The position numbers were made by a program, and so were the translations under genes. Shown here piece after piece: positions 1 through 64,000 of a stretch of 64,000 nt of DNA. The stretch lies in assembly GCA_964030785.1 (NCBI GenBank), contig OZ034971.1:31348304-31412303 (forward strand). Reading direction: 5' to 3'. The stretch is from Siderastrea siderea. Lineage: Eukaryota > Cnidaria > Anthozoa > Scleractinia > Rhizangiidae. Position 1 is the first letter of the stretch. Each line of letters starts with the position of its first letter. Under the pieces are notes generated by a model. The model was given only the letters and a program-made list of their open reading frames with translations. It was not told the origin of the DNA and searched no databases.

Positions 1-864
1 AAGTGTGGCTGTACCAGTGAATTATATACGTTAAGTAGAATATCAAAAGGGAGAAAATACCTAATACGCTTAATCGCACTTATGCCAGAAGCAATCTTCT
101 TAGAGATTTCGTTAATATGACACTCCCAAGAAAGATTTCCATCGATGTGAACACCTAGTATACGTACGTAAGCACAAAGCAAACACTTTAGACCACTTAG
201 AATAACATATCCTTGTACAGGTTAGTATATTTAACTTGTTTCATGCGTCAACTTTGCCGATATCTGCCGATATTTCCAACTGAAGGAATTTTATACCAGG
301 TCACTCGAGGTCACGCAATCATCAGATGGCGTAATTTTATGCTTTCTAAGCACGATTTAAAAAAAAATTCCTGAATATTCTAAAATCATTTGCCCAAACA
401 AACCTTAACGTAATTTGAAAGTACAGCATCATTAGTCTTTAAAACCTAAATTTTATGAAATTGCAAGTAAAGGCACATGGTCAAACTCGTCGTTCTTTGG
501 TACCTAGCGATTGAGGTAACAAAAAGGAGCCTTACTCTTTATTATTCTCTTGGACGACGAAGAGTTGAGAGTGGTTTGGACGACGAAGAGTCATACAAAA
601 AATTGGTAGTATTACAGCCTTCCCCAGTTCAATAGTTTTGATACGCGGGTGGGGTGAAGTTGAAGGAATTTTAAACCTTTCTGACCTCGCAAAATCGAGC
701 TTAAAGCTATGAACGGAGTTTTCCGTTTTTCTCAGAAATAAAGAGTTATTTCAAGGGAAAAACTACACAGCGTTTGTATACTTACAAAGGGCTACCACCA
801 TGCAAAAGAGGAGCGTATTTGATTTTCCAAGCTTTGCCACGCAATGTTTGATTTTTGTACGGAT
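1..864. other. Non-coding host DNA, nothing recognised
   Basis: No ORF of note, no RNA gene and no terminal-repeat structure is visible. The similarity shared by the three downstream tandem units starts at about 865, so this stretch lies outside the duplicated segment. A short direct repeat (GGACGACGAAGAGT) occurs twice near 550-590. Confidence 0.5.
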
Positions 865-1755
865 TTGCTCTTAATTACCAAACTTCTGTTGCTACTGGCA
901 CTTGTCTCCACTGTATAATACTCCTCACTTATGACCACGTTATTGCCTCCACTGTAATTTAGGCTGATTCTCCGAGGCCGGAAAAGGTATTTGCTCTCAA
1001 ATTGGAAGAACGGACTTGATAATGGCTACAAATGAAAAGCAGGACGCTTGGTGAATTGGCTTTATTTGGAGGCTCCGATATATATATCATTGCGCTTCCA
1101 ACCGCTAAATCCTGCGTCATCCCGTGTTGGAATGCTCGTCTTTATCTCGCTTTGAATGGTTTTAGTTTATTGGGATCGTGCTATTTATTGTGGTTGATTC
1201 CTTTTCTTTTGCTACATGATTGCTGTCAACCTCGTCCCCAGGGTCTTCTCGCTTTTCAAAATGGCGGCGGCTCGGGAGAAGACCCTGGCACACAGCAGAT
1301 CACGTGTCTCCAACGAGGATGGAGATGTATTCAAAATGGCGGCTACGGCGAAAAGGGTGAGAAGAACTGGGTACGAGATGCTAAGGTGAAGACAAACAAA
1401 ATGGCGGAAAAAGCTGAAGTTCAGTTCAAGAAAAAATAGGAAAAACAGACACGTTTTGCATGTAAGAGTCTTGGGAATACGGCAAAGTGTTAGAGGTCTT
1501 TTTTTTGCTGTTCATTGTTTCTTTTTTGTTGTTTTAAAGTTAAGAATAATGGGTTTGAGCGTTCTCGACTGCCGAACTCCGTACCGCTATTTGATTCAAT
1601 GTTGCTCAAATGAACATATTATATTTTTGATTCATGAGGCTTTAGGCAATAAATTGTCTTATCGTTACATTGTTACAAATCCGTCCTTCTTAAATATTGT
1701 TATAAATCCGTCCTTCTTAAAATTATATGCTTCAGCTTTAGACTTTTAAAATATA

Positions 1756-2318
1756 CCCACAGGCAGCCCAAGCTAAGGTTGAGAGCTGTGCATAAATTAG
1801 ACTGTTTTTTTCCACGTTATGCATAATAATGACATCGGCAACATTTAAGAGTTTGTATGGAAATGATACAAAACGTCTCATATTGCCACAAATCAGAAAG
1901 AAGTCGAAATAAAAAAGATTTGTCTTATTTCATTGTTTTATTGGTCATTATTGGAGGGCTTCCTGGGCTGGTTTGAAGCTTTTTGGGCGAGAAATTGAGG
2001 TTTATACTTTTCATCAGTTACTGAAAGTTTAGAATTAATTAATTCTAAACGTTCAGTAACTGATGAAAAATATAAACCTCAATTTCTCGCCCAAAAAGCT
2101 TCAAACCAGCCCAGGAAGCCCTCCAATAATGACCAATAAAACAATGAAATAAGACAAATCTTTTTTATTTCGACTTCTTTCTGATTTGTGGCAATTTGAG
2201 ACGTTTTGTATCATTTCCATACAAACTCTTAAATGTTGCCGATGTCATTATTATGCATAGCGTGGAAAACACCGTCTAATTTATGCGCAGCTCTCAACCT
2301 TTGCTTTGGCTGCCTGTG
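1756..2318. mobile_element. Near-perfect palindromic MITE nested in the foldback element
   Basis: A 563-bp palindrome centred near 2037 (AATTAATTAATTC) whose arms match almost base for base. The ends read CCCACAGGCAGCC and GGCTGCCTGTG. ATATA occurs on both sides (1751-1755, 2319-2323). The opposite arm of the host element (near 4470) lacks the insertion, which confirms it landed after the larger arms formed. Confidence 0.8.
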
Positions 2319-2845
2319 ATATATCAGGCTCAGATTAAGCTTAAGATATTAATCTTATGGAGTGAGCTTAGGCCTTAAATAAAACTAGTGCTACAAAATA
2401 TTTATTCTACATGGCTTACATCTCTGTGAGTTCAGTGGAAATGACTCATTTATGGAAATGACTCATTAATTTTTGATCTGGCATATTCCAGGTGCTGCTT
2501 TGGAGGCAGTGATAATCAGTTTTGACTTTGTTGAATTTATTTGTGCCCATTCTTTGGGCTACAGTTTTGCTTGTACAGTTGTAGATCTCCAGGGCTTTGT
2601 CACTTTCAAGATTGTTTTGTACACTTTAGCTTCAGTGAGTCACATTAAACACTAGAACTGAGGAGATTGTGAGACTGTAAACAATGGAAAAATAAAGCAT
2701 TTTAACAGTTCTGGGGATAATATTCCCAGGTTTGAAAAAATTTCTGCTTAACAACTTCAATCAATTGAGTAACCTGCAGCTGGCTGAAGTGTGAAAGTGT
2801 TTCAAAAATAGAAATGGGAAAGAGAGTATTGAACTCACCTGAGGG

Positions 2846-3256
2846 AGTAATACACAAGTGATGGAATAGTACACAACTGACGGAGTAATAAGCAACTGAC
2901 GGAATTATCATCCAACTGACTGAGTGTAACACAACTGACCGAGTCTGAGACAACTGACTGGGTAATACACAACTAATCGAGTAATGCACAACTGACAGAG
3001 AAGTACACAACTGACCGAGTAATGCACAACTGATGGGGAAGTACACAACTGACCGAGTAATACATAACTGACAGTGTTATCATGCAACCCACTGAATGAC
3101 ACAGAACTGGCAGAAAAATGCACAACTAACCAAATGATGCACAACTTGCAACATGCAACTGACAGAAAGGTTACACATGTGACCAAGTAACGCACAACTG
3201 ACGGGGTAATACACAACTGATAGAATTATCATACAACCGACTGAGTGATACACACA
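2846..3256. repeat. Degenerate minisatellite, about 20-22 bp period
   Basis: Many imperfect copies of a unit like ACACAACTGACCGAGTAATG fill the unique centre of the foldback element. The period and sequence drift, and reading frames across it on the minus strand are an artefact of the repeat. The remainder of the centre (about 3260-3945) shows nothing recognisable. Confidence 0.75.
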
Positions 3257-5010
3257 GGACCTTTGCATCAAATTCCCTACTCCTCGGGCAAGGAAAATAC
3301 ATGTAGCCAAATGTCTGAGGTATGCCCGGAGGGGAGGGGGGATGTTGAAGATTCGAATTGATCAGCACACAACCTTAAGTTACAAATCCCACTTTTTAGG
3401 ATGACTCGTTATTTCTTTGAACCTCTGTTGTAACTTTTAGTGGATTTTTGTGGCGTTCTATTTGGATCTACAAACCCTTTTTATTTGGCTTAGATTGACA
3501 TGCGAATAGTTTTAAAGTAGAGACATGAGATGGGAAATCATTTTAAAGACCATCAAAAACTGATATCCACATAAGAGCACCCCAGGTTGATAGCAGTCAA
3601 TTATTATGATATTCCTTTCCTTGTTCTTAACTTTAAGCCCCGATATCAACAAACATGTTGTCCTCACTATTCTCCGTAAATGTCTTATGGTACTACTTGA
3701 GAGAATTCACATAAACATCCAGACATTTTATTTTTGGTGATCATTTCCTTTATTCTCAGGACCTGTATGTTTGAACAAGTAGGGATATTGTAAGGAGAAA
3801 TTAGATGTTTGTCACTACTGGGGCTTAAAGGCCTGACTACAAATTCCAGTTTCAAAACTTCATAAAATCTTTTTCTCTCCTTTTTTTCCTGAAATTCTCT
3901 CTTTCCCATTGATTTAAATTTTTCAAACACTTTCAAACTACACCCAGATAACTCAATTGATTGAAGTTGTTAAGCAGAAAATTTTTCAAACCTGGGAATA
4001 TTATCCCTAGAACTGGTCTAACATGCAAAGAGGACTTTATCTATCCACTGTTAAAATGCTTTATTTCTCCATTATTTACAGTCTCACAATCTCCTCAGTT
4101 CTAGTATTTAATGAGACTTACTGAAACTAAAGTGTAGAAAACAATATTGAAAGGGACAAAGCCTGGAGATCTGCAACTGTACAAGCAAAACTGTAGCACA
4201 AGGAATGGGCACAAATAAATTCAAGAAAGCCAAAATGATTATCACTGCCTCCAAAGCAGCACCTGGAATATGCCAGATCAAAACTTAGCTTAACCAGTCC
4301 ATACAACACTACTCTCTTCCCATTCCCTTTCACTTCGTTAAATCGAGGTTACACTGTAAATAAGCTTAAATAAATAAGTAAGTAAATAAATAAATAAATA
4401 AATGAGTCATTTTCTATTAAAGGCCTAAGCTCACTCCATAATATTTATATTTCAAGGTTAATCTGAGCCTGATATATTCGAAAAGTCTTAAGCTGAAGCA
4501 TATAATGTTAAGAAGGACGGATTTATAACAATATTTAAGAAGGACAGATTTGTAACAACGTAACGATAAGACAATTTATTGCCTAAAGCCTCATGAATCA
4601 AAAATATAATATGTTCATTTGAGCAACATTGAATCAGATAGCGGTACGGAGTTTGGCAGTCGAGAACGCTCAAACCCATTATTCTTAACTTTAAAATAAC
4701 AAAAAAGAAACAATGAACAGCAAAAAAAAGACCTCTAACACTTTGCCGTATTCCCAAGACTCTTACATGCAAAACGTGTCTGTTTTTCCTATTTTTTCTT
4801 GAACTGAACTTCAGCTTTTTCCGCCATTTTGTTTGTCTTCACCTTAGCATCTCGTACCCAGTTCTTCTCACCCTTTTCGCCGTAGCCGCCATTTTGAATA
4901 CATCTCCATCCTCGTTGGAGACACGTGATCTGCTGTGTGCCAGGGTCTTCTCCCGAGCCGCCGCCATTTTGAAAAGCGAGAAGACCCTGGGGACGAGGTT
5001 GGATTGCTGT

Positions 5011-7624
5011 AAACCAAATTGCTCCATCCCTGCTCGACCCTGAGTCATATATGGGACACTTAAATATGGTAAAATAGTTAGCGTGGAGTATATTCCAGAA
5101 AGACTGAGGATACTTTGCATAATTGTGTGCTGCCCAGAAATATACAAACTTTCTCTGTGGAATTTAAGAAAAATGTTTACACCTACTTTGACAACCAAGT
5201 TTCCTTTTTCCACAGCTAGAAAGTGGCCTGACAGCGCAGCAAGGCTTAATGCCCAACCTGAGTCTCGCGTTTTGTTTTGTATAACTTCAAAATCTGTAGA
5301 AGAAAGGCAAAGCCGTTAGGTCTTGGTCAAACGAAGTCAACATTATCCAATTTTTTTGGCAATCTCGCTTTGTTCATCAACATTCAAGATCAATCGAAGG
5401 ACATTGTTTAGAATTGACATCATTCCACAAGATGCAACCTTACTCGTTTAACTTGGAAATTCGGCAATTTTGAAAGGCCGAGGGAGTTGGATGAAGGTGT
5501 GGGGGGGTGGTTGGGGGGGGGGGGGTGGAATGACCCATGGTTAAGTAAAGGGGTGTCGCTGTGTAGGACAACACGCTCCAAGTTAGGTCCTTGTTTAGGA
5601 CAAATGACAAAATACACACTCCCTTGTTCAACACAATTTTGAAGGTGTTTTAAAGATCGGCAAACGTCTCCGGATGTAGGATTGCTAAATGTTGTACAAG
5701 CCATATTTAACGACGACAATCGTTCAACCATACCCGGTTTAGCACAAGTTCAGACCATTTTTAGGTCAGACTCGCCGGGGCTTAAGACCTAAGATCACAA
5801 TTTTTGTGTTTTTGGCAATTCGTTTTCACTCTTAGAAGTAACATTCTCTCTGACTGCTAGCCCGCGTTTTGAAGCCATATTTTTTCCAGCTTAGGTACAG
5901 AGTTAACTCTAGCGATGGTTATTTTAATCAGTTTTAGTCAGTTCTAGTCAAATGATAAATGAATTGCTTAATCGATACGAGAGCTCAACCACTGCAATTC
6001 AGAACAATGAAAATCATCTCACCCGAGCCGCGATCACTAAAATTCTCTGTAAACGACCGCCTGGGGGCTTGCGGTGGCTTTCTTTCTAGTTTAAGATATC
6101 TACCAGACTTAAACGATTTGTTGGCGTACGTCCCTGTTGTTTTCCACCCTGGAGGGAGTCCGCCGTGAGCTATGGACAGGATAAAGTGTAGGATCACTCC
6201 AAGCTATAAATAAGAACAAAAAAAAACATTAGTTTCAACTGTAACAATTATCATTGCAGATAAATAAATAAATAAATAAGTAAATAAATAAATAAATAAG
6301 AATTTGAATAGATTTTGTCAAAATGGAAAAAAAATAATTCGTTGGCGATTTTCATCAGACAGTAGCTAAGTATTGCATAGATGGCTGCCCGTGCATTCAT
6401 CGTATTGGAAGCTCGATAGATCACGCCGTCTTATTTGCGATTTATAAGCCTCTGGATTACTCGCAAGTCTATCCTTGCTGGAAAGGTTACTCTACAGTTT
6501 AGGACCAAGGTATCTTAACGAGTGCTTGCCATAGGTAATGTTTTGCGTTAAATCTGGGTAGCACAAAATTTGTTCAACGTTTTCAAGTTGCAATTCATTT
6601 TCATCCTGACCATCTTTAGCAAAAGACAAACGGTGGGTTAAATTATATCCCTCAGTATACGGCAAATAATGAAAAGAAGGAGTTCAACATCAACGCAGCA
6701 CGAACTTGTATGATTTTTGTGAAATTGTCAATAATCGAATGCTTCAGATAATTAAATTGGATTGAACTTTCATCTTGTTAAGCCGGCTAGAGTTAAACGA
6801 GATTAAAAACGTCTGATAGCTAAACAAATGTTGAAATCCTCAGTGAACCATGTACAGAACGTAAACAACAGGGGACGAGGAACCCATAGCTACTAATTAA
6901 AGCTGCACTTTTTTTAACACCTTTAGCTTAGGTTAAAAAGACAAAAAAAAAATCTTGTATTAGCCTCGATCTTGTCTCTCTTCTTTTAAATGTGAATTGA
7001 AAATGACAATCATGATAAGCCCACAGTCACAAGACAGGTTAAAATTAGCTAGAAGTGCGATCATGACCTTTGAACTTAATCCGTCTTGACAAAAGATGTG
7101 CTTCTTCGGTCTACACTGAGCATTCAATCAACTAAATTATGGCCTCCATAAAATTTAGCTGCTAAATTAACCTTCGCCCCGCCCCCTGCCCAATCAATTC
7201 AGTTCTAGGCCATTATAATCAACATACACGAATATACTAAAAGGCACAAAAATGTCAGTTTATGCAAGGAGGATATAATCACATGACAGATATATGTTTA
7301 GCCGAAGATTTTTTGCTGACATCTTGTTAATGCCAGTAGGCATTGGGATTTGACTGGTGTTCTTTTGTTTTGGAGGGGGGGGGGTTGTTGTTTACAGTTT
7401 AGCTCCCTTTTCACGTGGATCGCTGAGCAATACGTAAGGAATATATGTGAGCGTTAAACCACATACCACAAAAAAACCACGCAAACCTCTACAAGGTAGC
7501 CGGAAAAGAAATTTCTGACGACCATTTAGAAAATGAAGCAACATTTTACAGGCACACTTTCTAGCATTGCACAACTATGCACACCATTCACATTTTAGAA
7601 GAAGAATTTTGCGTTTACAAGCCG
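5011..7624. other. Unit 1 host DNA, no gene
   Basis: Repeats the unit 2 and unit 3 sequence (about 27040-29640 and 42330-44500). It holds poly-G runs near 5500, a TAAA-type simple repeat near 6261-6300 and short non-conserved ORFs. I see no RNA gene or coding region. Confidence 0.5.
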
Positions 7625-7628
7625 TTAA

Positions 7629-8201
7629 CCCTATTCAGACCGGGCTTTTTTTGGTCTTGTGGGACCGGGAGGGGGCGGATTCCGCCCCCACCTCTTAACT
7701 TCGAGAATATTAAAGCTATGACAACGAAACTTAAAGGACAGATAATACGTCCAAAAATGTTTCTATTGAGGTCCGCATCCTCGGCTGATGACGTCATATG
7801 ACGTCACAATAACCTTTTGTTCTCAAACGGCGGCCATCTTGGATCCGCCATCTTGGATTTCTTCAGTTTTCCAAAAACCTTCAAAAACCGCCAAAATTGA
7901 CCAGAAAGTGTCCAAAATCAATAAATTAACATGGAAATGATCTGAAAATGTAAAAATTGCTTTGGAAAAGTAATGATTTTTGATTTAAAAGTTTAGAAAT
8001 TCAAAATTCTGAAAAACCGCGTGTCAAAAAGTAGTTGCCATGGTAACGTCAAACTTAATAGACAAGGACTTACTACACCAAATTGTTCCCAGATAATTTT
8101 TAGGAAAAGTCACCAAGTTCGGTGACTTTAGCTTGCGCATTAAAAAAGTTACAAACGTCCAAAGTCCGTGCGGGCAGAATCCCCCCCCGGTCTGAATAGG
8201 G
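7629..8201. mobile_element. piggyBac-like MITE (TTAA target)
   Basis: Terminal inverted repeats CCCTATTCAGACCGGG and its complement, flanked by TTAA on both sides (7625-7628, 8202-8205). The matching unit 2 locus (about 29660) has TAAA and no insertion. TTAA target sites with CCC termini are the hallmark of piggyBac. The 573-bp interior has no transposase ORF, so the element would need a transposase supplied in trans. Confidence 0.8.
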
Positions 8202-9060
8202 TTAAGTAATTTTTAAAACCATTTTCCACACATATATAGCTCGCGAATGTATGTTCAATTTTTTGTAGGTATTTATCTGTGAATGTCGCAGTCAGTGGGG
8301 GGGTTGTACACCATTATATACGTTATACTAGAGAAGGTTCCTCACTTTATAGTCATCATTCTTCTTTTAACAATGAACTATTTTCCATCAGATTAGCGCT
8401 CTGAATTTCATAATTGTTTTGTTCGAAAAGTAAACAAAAGAGAAGAAAACGGACAACGAGAAAATATGATTTCACTTGAATCGGCCCTCTTTGCCTTCCA
8501 CAAACGACTGATTATGTTCATTGACATTTAAATGGAATCGTCTCACAACTAGTTTTCTTTTCTTCACTAGAATTTGATCATGCAGCAATTTTTGGATGAC
8601 TCTTCAGAACCTTCGGGGTTTTACTAACAACTGACTTAGAAGTTTACGTAATCTTGTTTGTTTCCGAAATTCACTGTCTCCATGAAATAATCATACACCA
8701 CCTGACCAATTTTTGGGAGTCGTCGAACCATGAAACAAGCATGCGGAAGTCATTTCTAAGGTTTAAATGCTCGGCCCGTGTTGCACCTTGCTATAATCAC
8801 TTGCCGAGGGTAAATAAAGGACATTTATTCATTTATTTTATTTTTTCATTTATTAGGCAGCAACACTCATAAGTGCGCTTGCAGTGCACTTGGCGAATTC
8901 TTTTAGTGTGAAATCCTTGCGGTTCTGAATAGCCGCTATTAAACACAATTTATAAGAGACAGAGGAAAAAATGAATATTAGCTAAAAAGATCTGAACATC
9001 TGCAGTGCTTTTTTTTCATAAACTCCACGTTTCCCTATTTTCCCTAAAAACGACGTTTTG

Positions 9061-9736
9061 CTCAGGTATATTAAGGACTGGGTCATTTGAGGTACATTCA
9101 AAAATGAAGGGGGGTGGTCTATCTCAGTAAGTATGCAACCTATTGACACGAAATTAAGCAAAAAGATGAAACTTGTTACAAAGGCTTATTTTGATAAACA
9201 GCTGACACAATAGAGATCACGTGACTAATTAAGGTATTGAATTTCGATATTATTCTTTAGGCGAGATGCAGGAGAACTTATGCAAACCTAACTTACAAAA
9301 TGACGTCTTAATAGTTTTCTTTGCATTAAGTTCTACACGAAATTAACTGGAAGGCATGTCCAGGTCACGTGGTCATTGAAATGTCATGATTTTGCTGTCA
9401 CGCAATAGCCATGAGACCCTCATCCAGGGTAGGGAGACCACCTTTCCAGTTACATTTGGAAAGTAGCTCATAAAGGTAGAAACGCAATCACTGGAAATGC
9501 CAGGTAAACGTATTTTTTCGTAGTGTGCAGAAGCCCTAAAGAACAAAACCGGAAGTAAAACCTTAATTGGTCACGCAATGTGTTACCATGGAAATGTCAA
9601 TGTCAAAAATACTATATCAACAGGATAAAGGCCATGGCCAAGTCTCATACTTATCACATGTTTCCTTTTGAAGATAGACCACCCCCATTACTTTCTGGAT
9701 CAGATACTTGCAGACCCAGTCCTTAATATGCCTGAG
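9061..9736. mobile_element. MITE with about 24-bp terminal inverted repeats
   Basis: Left end CTCAGGTATATTAAGGACTG and right-end complement CTCAGGCATATTAAGGACTG differ at one position. The equivalent unit 2 sequence near 30690 lacks this block. No clear target duplication was found and no ORF is present. Superfamily unknown. Confidence 0.6.
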
Positions 9737-10299
9737 TGGTTGTGCAACATAGTAAAAACAGCAGGAGATGAAATTACTGCTCAGTAGCTTTTATTTGAAT
9801 GGTCGCACTTAACGATTTCAATAGCATCGATATTCAGCTAAGATAGTGAATGGAATCACTAAGAGTAAGTTACATACTTGGAACGGAGAACGCTCAAATA
9901 AACTCTCAAAATTAGAACTTTGTAGCCTAAACTACGCCGGCTAGGCAGGCAGTTAGGAAAGTTCAAAATTGGAACTAAAACTCTCAACTTTTATTTTGCC
10001 AAATTTTAGAAAACCAAACGGGAATTGAGAAGAGAAGTGCAAAAAATTCCGTTTGAAGGGTCATCACTGTTGTATTTCTTCCGCGGACTCTAAACCATCT
10101 TGTACAGCGTAATGAATAGTACCACAGGAAAGTAGTGCTCAGTAGCTTTTGTGGTCACACTTCAGGACGGAGACTCAGAAGTTAAAACCACGTTGTGCAG
10201 CATAATAAACAGCACGAGAGGAAATTACTGCTCAGTAGCTTTCACTTGAATAGTCACACCTTAGCATTTTATCCGCAGACTCAAAAGCTAGAATTGCAT

Positions 10300-11370
10300 A
10301 TGAATATTGAACAGTTATTCTACGAGAGAGCGCTGGATATCGAATGATAGAGAACCAACGAGGTGCGTAGCGCCGAATTGGTTATATTCATTTGATATCC
10401 AGCAAGCCCGAGTAGAATAATTGTTTTATTAAAAACTTAACCACTATTAAAAAAAAAACGGAAAAATGAGAAGAGAAATTTAAACGGAACAAGAATCAAT
10501 CACATGACTGAACGACAAAGGCGCCAAAACCTTGCAAAGTGTTGCAGCCAAGTTTCATTCCAAAGCTGAATGAATCAATGAAAACTGCTCGAGGGAACAA
10601 AGTAGCACAAGTTTTGGAAAAAAATCTTCTAATTATTGGCTGTGAAATATGGTACATGTTTGTTTTTTCCTGAAACATTGTTGTAATCATCGTTCAAAAC
10701 GGATTGAAGCTGTACAATATCACCATTATAATTAGCTGCTGGAGTTGAAACTGCACAAGTTTGTAATCTGTTCGCACTACAAAGCCATCATGTGCGTGTT
10801 TGATTAAACTGAAGACAGAACAAATTTGAACTTGAAGAGGTAATTTCTATGCAGCTAAGCAAGATTACTGTAGCGAGGAGCATTAGAATTCACCATCATA
10901 GTTGTTAAATGCAAAGCGTAAAATGGAGTTGTACTTGGTTTAGAGGTTGCTCCTACCCTGTTTCACTGTGTTTTATATGTCTTGTTTTAATATTTTGAAG
11001 TGGAGAACCTTCCTGATAAAACCTACCGTTTGTTCTAATTTCAATGATCGACGTGACGACCGATGAAAGAAATTAATTGTAAACACAACGCTCAATGCTT
11101 AAATTTCTATTTCTGCACAGTTTCTTCAAACAATTTTGACTTGTGTTAAACATCGCTGTTGGTGATGCTTTTTGATGACGCTGTTGGAATTTTTGCTCAA
11201 TTTAAATTCGCTGCCAAGTGATTTTTCTCGTCCATTTTTCTCGCCGGGTTGCTCGCGAGGAAAAAACTTTCAGCTCACTTTGTTGTTGAGTGTTCATTGA
11301 CCATATTTGGTCGCAGCAGGTATATGAGCTGATAGCTTAACTCCGTTCAGCCAATCAAAATGCTAGAACG
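10300..11370. mobile_element. Insertion of unknown class with short inverted repeat
   Basis: Absent from the corresponding place in unit 2 (about 31300-31370). A 35-bp inverted pair lies at 10311-10345 and 10390-10425 (GCTGGATATC ... GATATCCAGC, flanked by TTATTCTAC ... GTAGAATAA). The remaining kilobase shows no coding capacity that I trust. Limits are estimated from the inter-unit comparison. Confidence 0.45.
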
Positions 11371-11608
11371 AAGTTATAGCACAGGTGCTGAATCAAAAAT
11401 ACCAGCCAAATTAACGTTACAAGTGTTATTATTGTCATTGTTATTATTATAAGTAAAGGTTTCGTTACACAAAAACAAGTAAAAATCAACGCTGGTAAAA
11501 TCGGACGACGTTTCGGTGTCGTCATGATGCCATTTTCAAGTTCAAAAATGATTCAAATAAACTGTCAGGAATAGTGGCTGGGGATTAACATAGATGATTA
11601 ATGCAGAG

Positions 11609-11936
11609 TCACGCAGTTAGTTTAGCTCGAATTGAGTCCGATTGGACATTAAGAGATGGTGTCAATTCTCTAATTAGCAACATTTCGTGCACTAAACAAT
11701 CAAACTTATTCCGACACTTCTTTAGGACGAAAAACTGTTTGTCAAGGTCTTTCGGGACAATACAGCGTTTGTCACTATAGTGCTTGCCAATAGATGATGA
11801 TAGGTTTTTGTGCTCATTCACGCGCTGGTGTTAATGCCTGAGTGTGTACCCTACATAACTTGCATCGCACAAGTCACATTGAAATTTGTAAACTACACAC
11901 TGCTGGTTTACAATAGGCGGTTTTTTCTCCTGCACT
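11609..11936 (-). pseudogene. GIY-YIG nuclease domain remnant of the Penelope-like element
   Basis: Reading frame with CDLCDASYVGYTLRH followed by a TAA, then NEHKNLSSSIGKHYSDKRC and a helical tail. The Y-V-G-Y core and the spaced Cys and His residues fit the GIY-YIG endonuclease that follows the RT in these elements. It is separated from the RT by a frameshift and interrupted by one stop. Confidence 0.65.
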
Positions 11937-13253
11937 TTAAGTTCCTGTTCGATCTTGTTTGCTAACGAAAACAGGTTGAATGGCTGTGTGAGTCTTCTGG
12001 CTTAGGTCTTTGAGTTGTTTGCGCACGAAGTCTGCCGAAACCTGGTCTTTGAAGGGTAGGACTATTCGAACTGTTGGGCTATCTACAGGGGCAGGTATTG
12101 GTTGCTGGTCTTCGGCCTTTGAAGCAACAAAAATCTTGATGGTAGTGTCGATAAGATGTTGAGGATATTTCAGCCGGGAAAAGATAACTCTCAGTCGGTC
12201 ACATTCTTCAGAAAAATAAGACCAACAGGCCGATAAGCGATACACACGATCGAGCATGGTTTTCAACAGCCCACGTTTATAGCGCATATCGACATGGCTC
12301 TGGTAGTGGAGCAAGAGTCCCGTGTTTGTAGGTTTTATGTAAACCTTGGTCTCGATTTGAGGGGCTCTATTCAGTAGCTGCATACCAAGAAAAGGAAGCA
12401 TACCATTGTTCTCTGTTTCCATGGTGAACTTCACTGAAGAGTGACAGTTGTTAAGCACCTGAAGAAAAGTAGCCGCTGATGTTCTGTCCGGCATTGTGGT
12501 CAGTGTGTCATCGACGTACCTCTTGCAAAATGAAGGCATTTTGCCTTCACGCTCAAGAGTATCTTCAATGGATCCCATGAAGACATTGGCTAGCAGTGGC
12601 CCGAGTGGTGAGCCCATGGCTACGCCATCGATCTGTTCATACAGTTGCCCATTGAAATGGAACAGTTGGTCTTTGGTGGATGCTCTTAGAAGATCTACAA
12701 GGTCCATTCTGCTGAGGTTCAACTGGTGTGTTTCATTGAACCAGTTATTTGTAAAAGCTTTATCAGCGGGTATCTGTATGGTTTCTTCTAGGGGCACGTT
12801 GGTAAAAAGTGAGGAAACATCATACGACGCTAGAATATCTCCATTGTTGATCTGTAATTTGCGAATTTCGTCCGCAAACTCAAAGGTGTCAGTTACCGTG
12901 TACTGGTTGTAAGACAAAGGCTGTAGTTTCTCTTCTAACCATTTCGCCAATCCATAGTTGTACGTTTGTGTGGCAGATAAGATGGAGCGCATAGCCAGAC
13001 GATCTTTGTGGGACTTGGGTAAACCATACAGGTGTGCTAGCCGAGAGCCTGTGGGGCGCACAGAATCGGCAATCGGTTTGGGTAGAATTCTGCGAACAGT
13101 AGATTCCAGGTCTTTCTCCTTTTGAAGGAGTGGATGATAATGTTTGGGTGGTCTGCCTCTAGTCTTCGGCCTCTCTGGATCAACCGATCTGAATTTCGTT
13201 GTATCATTTATGGATGCCTCGGATAGCAAGCGTAGGTATTCCGACTTATCCAT
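11937..13253 (-). pseudogene. Penelope-like reverse transcriptase (main open fragment)
   Basis: 438 codons containing the RT core: motif A in SYDVSSLFTNVP, motif B in GVAMGSPLGPLLANVF and the catalytic YVDD in CKRYVDDTLTT. The linker LYGLPKSHK upstream is typical of the family. These enzymes copy their RNA at nicked DNA or chromosome ends with a GIY-YIG nuclease partner domain. The frame is broken from its N-terminal part near 13300 and from its nuclease part near 11940, so the copy is probably inactive although the RT core residues are intact. Confidence 0.85.
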
Positions 13254-13309
13254 GATGACTACTCCTGGCCCTTTGTCTGGTTTCGTGATGACAATATCAT
13301 CGCGTTGCC

Positions 13310-13906
13310 TCAGCTGGTGGATGGCTTTGAGGAGTGACTTGGGGGTTTGGGCCCTCTCCGATGGATATAGTTGCGTGCTACAGATCGCAGGGTTGCAGCC
13401 GTAAGCTCTTTAAGGTTATCGGGCAGATTAGGCTCCAGCCTCCAATAAGCTTTTTCGAAGCTGGCCTTCACTTCAATGGAGGATATCCGTTGCGGGATGG
13501 CAAATTTCAATCCAAGACAAAGGACCAATTTCTGAAAAAAGGATAGCTCGTACGATGAGATGTTTAATATGCGTTCGTCAACATCCGTCTCCTTGTACAG
13601 CAACCGTGAGATTTTCTTAGTGTGGGTGTTCACAACCTCATTGTGGTATTTCCTGCGGAGATTAATCATTGTCCGAAGGATGCAAATATAGCGGAAAGAG
13701 CTGCAACTCCGACGGATTTCATCGTAGATCGAGTTGATTTCAAGCTTGAGAGATGCGCTTTGTTTTTCTTTCTCCTGGTGCTCCTCAGCTATAATGTTCC
13801 TTGTAAAGGTCTCAGAAGATTGTTTCCATTTCCGTCGTTTATCCTGATTTTGTTGCTTCAAAGGCCGAAGACAAGCAACCAATACCTGCCCCTGTAGATA
13901 GCCCAA
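13310..13906 (-). pseudogene. Penelope-like element, N-terminal fragment
   Basis: Open frame upstream of the RT fragment and shifted relative to it. It is rich in basic and helical segments. The first residues (codons at 13852-13906) lie in the inverted 3' arm and are not native to the element, so the true 5' end is missing. Downstream in the other frame the text leading to the RT start reads VITKPDKGPGVVIMDK, which shows that both fragments were once one protein. Confidence 0.65.
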
Positions 13907-14485
13907 CAGTTCGAATAGTCCTACCCTTCAAAGACCAGGTTTCGGAAGACTTCGTGCGCAAACAACTCAAAGACCTAAGCCAGAAGACTCACACAGCCAT
14001 TTAACCTGTTTTCGTTAGCAACAAGATCGAACAGGAACTTAAAGTGCAGGAGAAAAAACCGCCTATTGTAAACCAGCAGTGTGTAGTTTACAAATTTCAA
14101 TGTGACTTGTGCGATGCAAGTTATGTAGGGTACACACTTAGGCATTAACACCAGCGCGTGAATGAGCACAAAAACCTATCATCATCTATTGGCAAGCACT
14201 ATAGTGACAAACGCTGTATTGTCCCGAAAGACCTTGACAAACAGTTTTTCGTCCTAAAGAAGTGTCGGAATAAGTTTGATTGTTTAGTGCACGAAATGTT
14301 GCTAACTAGAGAATTGACACCATCTCTTAATGTCCAATCGGACTCAATTCGAGCTAAACTATTTGCGTGACTCTGCATTAATCATTTATGTTAATCTCCA
14401 GCTACAATTCCTGACAGTTTATTTGAATCATTTTTGAACTTGAAAATGGCGTCATGACGACACCGAAACGTCGTTCGATTTTACC

Positions 14486-14487
<2 letters not shown>
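13852..14487 (+). repeat. Inverted copy of the Penelope 3' end (second GIY-YIG remnant)
   Basis: Near-identical inverted copy of 11491-12128 carrying the same GIY-YIG fragment (open part 14158-14370), including the same in-frame TAA. The shared stop means the damage predates, or was copied during, the event that made the inverted pair. Confidence 0.75.
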
Positions 14488-14527
<40 letters not shown>

Positions 14528-14542
14528 GTTATTATTATTATG

Positions 14543-14574
<32 letters not shown>

Positions 14575-14600
14575 CCCCCTCCTCCTCCTCCTCCTATTCC
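14484..14600. repeat. Compound trinucleotide microsatellite
   Basis: Runs of ATT, then ATC, then CTC units follow directly after the right arm of the Penelope-like element. The left flank (about 11425-11450) also carries TTATTATT, so a microsatellite was probably the target. Confidence 0.85.
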
Positions 14601-17091
14601 TTCTTCTTTTGTAGAGAAACGACGGATACTTTCACATATTGGCAACTTTACGACATTGACCATCCTCGGAGACCCAGGGGCAGATATTCGGGGTGAGAGA
14701 CACTGATCAAACGGGCGAAATCGGTGCGAGCTGAAGCCTCGTGCGAGCGAAAGTTTACAAGACGGGCGGGAGATTCCCTGGGCGATTACCTTTAACGGAC
14801 TAGTCCAAGAGCCCATTTGCGTTCTTGCTTCTAATTGAGTACAAATTTTGAGGCATTGTATTTTTTGTGCCCAATCAGCGATCAGCTTATTTCACCGTTC
14901 CTTTCGTGACGTCTTATACAGAGTGTAACTTTGCTTAACCTTTTACCCAACTTCCTTTGATACAACGAGTTGCAGGTGACATAATAATTGAAACGTTAGG
15001 GTAGCAGGCCCGTAATAACGTGGTGTGCAATGGTGAACCAGTTGAATCAGAGATGCCTCATTGTTCTCTTTATAATATAAAGCTGTTAGAAATAGAAAGA
15101 ATCGATGCTAACCGCACTGAACTATTAACAGAAAAGAACGGCCGAGGTCCCTGGGTGACTAGTAATCTCCTTTGCTGGAATCCGCTTTGTTGGAAGTTTT
15201 CGTGGTTTTAAGTAACAGATTAGTAGCAATAAATATCTCGCCTTCTTTTCTAGGCAACTCAGGTGTATCATGCATGCATGTCGCTGAAAAACACTGAAGT
15301 TTCGATGAAACTGGACTAACAACCTGTGTTAGACTCTCGTCTCAACCGAGGATTGTAATTGCTCCTAGTTGCTTCAATTTAGTGATAAGATACCTGAGAT
15401 GATGAGGTGTCAGCGGTGTGACTGTCACACGTCTCCTGTGTCAGCTTACACCAAAGCCATGGTGCGAGTGAAAAGAAAATCAATGCTTCCTCATTTCGAA
15501 ACCTGTCACAGGAGAAGCTTTGGAGCGAGGCTTTTGTTGCGTAAATGGCCTATCAAACAGTAGCAATTAATTCCGACCTTTTATTTTTTATGGCTTTATT
15601 ACTTTAATTTTTTGCTTAGAACGAACCTGTAGGAGATGTTTTCGTAGCATTTATTTTGGACAATTCTTGATAGAATATTTGAACTTTCCCGAGTTATAAC
15701 ATTACTGTGGATTTAAATAGGTATTCAATGGAGATTTAAAAAAAAACAAAGAAATTATCTTAAGGTTACAACCGGATACGAAACTAACCCATGGCTTCCA
15801 GCTGTGAAATAAGCCCAGCCCTTCTCACTTTTAGTCGGCCGAAGAAGGCTTTATTCGCAGTACAGAATAAACCGAAAACGTAGCGGTACAGTTTTTTCAA
15901 ACTTGCTGAGATGGCAGACAGAAAAAGGCCCGTTTTGGTGAAAATGAACTGAAAGTCCGCCCAGAATTCATTGTGGCCTTCTGAGCCGTGTTCATAACAC
16001 TTTGTTAAGCTCATGACCATGGTGGAAGGCTATGCTGAATTCTGGGTGGATTTTCATTTCATTTTCACCAAAAACAAGCCTTTTTCTGTCTGCGATCTGA
16101 GCAAATTTGAAAAAAAAACTGTTCTTTTCGCTTTGTTTTGGAAGCAGGAATTAACCCTTTCTTTGGCCAACTCAAAAAGTGAGGGGGATTGGCGTAACAA
16201 ACAGATTACAGGTCGGTGCTCCGCAACCACTAGTTAAAGTTGGGTCAGGTACCCCATTTGAGGGGGGGAGGGGACAGTAAGGCTAAGAAATAGCTGCGCT
16301 TTGCAAAAGACATGAAATAGAAAGTGGGAAGGTTGTGAACTGGCCCTATAGGGCAACTTGATCATTGAGTCTGCACAGAGCCTTATCTAGCTAAGCTGAC
16401 ACACTGGACTGGAAGTTTGACTAACCCAGAACGTGTCGGAGAGGCTCTGAGGTTCCTGGGGATCTGCAGGAGAGGGTTCGGAGGCAGTTTCACAGTCGGT
16501 CATTTCTAGTGTTCTGTCAGTTATATTGTTATGAAACAACTTAGATGTACTTGATGTCAATTTTGCTGCTCTATTGTATTTTTACTACAAAAGGATGTAA
16601 TGTCTCAAAGCATTTTAATTTTTTTATGGTTAATCAAATTAACAAAAAATGAAAACCTGTTTTGTTATGGTATTAGGCACAGGAGGGCCGAGACCGAATT
16701 AGCCAGAATGAACTGAATCAAGAGCAATTTAAATACTCCTCGTCGAGTCTTTCTTCTCTCTGCAGTCCATGATCTGTTGACTTCCTACCTTTTAGTCAGA
16801 TATGCCGCAAAGTTTAAATTTTATTTACTAGTTTTCCTGGTACATAAAACTGACTAACATATTATTGTACTCTGGAAAATTTTGATAATTGGGGGTGGTT
16901 TGGTTGTTTTTTTTCTTTACTGCATCTTTATGCGATTCTATTGTATGCGTTTTTACTTATTAGTATAGAGGATTGAGCATTGGAGATAGTTTTTTAGTTA
17001 TTTATTTTTTATTTTATAACCTTCATACAGTAGCATCTTGTATCTCGAACCGTCTTAACTCGACCTTTTCGATAACTCCACCCAAAAGCAG
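14601..17091. other. Unit 1 host DNA with one palindromic block, no gene
   Basis: Matches unit 2 at about 35690-38720. It contains a roughly 400-bp imperfect inverted repeat (15820-16020 against 16020-16230, meeting at CATGACCATGG) that is shared with unit 2 (about 37020-37400) and so predates the duplication. No coding region is conserved between the copies. Confidence 0.5.
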
Positions 17092-17093
17092 TA

Positions 17094-18518
17094 CAGTATG
17101 TCGCCCAGTTTTCGTACGGGCCCAGTTTTCGTACAAAAAGAACTTTATTTGATTATTTTCGTCAGTCATTTAAATCTTCGTCAACCGAAGAATTCCAAAA
17201 ATAAAAGGAACATTTCAGCTATAAATTACCGGTTTTGCCGGGCTTTTTGACGAAGAAGCAGGTCAGTGTAGACAATTTCTTTCGAGGTGAGTAAAAGTTT
17301 AGCGGCTAATATTTGCACTTTTCACTGCACAGTAAAGGTATTGTAGATAAACAAATAGCCCGTTTTGTAGGTACTTTTGCACTGAACTTCATGATTTTTG
17401 GACAGATGATAGATAAAAGATGAAAGTGAATGGAAAAACTTTCAACACCAGCTCAAATTTAACTGCTCCTGAATTTTAGCAGTGAGAATCTTCGCATACA
17501 TTTCGACCTACTGTGCCAGTTTTCGTACACTTAGCTGCACCTTTCTCAAAACCTATTTTTAAATGAGTTAAAGAACTGAATTTTAAACTTTACTGTTCGA
17601 AAACTAATAAGGTCGCAAGTGCAGCAAAGATTACACAACAATCCTTGCAAAGTACAATACACTACATGTATTTGTTGTGGTATAACAGCGACACTTTACA
17701 TCCAGGTCATGCAAAGGTCACGAATATTTCATAAACTTAATCCCGCGCAAACAATCTAAATCGTCAAATAATTAACTAAGGTAGATGTCTATGCATAGAA
17801 TGTTGACAAACACCTTGAAATGTCGTTAGTTTACCAGTATTACCGATTTCTTTCACTCTGTTGCGATTCTAATAAACATTTACAAAAGTAGCTAAGAAAA
17901 GCAAGCGGAAGCGGAAACGGAAGTAAAGCGTTTGCCATTTTAAAGGCGTAAGCGGAAACGGAAGGAAAACGTCGAATGTTATACAGGCCTTTTCTTAACA
18001 GTTGTAATACGCAGAATAGTAACCTGTCAACTACCTTTACCAAGGCAGTAAATGATGTAAGAGACAGTGGATTGACCGTACGAAAAGCCGCCCAATTAGG
18101 TGACGGACCAAAAAATCAGCACTGCAGGATCGATTAAACATCCACCCCCAGAATAACCATTTGCTATTTACACCAATTATTGGTCGCTAAGCCGATATTT
18201 ATTCACAAATCGAAGAGAAAACACGATAAGCACTCAGCAGGGTGGCTGACACATCGGTTTGCGTCGGGCGTTTTCGGGGAGAAATGTTGCTTTGTCGATG
18301 TACGAAAACTGGGCCAGGTGTACGAAGACTGGGCAACTTAGGAGTTTTGGGAAAAATGGCATAATTTTGAACATACGTCGATCAAGCGGCCAATCGTTTT
18401 ATATATTGACGGTAAGTAAATGGGCTATCTTTAAAAGAAATTTCAGAAATTTTCATCTCAAAGACGAAAAGATATAGCGATTACAAACTAAAGTGTACGA
18501 AAACTGGGCAACACACTG
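17094..18518. mobile_element. Tc1/mariner-like element (TA target), non-autonomous
   Basis: Ends CAGTATGTCGCCCAGTTTTC and, inverted, CAGTGTGTTGCCCAGTTTTC, flanked by TA (17092-17093, 18519-18520). Unit 2 near 38725 reads GCAGTATCTCC with a single TA, the exact empty site. The terminal motif GTACGAAAACTGGGC recurs inside (near 17115, 17513, 18300, 18320). No transposase ORF is visible in the 1425 bp. Confidence 0.8.
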
Positions 18519-18623
18519 TATCTCCTGGTTCACCTTTTACACCAAAGCCTCACGTATGACGAAAACTCGTGCGTATACCTTTCCCCACGAGTAAAAAAAC
18601 TGTTCTCCAGAATTTGATCTTAA

Positions 18624-20144
18624 CCCTATTCTGCCTGGGCTTGTTTTGAGTTTCTGAGCCTTGGTGGGGGGGGGGGGGGGGGCTATAGATCTCGAAAAGT
18701 ATTAAAGCCCTTGCGATGAAACTTGGCACGTTTTTAGCACGTCATTAGCTGAATTCATCTCTTACGAGAAGCCAATATATTGGCTCCTCCGACGTAGACC
18801 TTCTATCACGTTTATATAGCGCACTTAACGGTTTGAACGGCATGTAAGCGCCAGAATGTGTCAAAACAATGTTTCATCGAGCATTGAGAAGGATTTACGA
18901 TGTTTAAGTCGATTTTTCAGGAAATTTTGGTCCTGGAAACGCGTGGCATTTAAACATAGCGTCTTCTGTAAAGAGTGACGATCTCGTTTCTCGAGTTTTG
19001 GATGTGAATGATGTTGATTTGAAAGAAATCGAGGGCCACGAGTCGGAGAAGGTGAACAAGACTTCGGGCGCATGTGTCGCTATCCAAACAATCGAATTGA
19101 AACAGTTTTATGGTAAAATATGGAAAGAGAGTGAAGACGACGCCATAGATTAGCTTGTAAACAACACAAGCGATCCAAATGTGTCGGAATTGTACATGAC
19201 AGTCCGTCTGTGAACGCTATTTTGGTCTACGATAAAGATGTCTTTGTTATCATGTTCACACTGAATTGTTTCTTTCCATGCTCTGCAACTAAGATTTTAT
19301 GCATAAATTATAATTTCCAAAAAAAAGCACAGAACTCCGTTTATGAGCCTTAATTTTAAAAAATTTTCAGCGTTTGTGTCGTCTAGTCTCCTAAACAATT
19401 ATTACATACGTAAACGATGCACCTTGTTGATTGGCAAAACGTGTTTACAGCAAGAAATTTGGAAAATAAATATATTTTCTTCTCATTAAGTTAATAATTA
19501 AAAAGATAATTTAAGCAATAAGTTAAACATTAACTTCAGATGAAAGACAATTTATTGACGATTAAGAATATACATAGATCTGTACTGTTTAAGTGAAAAG
19601 AGCCTTCATGTGAAAGCTATAAAACACGTCAGTTTGAAAACATTTGTTCCCTTCAAAATTACCCTGTAAGAATGAGTTAACAGATTGGGCTTATGACAGA
19701 CGTGTCAATTATGAAGTGTCGTGACGTCACAACAACGTCACAAACCCGCCATTTTCAATTTGAGACCGCCATCTTGAATCCCAACCCTGCAGTCATACAG
19801 CTGACCATGACGTCACCAAAAAACAAATGATTTTGTCCTAACAAACATGCTTAGTCAAAACAAGCCCACAAAAGAGAAAACATATCTTCTTCTTACAAAC
19901 GAAAGGGAAAAACTGAAAAACGACTGAAAAAAGACAGAAAACAGTCAAAATAAACTTCTGAGTAGACGGTTGCTATGGAAACGTCAATCATCATAGACAC
20001 AGGAAAATCTTCTCTGATAAATTTTAGAGAAAGTCACGAGATTTGGTGATTATTCGTCTAGCCGTTTAAGAGTTATAATTCGTTAAAGTCAGCACGGGCA
20101 CAATGTGCCCCCCCCCCCCACCACCCTCCCCCGGCCGAATAGGG
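18624..20144. mobile_element. Second piggyBac-like TTAA element
   Basis: Bounded by TTAA (18620-18623, 20145-20148), with ends CCCTATTC and GAATAGGG related to the 573-bp element at 7629. Long G and C runs lie just inside the two ends. The interior has no transposase ORF. Unit 2 (about 38910) lacks it. Confidence 0.7.
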
Positions 20145-20295
20145 TTAACGTTACCCATCTGTACATCGTTTTTTCTTACGGGTCTTTTGACCCGCCGCTC
20201 CCAAATTCCTCGAACACCTTAGTATCTGAACATGGTTACGAATTCATATGTCCCACATTCTTGTCCTATTATTCCATGTTACGCCTCCCTAACAA

Positions 20296-20392
20296 AGCGA
20301 GGCTAGGTACACAACCTTTCATATGAAAATAAATTTTTATTCACATGCAAATAAACCAATTTTCATTGAAAGGATTTGCACCTAGCCTCGCT
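20296..20392. repeat. Short inverted repeat
   Basis: AGCGAGGCTAGGT ... ACCTAGCCTCGCT with a roughly 30-bp stem region either side of an AT-rich loop. A degraded version occurs in unit 2 near 39017. Confidence 0.6.
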
Positions 20393-20872
20393 ATAACAGC
20401 GAGGCTCAAGACAATTCGGAAATGGCTTATTTACAAGCCTCAACCCAAGTAAGCAATCAGTGTAACGAGATCATCGTTGAACAATAAAAAACTGTTACTC
20501 TTTTAGTGGAAGAATTGCTCAACTCACCAACTAGGGAAGGTGAATATGACAAATTGAAAGAAAATTTCGAAAATCACTTGCTCGTTCGGTAGAGCCGGTG
20601 ATTTATGGCAATAAAGCATTAATACGTCACAATATAGCCGAAATATTTGACAAGTCCGTCCCTAAAAGGGCCAATATCGTCCCCTAGAATATTTCCAAAT
20701 GATAACTTGAACGATGAAAGGTCAAAACAATTTGGCTCCACTTGGTAAGGCCGCCTTTCTTATCTCAGACTAGATGAACGCTAGCCTGAGTTGGCTTGTT
20801 AGCGAAGAATATGATGCAGATGCGAGCCGAGTGCGGACTGGGGAGGGAAACAAAGCGGCAGCGAGTAATCTC

Positions 20873-21049
20873 GTACCCGGAGTCCTCAAGCTTCTTGGTC
20901 AGCGGGTGGTTCCTGGGAGAGACTCTGGGGTAGACTCTGATTAGATGTTCAGCATAAACCGGTACCCGGTAACCGCAGGTTTTCTGTGGTACACCATAGT
21001 CTCTGATAAGGACTCTCCGCTGACCAAGAAGCCCGAGGACTCTGGGTAC
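20873..21049. repeat. MITE-like inverted repeat
   Basis: Arms of about 34 bp: GTACCCGGAGTCCTCAAGCT ... CCGCTGACCAAGAAGC with GACTCTGGGTAC. The related sequence at about 39648-39842 of unit 2 shows that this insertion predates the segmental duplication. Confidence 0.6.
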
Positions 21050-21391
21050 GATATTAACTCCCCTCTAAGGAGCTCGTTCACAGGCTAATGAAACGGAGAT
21101 CTCATTAAGGATTTGATGGGATAATCGAGGGATGTCATTTATTAGTAAAAGCCGCGTTACAGTACGCCGGAAAGAACTTAAAAGGTAATTTAACCTTTTT
21201 TTTTTATTTATACTGAAGAATTTTTTACAAAAAAAAAATGTCCCCTTCCTCTACTTGCATACCTACAATATTGGACGGGGATAACAGATAAATTTCAAAT
21301 TTACACCTACATCTCATACAAAACAATCTTTCCAATAACTGTCTGTCAAATATTTTGACTTTTTTTTTACGACACAGCCCATTTGAATTAA

Positions 21392-24300
21392 CAGTGCGGG
21401 ATCGTTATCAATTTTGATAACTCAGAGCAAAACAAACCATTAGCCAATCGCCTCTCAAATTTTTGTGCACGTGACGCTATTTGCGAGGCATCGGCCATAA
21501 ATTCAATATGGCGGACGAATGCGAGACGATTTCGGAAAGGCTGAGAAGTACTTACATTGTACCTTCTTCGACTGAATTTCATGTTTATATCACAGGAATA
21601 TGAAAAGAACATTATTTGAGAATGGTATTACGTATTAGACGTCTCTTCCCTCCGAACGCAGCAAGCTGCCGGAGCGCGGAGACGCAGCTGTATTCACAGG
21701 CTAAGAAATTACTTCCAAAAGCTGTGACATGAATTTCGAATACTTCATTGACCCAGCTCGATATCCTGTTAGTAGAGTCTCCTTCGATCTAGAAAAATCG
21801 GAGGAAGATTGAAGGAGACTTTGCTCGCAGGATACGACGTCAAATTTTCTCAAGCAACGACTGTTCTGAGGGAAATGACAAGTGAAGGAAGACAACGATT
21901 ATTCTATTAACAAGGCGTTTATTCATTCATTTGATTACATTTTATTTTCACAGTGTTCGCTCTGTTCTTGCTTCTTTTACTTTGCCGTGTTCATGGCAGG
22001 GAAGGTGAACGTTCATCAGTCTGTAGTAAAAACGAAATAATCACCATGAATAAATATTGCTTTCACAAACGACGATACAGCTCAGACTTGTGCTTGTATA
22101 GTGAAGTATTCTATTGCACGGGAGGTGATTGAGGCTGCTATTGTTCATGTATTTAAGACTTAATTTGCATGTGCGGAAGTTTGTTTAGAACGAAAGATAT
22201 AAGCTTAGCTCTAAAGAAGCTACAACTTTCAATTTCTTGACGAAAAAGGTCTATAGCTACACTCCGTAATGCGCAACACAACATCCTGCAACAGAATTAA
22301 ACACAATAAGCCGCGGCCGGGCCGGCTAAACTTTAGAATACCCGGGCACATATTTGCATGTCATTGAATATTAAACAATTGTTTCTTTTGTATTCATATG
22401 GCTCGTTCTTCAAACCATTGAAAGATATGTAGATAAGTGGCCAGGTATTCTAAAGTCGCTCCGAGAGCAGCTCACTAAAACCACATTTAGTCGCTTAACA
22501 GACGATCAGATTTGGTCAAATTTAACGAAGAATAACACACAGGCACTAAGCCACAAGATATCAGAAAAAGGCAGATATGAACTCGAGATCAAAGTCTTAA
22601 AGATGCGACGCCTAACCTTATAAGCTGCTCAATTCAGTCATCATTTAAACATCCTCCAAACTAAACTCACTACAAAAATAGAAGCAAAATTGGTCGAAAG
22701 ATCGAGATATATCAGACGCGGCTTACAAAGACGTGAAGTAGGAGTCGTGCAGGTCCTCTAATACCATTTTATTGCCGTAAGCTTAAGCTTTAAAGCTTAA
22801 ATTTGTCACAGAAATTCAAACGCATCTGCGTAACAATGTCTGGGGATTACAACAAAAATCTATTTAACGAAGCATCTTGGACACGACGGATCACAGGACA
22901 CCCAAGCATAATATTTGAATATTATTAAAAATGGCGTTTCAAAATATAAGACTTTGTATGGGATTTCGAAGCGAACATTTTGAGCAATACAAAACAGCAA
23001 ACTAACTGAATAAAGTTCATGAAACATTACATGGTGTTGTTTGCTATCCTTACAACGCATTTTGAGCAATTTTAGGTCCATTTACTTTACTGTGTTAGTA
23101 CGTGTATAATACATTGACATTAGGAAGGAGTCATTTGGCCCGATTTAGCCACTATCACCGCTCGACACATTTCGGAATTCGCTCGAATTTACCCACAAAT
23201 ATAGTTCAGGCTCCCATTCTGACTTAGCGACTTGACAAAAGGAAGACATACAAGTGATTTTTTCAAAATCAATTGCACATACCTCGTGTCCCAAAAGAAT
23301 TATCCACTGCACAAAATCATAATAGCATCTCAAAATAGGCCGCCATGGATGCGTGAGGATCCCGATAGCCCCGTTTGACCGCGGTCGACACTGGACACCA
23401 GTCAAATTATGCCCTTATGGGGAGGGCCACGGTCGTTTTGGTCGTGTTACAATTTTGTAGTAACTATGACCCGGTGCGGACATAAGATTGTCGCTCCGAC
23501 GCAGTCTGGTTCGCGTGAGAAAATCGCTGCGTGTTACAAGCGGATAGCAAAAATAAATCCTTCCCATTTCTGAATTTATATCCCTTTTTAGGGTGTATAT
23601 TTTCTTGTTTTTTTAATAAGTAGGTTACCTGACCGGCTTCATACAAATATAGAAATAGATATAGTATATACAATAACAATTTTAAAATAAAACATTTTCA
23701 CGCGCGTGAGGATATGAATTTAAATGAATTTGCCGACTTCAGTTCGAAAAAAAATATCTGATATATAAAACCTATCGACGATTGAAATTGAACACATTTA
23801 ATTCACGCAGAGTACGTATTTAAAATTTACGCAGTAGACTGACCTGTATTACAAACGTTTTGTACATGAACGCAAATATGTTCAATTTACCACGCGTGAA
23901 TAGAAACATTGGAGGAAGGAGAAACACGGTTCACTTTCTTTTTTTCTTGACTCGTTTTCATTTTCTAACGGCCAAGACAGTCTTAATTTCTTTCGATGAC
24001 TTAATTCTCTCCACAAGGTCACGGAGTCCCGCGCAGTGATTCCACCTTTCTCGCGCGAACCAGACTACGTTGGAGCGACAATTTGTGTCCGCACCGGGCC
24101 ATAGTTACTACAAAATTGTAACACGACCAAAACGAGCGTGGCCCTCCTCATAAGGGCATAATTTGACTGGTGTCCAGTGCCGACCGCTGTCAAATGGGGC
24201 TATCGGGATCCTCACGCATCCATGGCGGCCTATTTTGAGATGCTATTATGATTTTGTGCAGTGGATAATTCTTTTGGGACACGAGGTATGTGCAATTGGT

Positions 24301-25160
24301 TTTGAGAAAATCACTTGTATGTCTTCCTTTTGTCAAGTCGCTAAGTCAGAATGGGAGCCTGAACTATATTTGTGGGTAAATTTGAGCGAATTCCGAAATG
24401 TGTCGAGCGGTAATAGTGGCTAAATCGGGCCAAATGACTCCTTCCTTGTCAATGTACTATACACGTACTAACACAGTTAAGTAAATGGACCTAAAATTGC
24501 TCAAAATGCTTTGTAAGGATAGCAAACAACACCATGTAATGTTTCATAAACTTGATTCAGATAGTTCGTTGTTATGTATTGCTCAAAATGTTCGCTTCGA
24601 AATCCCATACAAAGTCTTATATTTTGAAACGCCATTTTTAATGATATTCAAATATTATGCTTGGGCTTCCTATGGACGGATCAGGCGACGCAGTCAATAG
24701 GATCACAAAATGGCGATTAGTGATGCAATCGGACTGCAAATCAAAATACCCCAGTGCACTTTTTAAATAAATCGTGCACAACGATAAACAAACGACAAAT
24801 CGAAAGGAATAAGGTTAAAGATGACGACATAATTTTTGTGGATGCCACAAAAATCTTTAAACAACTCAAATTTAACGGCAAAGTGGAAAAACATACCTGA
24901 TTTGGACGCAGAATCTGTAGTGTTCTTTCTCTTTGCGAGTAAAATTTGCTTCTTCATCGTCTGCCTTCATCCGCCATCTTTGACACACGTGGAGTTCATT
25001 CCTTCCCTGGCTTTCTCAAATAGAACTATTGGTATATAACCCTAGTATTACCGAACAAATAACGAATAAAGCTGACCAAGTACGAACATCCCCGATTTCT
25101 GAAATGGCCGCCATGTTGTGACGTAACATGGTTATCAAAATTGATAACGATCCCGGACTG
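21392..25160. mobile_element. Transposon-like insertion, about 30-bp TIR, ATTAA target duplication
   Basis: Ends CAGTGCGGGATCGTTATCAA and, inverted, CAGTCCGGGATCGTTATCAA. ATTAA flanks both sides (21387-21391, 25161-25165). Unit 2 shows the empty site AAATTAAGGTAAAA near 40180. No transposase is recognisable in the 3769 bp. The interior is dominated by a large inverted repeat. Superfamily undetermined. Confidence 0.75.
22895..24672. repeat. Large inverted repeat inside the 3.8-kb element
   Basis: Arms about 22895-23520 and 24045-24672, with roughly 525 bp between. The mirrored 86-codon ORFs at 23145-23405 (-) and 24163-24423 (+) are translations of the arms and nearly identical to each other. 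I recognise no domain in them and do not call them genes. Confidence 0.7.
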
Positions 25161-25366
25161 ATTAAGGTAAAAATATTATGTATAATAGATACTTTGAGCG
25201 TTGTCTTCTATAAGCAATATAAGTTATTCATAAATACAAAGAAACTCAAGTTATTAAAAGAAAAACAGTGTGATTTTTGACTTTCTGAGTTTCGCATCAA
25301 ATGTTAACATTATTAAATAAAATTATATGAAGATCATGACGTAGTGAAGAAACCTGAAAAAATTCA

Positions 25367-25439
25367 GGCTTGAACGGGAATCGAATCCATGACCTCCGCG
25401 ATACCGGTGCAGCGCTCTAACCAACTGTGCTATCAAGCC
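25367..25439 (-). tRNA. tRNA-like sequence (probably SINE head, not a working tRNA)
   Basis: 73 nt folding as a cloverleaf on the minus strand: acceptor GGCTTGA/TCAAGCC, D arm, anticodon arm and T loop TTCGATT. The anticodon loop CCGGTAT lacks the universal U33 and no confident anticodon can be assigned. It lies inside a SINE-like insertion. Confidence 0.45.
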
Positions 25440-25620
25440 AACGGGAAGCTAGTCAATTGAGAGTTCATATTTATCCCGTAGATGGCGAAATGAACATGAA
25501 TATGTGAAATAATGAAATAATATATGAAATAATCATATATTTGTAGATGGCGAAATGAACATGTTCATTTCGCCATCTACGGGATATAAATACGAACTCT
25601 CAATTGACCAGCTCCCAGTT

Positions 25621-25693
25621 GGCTTGATAGCTCAGTTGGTTAGAGCGCTGCACCGGTGTCGCAGAGATCATGGGTTCGATTCCCGTTCAAGCC
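25621..25693 (+). tRNA. tRNA-like sequence, inverted partner
   Basis: Second 73-nt cloverleaf, better preserved (D stem GCTC/GAGC). Loop CCGGTGT would place GGT at the anticodon but has C at position 33. It is followed by CCTGAATTTTTTCAGG, a hairpin ending in a T run that could end polymerase III transcription. Confidence 0.45.
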
Positions 25694-28600
25694 TGAATTT
25701 TTTCAGGTTTCTTCTTTTCAACTACTTAAGTTGAAGCACCTTGACTGTGACGATCTTCATATAATTGTATCTTTATCAGCAGTTCAAATATATGATTATT
25801 TCATATATTCATGTTCATTATTAAATAATTTCGATTTATATTTAATTGAAAGCCTTAAGTCCTGAAAAACTCTTATTTCAACGAAAATTTGAACTTGATT
25901 CTACACAAAAAAATCTCAACAATTTCTCAAAACTTTTTGATATGACCCAACACAAATGGACGGAAACTATACGGTGAACTCACCCGTTTAATATTAATAA
26001 AAATAATATTCTGGTAGGTGGGTGTCCCATACAAATCTGACAAGGTTGTTTACGGAGATTTCCTCAAGGATCTCCCTCAAATATTTGAGAATCTCGTTTT
26101 ATGTTCTTGACGTTAGTTTTCTTCCAAAGTTCGAAGGAGCCAAAATATAGTATTAACTTACGATTTCTGGCGATTAAGCCCCGTCATCAATATTGATCAT
26201 GTTCTTATCTCGGTGCAAGTTTTACGAAGGACCATGATGATTTCTACTTTAATTATACCCCTAAAAGTGCATGAGAAAACAGAAACGTTGGAACAGCCTA
26301 TCAAAAAGATATCAAAACCGTCTCTTTCAAATAGGACACCCACCTCAACCGGCTAATTGTCTTTTACGCTCAAGATTGTGTTTTAGTTTAGGTTAGTACA
26401 ATTTTTTACTTTGTCCGGTATTTTTTCAAAGAGTTTCCGAACTTATTTTAGAAAACGGCCAGTGTTTATTTAAGGCACTTCATATACAGTTAAAAAGGGT
26501 TTCTCTATATACAACGTTCAAACTTTCATTGGACGCCATCTAGAAGTGAGTGTAACTGAATTATCTCTACGCCTCTTCCTCTTTTAAGTTGCCGGTTTGT
26601 CCTCAAGTTGAAGCCAGGCCCTGCAGTCTTTCCACTTATGACCCAGAGAGATATTTCCAGACTTGTTACTTTTAACTATCAAACGCCTGTTGCTACTGGC
26701 ATTGGACTCCAGTATATGATAATCCTCACTAATGACCACGTTCTTGCCTTCACTGTAATTTAGACTGATCCTCCGAGGTCGGAAAAGGTATTTGCTCTCA
26801 AATTGGAATAACGGACTTGATAATGGCTACAAATAAAAAACAGGACGCTTGGTGAATTTGCTTTCTTTGGAGGCTCTGAAATAGGATAATGCATTGCCGC
26901 TTCCAAACGCTAAATCCCGCGTCACCCAGGGCCAGAATGGCCATCTTGAACCCGCTTTGACGTGGCGCTACTTAGTTGGAATCGTGACATTTAAAGTTGT
27001 TGATTCCGTTTTCTTTTGATTGGTGATTGCTTTTAAAATTGCTCCATTCCTGCTCGACCCTTATGAGAGACGAGAGATACTTATATCTGGTAAAATAGTT
27101 AGCGTAGGTATATTCCGCTTCACATGATTGTGTCTATCCGAGGGGGACAAATTTCTGCCTACTAATTTCCAAACATCCCTCTGGGAAATTAAAAACAAAA
27201 TGTTTACACCTACTTTGACAACCAAGTTTCCATTTTCCACAGCTAGATACTGGCCTGGCATTGCAGCGGGGCTTAATGCCCACCCCGAGCAACATTCAAC
27301 ATCAATCGCCATTGTACAGAAATATTTGAAATCCTAATGAACAGGTGTCAAACTCATTTCTCTTGCCCAATTTGACAATAGTGAATGTCCTGGGGAGTTG
27401 GGGGGGGGGGGGACCTTGACTCATGTTTAGGTAAAGAGGTGTATCGTTGTTCAGGAATTCGAGTTTTCACTCTTAAAAGTGCAATTCTTTCTGAAGGCTA
27501 GCCCGCATTTTACACCCACATTTTTCCAGCTTAGCTACCGAGATAATGCTAATGGTGATTAAAATTTTAATCAATTTTAGTTTATTCCAGTCAAATGACA
27601 TGTGAATCACTTAATCGATACAAGAACTCAACCGCTGTAGTTTAGAAAAATGAGAATCATCTCACCCGTGCCGCGAACACTAAAATTCCCTGTAAAGGAC
27701 AGCCTGGGGGCTTGCAACGGCTTTTGTTCTAGTTTGAGATATTTATCAGACTTAAACGATTTGATGGCGTATGTCCCTGTTGTCTTCCACCCTGAGGGGA
27801 GTCCTCCGTGAGCTATGGACAGGGTAAAGTGTAGGATCACTCCAATCTGTTATTGAGAAAAATCATTTTAGTTTCAACTGTAACATCGAGTAATAGTTAA
27901 CATTGTCAATAAATGAATGAATAAATAAATAAATAAATAACCACTTAAACGCGCACAACAACATATTATAAAAGATCCCTTATTGTAGCTTTGGGTCAGA
28001 ACGCTGAGCGCATTTTTTTGTACACGAAATGCTTCGAGAACACGAAGCGAAAAATAAAGAGAAGAGCTTGAGAAAATTGACCCAACGTTTTCAAATTGCA
28101 AGCCACTTTAATTCATCCTGATCACCCTTGGCAAAACTGAAGACACTTAGCTTCAGTTGCAGGAGGCTACCAAGTAATTTCAAAGAAAACTAAACCGCGC
28201 AAGTTTTAGGCATTCTTTGATTCCAATTTGATTTGTTTTTTTTTTTTTTGATCCTAAAGAAGTAGTAACAATATGTGACACGGGCTCCTGAACAGGCGCA
28301 CTGTATAATGCAGGATGGTACTACCCTTTCAGTAGCTTTTATATGAAGCAGAGATCCTCTGCTTTCGTCAACAGTCCTAAAACTAAATTTACTAAATGTG
28401 GCAAAACCAAGTTTAGTAATTAAAAGTACAAGTTGAACATTAACACAGCACGGACTGAGTGTGTGTTTTTTGTGAGCTTCCTCTTGTTAAACCGTTAAAA
28501 GTCAAAGGCTTCAGATACCGATAATCAAGTGGGATTGAACCATAACTATTAATCAAAGCTGCATTTTCGATATCTTTAGCTTAGGTTAAAGGAACAAAGT

Positions 28601-30217
28601 AAAGATCTTGTATTAGCCAGAATCTTGTCTCTCTTGCCTTTAAATGTGAGTTGAATATGACAATTATAGATAAGCCCACTGCTCAGTCACAAGACGGTAA
28701 TCACAATTGGATATAAATTAGCTATAAGGGCGATCAAGACCTTTGAACTTGTTCAATCTTGACCATCTGTGCTTGTTTAAGCTTTTGTTTTCGTGATGCG
28801 TTGTCCTAGATTTTTTTTGAAATTTGGGAATCATTTCAGACAGGTCCAGTCAGAATGACATGAATTAATACACGTTCTCTCAAAAAAGAACTGTTCATTT
28901 TCTTATCGTTCATGCAGAAAATCATAACTATATATAAAAATTGCCCTCTTAGTATTTGCTACAAAAAACTTTTCATTTTAATCTAAATCTCACATTGGTC
29001 TACACTGAGCATTTAGTCTACTAAATTATGAACTCCGTAAAGTGTAGCTGATAAATTCACCTTACCCGTCTCAACCAATTCAGTTCTAGGCCTTTATATA
29101 TTTTTGAATACACTAAAAGGCACAACGATGTCAGCTTTTGCAAGGAGGATTTAACCACGTGGCAGGTATTTGTTTAGCCCAAGATTTTTCTACCGAGATC
29201 TTTTTAATGCCATTAGGTATTTCTGGGTTGTTTTTTACATTTAGCCCCCTTTTACGCGGATTGCCGAGCAATACATAAGCCATATATGTGTGAGTTAAGC
29301 CACATACTGCATAAAACCACGCGGAACGTTAAAAGGGAGCCAGAAAGGTAATATCTGACCACCATTTTGAAAATGAATCAACATTTTGAGAAACGTAAAG
29401 GACTGAGAAATATAAAGAATGCGGCTTCTTTCCGCGAAAATTGAATTCTGAAATACGGCCAGAATTATGAATAAATATTGTAGTCGACGACGCTTTTAAC
29501 AGTTTTTGCTTATTCAGCTCATTTTGCTTTTTTTTTCTACGCGATTTTTAAGGACGAATGTATGGGGAACCATAAAACTTTTAAAATACATACACGTTTT
29601 CCGCCATAGGAGAGCTACGAACCTCCTTCACATTTGAAAAGAAAAGTTTTTGTTTACAAGGTGTAAAGTAATATTGAAAACCAATTTCTACATTGATCTC
29701 AGACTTGAGCTTCTACAAAGCTAATGATCTATTGGCTTCTCAAAGAAATACAGTATTTTGCAATACTGAATGCTCCATTCATGAGGAGAGTTTGTTAGCT
29801 AACTTCTTCGACCGGGGCGATGTTTATTTAGCTAGCTAGGAGATACTCTGCGCTGATCGACTTACCACGATAACATTTATTCCTGCCATCCTTAGGAATT
29901 ATGAGATCTGTTGTTTGATCCTTTTTACAGATCGCAAATTTATGTTCGATCTTCTGTGGGTATTTATCGGTGAATGTTGCAGTCGTTTACGTTTGTGTAT
30001 TGTTATTTATACGTTATATTAGGGAAGGCCCCTTACTTTATTGTCATCATTCTTTTTATCAATAAACTATTTTCCATCCGATTAGCGTTGTGAAGTTCAT
30101 AAGTGTTTCGTTGCAAAAGAAAACACAAAGGAAGAAAATGGACTTTGAGAAAATTGGATTTCACTTAAATCGGCCTTCTTTACCTTCCACAAATGATTGT
30201 TTATGTTCATGGACATT

Positions 30218-31290
30218 TAAATGGAATCGCCTCACAACTCATTTTCTTTTTGTTCACTAGAATTTCATCGTACAATTTTTTGTGTGAATCTTTAGAACTT
30301 TCGGGGTTTTACTGAAAATTGTTTTAAAAGTTTACGTAATCGTGTTTGCTTCTGTTTCAATGTAAATAATCATGCACCACATGACCTCTTTTTACGGAGT
30401 CGTCGAACCATGAAACAAGCGCATGGAAGTTCGACTGGCTCAGAGCATGCCAGGCTCATAAGTACACTTGCGGTGCAACTCTTTTAGTGTGAACTCCTAT
30501 CTGAGGGCAATTAAATAACCGCAATTAAGGCCAGTCACCCAAATTGTTTACACGTCAAAAGCTGTTTATAAGAGACATAAAAGAGGAAAAATGGATATCT
30601 GCGAAATCAATTTAAAAGATCTGAACACCAATAGTGCTTCTTTTTCATAATTTCGCCGTTTTCCCTCTTTTTTTTGCTTAAAAAGTCTTTGTGAGTAACA
30701 CGTGTCGATATTGAGCTAAGTTAGTGACTGTAATAACTGAAGTGTATGCTACATGCTTCGAATGCGGAGAACACCCAAATGAACTCTCAAAATTGGAACG
30801 TTGTGAGCTGAACTACTTCAGCTAGGCCGACTAAGGAAGTTGAAAATTGGAAACTAAAACCCTCAAGTTTTATTTTGCCAAATATTGAAAAACAAAGAGG
30901 ATCAGAGAACAGCAGTGCAAAACAGCTTTTGTTTGAATGATCACCACAGTTGCATTTATTCCACACACTCTAAACCACCTTGTACAGAATCATGAACGGC
31001 ACTTAACAGGAGAGTACTGCTCAGTAGCCTAAGTGGTTACACAGGATTTCATCCAGAGACTCACAAACTAGAACCGCGTTGTGCAGCATAATAAAATCAA
31101 TAAGCAGGAAGAGAGGAAATTACTGCCCGTGGTCCTCAGTAGCTTTCATCTGAATGGTCGTACGTGGGAATTTCATTTACAGGCTCAAGACTTAGAGCCA
31201 TCTTAAAATAAACAACACGACAGCAGAGTACTGCCCAGTAACTTCTATTTGATTAGTCAAACTTCAGCGTTTTAACCACAGACTCTGAAG
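30218..31290. repeat. Internal duplication within unit 2, copy a
   Basis: Direct repeat of 32701-33790: both run from AAATGGAATCG through GTTTACGTAATCGTGTTTG to a stretch with CTCTAAACCACCTTGTACAG. Unit 1 has one copy (from about 8530). No gene. Confidence 0.65.
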
Positions 31291-31925
31291 TCAGAATTGG
31301 TTGATATTTGTGAAGATATGAGCCGTGATTTGGCACGTCCTGGAATAAAGTGGTGAACCACAACGATGTTATAGCACTGGTACTGAATAAAAACTACCAG
31401 TTAACTTAACGTTATAAGCGTTATGTTTTTTGTAGAGAAAAGATCGATACTTTCAGCTTATTGTTACTTTACGACGTTGAACAATGTTCATTAAAATTAT
31501 TATCCATTCGAAATATTTCTCCTTTTTTGATTGGCTTACAATCCTCGGCTAATTCTGGATAACCAGCTACTACCGACCAAATTTGGAAGATTTTTTTAAT
31601 CAGTGGACGATTGAGTCGTTAATCGTTAAAAATTATTGGATGATTGACATCCCGCAACACCGGCTTTGGTACTGAAGAGCTTGAGAGCGCGAAAATGGCT
31701 GACAGTAGGTTTGAGAAAAAAATTTGCTGAATCAGTTTATTGAATGATAAAAATAGTAAGAACAGAGGGAAAGCCACGAAGGAGAGTTGCTTGATCTTTG
31801 AAGCGTTAAAATTTACAGCCAAAATTATTGTGTTACAGAACACAACAAAGTACATTTTGTCTTTTTTAGAGTTCTGTAAATATTTTGAATGAAAAATAAA
31901 ACAATTACTGAATTCGGCTTTCGAA

Positions 31926-32012
31926 TGATATGAAGAATTATGCACTTCTCTGACGGTGTTATCCGCCTCAGCCTAACACCCTCAGAGATCTGCATAATTC
32001 TTCATATCATAG
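31926..32012. repeat. Inverted repeat, MITE-like
   Basis: GATATGAAGAATTATGCA ... TGCATAATTCTTCATATC with a second matching block (TAACACC/GGTGTTA) nearer the loop. Confidence 0.65.
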
Positions 32013-32429
32013 CCAGCCTCATCCAGTAATTGTTAATTTCCAAAATTCTAGAGGAAAAGTAAGACCAAATTAGTTTTGGATAAACAACAATTTGAAAAAA
32101 AAAAAAGAATCTTATGTAATTCGTCGTTCTAACATCTTATTAATAGGAACCAAGTGGAGGCACTCATGACCAACGCATACGTGTGCCAACAGAAAGAAAG
32201 GACAGAGAGAACGGCAAAACTACTGCGGACTTAAATACGGCAGATTTTATATTCACAAAAGACTTAACATAGATTTATTCAGCACGGTGTCCAGTGTCTT
32301 CAAGTAATATAAAACCGATACATACACAGTAATGCCATGGTCAAACGCGTTGGTGCATTACACTTTTCAATTTTTTTTATAGGAATAGGGAAAAATGTCA
32401 AACCACTTCTGAAAAAAGTCGAAAAATGT

Positions 32430-32609
32430 AAAATATATATATATATATATATATATATACACCCGTTTTCAAAAACATTGCAACTTGAAAAATATATATA
32501 CATGTATACATCTTTTGTCTTCACAACGCGAAAACAAAAGAATAAATATGAAAACAAAAGGTATATATATGTATATATATTTTTCAAGTAGCAATGTTTT
32601 TGAAAACGG

Positions 32610-32650
<41 letters not shown>
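32430..32650. repeat. TA microsatellites framing an inverted repeat
   Basis: Long TA runs at 32432-32458 and 32613-32650 flank an inverted pair: ACACCCGTTTTCAAAAACAT against ATGTTTTTGAAAACGGGTGT. This can fold into one long hairpin. The short Y/I-rich ORFs here are translations of TA repeats. Confidence 0.75.
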
Positions 32651-32654
<4 letters not shown>

Positions 32655-32700
32655 TATTAAAACAAAACTATTACCGCTCACGGTTCGAGTGTCCGCTCAA

Positions 32701-33790
32701 TAAATGGAATCGTTTGGCAATTCACTTTCTTATTCTTCACCAGAATTTCATCGTGAAGCAATTTCTGCGTGACTCTCTAGCATTTTGGGGGTTCACTGCC
32801 AATTGATTTAATAGTTTACGTAATCGTGTTTGTTTCCGAGATTAACTGTTTCCATGTAAGTAATCATGCACCATCTGACCTTTTTTGTTCGGAGTCTTCG
32901 AACTATGAAACAGTCGTGGGGAAGTTATTAGGCTGGCTCACAGCAAGGCTTATAAGTGCACTTCACGAGTCCTTTTAGCGTGAAATCTTATCTGAGAGCT
33001 TTTTTGTTGTGGTTCAAAAACTGTAATTAAAGGCAGTCACCCAAATTATTTGCACGTCAAAGGCTGTTTGTAAGAGACATAAAAGAGTAAAAAATGAGTA
33101 TCAGCTGAATTTATTTAAAAGATCTGAACATCTGCAGTGCTTCTGTTTCATAATCCCCACGTTTTCCCTCTTTTTTGCCCAAAACGTCCTTGTCAGTAAC
33201 ACCGATAATCAGCTAAGTTAGTGACTGGAATCACTGAAGTGTAAGTTACATACTTGGAATGGGAACGCTCAAATAAACTCTCAAAATTGGAACGCTGTAA
33301 CCTCAACTAAGCCGGCTAGACAGGCTAAGAAAGTTGAAAATTGAAAACTAAAACCCACAAATGTTAGTTCGCCAAATATTGAAAAACGAACAGAATCAGA
33401 GAAGAGCACTGCAAAAAGCTTTTGCTTGAATGGTCATTTCACATGTTGTATTTCTTCCGCAGACTCTAAACCACCTTGTACAGCATCATCAGTACTACAG
33501 GAGAGTCCTCCTCAGGAGCTTTCGTGGTCACACTGTAGGATTTCATCGGGAGACTCAGAAGTGAGAGCCACGTTGTGTAGCGTAAAAAACAGTACGAGAG
33601 GAAATTACTGCTCAGTGGCCCTCAGTAGCTTTCATTTGAATGGTCACACTTTGGGATTTTATCCGAAGACTCAAAAGTTGGAGCCATCTTATAATAAACA
33701 ACACGACAGCAAAGTACTGCCCGATAGCTTTCATTTAAATAGTCAAACTTTAGGATTTTATCCGCAGCCTCTAAAATTAGAATTGCTTCA
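32701..33790. repeat. Internal duplication within unit 2, copy b
   Basis: Partner of 30218-31290. The two differ by scattered substitutions and indels. Confidence 0.65.
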
Positions 33791-36700
33791 TATTTGTGCA
33801 TATGAAAGAGGAAAAACAATGCTGAATTATTGAAGGATAAAGAGTGTAAGAACACACAGAAAGCCACAAAAGGAAGTTGCTTGTTTTTTTAAGCGTAGAG
33901 CTCTGAAAATATTTTAGAGCTCTGAGAAAGAATTTTCGAACGTTTGCCAAAAGGCAACGGTAAAAATGGACCAAGTGTACTTTAATAGATCTTTGAGCGC
34001 TTGCTTTGATGGTAATTTAATCACATAAATCTCTTGATTTGACTGAATGCCCAGGTTGGCATATCATAAGTATTTTCTTAAGAGTGGCAGGAGCTTACCT
34101 TAAGTTTGAAATAGGAACAAAAAATAGCCAAACGCGATGAATTATTTAATGGCTAAAACTGACTGAAATTCTACCAGAATACCAATTTTTGCTCTCTGAG
34201 TTACCCCCTCACGAAACCAAATGTGATGAACTGTTATCCACTTACATCGTTGCAATCCTGCACTTTATTCCCAAACTGCTGGTTGTGTTTTGCTCAACAG
34301 AATCTTTTCATCAAATTTTGTCGTATATTTGGTGAAAGTTAACAAAATATTATGCAAATTACTGGTGAGCGAAATTTGGATATTTTGGCAGGACATCCAG
34401 TCCCATTAACAATTACTAAATACACAACACTCGATGGTTGAAACAGTTCTTACTAATTCTGTAATTTTTAAAGGATGGTATATGTTTTCCTGCTCGGTAA
34501 GGGCTAAAATATTCTTCTTCCATTATGCTAGAAAACTTCACCTATCAGCACAACTTACCACTAACTGAACCTGATATGTATCCATCTTTCTCGTGATGTT
34601 AGTCCGCGATTGTTAACTTCTGAAGTTACAAGTATTCGATAGAGCTGAATGTCTATATGAAAAGTCTTTTAAAGGAACAGTTTCCTTAAAAAAACGAAAC
34701 AATTGTCGAAACTTTAAAGGGAGGTTCCCTTTTCATTATTATAATAAAAGCTTTAAGGTCAAGCAGGGTGTTAAACTGTCCTAAAACGAAACCGTTGATT
34801 TTCTTTTAAAAAATACAGGAGAAATTTGCCTGATCTCGCTGGTTTGATGACGTTATATTTTTTTGCTCACTAAGAGGCTAGGACAATCAAAATTCACGCC
34901 GATTTTCGAGGCATTATTCGCAGAGAAAACGAAACTTATGCATTCAGCTATTTTAAAAAGCTCTCACGCACATTCCATTGATTTTTTGCAACGTGTGACG
35001 TACTACGGTAACACAAATAACTTTCCTTGTTTCGGTAGAGAGGGTTATTTCGAAATTTGTTTTGCAGAAGGCAATTATAGAGCAATAAAATCACGGATTT
35101 TGGCCAATCACAACGTCCGTTTTGTGTGGGTGATTTCTTTTATGCTTTGGAGTAAACGTATATCATTGATTTAGCGCACACGATCAGGGTCCAAGATCCT
35201 ATAAGCAGCGGCTAGGATATCAAGTCAAATAAAGTTTGCTATTTTTTTCTCTCCTAAATGGGAAGTCAGCGTTTCAGAATAATTTTTAATCGACGAGATA
35301 AAAGAGTATACCTTGAAGTTATCGGCAAAACAACACAAATTAAAGCAAAATGCTGACAAAATTGTTACTACAGATTTGCATTTTAATACATGGCGGGAAT
35401 TTGTTGCCACTGGAGAATTCGAAAACTAACTTTATTTTTTCATAAAATTGACAAACGGATAAAAAACCTCCTTAAAAAAATTGTCAGATTCTTAAACGTG
35501 TAAAGCAATTCCAAATTGTGTGATTTATTCCATTATAATTGCGAACGTTAAACCTTTTCGTACTGACAATTGTTGATCTTAACAGGTTTGTTTTCAGAAG
35601 ATTCAGACAGTCATAAATACTCTTAAGACTTCAATTCGAAACTAAAGTAATTTTGCATACGAAACACCCACTAATAGGGTTATTTTGCAAACAAAAACCT
35701 GACTTCCTGTGATGCAACAAGTTGCAGGTGAGCTATGAATTAAGGTGTCTCGATACAGTTTTTTTGGGACCATACCTCACTTTTAAAATCGGCTCATAGA
35801 CAGTCTTTATCTTGTCGGACCAACGTGAAATTTGCAGTACTTTTTGGTTATGGATTGAACTTTAGCGCGGTTTACATTTTGTGAAAATCGATATTTCCAT
35901 GACAATGATAAACAAAAAACCTCGAAAACACTAAAATTGAAATTTTCCGCGATCCAGACTTCGCTTTGAAAAGTAAACACCAACATCTTAAACTGTGGTG
36001 TATGGCAAACAAAATATACAAGAACAAAAAAAGTCTGTATGTTTGTTTCGAAGTAAATCGCAAAAAACATTTTTAACCTTAGTTTTTGCATAGTAATAGT
36101 AAATGCACCGAAAAATAATCAATGCTTTGATGAAATGGCTCGAAAATACTTTCAAAATCTGTCTTTTACTTAATATTTTACGCCTAGAAAGTTTTGTTGG
36201 AACTAGTGTTCGCGATATCAAAAACGAATTGTTTTTCAAATATCATTCGTGTAATAATTTTGTGGTAATTTTTGAATTTGAGCGTTTTTGCGAAAATCTT
36301 AAGAACGGCTCGATGGATTTTTTTTAAAACATTAAACATGCGTGCTTGACGATTGACCAATTTTAGTATCGAGCCTTATTAACATCAGCCCCTCCACTTT
36401 GTTGGAACTGTTCGGGTTTTTAAGTAACAGATTAGTGACAATAAAATGGCTTGTCTCCTAGTGTAGGCCGCTCAGGTGTATCATTCATGCATGTCGCTGA
36501 ATAACAACTTTTGATGAAACTGGACTAACAACCTGTGTTGGACTTTCATCTCATCCGGGGATTGTTGTTGACACCTAGTTAATATTTTGACACCTAGTTC
36601 CTAAAAATACCTGAGTTGATGAGGCTCAGCAGTGTGACTGTGACACGTCTCCTATGTCAGCTTGCACCAAAGCCATGGTGCGAGTGAATAGACTATCAAT

Positions 36701-38348
36701 GCTTCCTAATTCGAAACCTCTGACGGGAGAAGCTATGGAGGGAGACTTTTGTTGCGTAAATGGCCTATCAAAAACAGCAATTAATTCCGACCGTTCATTT
36801 TATTTTATGGCTTTATTACACTAATTTTGTGTTTAGAATGAGCCTGTAGGAGAAGTCGTCCTGAGTCATTACATTACTGTTGATTTAAATAGGTAATTCA
36901 ATGGAGATTAAAATAAATTATTTAAAGGTTACAACCGGATACGAAACCAAACCATGGCTTCCGGCTGTGAAATAAGCTCAGCCCTTCTCCCCCTCCCCCC
37001 CTCACCCCCATCCCCACCCCCAAGTTTAAGTCGGCTGCAGAAGGCTTTATTTGCAGTCCAGAATAGAGCGAAAACTTAGCGGTACATTATTTTTTCAAAT
37101 TCGCTGAGATGACAAGCAGAAAAACGCCCATTTTGGTGAAAATGAAGTGAAAATTCGCCCAGAATTCAGCATAGCCTTCAGCCATGTTTATAACACTTTG
37201 TTGGGCTCAGGACCATGGCTGTAGGCTATGCTGAATTCTGGGCGAGTTTGCAGTTCATTTTCAGCAAAACAGGCCTTTTTCTGTTTGCGATCTGAGCAAA
37301 TTAAAAAAAACTGTACCGCTAAGATTTTGCTTTGTTCTGGACGCAGGTATAAAGCCTTTTGTGGCAGACTAAAAGTAAGGGGGATTGCCGTCACAGATTA
37401 CAGCGCAATGGTCCGCGACTACTTTTAAAAGTTGGGTCAGGGACCCTATTTAGGGGGGTAGTGACATTAGACGGGAGGGTTGGCTAACCCAGGAATTGTC
37501 TGAGCTGCTCTGGAGTCCTTGGGGATCTGCAGGAGGTGAGTTAGTCATTTCTAGTGTTCTGTCACAACTCAGATGTATGATGTCAATTATGCTGCTCTAT
37601 TGTATCAGTTTTAGTGCAAAAGGATGTAATGTCGCGAAGCCAGCTTTAAATTTTTTTGCGGTTAATGAAATTTAAAAAAAAGAAAACCTGTTTTGTTATG
37701 CTATTAGGTGCAGTACGGCTGACCGTGATAGAGATGAACAGAATCAAGAGCAACTCAAATACTTCTCTTCAAGTCTTTCTTTTTTCTGCAGCCATTATTT
37801 GTAAACTTCCTATCTTTTAGTCAGTTATGCCACAAAGTTTCAATTTTATTGACCGGTTTTCTCGGTACTTAAGACTGACTGTATCATATTTTTGAAAACT
37901 GTATAACTTTGGGTAGTTTGGTTGTTCTTTTTTTTTCTTAACTGCATCTTTAGTCGATTTTATTGTATGCGTTTTTACTTATTAGCATAGAGGATTGAGC
38001 ATCGGAGATACTTTTTTGGTTATCATTAATTTTAGGTCTACATAGACGGACGAGCTGCTTGTCATTAAACTTCAGAGTTTGGCCTTAAGGCATCCAATAA
38101 CAAGACCTTTCAATTAGAGCCACCGCCCGTTAGTTGGTTCGAAGCTGCATATCTTCGATGTCCTTATCGTTGGCGTTCAGTATCACCAAAAATATCGTGG
38201 AAATATCGTCTGATCCTCTATGAATTAAAAATCACAAACATGAGTTACAGCACACTAACTGAGGTTTAATGGCCTGGGTAAGGGATTCTTTCTTTCAGCA
38301 ACACCTTATTGGAAAGGTATTTTTTTTACAGTTTTTTTTTCACATTGG

Positions 38349-38668
38349 AAAGGTCTTTTAAGTCAGCTAAGACTGTATAACAAATTTGTGTAGTCCTGAT
38401 CGCTTATCCTTATCTTTAAAACATTTTTTGTTGGTTGGTGGGTTATATAATTAATGTCAAACCATTTGAGTGTTGAAAGTTAACCCAATTGAAACCCTCA
38501 TACATTAGAAAGGTCTTTTAAGTTAGTTAAGACTGTATAACAAATTTGTGTAGTCCTGATCCCTTATCCTTATCTTTAAAACATTTTTTGTTGGTTGGTG
38601 GGTTATATAATTAATGTCAAACCATTTGAGTGTTGAAAGTTAACCCCATTGAAACCCTCATACATTAG
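38349..38668 (+). repeat. Two 160-bp tandem copies
   Basis: The stretch beginning AAAGGTCTTTTAAG recurs after 160 bp with only a few differences, which indicates a recent local duplication in unit 2. Confidence 0.85.
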
Positions 38669-41600
38669 AATCTTGCATCTCGAACCGTTTTAGCTCGACC
38701 TTCTTGCTAACTCCACCCAAATGCAGTATCTCCCGATTCACTTCTTACAAAATCCGCAGTTGGCCAAAGCTTTAAGTAGGATGAAAATTCCTTGAACATT
38801 TGTTTTTTTATGAAACATGTTAGTGTAGTTCATTTTATTGAAGTTTGTGTTCCTTTTGATCTCGCGTATATTTTGCCTCACGAGAAAAAAAATAACCGTT
38901 CTCTTTTGTCCCACCGTTCCCAAATTCCTCGAACACCTTAGTATCTGAACCTTGTTACGAATTCATAAGTCCAACATTCTCGTCCTATTATTCCATGTTA
39001 AGCAACCCTATCAAAGCGAGGCTAGCTGCACAAACTTTCATTTGATATGAACGGATGTACAACTTACCTCGCTTTGAAGCGTGGCTCAAGACAATTCGAA
39101 AATGGCTTATTTACAAGCCTCAACCCAAGCAAGCAGTCAGTGTAACGAGCTCCTCGTTGAACAATAAAAATTTCATTTTCTTTTATTGGAAGAATTATTG
39201 CTCAACTCATAGCAAAACTCATCAACTAGGAGAGGTGAATGTGACAAATTAAAAGCAAATTCGAAAAATCACACGCTCCACTTGTTCGGTACAGCCAGAT
39301 ATTGATGCTAATAAAGTGTACACAGTGTAGACGAAATATTTGAAATGTCCGTCTATAAAACGGCCACTATCGTCCCCTTAAATATTTCAAATGATAACCC
39401 GAACGATGAAAGCTCAAAGAAACAGAAAACCAAATTATCATTCGGATACAATTTCAGCTGTATCTTACATTTTGGTTACACCGCCCTTCTTACATCAGAC
39501 TACATGAACGGTAGCCTGAGTTGGCTCCTAGCGAAGAGTAGGGTGCAGGTGCGAGCCGAGTGCAGACTGGGGGGGGGGGAACGAAGCGGCGACCGTTCCT
39601 TCGTCTCCTCCGTCAATATATCTAACGTCCTATTCTTCACAAATCTTGTACCCGGAGTCCTCAAGCTTCCTGATCAGCGGGTGGTTCCTGAGAGCCTCTG
39701 GGTTGTAAAAAGTAAAATATGATTTTGTTATTGGCTGTTCAGGGTAACGTAATTAAGAATAGGTAACCGCGGGATTTCTGTGGTACACTTAAGTCTCTCA
39801 TAAGGATCCTCCGCTGACCAAGAAGCCTGACGACTCTGGGCTCGAGATTGACTCCCCTCTAAAGAGCTCGTTCATACGCTAATGAAACGGAGATTTCACT
39901 AAGGGTGTGATAGGTTAACCGAGGGATGCTTTTATTAGTAAAAGCCGCGTTACAGTACACTGGAAAGATTTTAAAAGGTAATTTAACCGCTTTGATTTAT
40001 ATAAGAATTTTTACAAAAACATTTCCACTTCCTCTACTTGCATACCTACTATACTACGCGAGCACAACAGACATATTTCAAATTTACACCTACATCTCAT
40101 ACCAAACAATCTTTTATATAACTGAGATTGTATACATGTGCCAAATATTTCGACTTCTTTTCAGTGGGACACAGCCCAATTCAAATTAAGGTAAAAATAT
40201 TATGTATAATAGGAAGTTTGGGTCCTGTATTCAATACGCAATATAATTTATTTCATAGATAGAAAGAAACTCAAGTTATCAAAAAAAAATCCACTGTGTG
40301 GCTTTTGACTTTTTGAGTTTCGAATCAAATATTAACAACATTATTAAACAATTTCGATTTATATTCTTTGAAAGCCTAAAATTCTGAAAAACTCTTAATT
40401 CAACGAAAATTTGAACTTGATTCTAGAAAAAACTCAACAATTTCTCAAAACTGTGTGATATGACCTGAAACAAATGGACGGAAATTATACGGTGAACGTT
40501 AACTCACCCGTTTAATATTAACATTAATAATTTTCTGAAACTAGTACTCTGTGACTTTGGCGTAGCAAAAACAGAAACACTTGATCGTCTAGTGCATGTT
40601 ATGTATTTTGATGTTATAAAATTTCAAGAATTTTATAAGTATAAGTTATGCATTTTTATTTTGTCTTTTTCTTCATAGTTTGTTTCCATGTCGAGAGGAA
40701 GGCGAATATAAAATGTGGTTTTATCTTACTGTAATGAAAGTAATTCGAAAAGATTAACACACAGATATATCGAGTTTACAAAAGTTCAAGCCTTTAATCA
40801 GTTTATTAATATTAGTAAAACAAGACTGAAACCTTTCGAAAGTCAATAAACAAATAAAAATTACAATTTTTTTGAATGTTGTTCTACTCTCATACTGTAG
40901 ATGATACACACTCAAATGAAAGCCACTGAGCCGCTGTTTCTTTTTCGATATTTTAGAAAATAAAATTTAGAATTATTTTGTTCGTTTTGAACTTAGATTT
41001 TGGGAAGGATGGAAAACAGCAACAAAGGTTACATGGCATTTTGCATAATAAAAATGTTGAGAAAACACAGGATTGCTGAAAACTTTCGTTTGTCCACATA
41101 CTCAAAAGTTAGAATCACATTTTACAAACTGAAATTTGAACTATAGCATTTTGGGGTAAAATCAAGTTCGTTATCCTTGTAATAAGATCGGTTTATAAAG
41201 TGGAACTATGTGGGTTGTTTGGGAGGAGGGGGGGGGGGGATGGGTGTCCCATATGAATGTGACAAGAGTGTTTCCGGAGATTTTGAAAGGATCTCCCTCA
41301 AATCTTTTACAATCCCGTTTTATGGACTTGACATTAGTTTTCTTCCAAAGCTCGAAGGAGCCAAAATATAGTATTAACCTACGATTTCTGGCGATTTAGC
41401 CGGTCATCAATATCGATCACGTTCTTATCTCAGTGCAAGTTTTACGATGGACGGTCATAATTTCTACTTTAATTATACCCCTAAAAGTGTATGAGATAAC
41501 ACAAACATTTGAACAGCCTATCAAAAAAATGTCAAAAGTGCATATTAACAAATCCGTCTCTTTCAAATAGGACAGCCACCTCAACCGGCTAATTATCTTT

Positions 41601-41940
41601 TACGCTCAATTCAAGATGCCAGCCATTTGTGTTTTGCTTTAGGTCAGTACAACTGTTTGCTTTGTCCAGTTTATCCGATTTGGGTTATCTAAAGCATTAG
41701 ACATTGCATTTTTTCAAAGAGTTTCCGAGCTTATTTTATAGAAAATGGCCAGTGTTCATTTAAGGCACTACATATACAGTTAAAAAGGGGTTTCTCTGTC
41801 TACCAGGTTAAAACTTTAATTGGGACCATCTAGAAGTGAGTGTAATTGAATAATAACTGCGTCTCCTCCTCATTCAAGTCACCGGTTTGTCCTCAAGTTG
41901 AAGCCAGGCGCCGCAGTCTTTCCACTTGTGACCCAGAGAG

Positions 41941-44900
41941 ATTGTCCCAGTCTTGTTGCTTTTAATCACCAAACGCCTGTTGCTACTGGCATTGGTCTCC
42001 AGTGTATGATACTCCTCGCTTATTACCACGTTATTGCCTTCACTGTAATTTAGGCTGATTCTCCGAGGCCGGAAAAGGTATTTGCTCTCAAATAGGAAGA
42101 ATGGACTTGATAATGGCTACAAATGAAAAACAGGACGCTTAGTGATTTGGCTTTATTTGGAGGCTCTGAAAAAGGATATCATTGCCGCTTCCAACCGCTA
42201 AATCCCGCGTCATCCCGTCTTAGATTGCTCGTCTTGATCTCGCCTTGAATGGTCTTAGTTTATTGGGGTCGTGATATTTAAAGTGGTTGATTCCTTTTCT
42301 TTTGCTAGGTGATTACTGTCAACCAAATTGCTCCATCGCTGCTCGACCCTGAGTCATATAGGAGACCCTTAAATATGGTAAAATAGTTAGCGTGGAGTAT
42401 ATTCCACAAAGACTGAGGATACTTTGCATAATTGTGTGCTGCCCAGAAATATACAAACATCTCTCTGTGGAATTTAAGAAAACATGTTTACACCTACTTT
42501 GACAACCAAGTTTCCTTTTTCCACAGCTAGAAATTCGCCTGGCATCGCAGCAAGGCTTAATGCCCAGCCTGAGTCTCGTGTTTTGTTTTGTATAACTTGA
42601 AAATCTGTAGAAGGAGGGCAAAGCCGTTAGGTCTCGTCTCACTAATTCAACATTATCCTTTTTTTTTTGGCAATCTCGCTTTGTTCATCAACACTGAAGA
42701 TCTTAGAATTAACATCATTCCACAAGATGCAAAACTCGTTTAACTTGCAAATTCGACAATTTTGAAAGGCCGAGGGATTGGAAGAAGGGGTGGTGGCGGG
42801 GGGGGGTGGGGTGACCCATGTTTAAGTAAAGGAGTGTCGCTTTGTAGGGCAACACGCTCCAAATTAGGTCCTTGTTTAGGGCAAATGACAAAATACACAC
42901 TCTCTTGTTTAACACAGTTTTGAAAGTTTTTTAGAGAGCGGCAAACGTCTCCATATGTAGGATTGCTAAATGTTGTACGAGCCATATTTAACGACAACAG
43001 TCGTTCAACCATACCCGGTTCAGCACAAGTTCAGACCATGTTTAGGTCAGAGTCGCCGGGGCTTAAGACCTAAGATCAGAATTTTCGTGTTTTCGTTTTC
43101 ACTCTTAGAGGTAACATTCTCTCTGACAGCTAACCCGCGTTTTGAAGCCATATTTTTTCCAGCTTAGGTACAGAGGTAACTCTAACCATGATTTTTTAAA
43201 TCTGTTTTAGTCAGTTCTAGTCAAATGATAAATTAATTACTTAATCGATACGAGAACTCAACCACTGTAATTTAGAAAAATGAATATCATCTTACCCGTG
43301 CCTCGATCACTAAAATTCCCTGTAAACGACAGCCTGGGGGCTTGCGGTGGCTTACTTTCTAGTTTAAGATATCTACCAGACTTAAACGATTTGATGGCGT
43401 ACGTCCCTGTTGTTTTCCACCCTGGAGGGAGCTCGCCGTGAGCTATGGACAGGATAAACTGTAGGATCACTCCAAGCTGTAAATAAGAAAAAAAAACATT
43501 AGTTTCAACTGTAACAATTATCGTTGTAGATAGATAAATAAGTAAATGAATAAATAAATAAATAAGTAAGTAAATAAATACGAATGTGAATAGATTTTCT
43601 CAAAATAAAATAAAAAACAATAATACGTTGTTGATTTTTATCAGACAGTGGCTAAGTATTGCATAGATGGCAGCCCGTGCATCCATCTTGTTGGAAGCTC
43701 GATAGATCACGACTTCTTATTTGCGATTTATAAGCCTTTGGATTACTCGCAAGTCTATCCTTGCTGGAGAGGTTACTCTACAGTTTAGGACCAAGGTATC
43801 TTAACGAGTACTTGCCATAGGTAATGTTTTGCGTTAAATCTGGGTAGCACAAAATTCGCCCAACGTTTTCAAGTTGCAATTCATTTTCATCCTGACCATT
43901 TAGCAAAAGATAAACGGTGGGTTAAATTATATCCCTCAGTATACGGCAAACAAATTAAAGAAGGAGTTGAACATCAACACAGCACGAACTTGTATGATTT
44001 TGGCGAACCTCCTCTTATTGAACTTTCAATAATCGAATGCTTCAGATAATTAAATTGGATTGAACTTTCATCTTGTTAAGCCGGCTGGAGTTAAACGAGA
44101 GTAAAAACGTCTGCTAATTATAAAAATATTGAAATCCTCATTGAACCATGCATAGAACGTAAACAACAGGGGACGGGGAACCAATAGCTACTAACTAAAG
44201 CTGCATTTTTAATACCTTTAATTAGCTTAGGTTAAAAAGACAAAAAAAATCTTGTATTAGCCAGAATCTTCCCTTTCTTGCTTTTAAATGTGAATTGAAA
44301 ATGATAACTATGATAAGCCCACAGTCACAAAACAGGTTAAAATTAGCTATAAGTGCGATCATGACCTTGAACTTAATCAGTCTTGACCATATATGTGCTT
44401 CTTGTTTTTTGTTTTTTTTTGTTTTTGTTTTTGTAGACAAACGACGGGTACTTTCACGTATTAGCAACTTTACGACATTGACCAAAATCCTAGCCGGTGA
44501 ATTAATTCTAAATTGGCTTTGGATAAACAACTTTTTGAAAAAAACAACGAATCACATCTACTTCGCCGTTCTCGGAGAGTAATATTCGACTAATAGGAAC
44601 CAAGTGGAGGCACTCATTTACTAAGTTAACGCGTATGTATGCCAGCAGAAAGATTGGACAGAGAGAACGGCAAGACTACTGCGGGCTTAAATACAGCGAA
44701 AGTGGTTTTTTATTCACAAAAGACTTAACACAGATTTATTCCGCACGGGTTCAAGCGTATTCTTATAATATAAAACACACAGAGTAATGCCACCCAGTTG
44801 GGACGCTTGTTGCTCTTTTCTGTAATATTGTTTTCTTAATTTGGTGACACGTCTGCAAACTTTTAGCTGAGCTAAATGCTCCTACGTTTTACATCTCATC

Positions 44901-46426
44901 TGAAAAATTGACGACTTCAAGTTGTTTGTACGTGCTGAGAAAAAAGTTTCCAGCGTTTGGCAAAAGGCAACGGGAAAAATGGACCAAGTGTATTTTAAAA
45001 GGTCATCAAGCACTTGCTTTGATGGTAATTTAATTATAACTCTCTCGATTTGACTGAATGCCCAGGTTGAAAGATCATATTTTTTAAAGTATGGCCAGGA
45101 GTTTCCCCTAAGTTTGAAATGGGAACAAATAATTTCAAACGTGATGAAAAAATTACGGCAAAAGACTGACTGACATTCTATCAGAATACCCATTTCTGAT
45201 TTCTGAGTTGCCCCTCACGAAACCAAATGTGATGAACAGTTTGTTTCTTTTTGCTCAACAGAATCTTTTCATCATATTTTGTTGGATATTTGGTGAAATT
45301 TAGCCAAATCTCATGAAAATTAGGGAAGCAAAATTTTGATATTATGTCAGGACACTGGCACAGGAAAGGGTAGTGCAAAAATTAACTAAATACACAACAC
45401 TCGAACGTTGAAACGGTTTCTTAATAATCCTGTATTTTATAATTATAAAGACGATATATTTTTCCTGCTTAATACCGGTCAAAATAGTATCATTCTTTCA
45501 TTATGTTAGAAAGCTTTACATGTCGACGCAACTTACCACTAGTTGATATGTATCCATCTTTCTAATGTTGTCAGTCCGCGATTTTTAACTTCTGAAGCTA
45601 CAAGTATTCGATAAGGCTGAATGTCTTTGTGAAGAGTCTTTTAAAGGTACCGTTTTCTTTAAATTGTCGAAACTTTACAGGGAGTTTCCCTTTTCATGAT
45701 TGTAACAGACGCTTTAAGGTGAAGCAGTTTTCCTCAAGCAGGGTGTTAAACTGTGCTCAAACGCAACCTTTAATTTTCCTTAAGACATATTTCTTTAAGA
45801 CACACGGGAGAAATTTGTCTGATCTCGCAGTTTTGGTGACGTTCTATTGTTGTGCACTAAGAGGCTACAAAAATCAAAATTCACGCCGACTTTACCTACA
45901 TTATTCGCAGAGAAAGCGAATCTTTTGCATACAGCTATTTTAAAAAGTCGTTATGCACATTTCATTGATTTGTTGCGCCTTGTGACGTACTACGATGACA
46001 AAAACAACTTTCTTTGTTTATGTTTAGAGTTCTCCTTCGACATTTTCCTTCAGAAAATTATTATAGAGCTATGAAGACAGTTTTGGGCCAATCATAACGT
46101 CTGTTTTGTATGGCTTCATTTCTAATCTGCTCTGGAATAAATGTTTATCATTGAATTAACGCACACGATCAGAGTCGAAGATCTTGATACAGAATATGTC
46201 TCTCTGTGGGCACGGATGTCAAGCCAGATAAGGGTTGTTAATTGTTTTACCTTAAATGAAAAGTCTTCACGTTTCAGAAGATTTTTTTGGTCGAGGAGAT
46301 AAAAGAGTATACCTTAAAATAATCGCCAAAGCGACACAAAAGCCAAATGGTCGCAAAATTGTTACTACAAAAATGTATATTAATACATGGTGAAAATTTG
46401 TTCTCACTATTGGATTCGAAACCACA
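41941..46426 (+). repeat. Tandem segmental duplication, unit 3 (interrupted)
   Basis: Third copy. It parallels unit 2 up to about 46420 (unit 2 equivalent about 35420), where the Polinton left terminus begins. Matches include 44590-44700 with 32140-32240 and 45847-46074 with 34863-35100. The rest of the unit, if present, lies beyond the right edge of the window. No host gene seen. Confidence 0.7.
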
Positions 46427-46500
46427 AGTAGTTATATAGTTGGGGGTACGAAAGCATTTTTTTAAAATGCTTTCTTACCAAACCCAACTATATATCTACT
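46427..46500. other. Terminal palindrome able to form a long hairpin
   Basis: AGTAG-TATATAGTTGGG-GGTA-GAAAGCATTTT is followed at once by its complement AAAATGCTTTC-TACC-CCCAACTATATA-CTACT. The outer arm borders host DNA. The true transposon end may be at AGTTGGG (46438) or further out; the palindrome makes this ambiguous. Confidence 0.7.
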
Positions 46501-46536
46501 TTCCATCTGATGGTAATATTTTATGGAAATCTATAT

Positions 46537-46643
46537 GTCGGAAAGGAGCCGAGCAGGCTCGGGAAGTCGTCACTTTAGTGACGAGTGAGGCTCCTTCCAG
46601 CTTATTGTGGGTAGAGACGTAGTCTCGTAGGGCACAATAAGCA
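46537..46643. other. Structured 107-bp repeat, copy 1
   Basis: Predicted from pairing: an outer stem GGAAAGGAG with CTCCTTCC enclosing two hairpins (CCGAG-CAGG-CTCGG and CGTCAC-TTTA-GTGACG), then a 10-bp stem GCTTATTGTG with CACAATAAGC enclosing GAGAC-GTA-GTCTC. It is GC-richer than the surrounding terminal repeat. Function unknown: a structured RNA, a DNA-structure signal or a small parasitic insertion are all possible. Confidence 0.7.
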
Positions 46644-46713
46644 AATATGGTACCAGAGCATTTTTACACATATTGGTTCCATTTCATGTAAATCTATATG
46701 TTTTATTTCATAT

Positions 46714-46820
46714 GTCGGAAAGGAGCCGAGCAGGCTCGGGAAGTCGTCACTTTAGTGACGAGTGAGGCTCCTTCCAGCTTACTGTGGGTAGAGACGTAGT
46801 CTCGTAGGGCACAGTAAGCA
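46714..46820. other. Structured 107-bp repeat, copy 2
   Basis: Starts 177 bp after copy 1 and matches it throughout except for two bases. These two bases pair with each other in the 10-bp stem: T-A (46605, 46637) in copy 1 becomes C-G here. The spacers after both copies also resemble each other and the terminal hairpin (GGTACNNNAGCATTTT-like). Confidence 0.75.
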
Positions 46821-47032
46821 ATATGATACCGAACGCATTTTCCATTTTATGGAATCTTTATGTATTTTATTTCATGAGCGCAATTATTTGGATTTGGATA
46901 CTATATGTTTTTATCTCATGATGTATCCAACGCATTCTTCCATCACGTGACGCCAGACTGCAGGAAGTCTATAATTCTCGGAAAACAGGAAGTTTGAATC
47001 ATATAAAAAAATATCTCATATAATAGTATAGA

Positions 47033-47596
47033 ATGAATTGTAACAAGGAATTACATGATGAACTGAAAGAATCAGGAGATATTGTTTGTCCTTTTTGTGA
47101 CCAAAAATTGGAAGATTCTAATGAAAAACCGAAATATGATGAATGCTGTGATAATCAGTATATTATTAATGACGATGGGATGTTAGCCTGTCTAAGTTGT
47201 GGTATTGTTCAAGGATATAATTATGTGAAAGAATATGTTAATTTTTATGAAAATAGACATAAATTTATTAGAAAATCTGTTTACCATCGAGAGTACCACA
47301 TCAGCAACATATTACTCGATATTGAAGAAAAATATAACATTAAAATATCAAAGTGTCAGAAACATAAGATTGGTGCTATATATGTCGAGATAGGTAAGGT
47401 TCTTAATGAAGTTAATGGTACAAGGAAAAGGATGATTAGCGTAAATTTCATTATGAGAAAGATATTCAAGATGATGGGAATACCTTACAAAAATATTCCA
47501 ATTAGTAAATCGAAAAAAACATTAGCTTTTTACAATCGATATTGGGTAAGTATTATGTCTCTTATTGGTGATAAAATAAAATCTATTGTTGAATGA
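47033..47596 (+). CDS. VLTF3-like late transcription factor (zinc protein)
   Basis: 187 residues. The N-terminal part has CPFC at 19-22, CC at 38-39 and a TFIIB-like ribbon half ACLSCGIVQG around 52-61. The rest is a helical domain starting YHREYHISNILLDIE and ending FYNRYW. Zinc ribbon plus this Y-x-R...H...L pattern is what I associate with the A2L/VLTF3 family of late-gene transcription factors of large DNA viruses and Polinton-like elements. If so it would direct late transcription, perhaps from the TCTAA motif seen before virion-type genes. Its own start lacks that motif and follows ATAATAGTATAGAATG, similar to the polymerase gene. It converges on the next gene with 14 nt overlap. The family call rests on pattern recognition, not a search. 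Confidence 0.6.
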   Translation: MNCNKELHDELKESGDIVCPFCDQKLEDSNEKPKYDECCDNQYIINDDGMLACLSCGIVQGYNYVKEYVNFYENRHKFIRKSVYHREYHISNILLDIEEKYNIKISKCQKHKIGAIYVEIGKVLNEVNGTRKRMISVNFIMRKIFKMMGIPYKNIPISKSKKTLAFYNRYWVSIMSLIGDKIKSIVE

Positions 47597-48074
47597 ACAC
47601 CTTATTATATTTTTTTTCAAATTTGTCAGTTAACGGACACATATCGATAATTATATCATCGAGAATTTTGACGAAATCAAGAAATTCTTTGTCATTATAC
47701 TCCAGTCCTCTCATAAAAGATCGCAAATGTGTTAAAACTTTTTCGTACGAAGTGTATGCGAATTTTGACATCTCAATCTTCCTTTTATAATTTTTAGCCT
47801 CTGAATATGATTTAAGCAAGAGCCCAGAACTGGATATCACTCCAAGAGGAATAGGGTTTAGTGTTACACCACCAACTACAGTCCCAGTTACTATCAAAAA
47901 AACAGATCCAATATTACATGCAAGTTCTGCCTTTTTGTAATATTTAAATGTCATTTTTGCAAGCCAATATTTTTTATGATAGAATTTGTACAATGCTTTC
48001 AACTCAGATATTTGATCTTCCGTTAAATTTTCTGAAACATGGTTCCAATTGAATATGCTTTCACGTCTATCCAT
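47583..48074 (-). CDS. Two-transmembrane protein, SLATT-like
   Basis: 163 residues. A helical N-terminal segment (20-50) leads into two adjacent hydrophobic helices (about 51-70 and 73-88, separated by NP), followed by a long helix (KSYSEAKNYKRKIEMSKFAY) and a charged C-terminal half. This helix, 2TM, helix layout with no catalytic motif resembles the SLATT fold of prokaryotic effectors that act at membranes. In a virus-like element it could be a virion membrane or host-membrane protein. I infer membrane insertion from hydrophobicity only. A 40-codon ORF ends 5 nt upstream on the same strand and may share its transcript. Function unknown. Confidence 0.6.
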   Translation of the reverse strand: MDRRESIFNWNHVSENLTEDQISELKALYKFYHKKYWLAKMTFKYYKKAELACNIGSVFLIVTGTVVGGVTLNPIPLGVISSSGLLLKSYSEAKNYKRKIEMSKFAYTSYEKVLTHLRSFMRGLEYNDKEFLDFVKILDDIIIDMCPLTDKFEKKYNKVFIQQ

Positions 48075-48079
48075 ATATA

Positions 48080-48202
48080 TTATATGGTTACATTTTTTTC
48101 TTTTTTGAACGATTTCTTAATACTGATGTATAATTTTCTGATGTTTCGAACTATTTTTTCTATATTCTCAATAATTTCGTTGATTAAAATAGCTGTTCTC
48201 AT
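48080..48202 (-). CDS. Small 40-residue basic protein
   Basis: Begins MRTAILINEIIENIEKIV and ends in a lysine-rich tail (KKSFKKEK). It has a TCTAAC motif 17 nt before the ATG followed by an ATATA run, the same arrangement as before the capsid genes, which is the main reason to call it real. It stops 5 nt before the two-TM gene. The pattern is a single amphipathic helix; no family recognised. Confidence 0.45.
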   Translation of the reverse strand: MRTAILINEIIENIEKIVRNIRKLYISIKKSFKKEKNVTI

Positions 48203-48356
48203 TATATTATAAAGTTAGATTATTCATTATCTTCTTCGGAATCCTCATTATTTCTTTTGGGATAATAATATATTCTAAAAAGCATTCCATGCTCCAATCA
48301 GATGGATATCCTGCATTGTGCTATATAATAAATGTAAATTTTTTTGTGGAAAGTAA
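48203..48356. other. Intergenic, promoter region of the 40-residue gene
   Basis: AT-rich. It contains the TCTAAC motif on the minus strand and a 28-codon ORF (from about 48289 leftwards, MECFLEY...) too short to call. Nothing else is seen. Confidence 0.5.
48214..48219 (-). promoter_or_regulatory. TCTAA late-type motif, minus strand (40-residue gene)
   Basis: TCTAAC on the minus strand begins 17 nt before the ATG at 48202. Confidence 0.5.
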
Positions 48357-50122
48357 TCACGCACTTGTTTGATACTCGATACGAAGTATAATTGCGTTGT
48401 AACTTTTCCAAATATCATCATTCATATTTAGTTCAAAAGCCAAAATCCCAGACGAAGGCATTTGGAAAGAATTTGGGTTTATTGTCTGATACCACCCACT
48501 TTTTTTTGAGGTAAAATTTCTTGAAGAGCTTAGAGTTCCAGTAAAAAAATTCCGTAAAGATGTTTTGAGTTTCAAAGATATTTTTTTGTGTCTATGTACA
48601 GTGACATGAGAAGAAGAAGAAGTGATTGGACGCGTACTATATATATCAATATTTTTCAAAATCGCTTCACCCGGCAATGACATTATTTCGGCGCCATTTA
48701 AAACAAAATTTTTGTTCCCTTTTGTCGAATTTAAAAAACCGTTTATGTGGTGAATGGAAGAGCGTAGTTGGTGCCCGTTTAAAGACAAATCCGTTTCCAT
48801 TACCATCTTGCCATTTTCAATAACAAAAGCGGTGTCATAGACACTTGGGTCAACATTTGAAATTGTTTCTTTAACACCATAGACAATTAAATGCCCAATT
48901 GTTAATAACGATTGCTTACTGACTGTACCGTGCAGATCGAGATATATAAATTGTGGGGGTGAGCTACCCCATCTGTGAAAATGGATAACTGTTTTGGTGT
49001 ACTTCTCGAATGTTTTGGTTGTTTCATCAGAAATTGAAATCGTTGTTCCTTGAGCTGTTACACTTATCTCATTCATTTCCGGCGGAAACCATTCAACGAC
49101 CATTGTGTAATACCCGACTGGAAGTTTATATAAGTTAAAACCAAGACGTGAGCGCTACTGGAAGGGTGAGCTTTTTTCAAGCAAGAGTTTAAGTTGGTAA
49201 GCTTTTTTATTAATTTGATGTGGAGAATTGGGAAAATCGACAATACCCAAAACCTCGATATTGTTTTCACTCGAAGATTCATCAGTGTCTTCCATCAAGT
49301 ATCTGAAGGCGTCTCGTTTTTGTCCTGAGTTATTGATCTGAGATTCACGAATTTTTTGAGTGACAAGATTTCTCAAATCTTTTATTTCCTCTTGCACAAA
49401 ATCAACATTAACTGCGGATTTTGAATCTCTGTAGTCGGTTTGTAAGTTAATAATTTTATTGTTATTTAAATTCAAGTTTCCAGTCATATTGTTAGTGCCA
49501 TCAACTTTGAGAAACTTTTTTTGTGTCATGTCATCAATTCTGTTGTTAACAAACTCGACACATGCGGCGTCTCTTTGGTTTGATGGAAGATCAAGATTGA
49601 TAATTGAATTATTTTTCATATCAATATCAGATCCTTTATCCAGTTTTTTTTCAAGCTGATTTTCGACATACTTTTTATTAACACAATGGTCTGAATTAAC
49701 TGGATCTTTCACATTTGTGATGAAATTATTGTTCATGTTAATAGATTGCTTCATCAAGCCTCCTTCCTCCTTTGACAAGAATATCTCCCTTTGCGTTTCA
49801 TAACTAATAACCTTGTTGAGATTACCATGAACTGGATAATTGTCTTTTGGGACAACAAGCGACCCTGTCATCGTATCACCTGTTTTTAGCATGAATTTAG
49901 ATGTATCCACACTTGGAATCTAGCTATTTCACTATCTAACTGACTTTTTGTAACCACATCATCATTATTAGTTCCTTGTTTTACATTCACTAATTTTTTA
50001 TTCTGCATATCATAATCATTATTAGCATCTAATTTAAATCCAATACCAGGTAAACCTCTTGAACCTATCTTACCTAGTCCTTGAGAATCATCATGATTAA
50101 GGATACCGTTAGTATAACTCAT
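48357..50122 (-). pseudogene. Fibre-like virion protein, broken by one frameshift and one stop
   Basis: Three open pieces read as one protein of about 588 codons. Piece 1 (50122 to about 49920) starts MSYTNGILNH, has a GLPGIGFKL turn and a first repeat MQNKKLVNV. Piece 2 (about 49919-49155) carries tail-fibre type repeats of the pattern MxNNxIxNLxxPxxxxDAxxxxYV (e.g. MKNNSIINLDLPSNQRDAAC). Piece 3 (49151-48357) is a beta-rich C-terminal part that could be the receptor-binding knob. Piece 1 to 2 needs a -1 shift, best explained by a lost base near 49918, with no slippery site. Pieces 2 and 3 share a frame and are split by a TAG at 49152-49154. It lies downstream of the ATPase on the same strand. 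Confidence 0.7.
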
Positions 50123-50133
50123 ATATTATTGGT

Positions 50134-50775
50134 TTATATTCTTTCATCGAAATTTCGGGCTACCTTTTTTTTGACCTTATCAACATACAAAACACTATAT
50201 GGATCCTTAGTAGCTTTCTGATAATCTGATTTATTTATGTTCAGTTCTCGACAAATCATGGATTGCTCGTTTATAGAAGGAAAATCAAAAACACAAAAAT
50301 GTGAACTATTCAGTCTTATTGTTTTATCGGTTCCGTAATAGCTTTGACTCAAATATATACAACAACAATTTTTATTTCTTGAATTGGTGAAGTAGTCTCG
50401 TATCCGTTCGTCATTTTTCTTACCTGTATTCAAATAGTCATCAAATATGATTAATTTTTGGTTTTCATCAGACAAATCTGTGAGAGGGATGATTTCATCG
50501 TTACTTGCTTCTATCACGTCATAACCGACCTCTTTTGATATTGGTTCAAGAGATTTCAACAGATGCTTATATTTGCTTTGTTGGAGATTTCGAGCATAAA
50601 GGTATATCTTATCAAAATAAAGAAGCCTATATATCATATCAAGCAAAAGGCAAGTCTTGCCAGCACCAGAGGGAGCACAAATAAGCATCCTGAAACATCG
50701 GTTTGGCATGAAACTCTTTAATTGAACAAAATCGTTGTTTTCATCATCTTGAATGTCGTAATTTTGAATCTTCAT
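50134..50775 (-). CDS. Genome-packaging ATPase (FtsK/HerA, A32-like)
   Basis: 213 residues. Walker A is APSGAGKT at 34-41. Walker B is LIIFDD at about 108-113, followed by a polar stretch (YFTNSRNKNC) and YLSQSYY, as in the sensor region of this family. Such ATPases pump the genome into preformed capsids and are a hallmark of Polintons and nucleocytoplasmic viruses. Length is normal and the frame is intact. It is divergent from the PPxY gene across a 128-bp promoter region, and the fibre gene starts 11 nt after its stop. Confidence 0.9.
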   Translation of the reverse strand: MKIQNYDIQDDENNDFVQLKSFMPNRCFRMLICAPSGAGKTCLLLDMIYRLLYFDKIYLYARNLQQSKYKHLLKSLEPISKEVGYDVIEASNDEIIPLTDLSDENQKLIIFDDYLNTGKKNDERIRDYFTNSRNKNCCCIYLSQSYYGTDKTIRLNSSHFCVFDFPSINEQSMICRELNINKSDYQKATKDPYSVLYVDKVKKKVARNFDERI

Positions 50776-50903
50776 ATGATAATATGTTATACAATTTTAT
50801 CGCATGGCGACACGCTATGCGACACGCTATGCGAGCGTTTTTATATATGATAACCCTAATTTTTCCGAACAAAATATGAAATTTTATGTAAACAAATGAT
50901 ATA
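50776..50903. promoter_or_regulatory. Divergent promoter region with GC-rich direct repeat
   Basis: Between the leftward ATPase and the rightward PPxY gene. An otherwise AT-rich stretch contains two adjacent copies of GCGACACGCTAT (within 50801-50837), framed by CGCAT/ATGCG. No TCTAA motif is present for either gene. A shared transcription-factor or replication-related site is possible. Confidence 0.4.
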
Positions 50904-51896
50904 ATGAGTTTACTCAAATGGAAACAATTAGCAGAGAGCCGATCCGAGCTTGGTAAAAAGATTAACACAGTGAGAGAGACAATAAAACAAAAAACGATAT
51001 CTGATCAAATGGGTGAAGTTGAGGCAGAGAAACTTTTCAAACCTATAACATCAGGATTAAAGGAACTCACAGCTCCAAAAATGCCATTGATAAGATTACC
51101 AAAGAAAAAGCGACCTGTTCCAGATTATGGAATAGCTATTGATGATGAAGTGCCTGATTATGGATTGGATGATTTGTTTGATCAACCTGTTTTACCTGAA
51201 AACGAGAAACAGTTAGTTCCAAAACCTCCATCTTATGAAGATGTCCTCAAGGATTTAGCATCAGGTGAAAAACAAATGTATATAGATCCGAAATATATGT
51301 ATGAACTTGAAGATCTTCCTCCAGAATACGAACAAGAAGTACCAGATTACGAAATCCTTGAGGAGGATAGAATAAATCAAGTTTTAGATGAACTTCAAAT
51401 TCCTAACTATGATGATATTGAATTACGTCTAACAGAAAAGGATATGGATAATAAAAAGAGTAAAGCTTATCTGAAAAAAATCTTGAAAAATGCTAAAGAT
51501 CAACGTTTGAAACTAAATGGTTATTTGAGTGATATCAGTAAAAAATTAAAAAGTGGTTTAATGACTGAAGCTGAGGTTCAATATCGAAGAAAAATTATTC
51601 AAGATACAAGAAAGGTTCTTACTGATTATATCGATTACAACAATCAAAGACTGAAAATTATTAAAGGATCTGGTTTGAAGAAAAAAATAAAAAGAGGTGG
51701 ACAAGTCCAGTTTTTCAACAATCCGACAGAAATGATTAAAAAACTTGAACTGATTATCGGATCAATGGTTGCAGGTAATAATAGCATAGAGCTAAGAAAC
51801 ACAGGTGTCGCAATTCTCGATATCTTATTCAAAAACTCTATTTTGAACAGGTTGCAATACAACAAAATATACAAAAACTATTTTAGTCTAAACTAA
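50904..51896 (+). CDS. PPxY late-domain protein (putative internal virion protein)
   Basis: 330 residues. The N-terminal half is acidic and proline-rich with two PPxY motifs (PPSY 108-111, PPEY 139-142) and three VPDY repeats. The C-terminal half is lysine-rich and helical, with GGQVQFFNN and a final helical domain. PPxY motifs recruit Nedd4-type ubiquitin ligases in many viruses, and adenovirus protein VI carries one, so a role in entry or trafficking is a reasonable inference. It immediately precedes the candidate penton gene, whose promoter motif overlaps this stop. No enzymatic motif. Confidence 0.6.
   Translation: MSLLKWKQLAESRSELGKKINTVRETIKQKTISDQMGEVEAEKLFKPITSGLKELTAPKMPLIRLPKKKRPVPDYGIAIDDEVPDYGLDDLFDQPVLPENEKQLVPKPPSYEDVLKDLASGEKQMYIDPKYMYELEDLPPEYEQEVPDYEILEEDRINQVLDELQIPNYDDIELRLTEKDMDNKKSKAYLKKILKNAKDQRLKLNGYLSDISKKLKSGLMTEAEVQYRRKIIQDTRKVLTDYIDYNNQRLKIIKGSGLKKKIKRGGQVQFFNNPTEMIKKLELIIGSMVAGNNSIELRNTGVAILDILFKNSILNRLQYNKIYKNYFSLN
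51887..51893 (+). promoter_or_regulatory. TCTAA late-type motif (penton candidate)
   Basis: TCTAAAC begins 18 nt before the ATG at 51905 and overlaps the stop of the upstream gene. Confidence 0.55.
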
Positions 51897-51904
51897 TCAT
51901 ATAA

Positions 51905-52666
51905 ATGAATAGACAACTTGTATTATCCAGTCATACAGTAAAAAACCAAAATGGTAATAAACCATCGGATTTCACAATCAAATACCGTAATCCGATAATA
52001 CTAGATTCAAACAGACAATATGAAATCGGCCTAGACCGAATCATTTCGATGTCATTCACTTGGTTTAATGTGACAAAAAAACTCAATAATCAGAAAATAA
52101 GATATTCAACAGATAGTGGTGCTAATTGGACGGAAATTATATTCAACCCTGGAGTGTGGAATTACATTGATTTTGACAATTTAATCAAAGAAAAAACAAA
52201 AACAGGAACCTCATCAAACCCTCAATATCCAATCACTCTGGAGTTTAACGATACTGTATTCAGGACAATAATAACACTAGCCTCAAATTACAGATTAGAT
52301 CTTACTCAAAGTAATTTTAATGATCTTATTGGTTTCAATAAAAAGATTCTAACAAGTAGTGTAAATGTTGGAGATTACATTCCTAATCTCTCACAAGACA
52401 GAGAAATATTGAATGTTCATTGTGATTTGATAAGTGATAGTCTTGTCGATGGTGAAGAGTCAGATATTATATATAGTTTCAGTACTAGTACTTTGACACC
52501 GAGTTATAGTTTCACACAAGAGCCAAGACGAGTTCAGTACAACCCGTGTAATAAAAATACGATCAATAAAATAAGAATTTATATCACAGATGGTAAGAGG
52601 AGAATCATCGATCTTAATCATAGTGACACTTCATTCAGTTTGATTTTAAGAGAGAAGAGAGATTAA
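51905..52666 (+). CDS. Minor capsid (penton) protein, single jelly-roll candidate
   Basis: 253 residues with a strongly beta-rich pattern, beginning MNRQLVLSSHTVKNQNGN followed by DFTIKYRNPIILDSN and QYEIGLDRI. Its place before the candidate major capsid gene, its size and its opening resemble the Polinton penton/minor capsid family, which forms the capsid vertices. The start is supported by TCTAAAC at 51887, 18 nt before the ATG. The frame is intact. Identity is inferred from these patterns and position; a structure prediction would be the test. Confidence 0.7.
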   Translation: MNRQLVLSSHTVKNQNGNKPSDFTIKYRNPIILDSNRQYEIGLDRIISMSFTWFNVTKKLNNQKIRYSTDSGANWTEIIFNPGVWNYIDFDNLIKEKTKTGTSSNPQYPITLEFNDTVFRTIITLASNYRLDLTQSNFNDLIGFNKKILTSSVNVGDYIPNLSQDREILNVHCDLISDSLVDGEESDIIYSFSTSTLTPSYSFTQEPRRVQYNPCNKNTINKIRIYITDGKRRIIDLNHSDTSFSLILREKRD

Positions 52667-52672
52667 TCTAAC
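52667..52672 (+). promoter_or_regulatory. TCTAA late-type motif (small virion-like gene)
   Basis: TCTAAC begins 18 nt before the ATG at 52685. Confidence 0.55.
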
Positions 52673-52684
52673 TAATAGTTATAG

Positions 52685-53037
52685 ATGGCATCATATGAAT
52701 ACAAGCGAATTTATCACCCGAACCTAGGTCGTTTTGTGTATAAGCATAAAGGATCTGGGATTATTGTTGATAACATATTCAAACCAGTTGGAAGGGTGTT
52801 AAGTAAAGTTCCAGAAATGGTTTTAAAACCTTTTGCTAATTAAAAGCGCTTGAATCTGGTATTTCACATGCTGGAGACAAACTGGGAAAAAAAGCAGCTG
52901 AAAAAAGCGGAGAGCTTATTATGAGAAAATTACATGGTTCAACTAAACAATCAATGAAACCAACCAAACCTACTAAACCAAAACAAGAAGACTACAACAT
53001 GATTCTGAATAGACTTATATCTGGTACTGGTTATTAA
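52685..53037 (+). pseudogene. Small virion-like protein, frameshifted
   Basis: The first frame gives 52 residues starting MASYEYKRIYHPNLGRF and stops at 52841. The -1 frame, open only from 52840, continues with ALESGISHAGDKLGKKAAEK and ends at 53037. Together they would form a basic protein of about 116 residues with an amphipathic, glycine-containing middle. The overlap window is about one base, so ribosomal slippage is not plausible and a lost base in the TTAAAA run is likely. It carries the TCTAAC promoter motif 18 nt before its ATG and lies between the two capsid genes. Confidence 0.55.
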
Positions 53038-53050
53038 AAAGTGAATTTTA

Positions 53051-53057
53051 TCTAAAC
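53051..53057 (+). promoter_or_regulatory. TCTAA late-type motif (major capsid candidate)
   Basis: TCTAAAC begins 18 nt before the ATG at 53069; followed by CATATAAATG, as before the penton candidate. Confidence 0.6.
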
Positions 53058-53068
53058 TACTCATATAA

Positions 53069-54358
53069 ATGAGTTTCAGAACAAATGGAAATCTACAACG
53101 ATATGAATACGTTCGTTTCCATTTGGATAATGTCATTGAGCAACCTGCTAATAATCAAAGCCAGAAAAAGACTGGTTACAGATTCACAATCAACGATAGG
53201 TCGACTATGTTCGATTTTTTTAATGGGTATTTCGAAGTAACTAAAGAGCTTCAAAAAAGGGCAGATGGTGCTGGATATGCTGCAGCAGATCGCATAACTA
53301 TGATAAACGGATCTCACAGTCTAATCAGACATATGGTTATCAAATCTTCAGGCAAAATCGTGTATGAGAGTGATAATTTACATAGAATTACGAATGTGAA
53401 AAATCTCCTTGAATACAGTGATGATTTTAGTAGATCTGTTGGAAAGAATTCGTTCTGGTATCTTGATACTGATGATACAACAGCAGATACAAACACAGGT
53501 TTTGAAGCCCGTCGTATTTTAACCCAAGCTAATCAGAATGACGGCGGCGGAGGAGCTAAATCGATTAACGAGATGATTCCGTTAAACAGATACAGCTTTT
53601 TCCAAGAATTAGAAAGAAAAATGTTGCCCCCAATGCAACTCACATTTGAACTTACACTTAATGATGATGCTGAACTTATTCACAAAGCAGCAGCAGCTGA
53701 TGATGGTAGGGTTGTAGTAAAAAGATTGTATCTTTGCCTACCAAGACTAGTTCCAAAAGACAGCATGTATAGTAATTTCGTTTCAGATTTTCTCAAGCCA
53801 ACAACCTGGATATATATGCGAGATATCTACAATCAGTCAGCAAATACCAGAGCTATTCAGAATATGTTTCAAATCAGTCCAGCTATTGATAAGGTTAAAC
53901 ATGTTTTTATTTATCTACAGCGAACAGACGCACCTAATAATGTTGAAGCAGAGAGGAGTCCGTATTTGTTCGATACTTTCAAGTTGAATGCCGCTAACGC
54001 TAACAGCTCTCTATCAAGCTGTAGGATTGAATACGGGAATAACGTTTTTTACCCAGAGCTTGAATATGATAGTGACTCTAAAATACGGATATTTAATGAT
54101 ATAATGTCATATGCATTTCGTAAGAACGATTACAATTCAGGAACACAGCTTAATGTATCAAATTTCACTAGTTTGTATGGATTATTGTATTTCGATTTGT
54201 CATATCAGAAAGAGGTAGTGACGAGAGATCCTAAACAGTTGATTCTCCATTATCGTCTCAATGTAGCCCCGGCAGCAAACGTCCGAGCTCATAGCATAGT
54301 ATTTTATGAGAGTGAGGTTGTAGTAAAGACAGTTGGAAACGAATTGATGATAGTTTAA
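53069..54358 (+). CDS. Major capsid protein, double jelly-roll candidate
   Basis: 429 intact residues, beta-rich, starting MSFRTNGNLQRYEYVRFHL and ending VKTVGNELMIV. Length, gene neighbours (ATPase, penton candidate, protease) and N-terminal pattern fit the Polinton double jelly-roll capsid protein that builds the hexon-like capsomers. A glycine-rich loop (NDGGGGAKS, around residue 155) probably sits at the capsid surface. TCTAAAC lies 18 nt before the ATG, the same spacing as for the penton candidate and the small gene before it. No motif proves the fold by eye; confidence rests on context and general resemblance. Confidence 0.75.
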   Translation: MSFRTNGNLQRYEYVRFHLDNVIEQPANNQSQKKTGYRFTINDRSTMFDFFNGYFEVTKELQKRADGAGYAAADRITMINGSHSLIRHMVIKSSGKIVYESDNLHRITNVKNLLEYSDDFSRSVGKNSFWYLDTDDTTADTNTGFEARRILTQANQNDGGGGAKSINEMIPLNRYSFFQELERKMLPPMQLTFELTLNDDAELIHKAAAADDGRVVVKRLYLCLPRLVPKDSMYSNFVSDFLKPTTWIYMRDIYNQSANTRAIQNMFQISPAIDKVKHVFIYLQRTDAPNNVEAERSPYLFDTFKLNAANANSSLSSCRIEYGNNVFYPELEYDSDSKIRIFNDIMSYAFRKNDYNSGTQLNVSNFTSLYGLLYFDLSYQKEVVTRDPKQLILHYRLNVAPAANVRAHSIVFYESEVVVKTVGNELMIV

Positions 54359-54419
54359 TGAATAAGATTTTTAACATCGATAAAATTTTAATTGAATATG
54401 TTTTTTAAAACAGAATTTA

Positions 54420-54425
54420 TCTAAC
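54420..54425 (+). promoter_or_regulatory. TCTAA late-type motif (core protein)
   Basis: TCTAAC begins 15 nt before the ATG at 54435, followed by ATATATTATATG. Confidence 0.55.
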
Positions 54426-54434
54426 ATATATTAT

Positions 54435-55283
54435 ATGACACAACTATACGAAATTAAAGTTAGTTTATCACCAAACCAGAAAAAGAATCTTAGTAACGCG
54501 TATCATAAAAGAGAAACAATAGTTCTAAGGCTTACGAAGGACTCTCTATCTGGGAATGACACTCTATATGTACCTCAGAATATAGTTAAGCGATTGGAAA
54601 AAAATAAGAAATTGAGAAAAGGAATGGACATCAAACTAGCCAAAACAAACATTCGAAAGCAAGTTGGTGGATCACTCCTCTCTACAGTTCTGTCGCTTGG
54701 AAGAACTTTCGCTCCAACGATTGCCAAGACTATTGGATTGTCAGCTTTGGCAGGTTTAGCATCTGAAGGAGCATCTCAGATTGTTAAGAAGATATCTGGA
54801 AAAGGTTTACAAACCGGTGGGTTCCTAATACCACAAAATAAAATCGATAAGTTGATAACATATAAGCATCTTTTGACAACCCAACAAAAGAAGGATATAT
54901 TAAATGCTCTTCAAACTGGTTCTGGTGTTCATATAAAACCAACAAAAGTACAAACAGGTGGGTTCTTAGGCACTCTTCTAGCATCAATTGGAGTCCCTTT
55001 AGCTATTGAGGCAATAAAGAAGATAACTGGTAAAGGTGCCCCTCAGATGGGAAAACCAAAACAAATACCACCCAGATCTGTACCAAAATCAACCAATTAT
55101 AATCAGAATGGTGGTTTGTTAGACCCAATGTATATAACTCCACCTTTTTATGGAAATTGGCCGAATGATACAATCGGTATGGGAATTTCAAAAAAAAAAA
55201 CTCCAAAAAAAAAGGGCGAAGGCCTAATATTAGGCAAAAACTCCCCATTCAAAAACGTACCTCTTCTAAACATTCTATTGTAA
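54435..55283 (+). CDS. Hydrophobic core/virion protein upstream of the protease
   Basis: 282 residues. The N-terminal basic domain (1-75) is followed by two glycine-flanked hydrophobic segments (TVLSLGRTFAPTIAKTIGLS about 85-104; GGFLGTLLASIGVPLAIEAI about 174-193). GG or GKG tripeptides recur (VGGS, TGGF twice, NGG), which are candidate maturation sites for an adenain-like protease. The C-terminal tail is basic (SKKKTPKKKGEG). Proteins of this make-up in Polintons are thought to be membrane-active or core components, by analogy with adenovirus minor proteins. TCTAAC lies 15 nt before the ATG. The last 70 nt overlap the protease frame. Confidence 0.6.
   Translation: MTQLYEIKVSLSPNQKKNLSNAYHKRETIVLRLTKDSLSGNDTLYVPQNIVKRLEKNKKLRKGMDIKLAKTNIRKQVGGSLLSTVLSLGRTFAPTIAKTIGLSALAGLASEGASQIVKKISGKGLQTGGFLIPQNKIDKLITYKHLLTTQQKKDILNALQTGSGVHIKPTKVQTGGFLGTLLASIGVPLAIEAIKKITGKGAPQMGKPKQIPPRSVPKSTNYNQNGGLLDPMYITPPFYGNWPNDTIGMGISKKKTPKKKGEGLILGKNSPFKNVPLLNILL
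55208..55235 (+). promoter_or_regulatory. Candidate -1 ribosomal frameshift site 1 (core protein to protease)
   Basis: A AAA AAG at 55208-55214 is in register with the core-protein frame. A 7-nt spacer follows, then the hairpin GCCTAATATTAGGC (55222-55235). An earlier A10 run (55190-55199) offers further slippery heptamers. The -1 frame is open from 55169 through the protease stop at 55741. Confidence 0.55.
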
Positions 55284-55741
55284 AACCCAAATTTCATAAA
55301 AACATTCCTTTGCCAAATTATGATTTAATAAAATGGTGTAAATATCTGAATATCCCAATTAATGATGTATTGTCAAGAGATGAAAATATTCCTCACGATC
55401 ATATACAAGCTCTATTCATTTACAATCTTGAACCATCATATATGAGCGGTAGCCATTGGGTATCAACGTATGTGAAAGATAACGTCGTCAATTACTTTGA
55501 TAGCTTTGGTTTGCCTCCCTTCCAAGAAATGGTCAATCATGCGAGAAAAAAGAATTTAACATTGCTTCATCAGAACAATCAAATACAAAATTTACTGACG
55601 ACAACATGCGGTTACTTCTGTTTGTACTTTTTGAATGAGATGAATAAGGGTAAATCATATTTTGATCTGTTGGAAGTTTTCGACATATATGATACGACGA
55701 ATAATGAGAGGTTTCTAGAACGGTATTTCAAAAATATGTAA
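55214..55741 (+). CDS. Adenain-like maturation cysteine protease
   Basis: Catalytic His codon at 55454 (GSHWVSTY), Asp at 55499 (NYFDSFG) and Cys at 55607 (TTCGYFCLYF), in the order of adenovirus-type proteases (family C5). They cleave virion precursors at glycine-containing sites during maturation. The family's N-terminal region is visible upstream (NYDLIKWCKYLNIP from about 55316). No AUG precedes it: the first in-frame AUG is at 55442, four codons before the catalytic His. The frame is open back to 55169 and overlaps the core-protein gene. I place the start at the proposed -1 slip point; TTG at 55310 is an alternative. A TCTAAAC at 55265 could mark a separate promoter. Confidence 0.8.
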   Translation, partial: GRRPNIRQKLPIQKRTSSKHSIVKPKFHKNIPLPNYDLIKWCKYLNIPINDVLSRDENIPHDHIQALFIYNLEPSYMSGSHWVSTYVKDNVVNYFDSFGLPPFQEMVNHARKKNLTLLHQNNQIQNLLTTTCGYFCLYFLNEMNKGKSYFDLLEVFDIYDTTNNERFLERYFKNM

Positions 55742-55752
55742 TCAAGTTATAT

Positions 55753-56154
55753 ATGAAATCTTATTGCGTGAAACAAAAAAGGGTCACAGAATGTGTACCT
55801 GGGAGTGAACGATATGTGAGAGCCAAAAATAACAGACTTATGCTTAAATGCATATGCTCTGAATGTGGTATTACTAAGACGAAATTCGTCAAAAGTCAAA
55901 AGGGAGGTGAAAATCCATTAGGTAAAGCTTTCGAGGCAGCCAAAATAGCCGAACAAATAACTCGCAAAGTAATTCCATCAACTAACCATGTATTTGACCG
56001 ATATTGGTCTGGTGATATCTTGAAAGGTGTCTTCACAGGGTCAACAGGTATAACAAGCAAGAAATTCTGGACTAAACCAAAGAAGGGTACTGTTATGCGT
56101 TTGGTGAAAAATCCGAAAACTGGTAAATATGAGAATGTGTACGTTGAACCTTAA
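55753..56154 (+). CDS. Zinc-ribbon protein a (YCVK module plus C-terminal domain)
   Basis: 133 residues. The first 47 form a small zinc-ribbon-like module: SYCVKQKRVTECVPG, then KNNRLMLKC and CSECGITKTKFVK. It resembles the YCVK ribbons found in Polintons and large DNA viruses (DUF5679-like), but the second Cys of the usual YCVKC is Gln. A linker and a domain with FDRYWSGDILKG and a basic tail follow. The next gene begins with a near copy of the module, which points to tandem duplication. An ATATATG context precedes the start without a clear TCTAA. Role unknown; nucleic-acid or protein binding is possible. Confidence 0.6.
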   Translation: MKSYCVKQKRVTECVPGSERYVRAKNNRLMLKCICSECGITKTKFVKSQKGGENPLGKAFEAAKIAEQITRKVIPSTNHVFDRYWSGDILKGVFTGSTGITSKKFWTKPKKGTVMRLVKNPKTGKYENVYVEP

Positions 56155-56165
56155 TCTAATCTAAT
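56155..56165 (+). promoter_or_regulatory. Double TCTAAT motif (zinc ribbon/PLA2)
   Basis: Two overlapping TCTAAT copies, 22 and 17 nt before the ATG at 56177, followed by a TATATATATATATG run. Confidence 0.5.
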
Positions 56166-56176
56166 TATATATATAT

Positions 56177-57024
56177 ATGAGATCATATTGCGTGAAACAA
56201 AAAAAGGTCACAGAATGTGTGCCAGGAAGTGAACGACATGTTAAAGCTAAAAATGGAAGGCTTATGCTTAAATGCACTTGTGCTGAATGTGGTATTACAA
56301 AGACGAAATTCGTTAAACAGGCGGGAAACGGGCTAGCCTGTCGAAAGGGGCGGGCTTACTAGATACAGTAGCATCGACTGGTACTGATTTATTGATTCAC
56401 CACGGTATTCCTTGGCTGGGAAAAAAGGCTGTTGAAATGGGAAGATATTATGGATCAGAAGCCTTGAGAAACCCAAAACTGCAGAAAAAGGCTATCGATT
56501 ATGCTCTGGATAAGTTGAATCCAATGATTCAAAATGTTGGAAGTCAAGCTCTTGATCAATTATCAACCAAAATAAGACCAAATAGAAAGTATAAAACTGA
56601 CAGGAAGGATTTGGATGGTGCTGGTGTTGATATACATAAACTAATTGGGAAAATACCGAAACCAAAAGCTGGATGGACTCCTGGAAAGTATAAATACCTC
56701 GGACCGTACAACCCTCTCGAGAAGCAGTTGGAGTATGACAAGAATACTGGAAATGTGACCAAATGGAATGTGAAACCCCTCAATAAAGTGGATGAAATAG
56801 CAGCTTATCATGATATTTGTTATGACATGGGGAAAAACAAGGGTGAATGTGACAAGAAAATGGTTAAGTCATTAGATGAAATACCTTATGGGGAAATGCC
56901 AAAATGGGGACAAACTGCTCGGTTCTTGATTAATACAAAGCAGAAACTGGGTCTTGGTGTGAAACAAAAGAAGCCAAAAAACGGGAAAGGCCGTCGAGTG
57001 AAGAAAACTGGCAAAAAGAATTAG
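56177..57024 (+). CDS. Zinc-ribbon/phospholipase A2 virion protein, two frames joined by -1 shift
   Basis: Part 1 (56177-56362, 61 codons) repeats the YCVK zinc-ribbon module and stops with TAG. Part 2, in the -1 frame, is open from 56317 to 57024 and has no AUG near its N-terminal end. It contains a helical region (HHGIPWLGKKAVE) and a phospholipase A2 domain: calcium loop YLGPYNPL (56694-56717) and catalytic HDICYD (56809-56826), as in parvovirus VP1. That enzyme lets parvoviruses breach the endosome, so an entry role is inferred. TCTAAT motifs lie 17 and 22 nt before the ATG. The two parts could be linked by slippage at G GGA AAC (56323-56329) or be separated by a lost base. Confidence 0.7.
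56323..56329 (+). promoter_or_regulatory. Candidate -1 frameshift site 2 (zinc ribbon to PLA2)
   Basis: G GGA AAC is in register with the zinc-ribbon frame and inside the only window (56317-56362) where a -1 shift gives a continuous product. This heptamer is the known gag-pro or gag-pol site of some retroviruses. The 40 nt after it are unusually GC-rich for this element and can pair weakly (GGCTAGCC; AGCC with GGCT). Confidence 0.5.
56976..56982 (+). promoter_or_regulatory. Candidate -1 frameshift site 3 (PLA2 to integrase)
   Basis: A AAA AAC is in register with the PLA2 frame, 42 nt before its stop, inside the -1 open window beginning at 56934. A weak bulged hairpin (GCCGT with ACTGGC) follows. 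A AAA AAC is among the most efficient eukaryotic slippery heptamers. Confidence 0.5.
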
Positions 57025-57941
57025 CTGATGAATTACATAAACCTATAAAGCGTAACTTCACCCGGCGGCGAGTAATTGTAAACCATATTGACGAGACATG
57101 GTGTTCAGATATCGTTGAGATGCAAAAATTCAGTCGATGGAATGCTGGCTACAGATATCTTCTGATGGTTTTAGATGTATTCTCTAAATATGGTTGGATT
57201 GTCCCTTTAAAGAACAAAAAAGGAGAAACTGTTGCTGAAGCATTCAAAACAATATTCAAAGAAGGTAGAAAACCACAATATATTTGGACAGACAAAGGCA
57301 AAGAGTATTATAACAAACATGTTAAGGAACTACTTGATAAGAATAAAATAACATTGTACTCAACTGAGAATGAAGAAAAGTCGTCAGTTTGTGAAAGATG
57401 GAACAGAACAATTAAAACCAAGATGTGGAAGCAGTTTACTGTTCAAGGTAATACACAGTATCTTGACATGCTACCTAAATTAGTGAAACATTATAACAAT
57501 ACCAGACATTCAAGCACAAAGATGACACCAACTGAAGCCAGTAAAAAGAAGAATCAAGGAACTGTTTACTTTAATCTGTATGGTAATATGGAAACATCAA
57601 GACAGAAACCAAAGTTCAAAGTCGGTGATAAGGTCAGGATAAGCAAGTACAAACGGAAAGTGTTCGACAAGTCTTATACACCAAACTGGTCTGAGGAAAT
57701 TTTTACAGTTGATGAAATACAACATACCAACCCAATCACATACAAACTGAAGGATCTCAGAGATGAAGACATTCAAGGTAGTTTTTATGAACCTGAATTA
57801 CTGAAAGCTGAACAACAGATATTCAGAATTGATAAAGTTATTCGGAGGGATTATAAAAAGAAGCAAGCTTTAGTTAAGTGGAAGGGGTATAGTGATGAAT
57901 TCAACAGTTGGATACCGTTCAAGGACTTGAAGGATATATAA
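56982..57941 (+). CDS. Retroviral-type (RVE) integrase with chromodomain
   Basis: DDE triad: Asp codon 57108 (TWCSDIVEM), Asp 57291 (IWTDKGKEYY) and Glu 57393 (CERWNRTIK). An N-terminal basic stretch ends RRRVIV and a C-terminal chromodomain holds VKWKGYSDEFNSW. The enzyme inserts element ends into host DNA; the chromodomain may steer it to marked chromatin. The first in-frame AUG (57120) comes after the first catalytic Asp, so an AUG-started product would be dead. The frame is open back to 56934 and overlaps the PLA2 gene in the -1 register. I therefore start it at the proposed slip site. No TCTAA motif or gap precedes it, unlike most of the other virion-type genes. Confidence 0.88.
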   Translation, partial: RERPSSEENWQKELADELHKPIKRNFTRRRVIVNHIDETWCSDIVEMQKFSRWNAGYRYLLMVLDVFSKYGWIVPLKNKKGETVAEAFKTIFKEGRKPQYIWTDKGKEYYNKHVKELLDKNKITLYSTENEEKSSVCERWNRTIKTKMWKQFTVQGNTQYLDMLPKLVKHYNNTRHSSTKMTPTEASKKKNQGTVYFNLYGNMETSRQKPKFKVGDKVRISKYKRKVFDKSYTPNWSEEIFTVDEIQHTNPITYKLKDLRDEDIQGSFYEPELLKAEQQIFRIDKVIRRDYKKKQALVKWKGYSDEFNSWIPFKDLKDI

Positions 57942-58055
57942 AATGTTTAAAAGAGAATTATCTAACATATATTATATCTGACTTGCAGCACGACTGTTCA
58001 TCGCTCACGGTAGCCAAAAATATATTTATTTCTGGCTATTATCTAACACAATTAT
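57942..58055. other. Intergenic, orphan late-promoter motif
   Basis: TCTAACATATATTATAT at 57961-57977 is identical over 17 bases to the sequence preceding the core-protein ATG at 54435, but here it is followed by CTG instead of ATG and then a short frame ending in TAG. A second TCTAAC (58042) serves the next small gene. Confidence 0.5.
58042..58047 (+). promoter_or_regulatory. TCTAA late-type motif (44-residue gene)
   Basis: TCTAAC begins 14 nt before the ATG at 58056. Confidence 0.5.
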
Positions 58056-58190
58056 ATGAAGAGTCTTTGGAAAAAATTTAAACGCTGGTTCATATGTGGA
58101 AGTAAAATACATGACAAATATCGGTCAACATATCCAATCTGTTACAGCAACAACTCAGTCCTTGCGATAGAAAATAAATATGTAACATAA
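58056..58190 (+). CDS. Small 44-residue basic protein
   Basis: Starts MKSLWKKFKRWFICGSK and contains two cysteines and an aromatic/basic N-terminal helix that could bind membrane or nucleic acid. TCTAAC at 58042 lies 14 nt before the ATG. The stop is 4 nt before the next gene's ATG. No family recognised; the promoter motif and tight spacing are the support. Confidence 0.45.
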   Translation: MKSLWKKFKRWFICGSKIHDKYRSTYPICYSNNSVLAIENKYVT

Positions 58191-58194
58191 TTAT

Positions 58195-58494
58195 ATGGAA
58201 AACCTTATGTTAGGAGATGAATTCAATACTCTAAAATTCAGAGCCAAAAACGTGTACGGTGCAAAAGATCTGAATTATTCAAACCGTGCAGATAAAAAGT
58301 ATGTTGTGACACTGAAAAACGGTAATAAAATACACTTCGGTGACAGAATGTATGAAGATTATTTAATCCATAAAAATCCAGAAAGACGGTTGCAATATCG
58401 TAAAAGAGCCTCAAAGATAAAGAATAGATATGGCAAGCTGACATATAAGGATCCGAGGTATGCTAATTACTGGAGCTATCATCTGCTGTGGTGA
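58195..58494 (+). CDS. Small conserved viral protein (DUF5754-like)
   Basis: 99 residues. The core KKYVVTLKNGNKIHFGD followed by YEDYLIHKNPERR, RYRKRASKI-type basic helix and final YWSYHLLW matches my memory of a small protein family shared by Polintons and nucleocytoplasmic viruses (DUF5754). Its function is not known to me. The upstream TGTAACATAATTATATGG resembles a weakened form of the late motif. The frame is intact. Confidence 0.65.
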   Translation: MENLMLGDEFNTLKFRAKNVYGAKDLNYSNRADKKYVVTLKNGNKIHFGDRMYEDYLIHKNPERRLQYRKRASKIKNRYGKLTYKDPRYANYWSYHLLW

Positions 58495-58540
58495 ACAGGT
58501 TTAAACAGAAAATAAAAATTATATATACATATATATATAG

Positions 58541-58813
58541 ATGGATACTGGAAATCAGCAGTGGTTATGCGATATTTGTAATAGGAAATATAGTTCGAAG
58601 AGAAAGGACAAACATCTTCTAACTTAAGTTCATAAAAATAATCAAGAACGTCTGGATCGTGAGGCGGATTATGAAGAATATCTAATACGTCGAGATGAAC
58701 TATTGATGGAAAATATTGGAGATATGGATTTTTTGGGGTTCTTAAAAAAACGTAAACTTGTTGATAAACAACTTAAAAAAGAATTTGGTCGAAATTACAA
58801 AGTTCCTGAATGA
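58541..58813 (+). pseudogene. Zinc-finger protein interrupted by a nonsense codon
   Basis: MDTGNQQWLCDICNRKYSSK, then KDKHLLT, TAA (58625-58627), then VHKNNQERL and a charged helical tail, all in one frame. The stop falls inside a C2H2-type finger (C-x2-C ... H ... H). A single A-to-T change of a lysine codon would explain it. Upstream TATATATATAGATG resembles the polymerase promoter rather than the TCTAA class. Confidence 0.6.
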
Positions 58814-58893
58814 ATTTAAACGCACAAGTCAAAGATATTCAAGAATAAATATATAGTATAAATATATAAAGAATAAATATATATTATAAATAT

Positions 58894-59115
58894 ATGGAGA
58901 ATAAAAAGAGAGGACGACCAAGAAAACATTTCACTGAAGAGGATAAAAGACGAGTAAAAACAAGATGTATGCTGGAGAAAAAATGGTATTGTAATCAATG
59001 CAATAATGGACGAAATTACACTCTTGCTGGCAAATGGTGTCATTTGAAAACAGCAAAACACAAATTAAACGAAGAAATTTATGAAATGAAACAAAAACTG
59101 AAATTAATTAAATAG
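58894..59115 (+). CDS. Small DNA-binding protein: AT-hook plus zinc finger
   Basis: 73 residues. It begins with an AT-hook-like RGRPRK, then a basic stretch, then a CxxC ... H-x4-H zinc finger (WYCNQCNN ... CHLKTAKH) and a terminal helix. AT-hooks bind the minor groove of A/T DNA, which would suit the AT-rich promoters of this element. A regulator of element transcription or replication is a reasonable inference. It directly precedes the polymerase gene and is AUG-started in a TATAAATATATGG context. Confidence 0.6.
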   Translation: MENKKRGRPRKHFTEEDKRRVKTRCMLEKKWYCNQCNNGRNYTLAGKWCHLKTAKHKLNEEIYEMKQKLKLIK

Positions 59116-59211
59116 TTCAAAGGATCCATATTTGGATCATTCGAATTCTTGACATATTTAAAACGCGTTCTGAAAACATTTAAATAAAAATATATAGTAT
59201 ATATATATAGA

Positions 59212-62200
59212 ATGAATTTAAATAATATGGATAAAGCTAGTTTGAAGAAACTGAGCAAATCGAAACTTATCAAATTGCTTCTTAAGCAGGAGAAGAAACC
59301 AGTTCCAACACAAAGAACATACAAACCAAGGAGGCCAATACCAACACCTCGCAAGAGTGTCGAACAGATGGTAAAGCAGTACGACAATAATATTATTCTA
59401 CCACCAACAGAATTCAGGAATAATTACAAACCAATTCCTGCACCAAGAACTAAACAAAATACTGTTAAAAAACCGGTTCCAACACCAAGAACCATAATAA
59501 AGCAAACAGACAAAGCTTTAAAAGGTTTCACTAAGTCATTTGAAATCGACATTAAAAACAATGAAGACCCCTTAAAACAAATGCAAAACACGAGAAAAGC
59601 TATAGAACATCGTGTAATGACTTTGTTGAATGAAATGAAAGGCTTGAAATACGTTGAAACATTGAAAGTCACTTTCGAAAAAATATTAGCTGATGTAACA
59701 GTCGAAAAGTCAGCATATTTCAATAGTAAATCTCAAACAATCATTAACAATACAGAAATCAATGAAGCATTAGAAATGTCTAAACAAGAGATACTTAATA
59801 AGATAGCTCAATGGATATCAGAAGGTTCAGGATGGACGGTACAATCAGTTGACAACCATTACCTCAACATTGTCACATACAAACCCATGAAAGGATCTTC
59901 ATATATCCCACTACCTTCTGAACTGCGAAACAGTGCTAAGGGACTAATTAACATTAAAAATAAAGATAATGAATGTTTCAGATGGTGTCATATCAGGCAT
60001 ATAAATCCACAAAAGAAATATTCTCAAAGGATTAAAAAAGTTGATAAACCATACGTTAAAAAGTTAGATTACTCAGGTATCGAATTTCCAGTCAGTGTCA
60101 AACATTACAACAAAATCGAGAAGCAAAACAGTATCAATATAAATGTATTCGGATATGAAAACAAACAACCGTACCCCATATATGTTTCCAAAGAAAAGTA
60201 TGAAGATCATATGGAACTACTTATGATAACGGAAAATGAAAACAAGCATTATGTTCTCATAAAGGATTTTAACAAGTTCATGTATAATCAAACAAAACAC
60301 AAAGAGAGGAAACACTTTTGTATGTGGTGTCTGCAATGTTTCAGTTCCGACAGGGTATTGAAAAATCATGAAAACATTTGCATACAAGTGAACGGCACTC
60401 AAGCAATTAAAATGCCAGACAAAAACAATAACATACTGAAATTCAACAACTTCCATAAACAGCAACCTGTACCATTTGTTATATATGCCGATTTTGAGGC
60501 TATAACTGAAAAGGTACAAGGATGTCAACAAGACGGTAATAAATCATACACCGAAGCATACCAAAGACATACAGACTGTGGATATGGTTATAAAGTTGTT
60601 TGCTGTTATGATGACAAATATACAAAAAAAATACAACTATATAGGGGTGAAAAGGCTGTTTACAAATTCATGGAAAATATGTTAGAAGAAGTGAAATACT
60701 GCAAAAAAGTAATGAAAAAACATTTCGATAAACCATTGAGAATGACAAAAGAGAATGAACAGGAATTTGAAAAAGCAAAAGAATGCCACATATGCGATAA
60801 AAAGTATACTGAGAAAGACATTCGAGTCAGAGATCATTGCCATATTACTGGTAAATTCAGAGGCTCAGCTCACCAAGAATGCAATCTGAAACTCAGAGTA
60901 AATCCAAAAGAGATAAAAATTCCTGTTATATTCCATAATTTGAGAGGTTATGACAGTCATTTCATTATGCAAGAAATTGGAGCTATTGTCAAGAATAATA
61001 CATACAAAAATAAGAATGGAGAGGAGAAACAAATGAATATCAATGCTATTCCAAATAACATGGAAAAGTATATGGCTTTCATGCTTGGCAACCATTTGAA
61101 ATTCATCGACAGTTTCCAATTCATGAGTTCAAGTTTGGATAAATTAGTCAGCAACTTACCAGCAGAAGCTTTAAAGTATACAAACAAAAGATTCCGAAAA
61201 GAAAAATTAAATCTTATGACGCGAAAAGGTATTTATCCGTATGATTACATGGACAGTTTTGAGAAATTCAATAAAACAGAATTACCAACTAAACAAGAAT
61301 TTTACAGCATATTGAATAATGAGCATATAACAAATGAGGATTATTGTCATGCTCAAAAAGTATGGAATACATTCCAATTACAAACGATGGGCGAATACCA
61401 CAATCTATATCTTAAGTCTGATATACTTCTATTAGCCGACGTGTTTGAAAACTTCCGCAAAACATGTCTTCAGTATTACAAACTTGACCCCTGTCACTAC
61501 TTCACTAGCCCGGGTTTGAGTTGGGACGCCATGTTGAAAATGACGGATATTAAATTGGAACTGATGACTGACATTGATATGTTTCAATTCATTGAAAAAG
61601 ATATGCGTGGTGGTATATCTTATATTGCCAATCGATATGGAAAAGCAAACAATAAGTACATGAGAGAATACAATGAGAATGAACCCTCAAAATACATTAT
61701 GTATCTTGATGCTAATAATTTATACGGTTGGGCTATGAGCCAATATCTTCCAACTGGTGGTTTCAAATGGATGACAAAAAAGCAGATTAATAAAATCAAT
61801 ATAGCTCAGTATAATGAAGACAGTAATAAAGGATTAATACTAGAAGTTGATCTAGAATATCCTAAAGAGTTGCATGAATTACATAACGACTACCCATTAG
61901 CTGCTGAGAGGGTTTGTGTAAATAAAGATATGCTGTCTGAGTATTGTAAGAAAATACAAAAAAAATTCAACATATCAACAGGATTGGTACACAAACTGAT
62001 CCCTACTTTATATGACAAAGAAAAATATATTTTACACTACAGAAACCTGCAGCTGTATCTTGATCTTGGATTGAAAGTGAAGAAAGTTCATCGAGTATTA
62101 GAATTCAACCAGTCTCCATGGCTCAAGCAATATATAGACTTCAATACACTAAAACGTACTCAAGCGAAAAATTCATTCGAAAAAGACTTCTTCAAACTTA

Positions 62201-62970
62201 TGAATAACTCAGTATTCGGTAAAACTATGGAAAATATAAGAAAACGTGTAGATGTAAGACTTGTGACTGATGATAAGAAATTATTAAAGATGGCTTCCAA
62301 ACCTACTTATGTAAGCAGTAAGATCTTCAACGAAAATCTAGTTGCAGTGCATAAAATAAAGGAAACACTTACTTTAAACAGGCCAGCATATATTGGAATG
62401 TGTATTCTTGATCTGAGCAAGACATTGATGTATGATTTCCATTATAGCTACATAAAAGAAAAATATGGCAACAAAGCCAAATTATTATTCACAGACACAG
62501 ACTCATTAACATATGAAATCGAAGCCGAAGATGTCTACAGAGACTTTTGGAATGATAAAGATCGATTTGACAACAGCGACTACCCTGAAAGCTCGTCGTA
62601 TTTCGATAATACAAACAAAAAGGTAATTGGCAAATTTAAAGATGAAGCTTGCGGTATCCCAATAACAGAATTCGTCGGTTTGCGATCAAAAATGTACAGT
62701 TACATCAAAGACAATAATAAAGGCGGAAAAACAGCCAAGGGAATTAAGAAAAATATAATAAAAAACAACATCAAACATCAAGACTACAAAAACGTTTTAT
62801 TAGAAAATAAACAAATACATCACACAATGAAAACTATTCGAAGCAGCAAACATCTAATAGGAAGTTATGAAATAAACAAAGTATCACTAAGCTGCTTCGA
62901 TGACAAAAGATATATAGCAACTAATGGAATACAAAGTTCAGCCTACGGTCATTACAAATTACAATTCTAA
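59212..62970 (+). CDS. polB: Protein-primed family B DNA polymerase
   Basis: 1252 intact residues. The N-terminal 90 residues hold repeated proline motifs (PVPTQR, PIPTPR, PIPAPR, PVPTPR). The 3'-5' exonuclease motifs are YADFEA (425), FHNLRGYDSH (574) and YLKSDILLLADVF (733). Between the first two sits a zinc/HNH module like endonuclease VII (CHICDKKY, then DHCHITGKFRGS, from 524). Polymerase motif A is YLDANNLYGWAMS (830), B is KLMNNSVFGKT (995) and C is FTDTDS (1093). Such enzymes prime on a terminal protein and copy linear DNA with inverted repeats. The promoter is TATATATATAGAATG with no TCTAA, consistent with early expression. The end overlaps the next, opposing gene by 12 nt. Confidence 0.95.
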   Translation: MNLNNMDKASLKKLSKSKLIKLLLKQEKKPVPTQRTYKPRRPIPTPRKSVEQMVKQYDNNIILPPTEFRNNYKPIPAPRTKQNTVKKPVPTPRTIIKQTDKALKGFTKSFEIDIKNNEDPLKQMQNTRKAIEHRVMTLLNEMKGLKYVETLKVTFEKILADVTVEKSAYFNSKSQTIINNTEINEALEMSKQEILNKIAQWISEGSGWTVQSVDNHYLNIVTYKPMKGSSYIPLPSELRNSAKGLINIKNKDNECFRWCHIRHINPQKKYSQRIKKVDKPYVKKLDYSGIEFPVSVKHYNKIEKQNSININVFGYENKQPYPIYVSKEKYEDHMELLMITENENKHYVLIKDFNKFMYNQTKHKERKHFCMWCLQCFSSDRVLKNHENICIQVNGTQAIKMPDKNNNILKFNNFHKQQPVPFVIYADFEAITEKVQGCQQDGNKSYTEAYQRHTDCGYGYKVVCCYDDKYTKKIQLYRGEKAVYKFMENMLEEVKYCKKVMKKHFDKPLRMTKENEQEFEKAKECHICDKKYTEKDIRVRDHCHITGKFRGSAHQECNLKLRVNPKEIKIPVIFHNLRGYDSHFIMQEIGAIVKNNTYKNKNGEEKQMNINAIPNNMEKYMAFMLGNHLKFIDSFQFMSSSLDKLVSNLPAEALKYTNKRFRKEKLNLMTRKGIYPYDYMDSFEKFNKTELPTKQEFYSILNNEHITNEDYCHAQKVWNTFQLQTMGEYHNLYLKSDILLLADVFENFRKTCLQYYKLDPCHYFTSPGLSWDAMLKMTDIKLELMTDIDMFQFIEKDMRGGISYIANRYGKANNKYMREYNENEPSKYIMYLDANNLYGWAMSQYLPTGGFKWMTKKQINKINIAQYNEDSNKGLILEVDLEYPKELHELHNDYPLAAERVCVNKDMLSEYCKKIQKKFNISTGLVHKLIPTLYDKEKYILHYRNLQLYLDLGLKVKKVHRVLEFNQSPWLKQYIDFNTLKRTQAKNSFEKDFFKLMNNSVFGKTMENIRKRVDVRLVTDDKKLLKMASKPTYVSSKIFNENLVAVHKIKETLTLNRPAYIGMCILDLSKTLMYDFHYSYIKEKYGNKAKLLFTDTDSLTYEIEAEDVYRDFWNDKDRFDNSDYPESSSYFDNTNKKVIGKFKDEACGIPITEFVGLRSKMYSYIKDNNKGGKTAKGIKKNIIKNNIKHQDYKNVLLENKQIHHTMKTIRSSKHLIGSYEINKVSLSCFDDKRYIATNGIQSSAYGHYKLQF

Positions 62971-63543
62971 CATAAATTCATCTTGCACATTTGAAGGAAT
63001 TTCTTCAATAGTAGGTTCTTGCATTAATGCAGCATTTAGCGGAGGCATTTGGCTGGCAGCATTTGGCTGAGGCATTTGGCTGGTAGCATTTGGCTGAGGC
63101 ATTTGGCTGGCAGCATTTGGCGGAGGCATTTGTCTGGCAGGATTTGGCGGAGGCATTCGTGGAGGCATTTGGCCAGCAGCAGCCATTGCTGGCAGAACAT
63201 TCGGCTTGAAAATAATTCCCAGACGTTGAGATCTTCTTTTCTTTTTTAAATTAGCCTTGAAGTCTGCCGACTCCTCTTTTACTTCAATAACTTCTTTAAT
63301 TGATCTCCTCTTTTTCTCCATAGCGAGGATTCTTTGATACTCCTCCAGAACTTTAACATACGCTGAAACATTCCTCTCCTCAGCTTTAATGTCGACTCTG
63401 TCTAAGTTTGTAATTACTTGCGGCAAATCAAACGAAAAAGAGTGAAGGCTCCCCATGTGCGATTCCATTATTAAAATGGAATCTTGAATGTTATCAGAGT
63501 AATTCTCAAATCTTTTAACAGCTTCTTCCAGACTTAGAGGCAT
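62959..63543 (-). CDS. Proline/glutamine repeat protein of unknown function
   Basis: 194 residues. The N-terminal 85 are helical (MPLSLEEAVKRFENYSDNI ... RILAMEKKRR), a basic patch KKKRRSQRL could be a nuclear localisation signal, and the C-terminal third is a tandem repeat of the pattern QMP(P/Q)(P/L)NAAS, ending in an acidic tail. The repeat encodes a direct DNA repeat at 63025-63160. It lies alone next to the right terminal repeat, pointing inward, the mirror position of the VLTF3-like gene. No family recognised. Confidence 0.5.
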   Translation of the reverse strand: MPLSLEEAVKRFENYSDNIQDSILIMESHMGSLHSFSFDLPQVITNLDRVDIKAEERNVSAYVKVLEEYQRILAMEKKRRSIKEVIEVKEESADFKANLKKKRRSQRLGIIFKPNVLPAMAAAGQMPPRMPPPNPARQMPPPNAASQMPQPNATSQMPQPNAASQMPPLNAALMQEPTIEEIPSNVQDEFMLEL

Positions 63544-63752
63544 TTTGGATGTCTTGCTATATTTTTGTTAACCGGAAGCTACTTCTGATCTTTTTATCAA
63601 AACTGAAGCGACTTCTGATATTTTTATCAGAAACAGTAATTTATGGGGAAGTTTTTAATTGGTCAATAGATATCATACAACTATCATGACCTTGGAAAAT
63701 AGCTGAGTCATTTCCTGTTTTCACCAGACATGTCCAGACTTGTTTCTGAGAA
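63544..63752. other. Intergenic between repeat protein and right terminal repeat
   Basis: Contains a short direct repeat (AGCxACTTCTGATxTTTTTATCA twice, 63576-63630). No gene seen; the AT-rich part before 63544 is the likely promoter of the repeat protein. Confidence 0.45.
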
Positions 63753-64000
63753 AAACTTCCTGCTTTTCCGATAATTATAAACTTCCTGCAGTCAGACGTC
63801 ACGAGATGAAAGAATGCGTTGGATACATCATGAAATAAAACATATAGTATCCAAATACAAAATAATTGTGCCCATGAAATAAAATACATATAGATTACCA
63901 TAAAAATAAAAACATATAGTTTTCCATAAAATAAAATACATATAGATTTCCATAAAAATAATGTCCATCTGATGGAAAGTAGTTCTAGAGTTGGGTTTGG
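63753..64000. repeat. Right terminal inverted repeat (outer end cut off)
   Basis: Complement of the left repeat from AAACTTCC inward to GGGTTTGG at the window edge. It contains three tandem ATGGAAATCTATATGT-like units and lacks the two 107-bp structured blocks of the left copy. About 40 bp of the outer hairpin is expected beyond the window. Confidence 0.85.

Follow-up and report, generated by a model that had tools for sequence, protein, structure and literature searches.

Double -1 ribosomal frameshifting occurs in the gag-pro-pol genes of retroviruses, with G GGA AAC in Mason-Pfizer and simian retroviruses and A AAA AAC in MMTV. In LTR retrotransposons, the same fusion is either permanent, as a single ORF, or made by slippage in related elements. 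Polintons are viewed as connecting transposons with dsDNA viruses, and we know of no account of the way in which they express their integrase and package it. In the adintoviruses, animal DNA viruses of a related class, possible -1 slippage has been proposed for the penton genes, where KnotInFrame predicted a site near the 3' end that would yield an alternate C terminus (PMC11071296). This proposal differs from the one made below in that it concerns the penton gene and, in the available part of that paper, makes no link to PLA2 or integrase. Serial-frameshift expression of PLA2 and integrase was not described in the available parts of the Polinton and adintovirus literature found, which included PMC8097293, PMC12567637, PMC3671162, PMC10120064, PMC8547959, PMC6905037 and PMC12721341. 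An earlier note on this DNA knew of no description of programmed frameshifting as an expression strategy in such elements, which, within this literature, stands for PLA2 and integrase but not quite for the adintovirus penton ORFs.

The window analysed here is a stretch of 64,000 nt from Siderastrea siderea (GCA_964030785.1, contig OZ034971.1, 31,348,304-31,412,303 of the forward strand). It contains an element with terminal inverted repeats at 46909-46985 and 63764-63840 and a match to the packaging ATPase family Pox_A32. Its sequence features are those of a Polinton/Maverick (adintovirus-like) element, sharing with Polintons and adintoviruses an rve integrase with a chromodomain, an A32-like ATPase, the inverted repeats and an adenain-like protease, this last matching Peptidase_C5 (Pfam) only through the relative P0349. 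It would differ from them in expressing PLA2 and integrase by serial frameshifts. Neither the window protease ORF nor the PX-like ORF, for which "PX" is a working name, had a Pfam match. The sole Pfam match in 59212-62970 was Endonuclease_7, and searches of Pfam and of PDB sequences with the capsid candidate at 53069-54358 gave no match. A frame change without a heptamer breaks a small gene at 52685-53037.

Table 1. Coordinates of the late genes and candidate recoding signals in the window.
Feature	Position	Strand	Remarks
PX-like late ORF, zero-frame product of junction 1	54435..55283	+	C-terminal tail overlaps protease frame
Adenain-like protease ORF, -1 frame of PX-like	55169..55741	+	No AUG before domain in window copy
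A-rich slip region, junction 1 (11 A; later 9 A then G)	55190..55214	+	Holds in-register A AAA AAA and A AAA AAG
First zinc-ribbon gene	55753..56154	+	Tandem paralogue of second zinc ribbon over ~52 residues
Second zinc-ribbon ORF (DUF5679), zero-frame product of junction 2	56177..56362	+	Pfam match at cut-off
PLA2 ORF, parvovirus-type, PF08398 (Phospholip_A2_4)	56317..57024	+	-1 frame of ribbon; Pfam
Slippery heptamer G GGA AAC, in register	56323..56329	+	Conserved among copies
Candidate stimulatory hairpin	56335..56356	+	Predicted; arms 56335-56342 / 56349-56356, loop 56343-56348, spacer 56330-56334
Integrase ORF, rve + Chromo	56934..57941	+	-1 frame of PLA2; Pfam
Slippery heptamer A AAA AAC, in register	56976..56982	+	T TTA AAC in two other copies

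Three junctions are considered: PX-like to protease, zinc ribbon to PLA2, and PLA2 to integrase (junctions 1, 2 and 3). At each of them the downstream ORF lies in the -1 frame of its predecessor and a canonical heptamer stands in register with the upstream frame, that of junction 1 being A AAA AAG at 55208-55214. Frame analysis and ATG scans of the window confirmed this arrangement, which the earlier note had described, as well as its observation that the three enzymes lack a usable AUG. The PLA2 frame has no ATG between the in-frame stop before it and a point 60 nt into the match. The integrase frame has none through ORF residue 60, nor does the protease frame ahead of its domain; the first ATG in the integrase frame, at 57120, is within the rve match. 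Ten ORFs of this element contain 0.008 canonical heptamers in register per codon, so that 0.12 would be expected by chance in the second overlap and 0.24 in the third. G GGA AAC was found in register in none of these ten ORFs, a set to which the ribbon ORF that carries it does not belong. The case for the heptamers rests on their conservation and not on a single occurrence.

The late mRNA of this Polinton very probably carries two serial programmed -1 ribosomal frameshifts, the first from ribbon to PLA2 and the second from PLA2 to integrase. The basis for this reading is the frames, the heptamers, the predicted stem, their conservation and the selection on each ORF, from which we infer slippage and its rate. 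Most ribosomes would terminate shortly past the zinc-ribbon protein. Some would slip on G GGA AAC, aided by a GC-rich hairpin that lies shortly after it, to make ribbon-PLA2, and some of those would slip again on A AAA AAC, or on T TTA AAC in two copies, to make a ribbon-PLA2-integrase fusion that would bring the integrase into the particle. As a result of these serial slips, most or all of the PLA2 and integrase would be produced as C-terminal extensions of the ribbon protein that are less abundant than the ribbon alone. The arrangement resembles retroviral gag-pro-pol in its two in-register canonical heptamers in series, its enzymes as C-terminal extensions and the terminal position of the integrase. 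In contrast to the retroviral systems, it belongs to a Polinton-type DNA element, begins with a short zinc ribbon, has PLA2 as its middle enzyme and possesses no evident stimulator at the second site, and slippage is predicted from sequence. A wider scheme is put forward tentatively, as a real possibility: two, perhaps three, serial -1 frameshifts may set the amounts of protease, PLA2 and integrase that are made as extensions of particle proteins, the integrase may enter the particle as ribbon-PLA2-integrase, and the slips may have become permanent fusions in related lineages. If conserved serial frameshifts do operate, they would give Polintons a retrovirus-like control of enzyme ratios and integrase delivery.

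The conservation of these features was assessed in 101 copies read out of 141 places found, all in the same genome, with smaller subsets of 67 copies for the AUG and heptamer-per-overlap counts and 40 copies for junction 1. The copies share ancestry, and counts over them are not independent observations. The offset is -1 in 99 of the 101 copies at junction 2 and in all 100 scoreable copies at junction 3, including L030, which has a later lesion. The dN/dS ratios are 0.148 for the ribbon (median dS 0.55, 65 usable copies), 0.185 for PLA2 (median dS 0.32, 45 usable copies) and 0.111 for the integrase (median dS 0.44, 65 usable copies). The earlier note had cautioned that bases lost in homopolymers would also appear as -1 shifts, and this element family does have lesions, among them the broken small gene, internal indels in L030, L058 and L063, and stops that close the overlap, a point against programmed slippage there, in L008 at junction 2 and in four copies at junction 3 (L040, L057, L058 and L061). 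However, since the copies have diverged yet remain under purifying selection, with offsets conserved throughout, it is extremely improbable that the offsets at junctions 2 and 3 arose through lesions in decayed copies or through sequencing errors in homopolymers, and this explanation, together with assembly error, was rejected for these two junctions; junction 2, moreover, is not a homopolymer. From each heptamer onward, synonymous variation drops sharply. Only 5 of 514 analysis windows are as low as junction 2, three of the other four being at junction 3, and 1 of 496 is as low as junction 3, namely junction 3 itself. This calm is partly expected where two frames overlap, and 33-44% of PLA2 and integrase columns are without synonymous variation in any case.

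At junction 2, the G GGA AAC heptamer is in register in 99 of the 101 copies overall and in 98 of those with the -1 offset. Two of the 101 copies are read in a single frame here. In copy L096 the heptamer is deleted. A script found exactly one canonical heptamer in 65 of 67 overlaps and none in the rest. Downstream of the heptamer by 6-7 nt, a 7-bp stem is predicted in 100 of 101 copies; including the outer pair, which the window copy has, shortens the spacer to 5 nt. Junction 2 combines an in-register X XXY YYZ heptamer and a -1 offset with a predicted RNA structure at 5-9 nt. The stem takes 37 distinct forms with variable loops and spacers, and a control with slid arms pairs at 37-58%; in 67 copies (28 forms) all pairs are standard. 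The form seen in L021 and L036, which is found in seven copies, has three pairs changed, two of them on both sides, and a stop codon directly after the heptamer. A pseudoknot between the loop and downstream sequence was also considered by eye and was unsupported, as the loop sequence varies (GAAAGG, GACAGG, GTCAGG and others). An Rfam search returned no match to a frameshift family and one sub-threshold match on the other strand.

At junction 3, the heptamer is A AAA AAC in 97 of the 100 scoreable copies, T TTA AAC in two and A AAA AAA in one. T TTA AAC occupies the same register, and its presence in two copies requires two changes on the integrase tree. By script, 61 of 67 overlaps contain exactly one canonical heptamer and the rest none. 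The in-register heptamer and -1 offset are found here as well. A stem was looked for as the RNA structure expected 5-9 nt downstream, and none that is both strong and conserved was found in the 46 nt that follow A AAA AAC. Joining of the frames by short introns could be suggested by P0190, an annotated hypothetical protein from Oculina patagonica in which the PLA2-integrase overlap region is missing, as though joined. However, a GT-AG stretch in the junction 2 overlap would span ~26 nt and the junction 3 overlap is purine-rich and lacks a pyrimidine tract (both by eye), and integrase-frame residues in the latter are conserved among relatives (W10, E17 and L18 are invariant), all of which makes introns highly implausible. 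Independent initiation of PLA2 and integrase, from an internal AUG, a non-AUG start or by termination-reinitiation, is unlikely. An AUG precedes the catalytic domain in the integrase frame in 32 of 67 copies, and alternative integrase starts are possible there; 8 of 101 copies have an AUG at the integrase start, which overlaps the PLA2 stop in all seven inspected, and in some relatives the PLA2 frame has a methionine within the ribbon gene. In contrast, AUG is absent from the PLA2 frame near junction 2 in 64 of 67 copies and from the integrase frame in 35 of 67, and independent starts leave the conserved in-register heptamers, the stem and the T TTA AAC swap unexplained. In the copies read, the M of MSNYDDWA predictions is encoded by TTG, and that of MSEEENWQ predictions is assumed to be TTG also. 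Serial frameshifting, if true, would account for the odd starts and joins in predicted proteins of PLA2 and integrase genes.

Related proteins include both arrangements. Among the 120 PLA2 clusters listed, 29 show a -1 continuation from ribbon to PLA2 and nine a single frame (script). Among the 120 integrase clusters listed, 15 show a -1 continuation from PLA2 to integrase (16 by script, with P0121 set aside) and 34 a single frame (script, Pfam and eye). The single-frame relatives include P0002 (147 member sequences, matching copy L096) and P0032 (73) at ribbon-PLA2, P0136 (98) at PLA2-integrase, and P0127 (4), in which ribbon, PLA2 and integrase are all joined. Because these relatives are read in one frame, the fusion seems to be permanent in some lineages. 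Permanent and slippage-made fusions also coexist among related LTR retrotransposons, which are a different class of element. Searches of viral and prokaryote contig collections confirmed no relatives. The earlier note had named two observations that would refute programmed slippage, intact relatives with a single frame across the junctions and AUG codons at the enzyme starts, and each exists in part. Clusters such as P0136 might further suggest that the -1 copies are non-autonomous elements relying on less common copies in which the genes are permanently fused in frame. This is very unlikely, given the purifying selection on the integrase of the -1 copies and the scarcity of one-frame copies, which number two at junction 2 and none at junction 3. 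If the serial frameshifts do operate, the family, with its stem forms, heptamer swap and in-frame relatives, would offer a diverged natural set for studying the gain and loss of frameshift sites.

Junction 1 is a separate and weaker claim, and the signal that the earlier note proposed there was not established. The offset in 40 copies is -1 in 27, +1 in 11 and 0 in two. Among the 27, the proposed A AAA AAG is present in nine and A AAA AAA in 26, and 25 have no AUG for the protease. Slippage at the protease junction is possible. A plausible reading, though short of a probable one, is that the ribosome or the polymerase slips on poly-A to produce a PX-protease fusion, or that the offset is unused and the protease starts elsewhere. 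In favor of this reading are the prevalence of the -1 offset and of A AAA AAA, the rarity of an AUG among the 27 and the methionine with which the protease begins in some relatives. Against it are the 13 copies with other offsets and the variable length of the poly-A tract at this junction, whose runs range from 8 to 21.

The late block of the Polinton-type element, which resides in a genome of 831 Mb, has the gene order PX-like ORF, protease, two zinc-ribbon genes, PLA2, and integrase. The protease, PLA2, and integrase are each in the -1 frame relative to the preceding ORF, with in-register heptamers at the positions named in the earlier note. The reading of these heptamers as conserved -1 signals is supported for the passages from the second zinc ribbon to PLA2 (junction 2) and from PLA2 to the integrase (junction 3), where the offset is -1 in 99 of 101 and in 100 of 100 copies, respectively. 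It is not established for the passage from the PX-like ORF to the protease (junction 1), where site and offset are less conserved. The counts at junctions 2 and 3 make it unlikely that the offsets are lesions.

Features of the element and their positions in the window
Feature	Position	Remark
Inverted repeat	46909-46985	
ORF matching poxvirus late transcription factor VLTF3	47033-47596	match slightly over Pfam cut-off
Small gene ahead of the capsid candidate	52685-53037	split by a frame change
First zinc-ribbon gene	55753-56154	
Second zinc-ribbon gene	56177-56362	
Junction 2 heptamer	56323-56329	G GGA AAC
Junction 3 heptamer	56976-56982	A AAA AAC
Inverted repeat	63764-63840	

The copies were collected by querying this genome with the integrase protein, which gave at least 141 places. 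Of these, 101 were read (67 as 3.8-kb and 34 as 0.8-kb stretches), all drawn from a single similarity-ranked list, with more distant copies absent from the sample. L031-L033, which repeat three of the first 30 copies, were excluded from the counts at junctions 2 and 3. The heptamer at junction 2 is G GGA AAC in 98 copies and A GGA AAC in one (L048), and the overlap is closed by a stop in L008. The two remaining copies, L081 and L096, have a single frame; in L096 a deletion removes the heptamer and brings ribbon and PLA2 into one frame. At junction 3, 100 of the 101 copies could be scored, the junction being deleted in L039; L030, for which the script gave another offset owing to a later lesion, is -1 at the junction itself on inspection. 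The heptamers there are A AAA AAC (97 copies), T TTA AAC (L042 and L062), and A AAA AAA (L081), and a stop closes the overlap in L040, L057, L058, and L061. Fused copies could in principle serve the others in trans, but this is unlikely given that single-frame copies number two of 101 at junction 2 and none of 100 at junction 3.

Of 101 copies, 100 have a predicted GC-rich 7-bp stem 6-7 nt after the junction 2 heptamer. Counting an outer pair shortens the spacer to 5 nt in some of them, the window copy among these. The stem takes 37 distinct forms, all selected for having a 7-bp stem, so that pairing within them is 100% by construction. The informative results are the failure of only one copy (L096) and the pairing of just 37-58% when the arms are slid. 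Every stem change preserves standard pairing in the 67-copy set, whose 28 forms were likewise chosen by best stem. In seven copies the stem differs at three pairs, with both partners replaced in two of them, and the heptamer is immediately followed by a stop codon. No conserved stem was found 3' of the junction 3 heptamer.

PLA2 has no AUG near junction 2 in 64 of 67 copies. The motif AAATGAGCTGG occurs at junction 3 in L015, L016, L043, L052, L053, L055, L064, and L079; in the first seven, which were inspected, the PLA2 stop overlaps an integrase-frame AUG as AUGA and the heptamer is retained. It is possible that the integrase is started independently of the upstream ORF, as an AUG is present at its start in eight of 101 copies and in frame upstream of the catalytic domain in 32 of 67. 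However, the other 35 lack such an in-frame AUG, and independent starts leave the heptamers and stem unexplained. Under the frameshifting model, most ribosomes would finish at the ribbon protein, a minority would slip and append PLA2, and part of these would slip again and append the integrase. The first slip is probably stimulated by the predicted junction 2 stem, and the full fusion might carry the integrase into particles, by analogy with retroviruses.

The junction states T TTA AAC, AUGA, and the different stem fit the integrase tree of 67 copies poorly, requiring two, five, and two changes, respectively. These counts point to exchange between copies or repeated change, and the poor fit suggests exchange.

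All three genes show low dN/dS (ribbon 0.148, PLA2 0.185, and integrase 0.111, with median dS of 0.55, 0.32, and 0.44, from 65, 45, and 65 usable copies). Synonymous variation falls starting at the heptamers of junctions 2 and 3, which is partly accounted for by the overlapping frames. Only five of 514 windows are as low as junction 2, counting itself and three at junction 3, and only junction 3 itself among 496 is as low as junction 3. Many single columns outside the junctions vary equally little.

At junction 1, the offsets in 40 copies (L031-L070) are -1 in 27, +1 in 11, and 0 in two; an alternative anchor in an earlier script gave 26, 12, and 2. Among the 27, the proposed A AAA AAG is present in nine and A AAA AAA in 26, and the protease lacks an AUG in 25. 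The longest A run varies from 8 to 21 across the 40 copies, and slippage by either ribosome or polymerase is plausible.

Related proteins were counted on the assumption that database proteins are contiguous ORFs. Among the best 120 of 1678 PLA2 matches, the script found 29 that extend in the ribbon's -1 frame and nine with ribbon and PLA2 in a single frame, overlooking a tenth (P0060); the rest start later or differ. By eye, the protein letters of all 29 show GK or KK at the point where, in that frame, a G GGA AAC or A AAA AAC site would be translated. Script, Pfam, and visual inspection together sort the best 120 of 7232 integrase matches into 15 that continue in PLA2's -1 frame, 34 in which a single protein contains both PLA2 and integrase, and 71 that begin too late to judge. 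The offsets thus do not seem confined to this genome, and some relatives seem to carry permanent fusions. Joining of the frames by introns is unlikely in light of the copy and relative counts, although the Oculina patagonica protein P0190, the only organism-named entry among the integrase matches listed, looks joined rather than contiguous. Among the integrase matches listed, the largest fused cluster is P0136 (98 member sequences). Judging from their protein letters, P0158 and P0179 read as if they use T TTA AAC. Cluster P0002 (147 members) reads ribbon and PLA2 in one frame, as in L096. No description of frameshift expression of Polinton PLA2 or integrase was found in the mainly open-access literature searched, the original adintovirus description aside; one preprint suggests slippage in adintovirus penton genes (PMC11071296).

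The tandem zinc-ribbon genes share about 79% identity across 52 residues; one has its own C-terminal part and the other runs into PLA2 and integrase. In contrast to the junctions, the frame change in the small gene ahead of the capsid candidate has almost no overlap and no heptamer, and looks like a real lesion.
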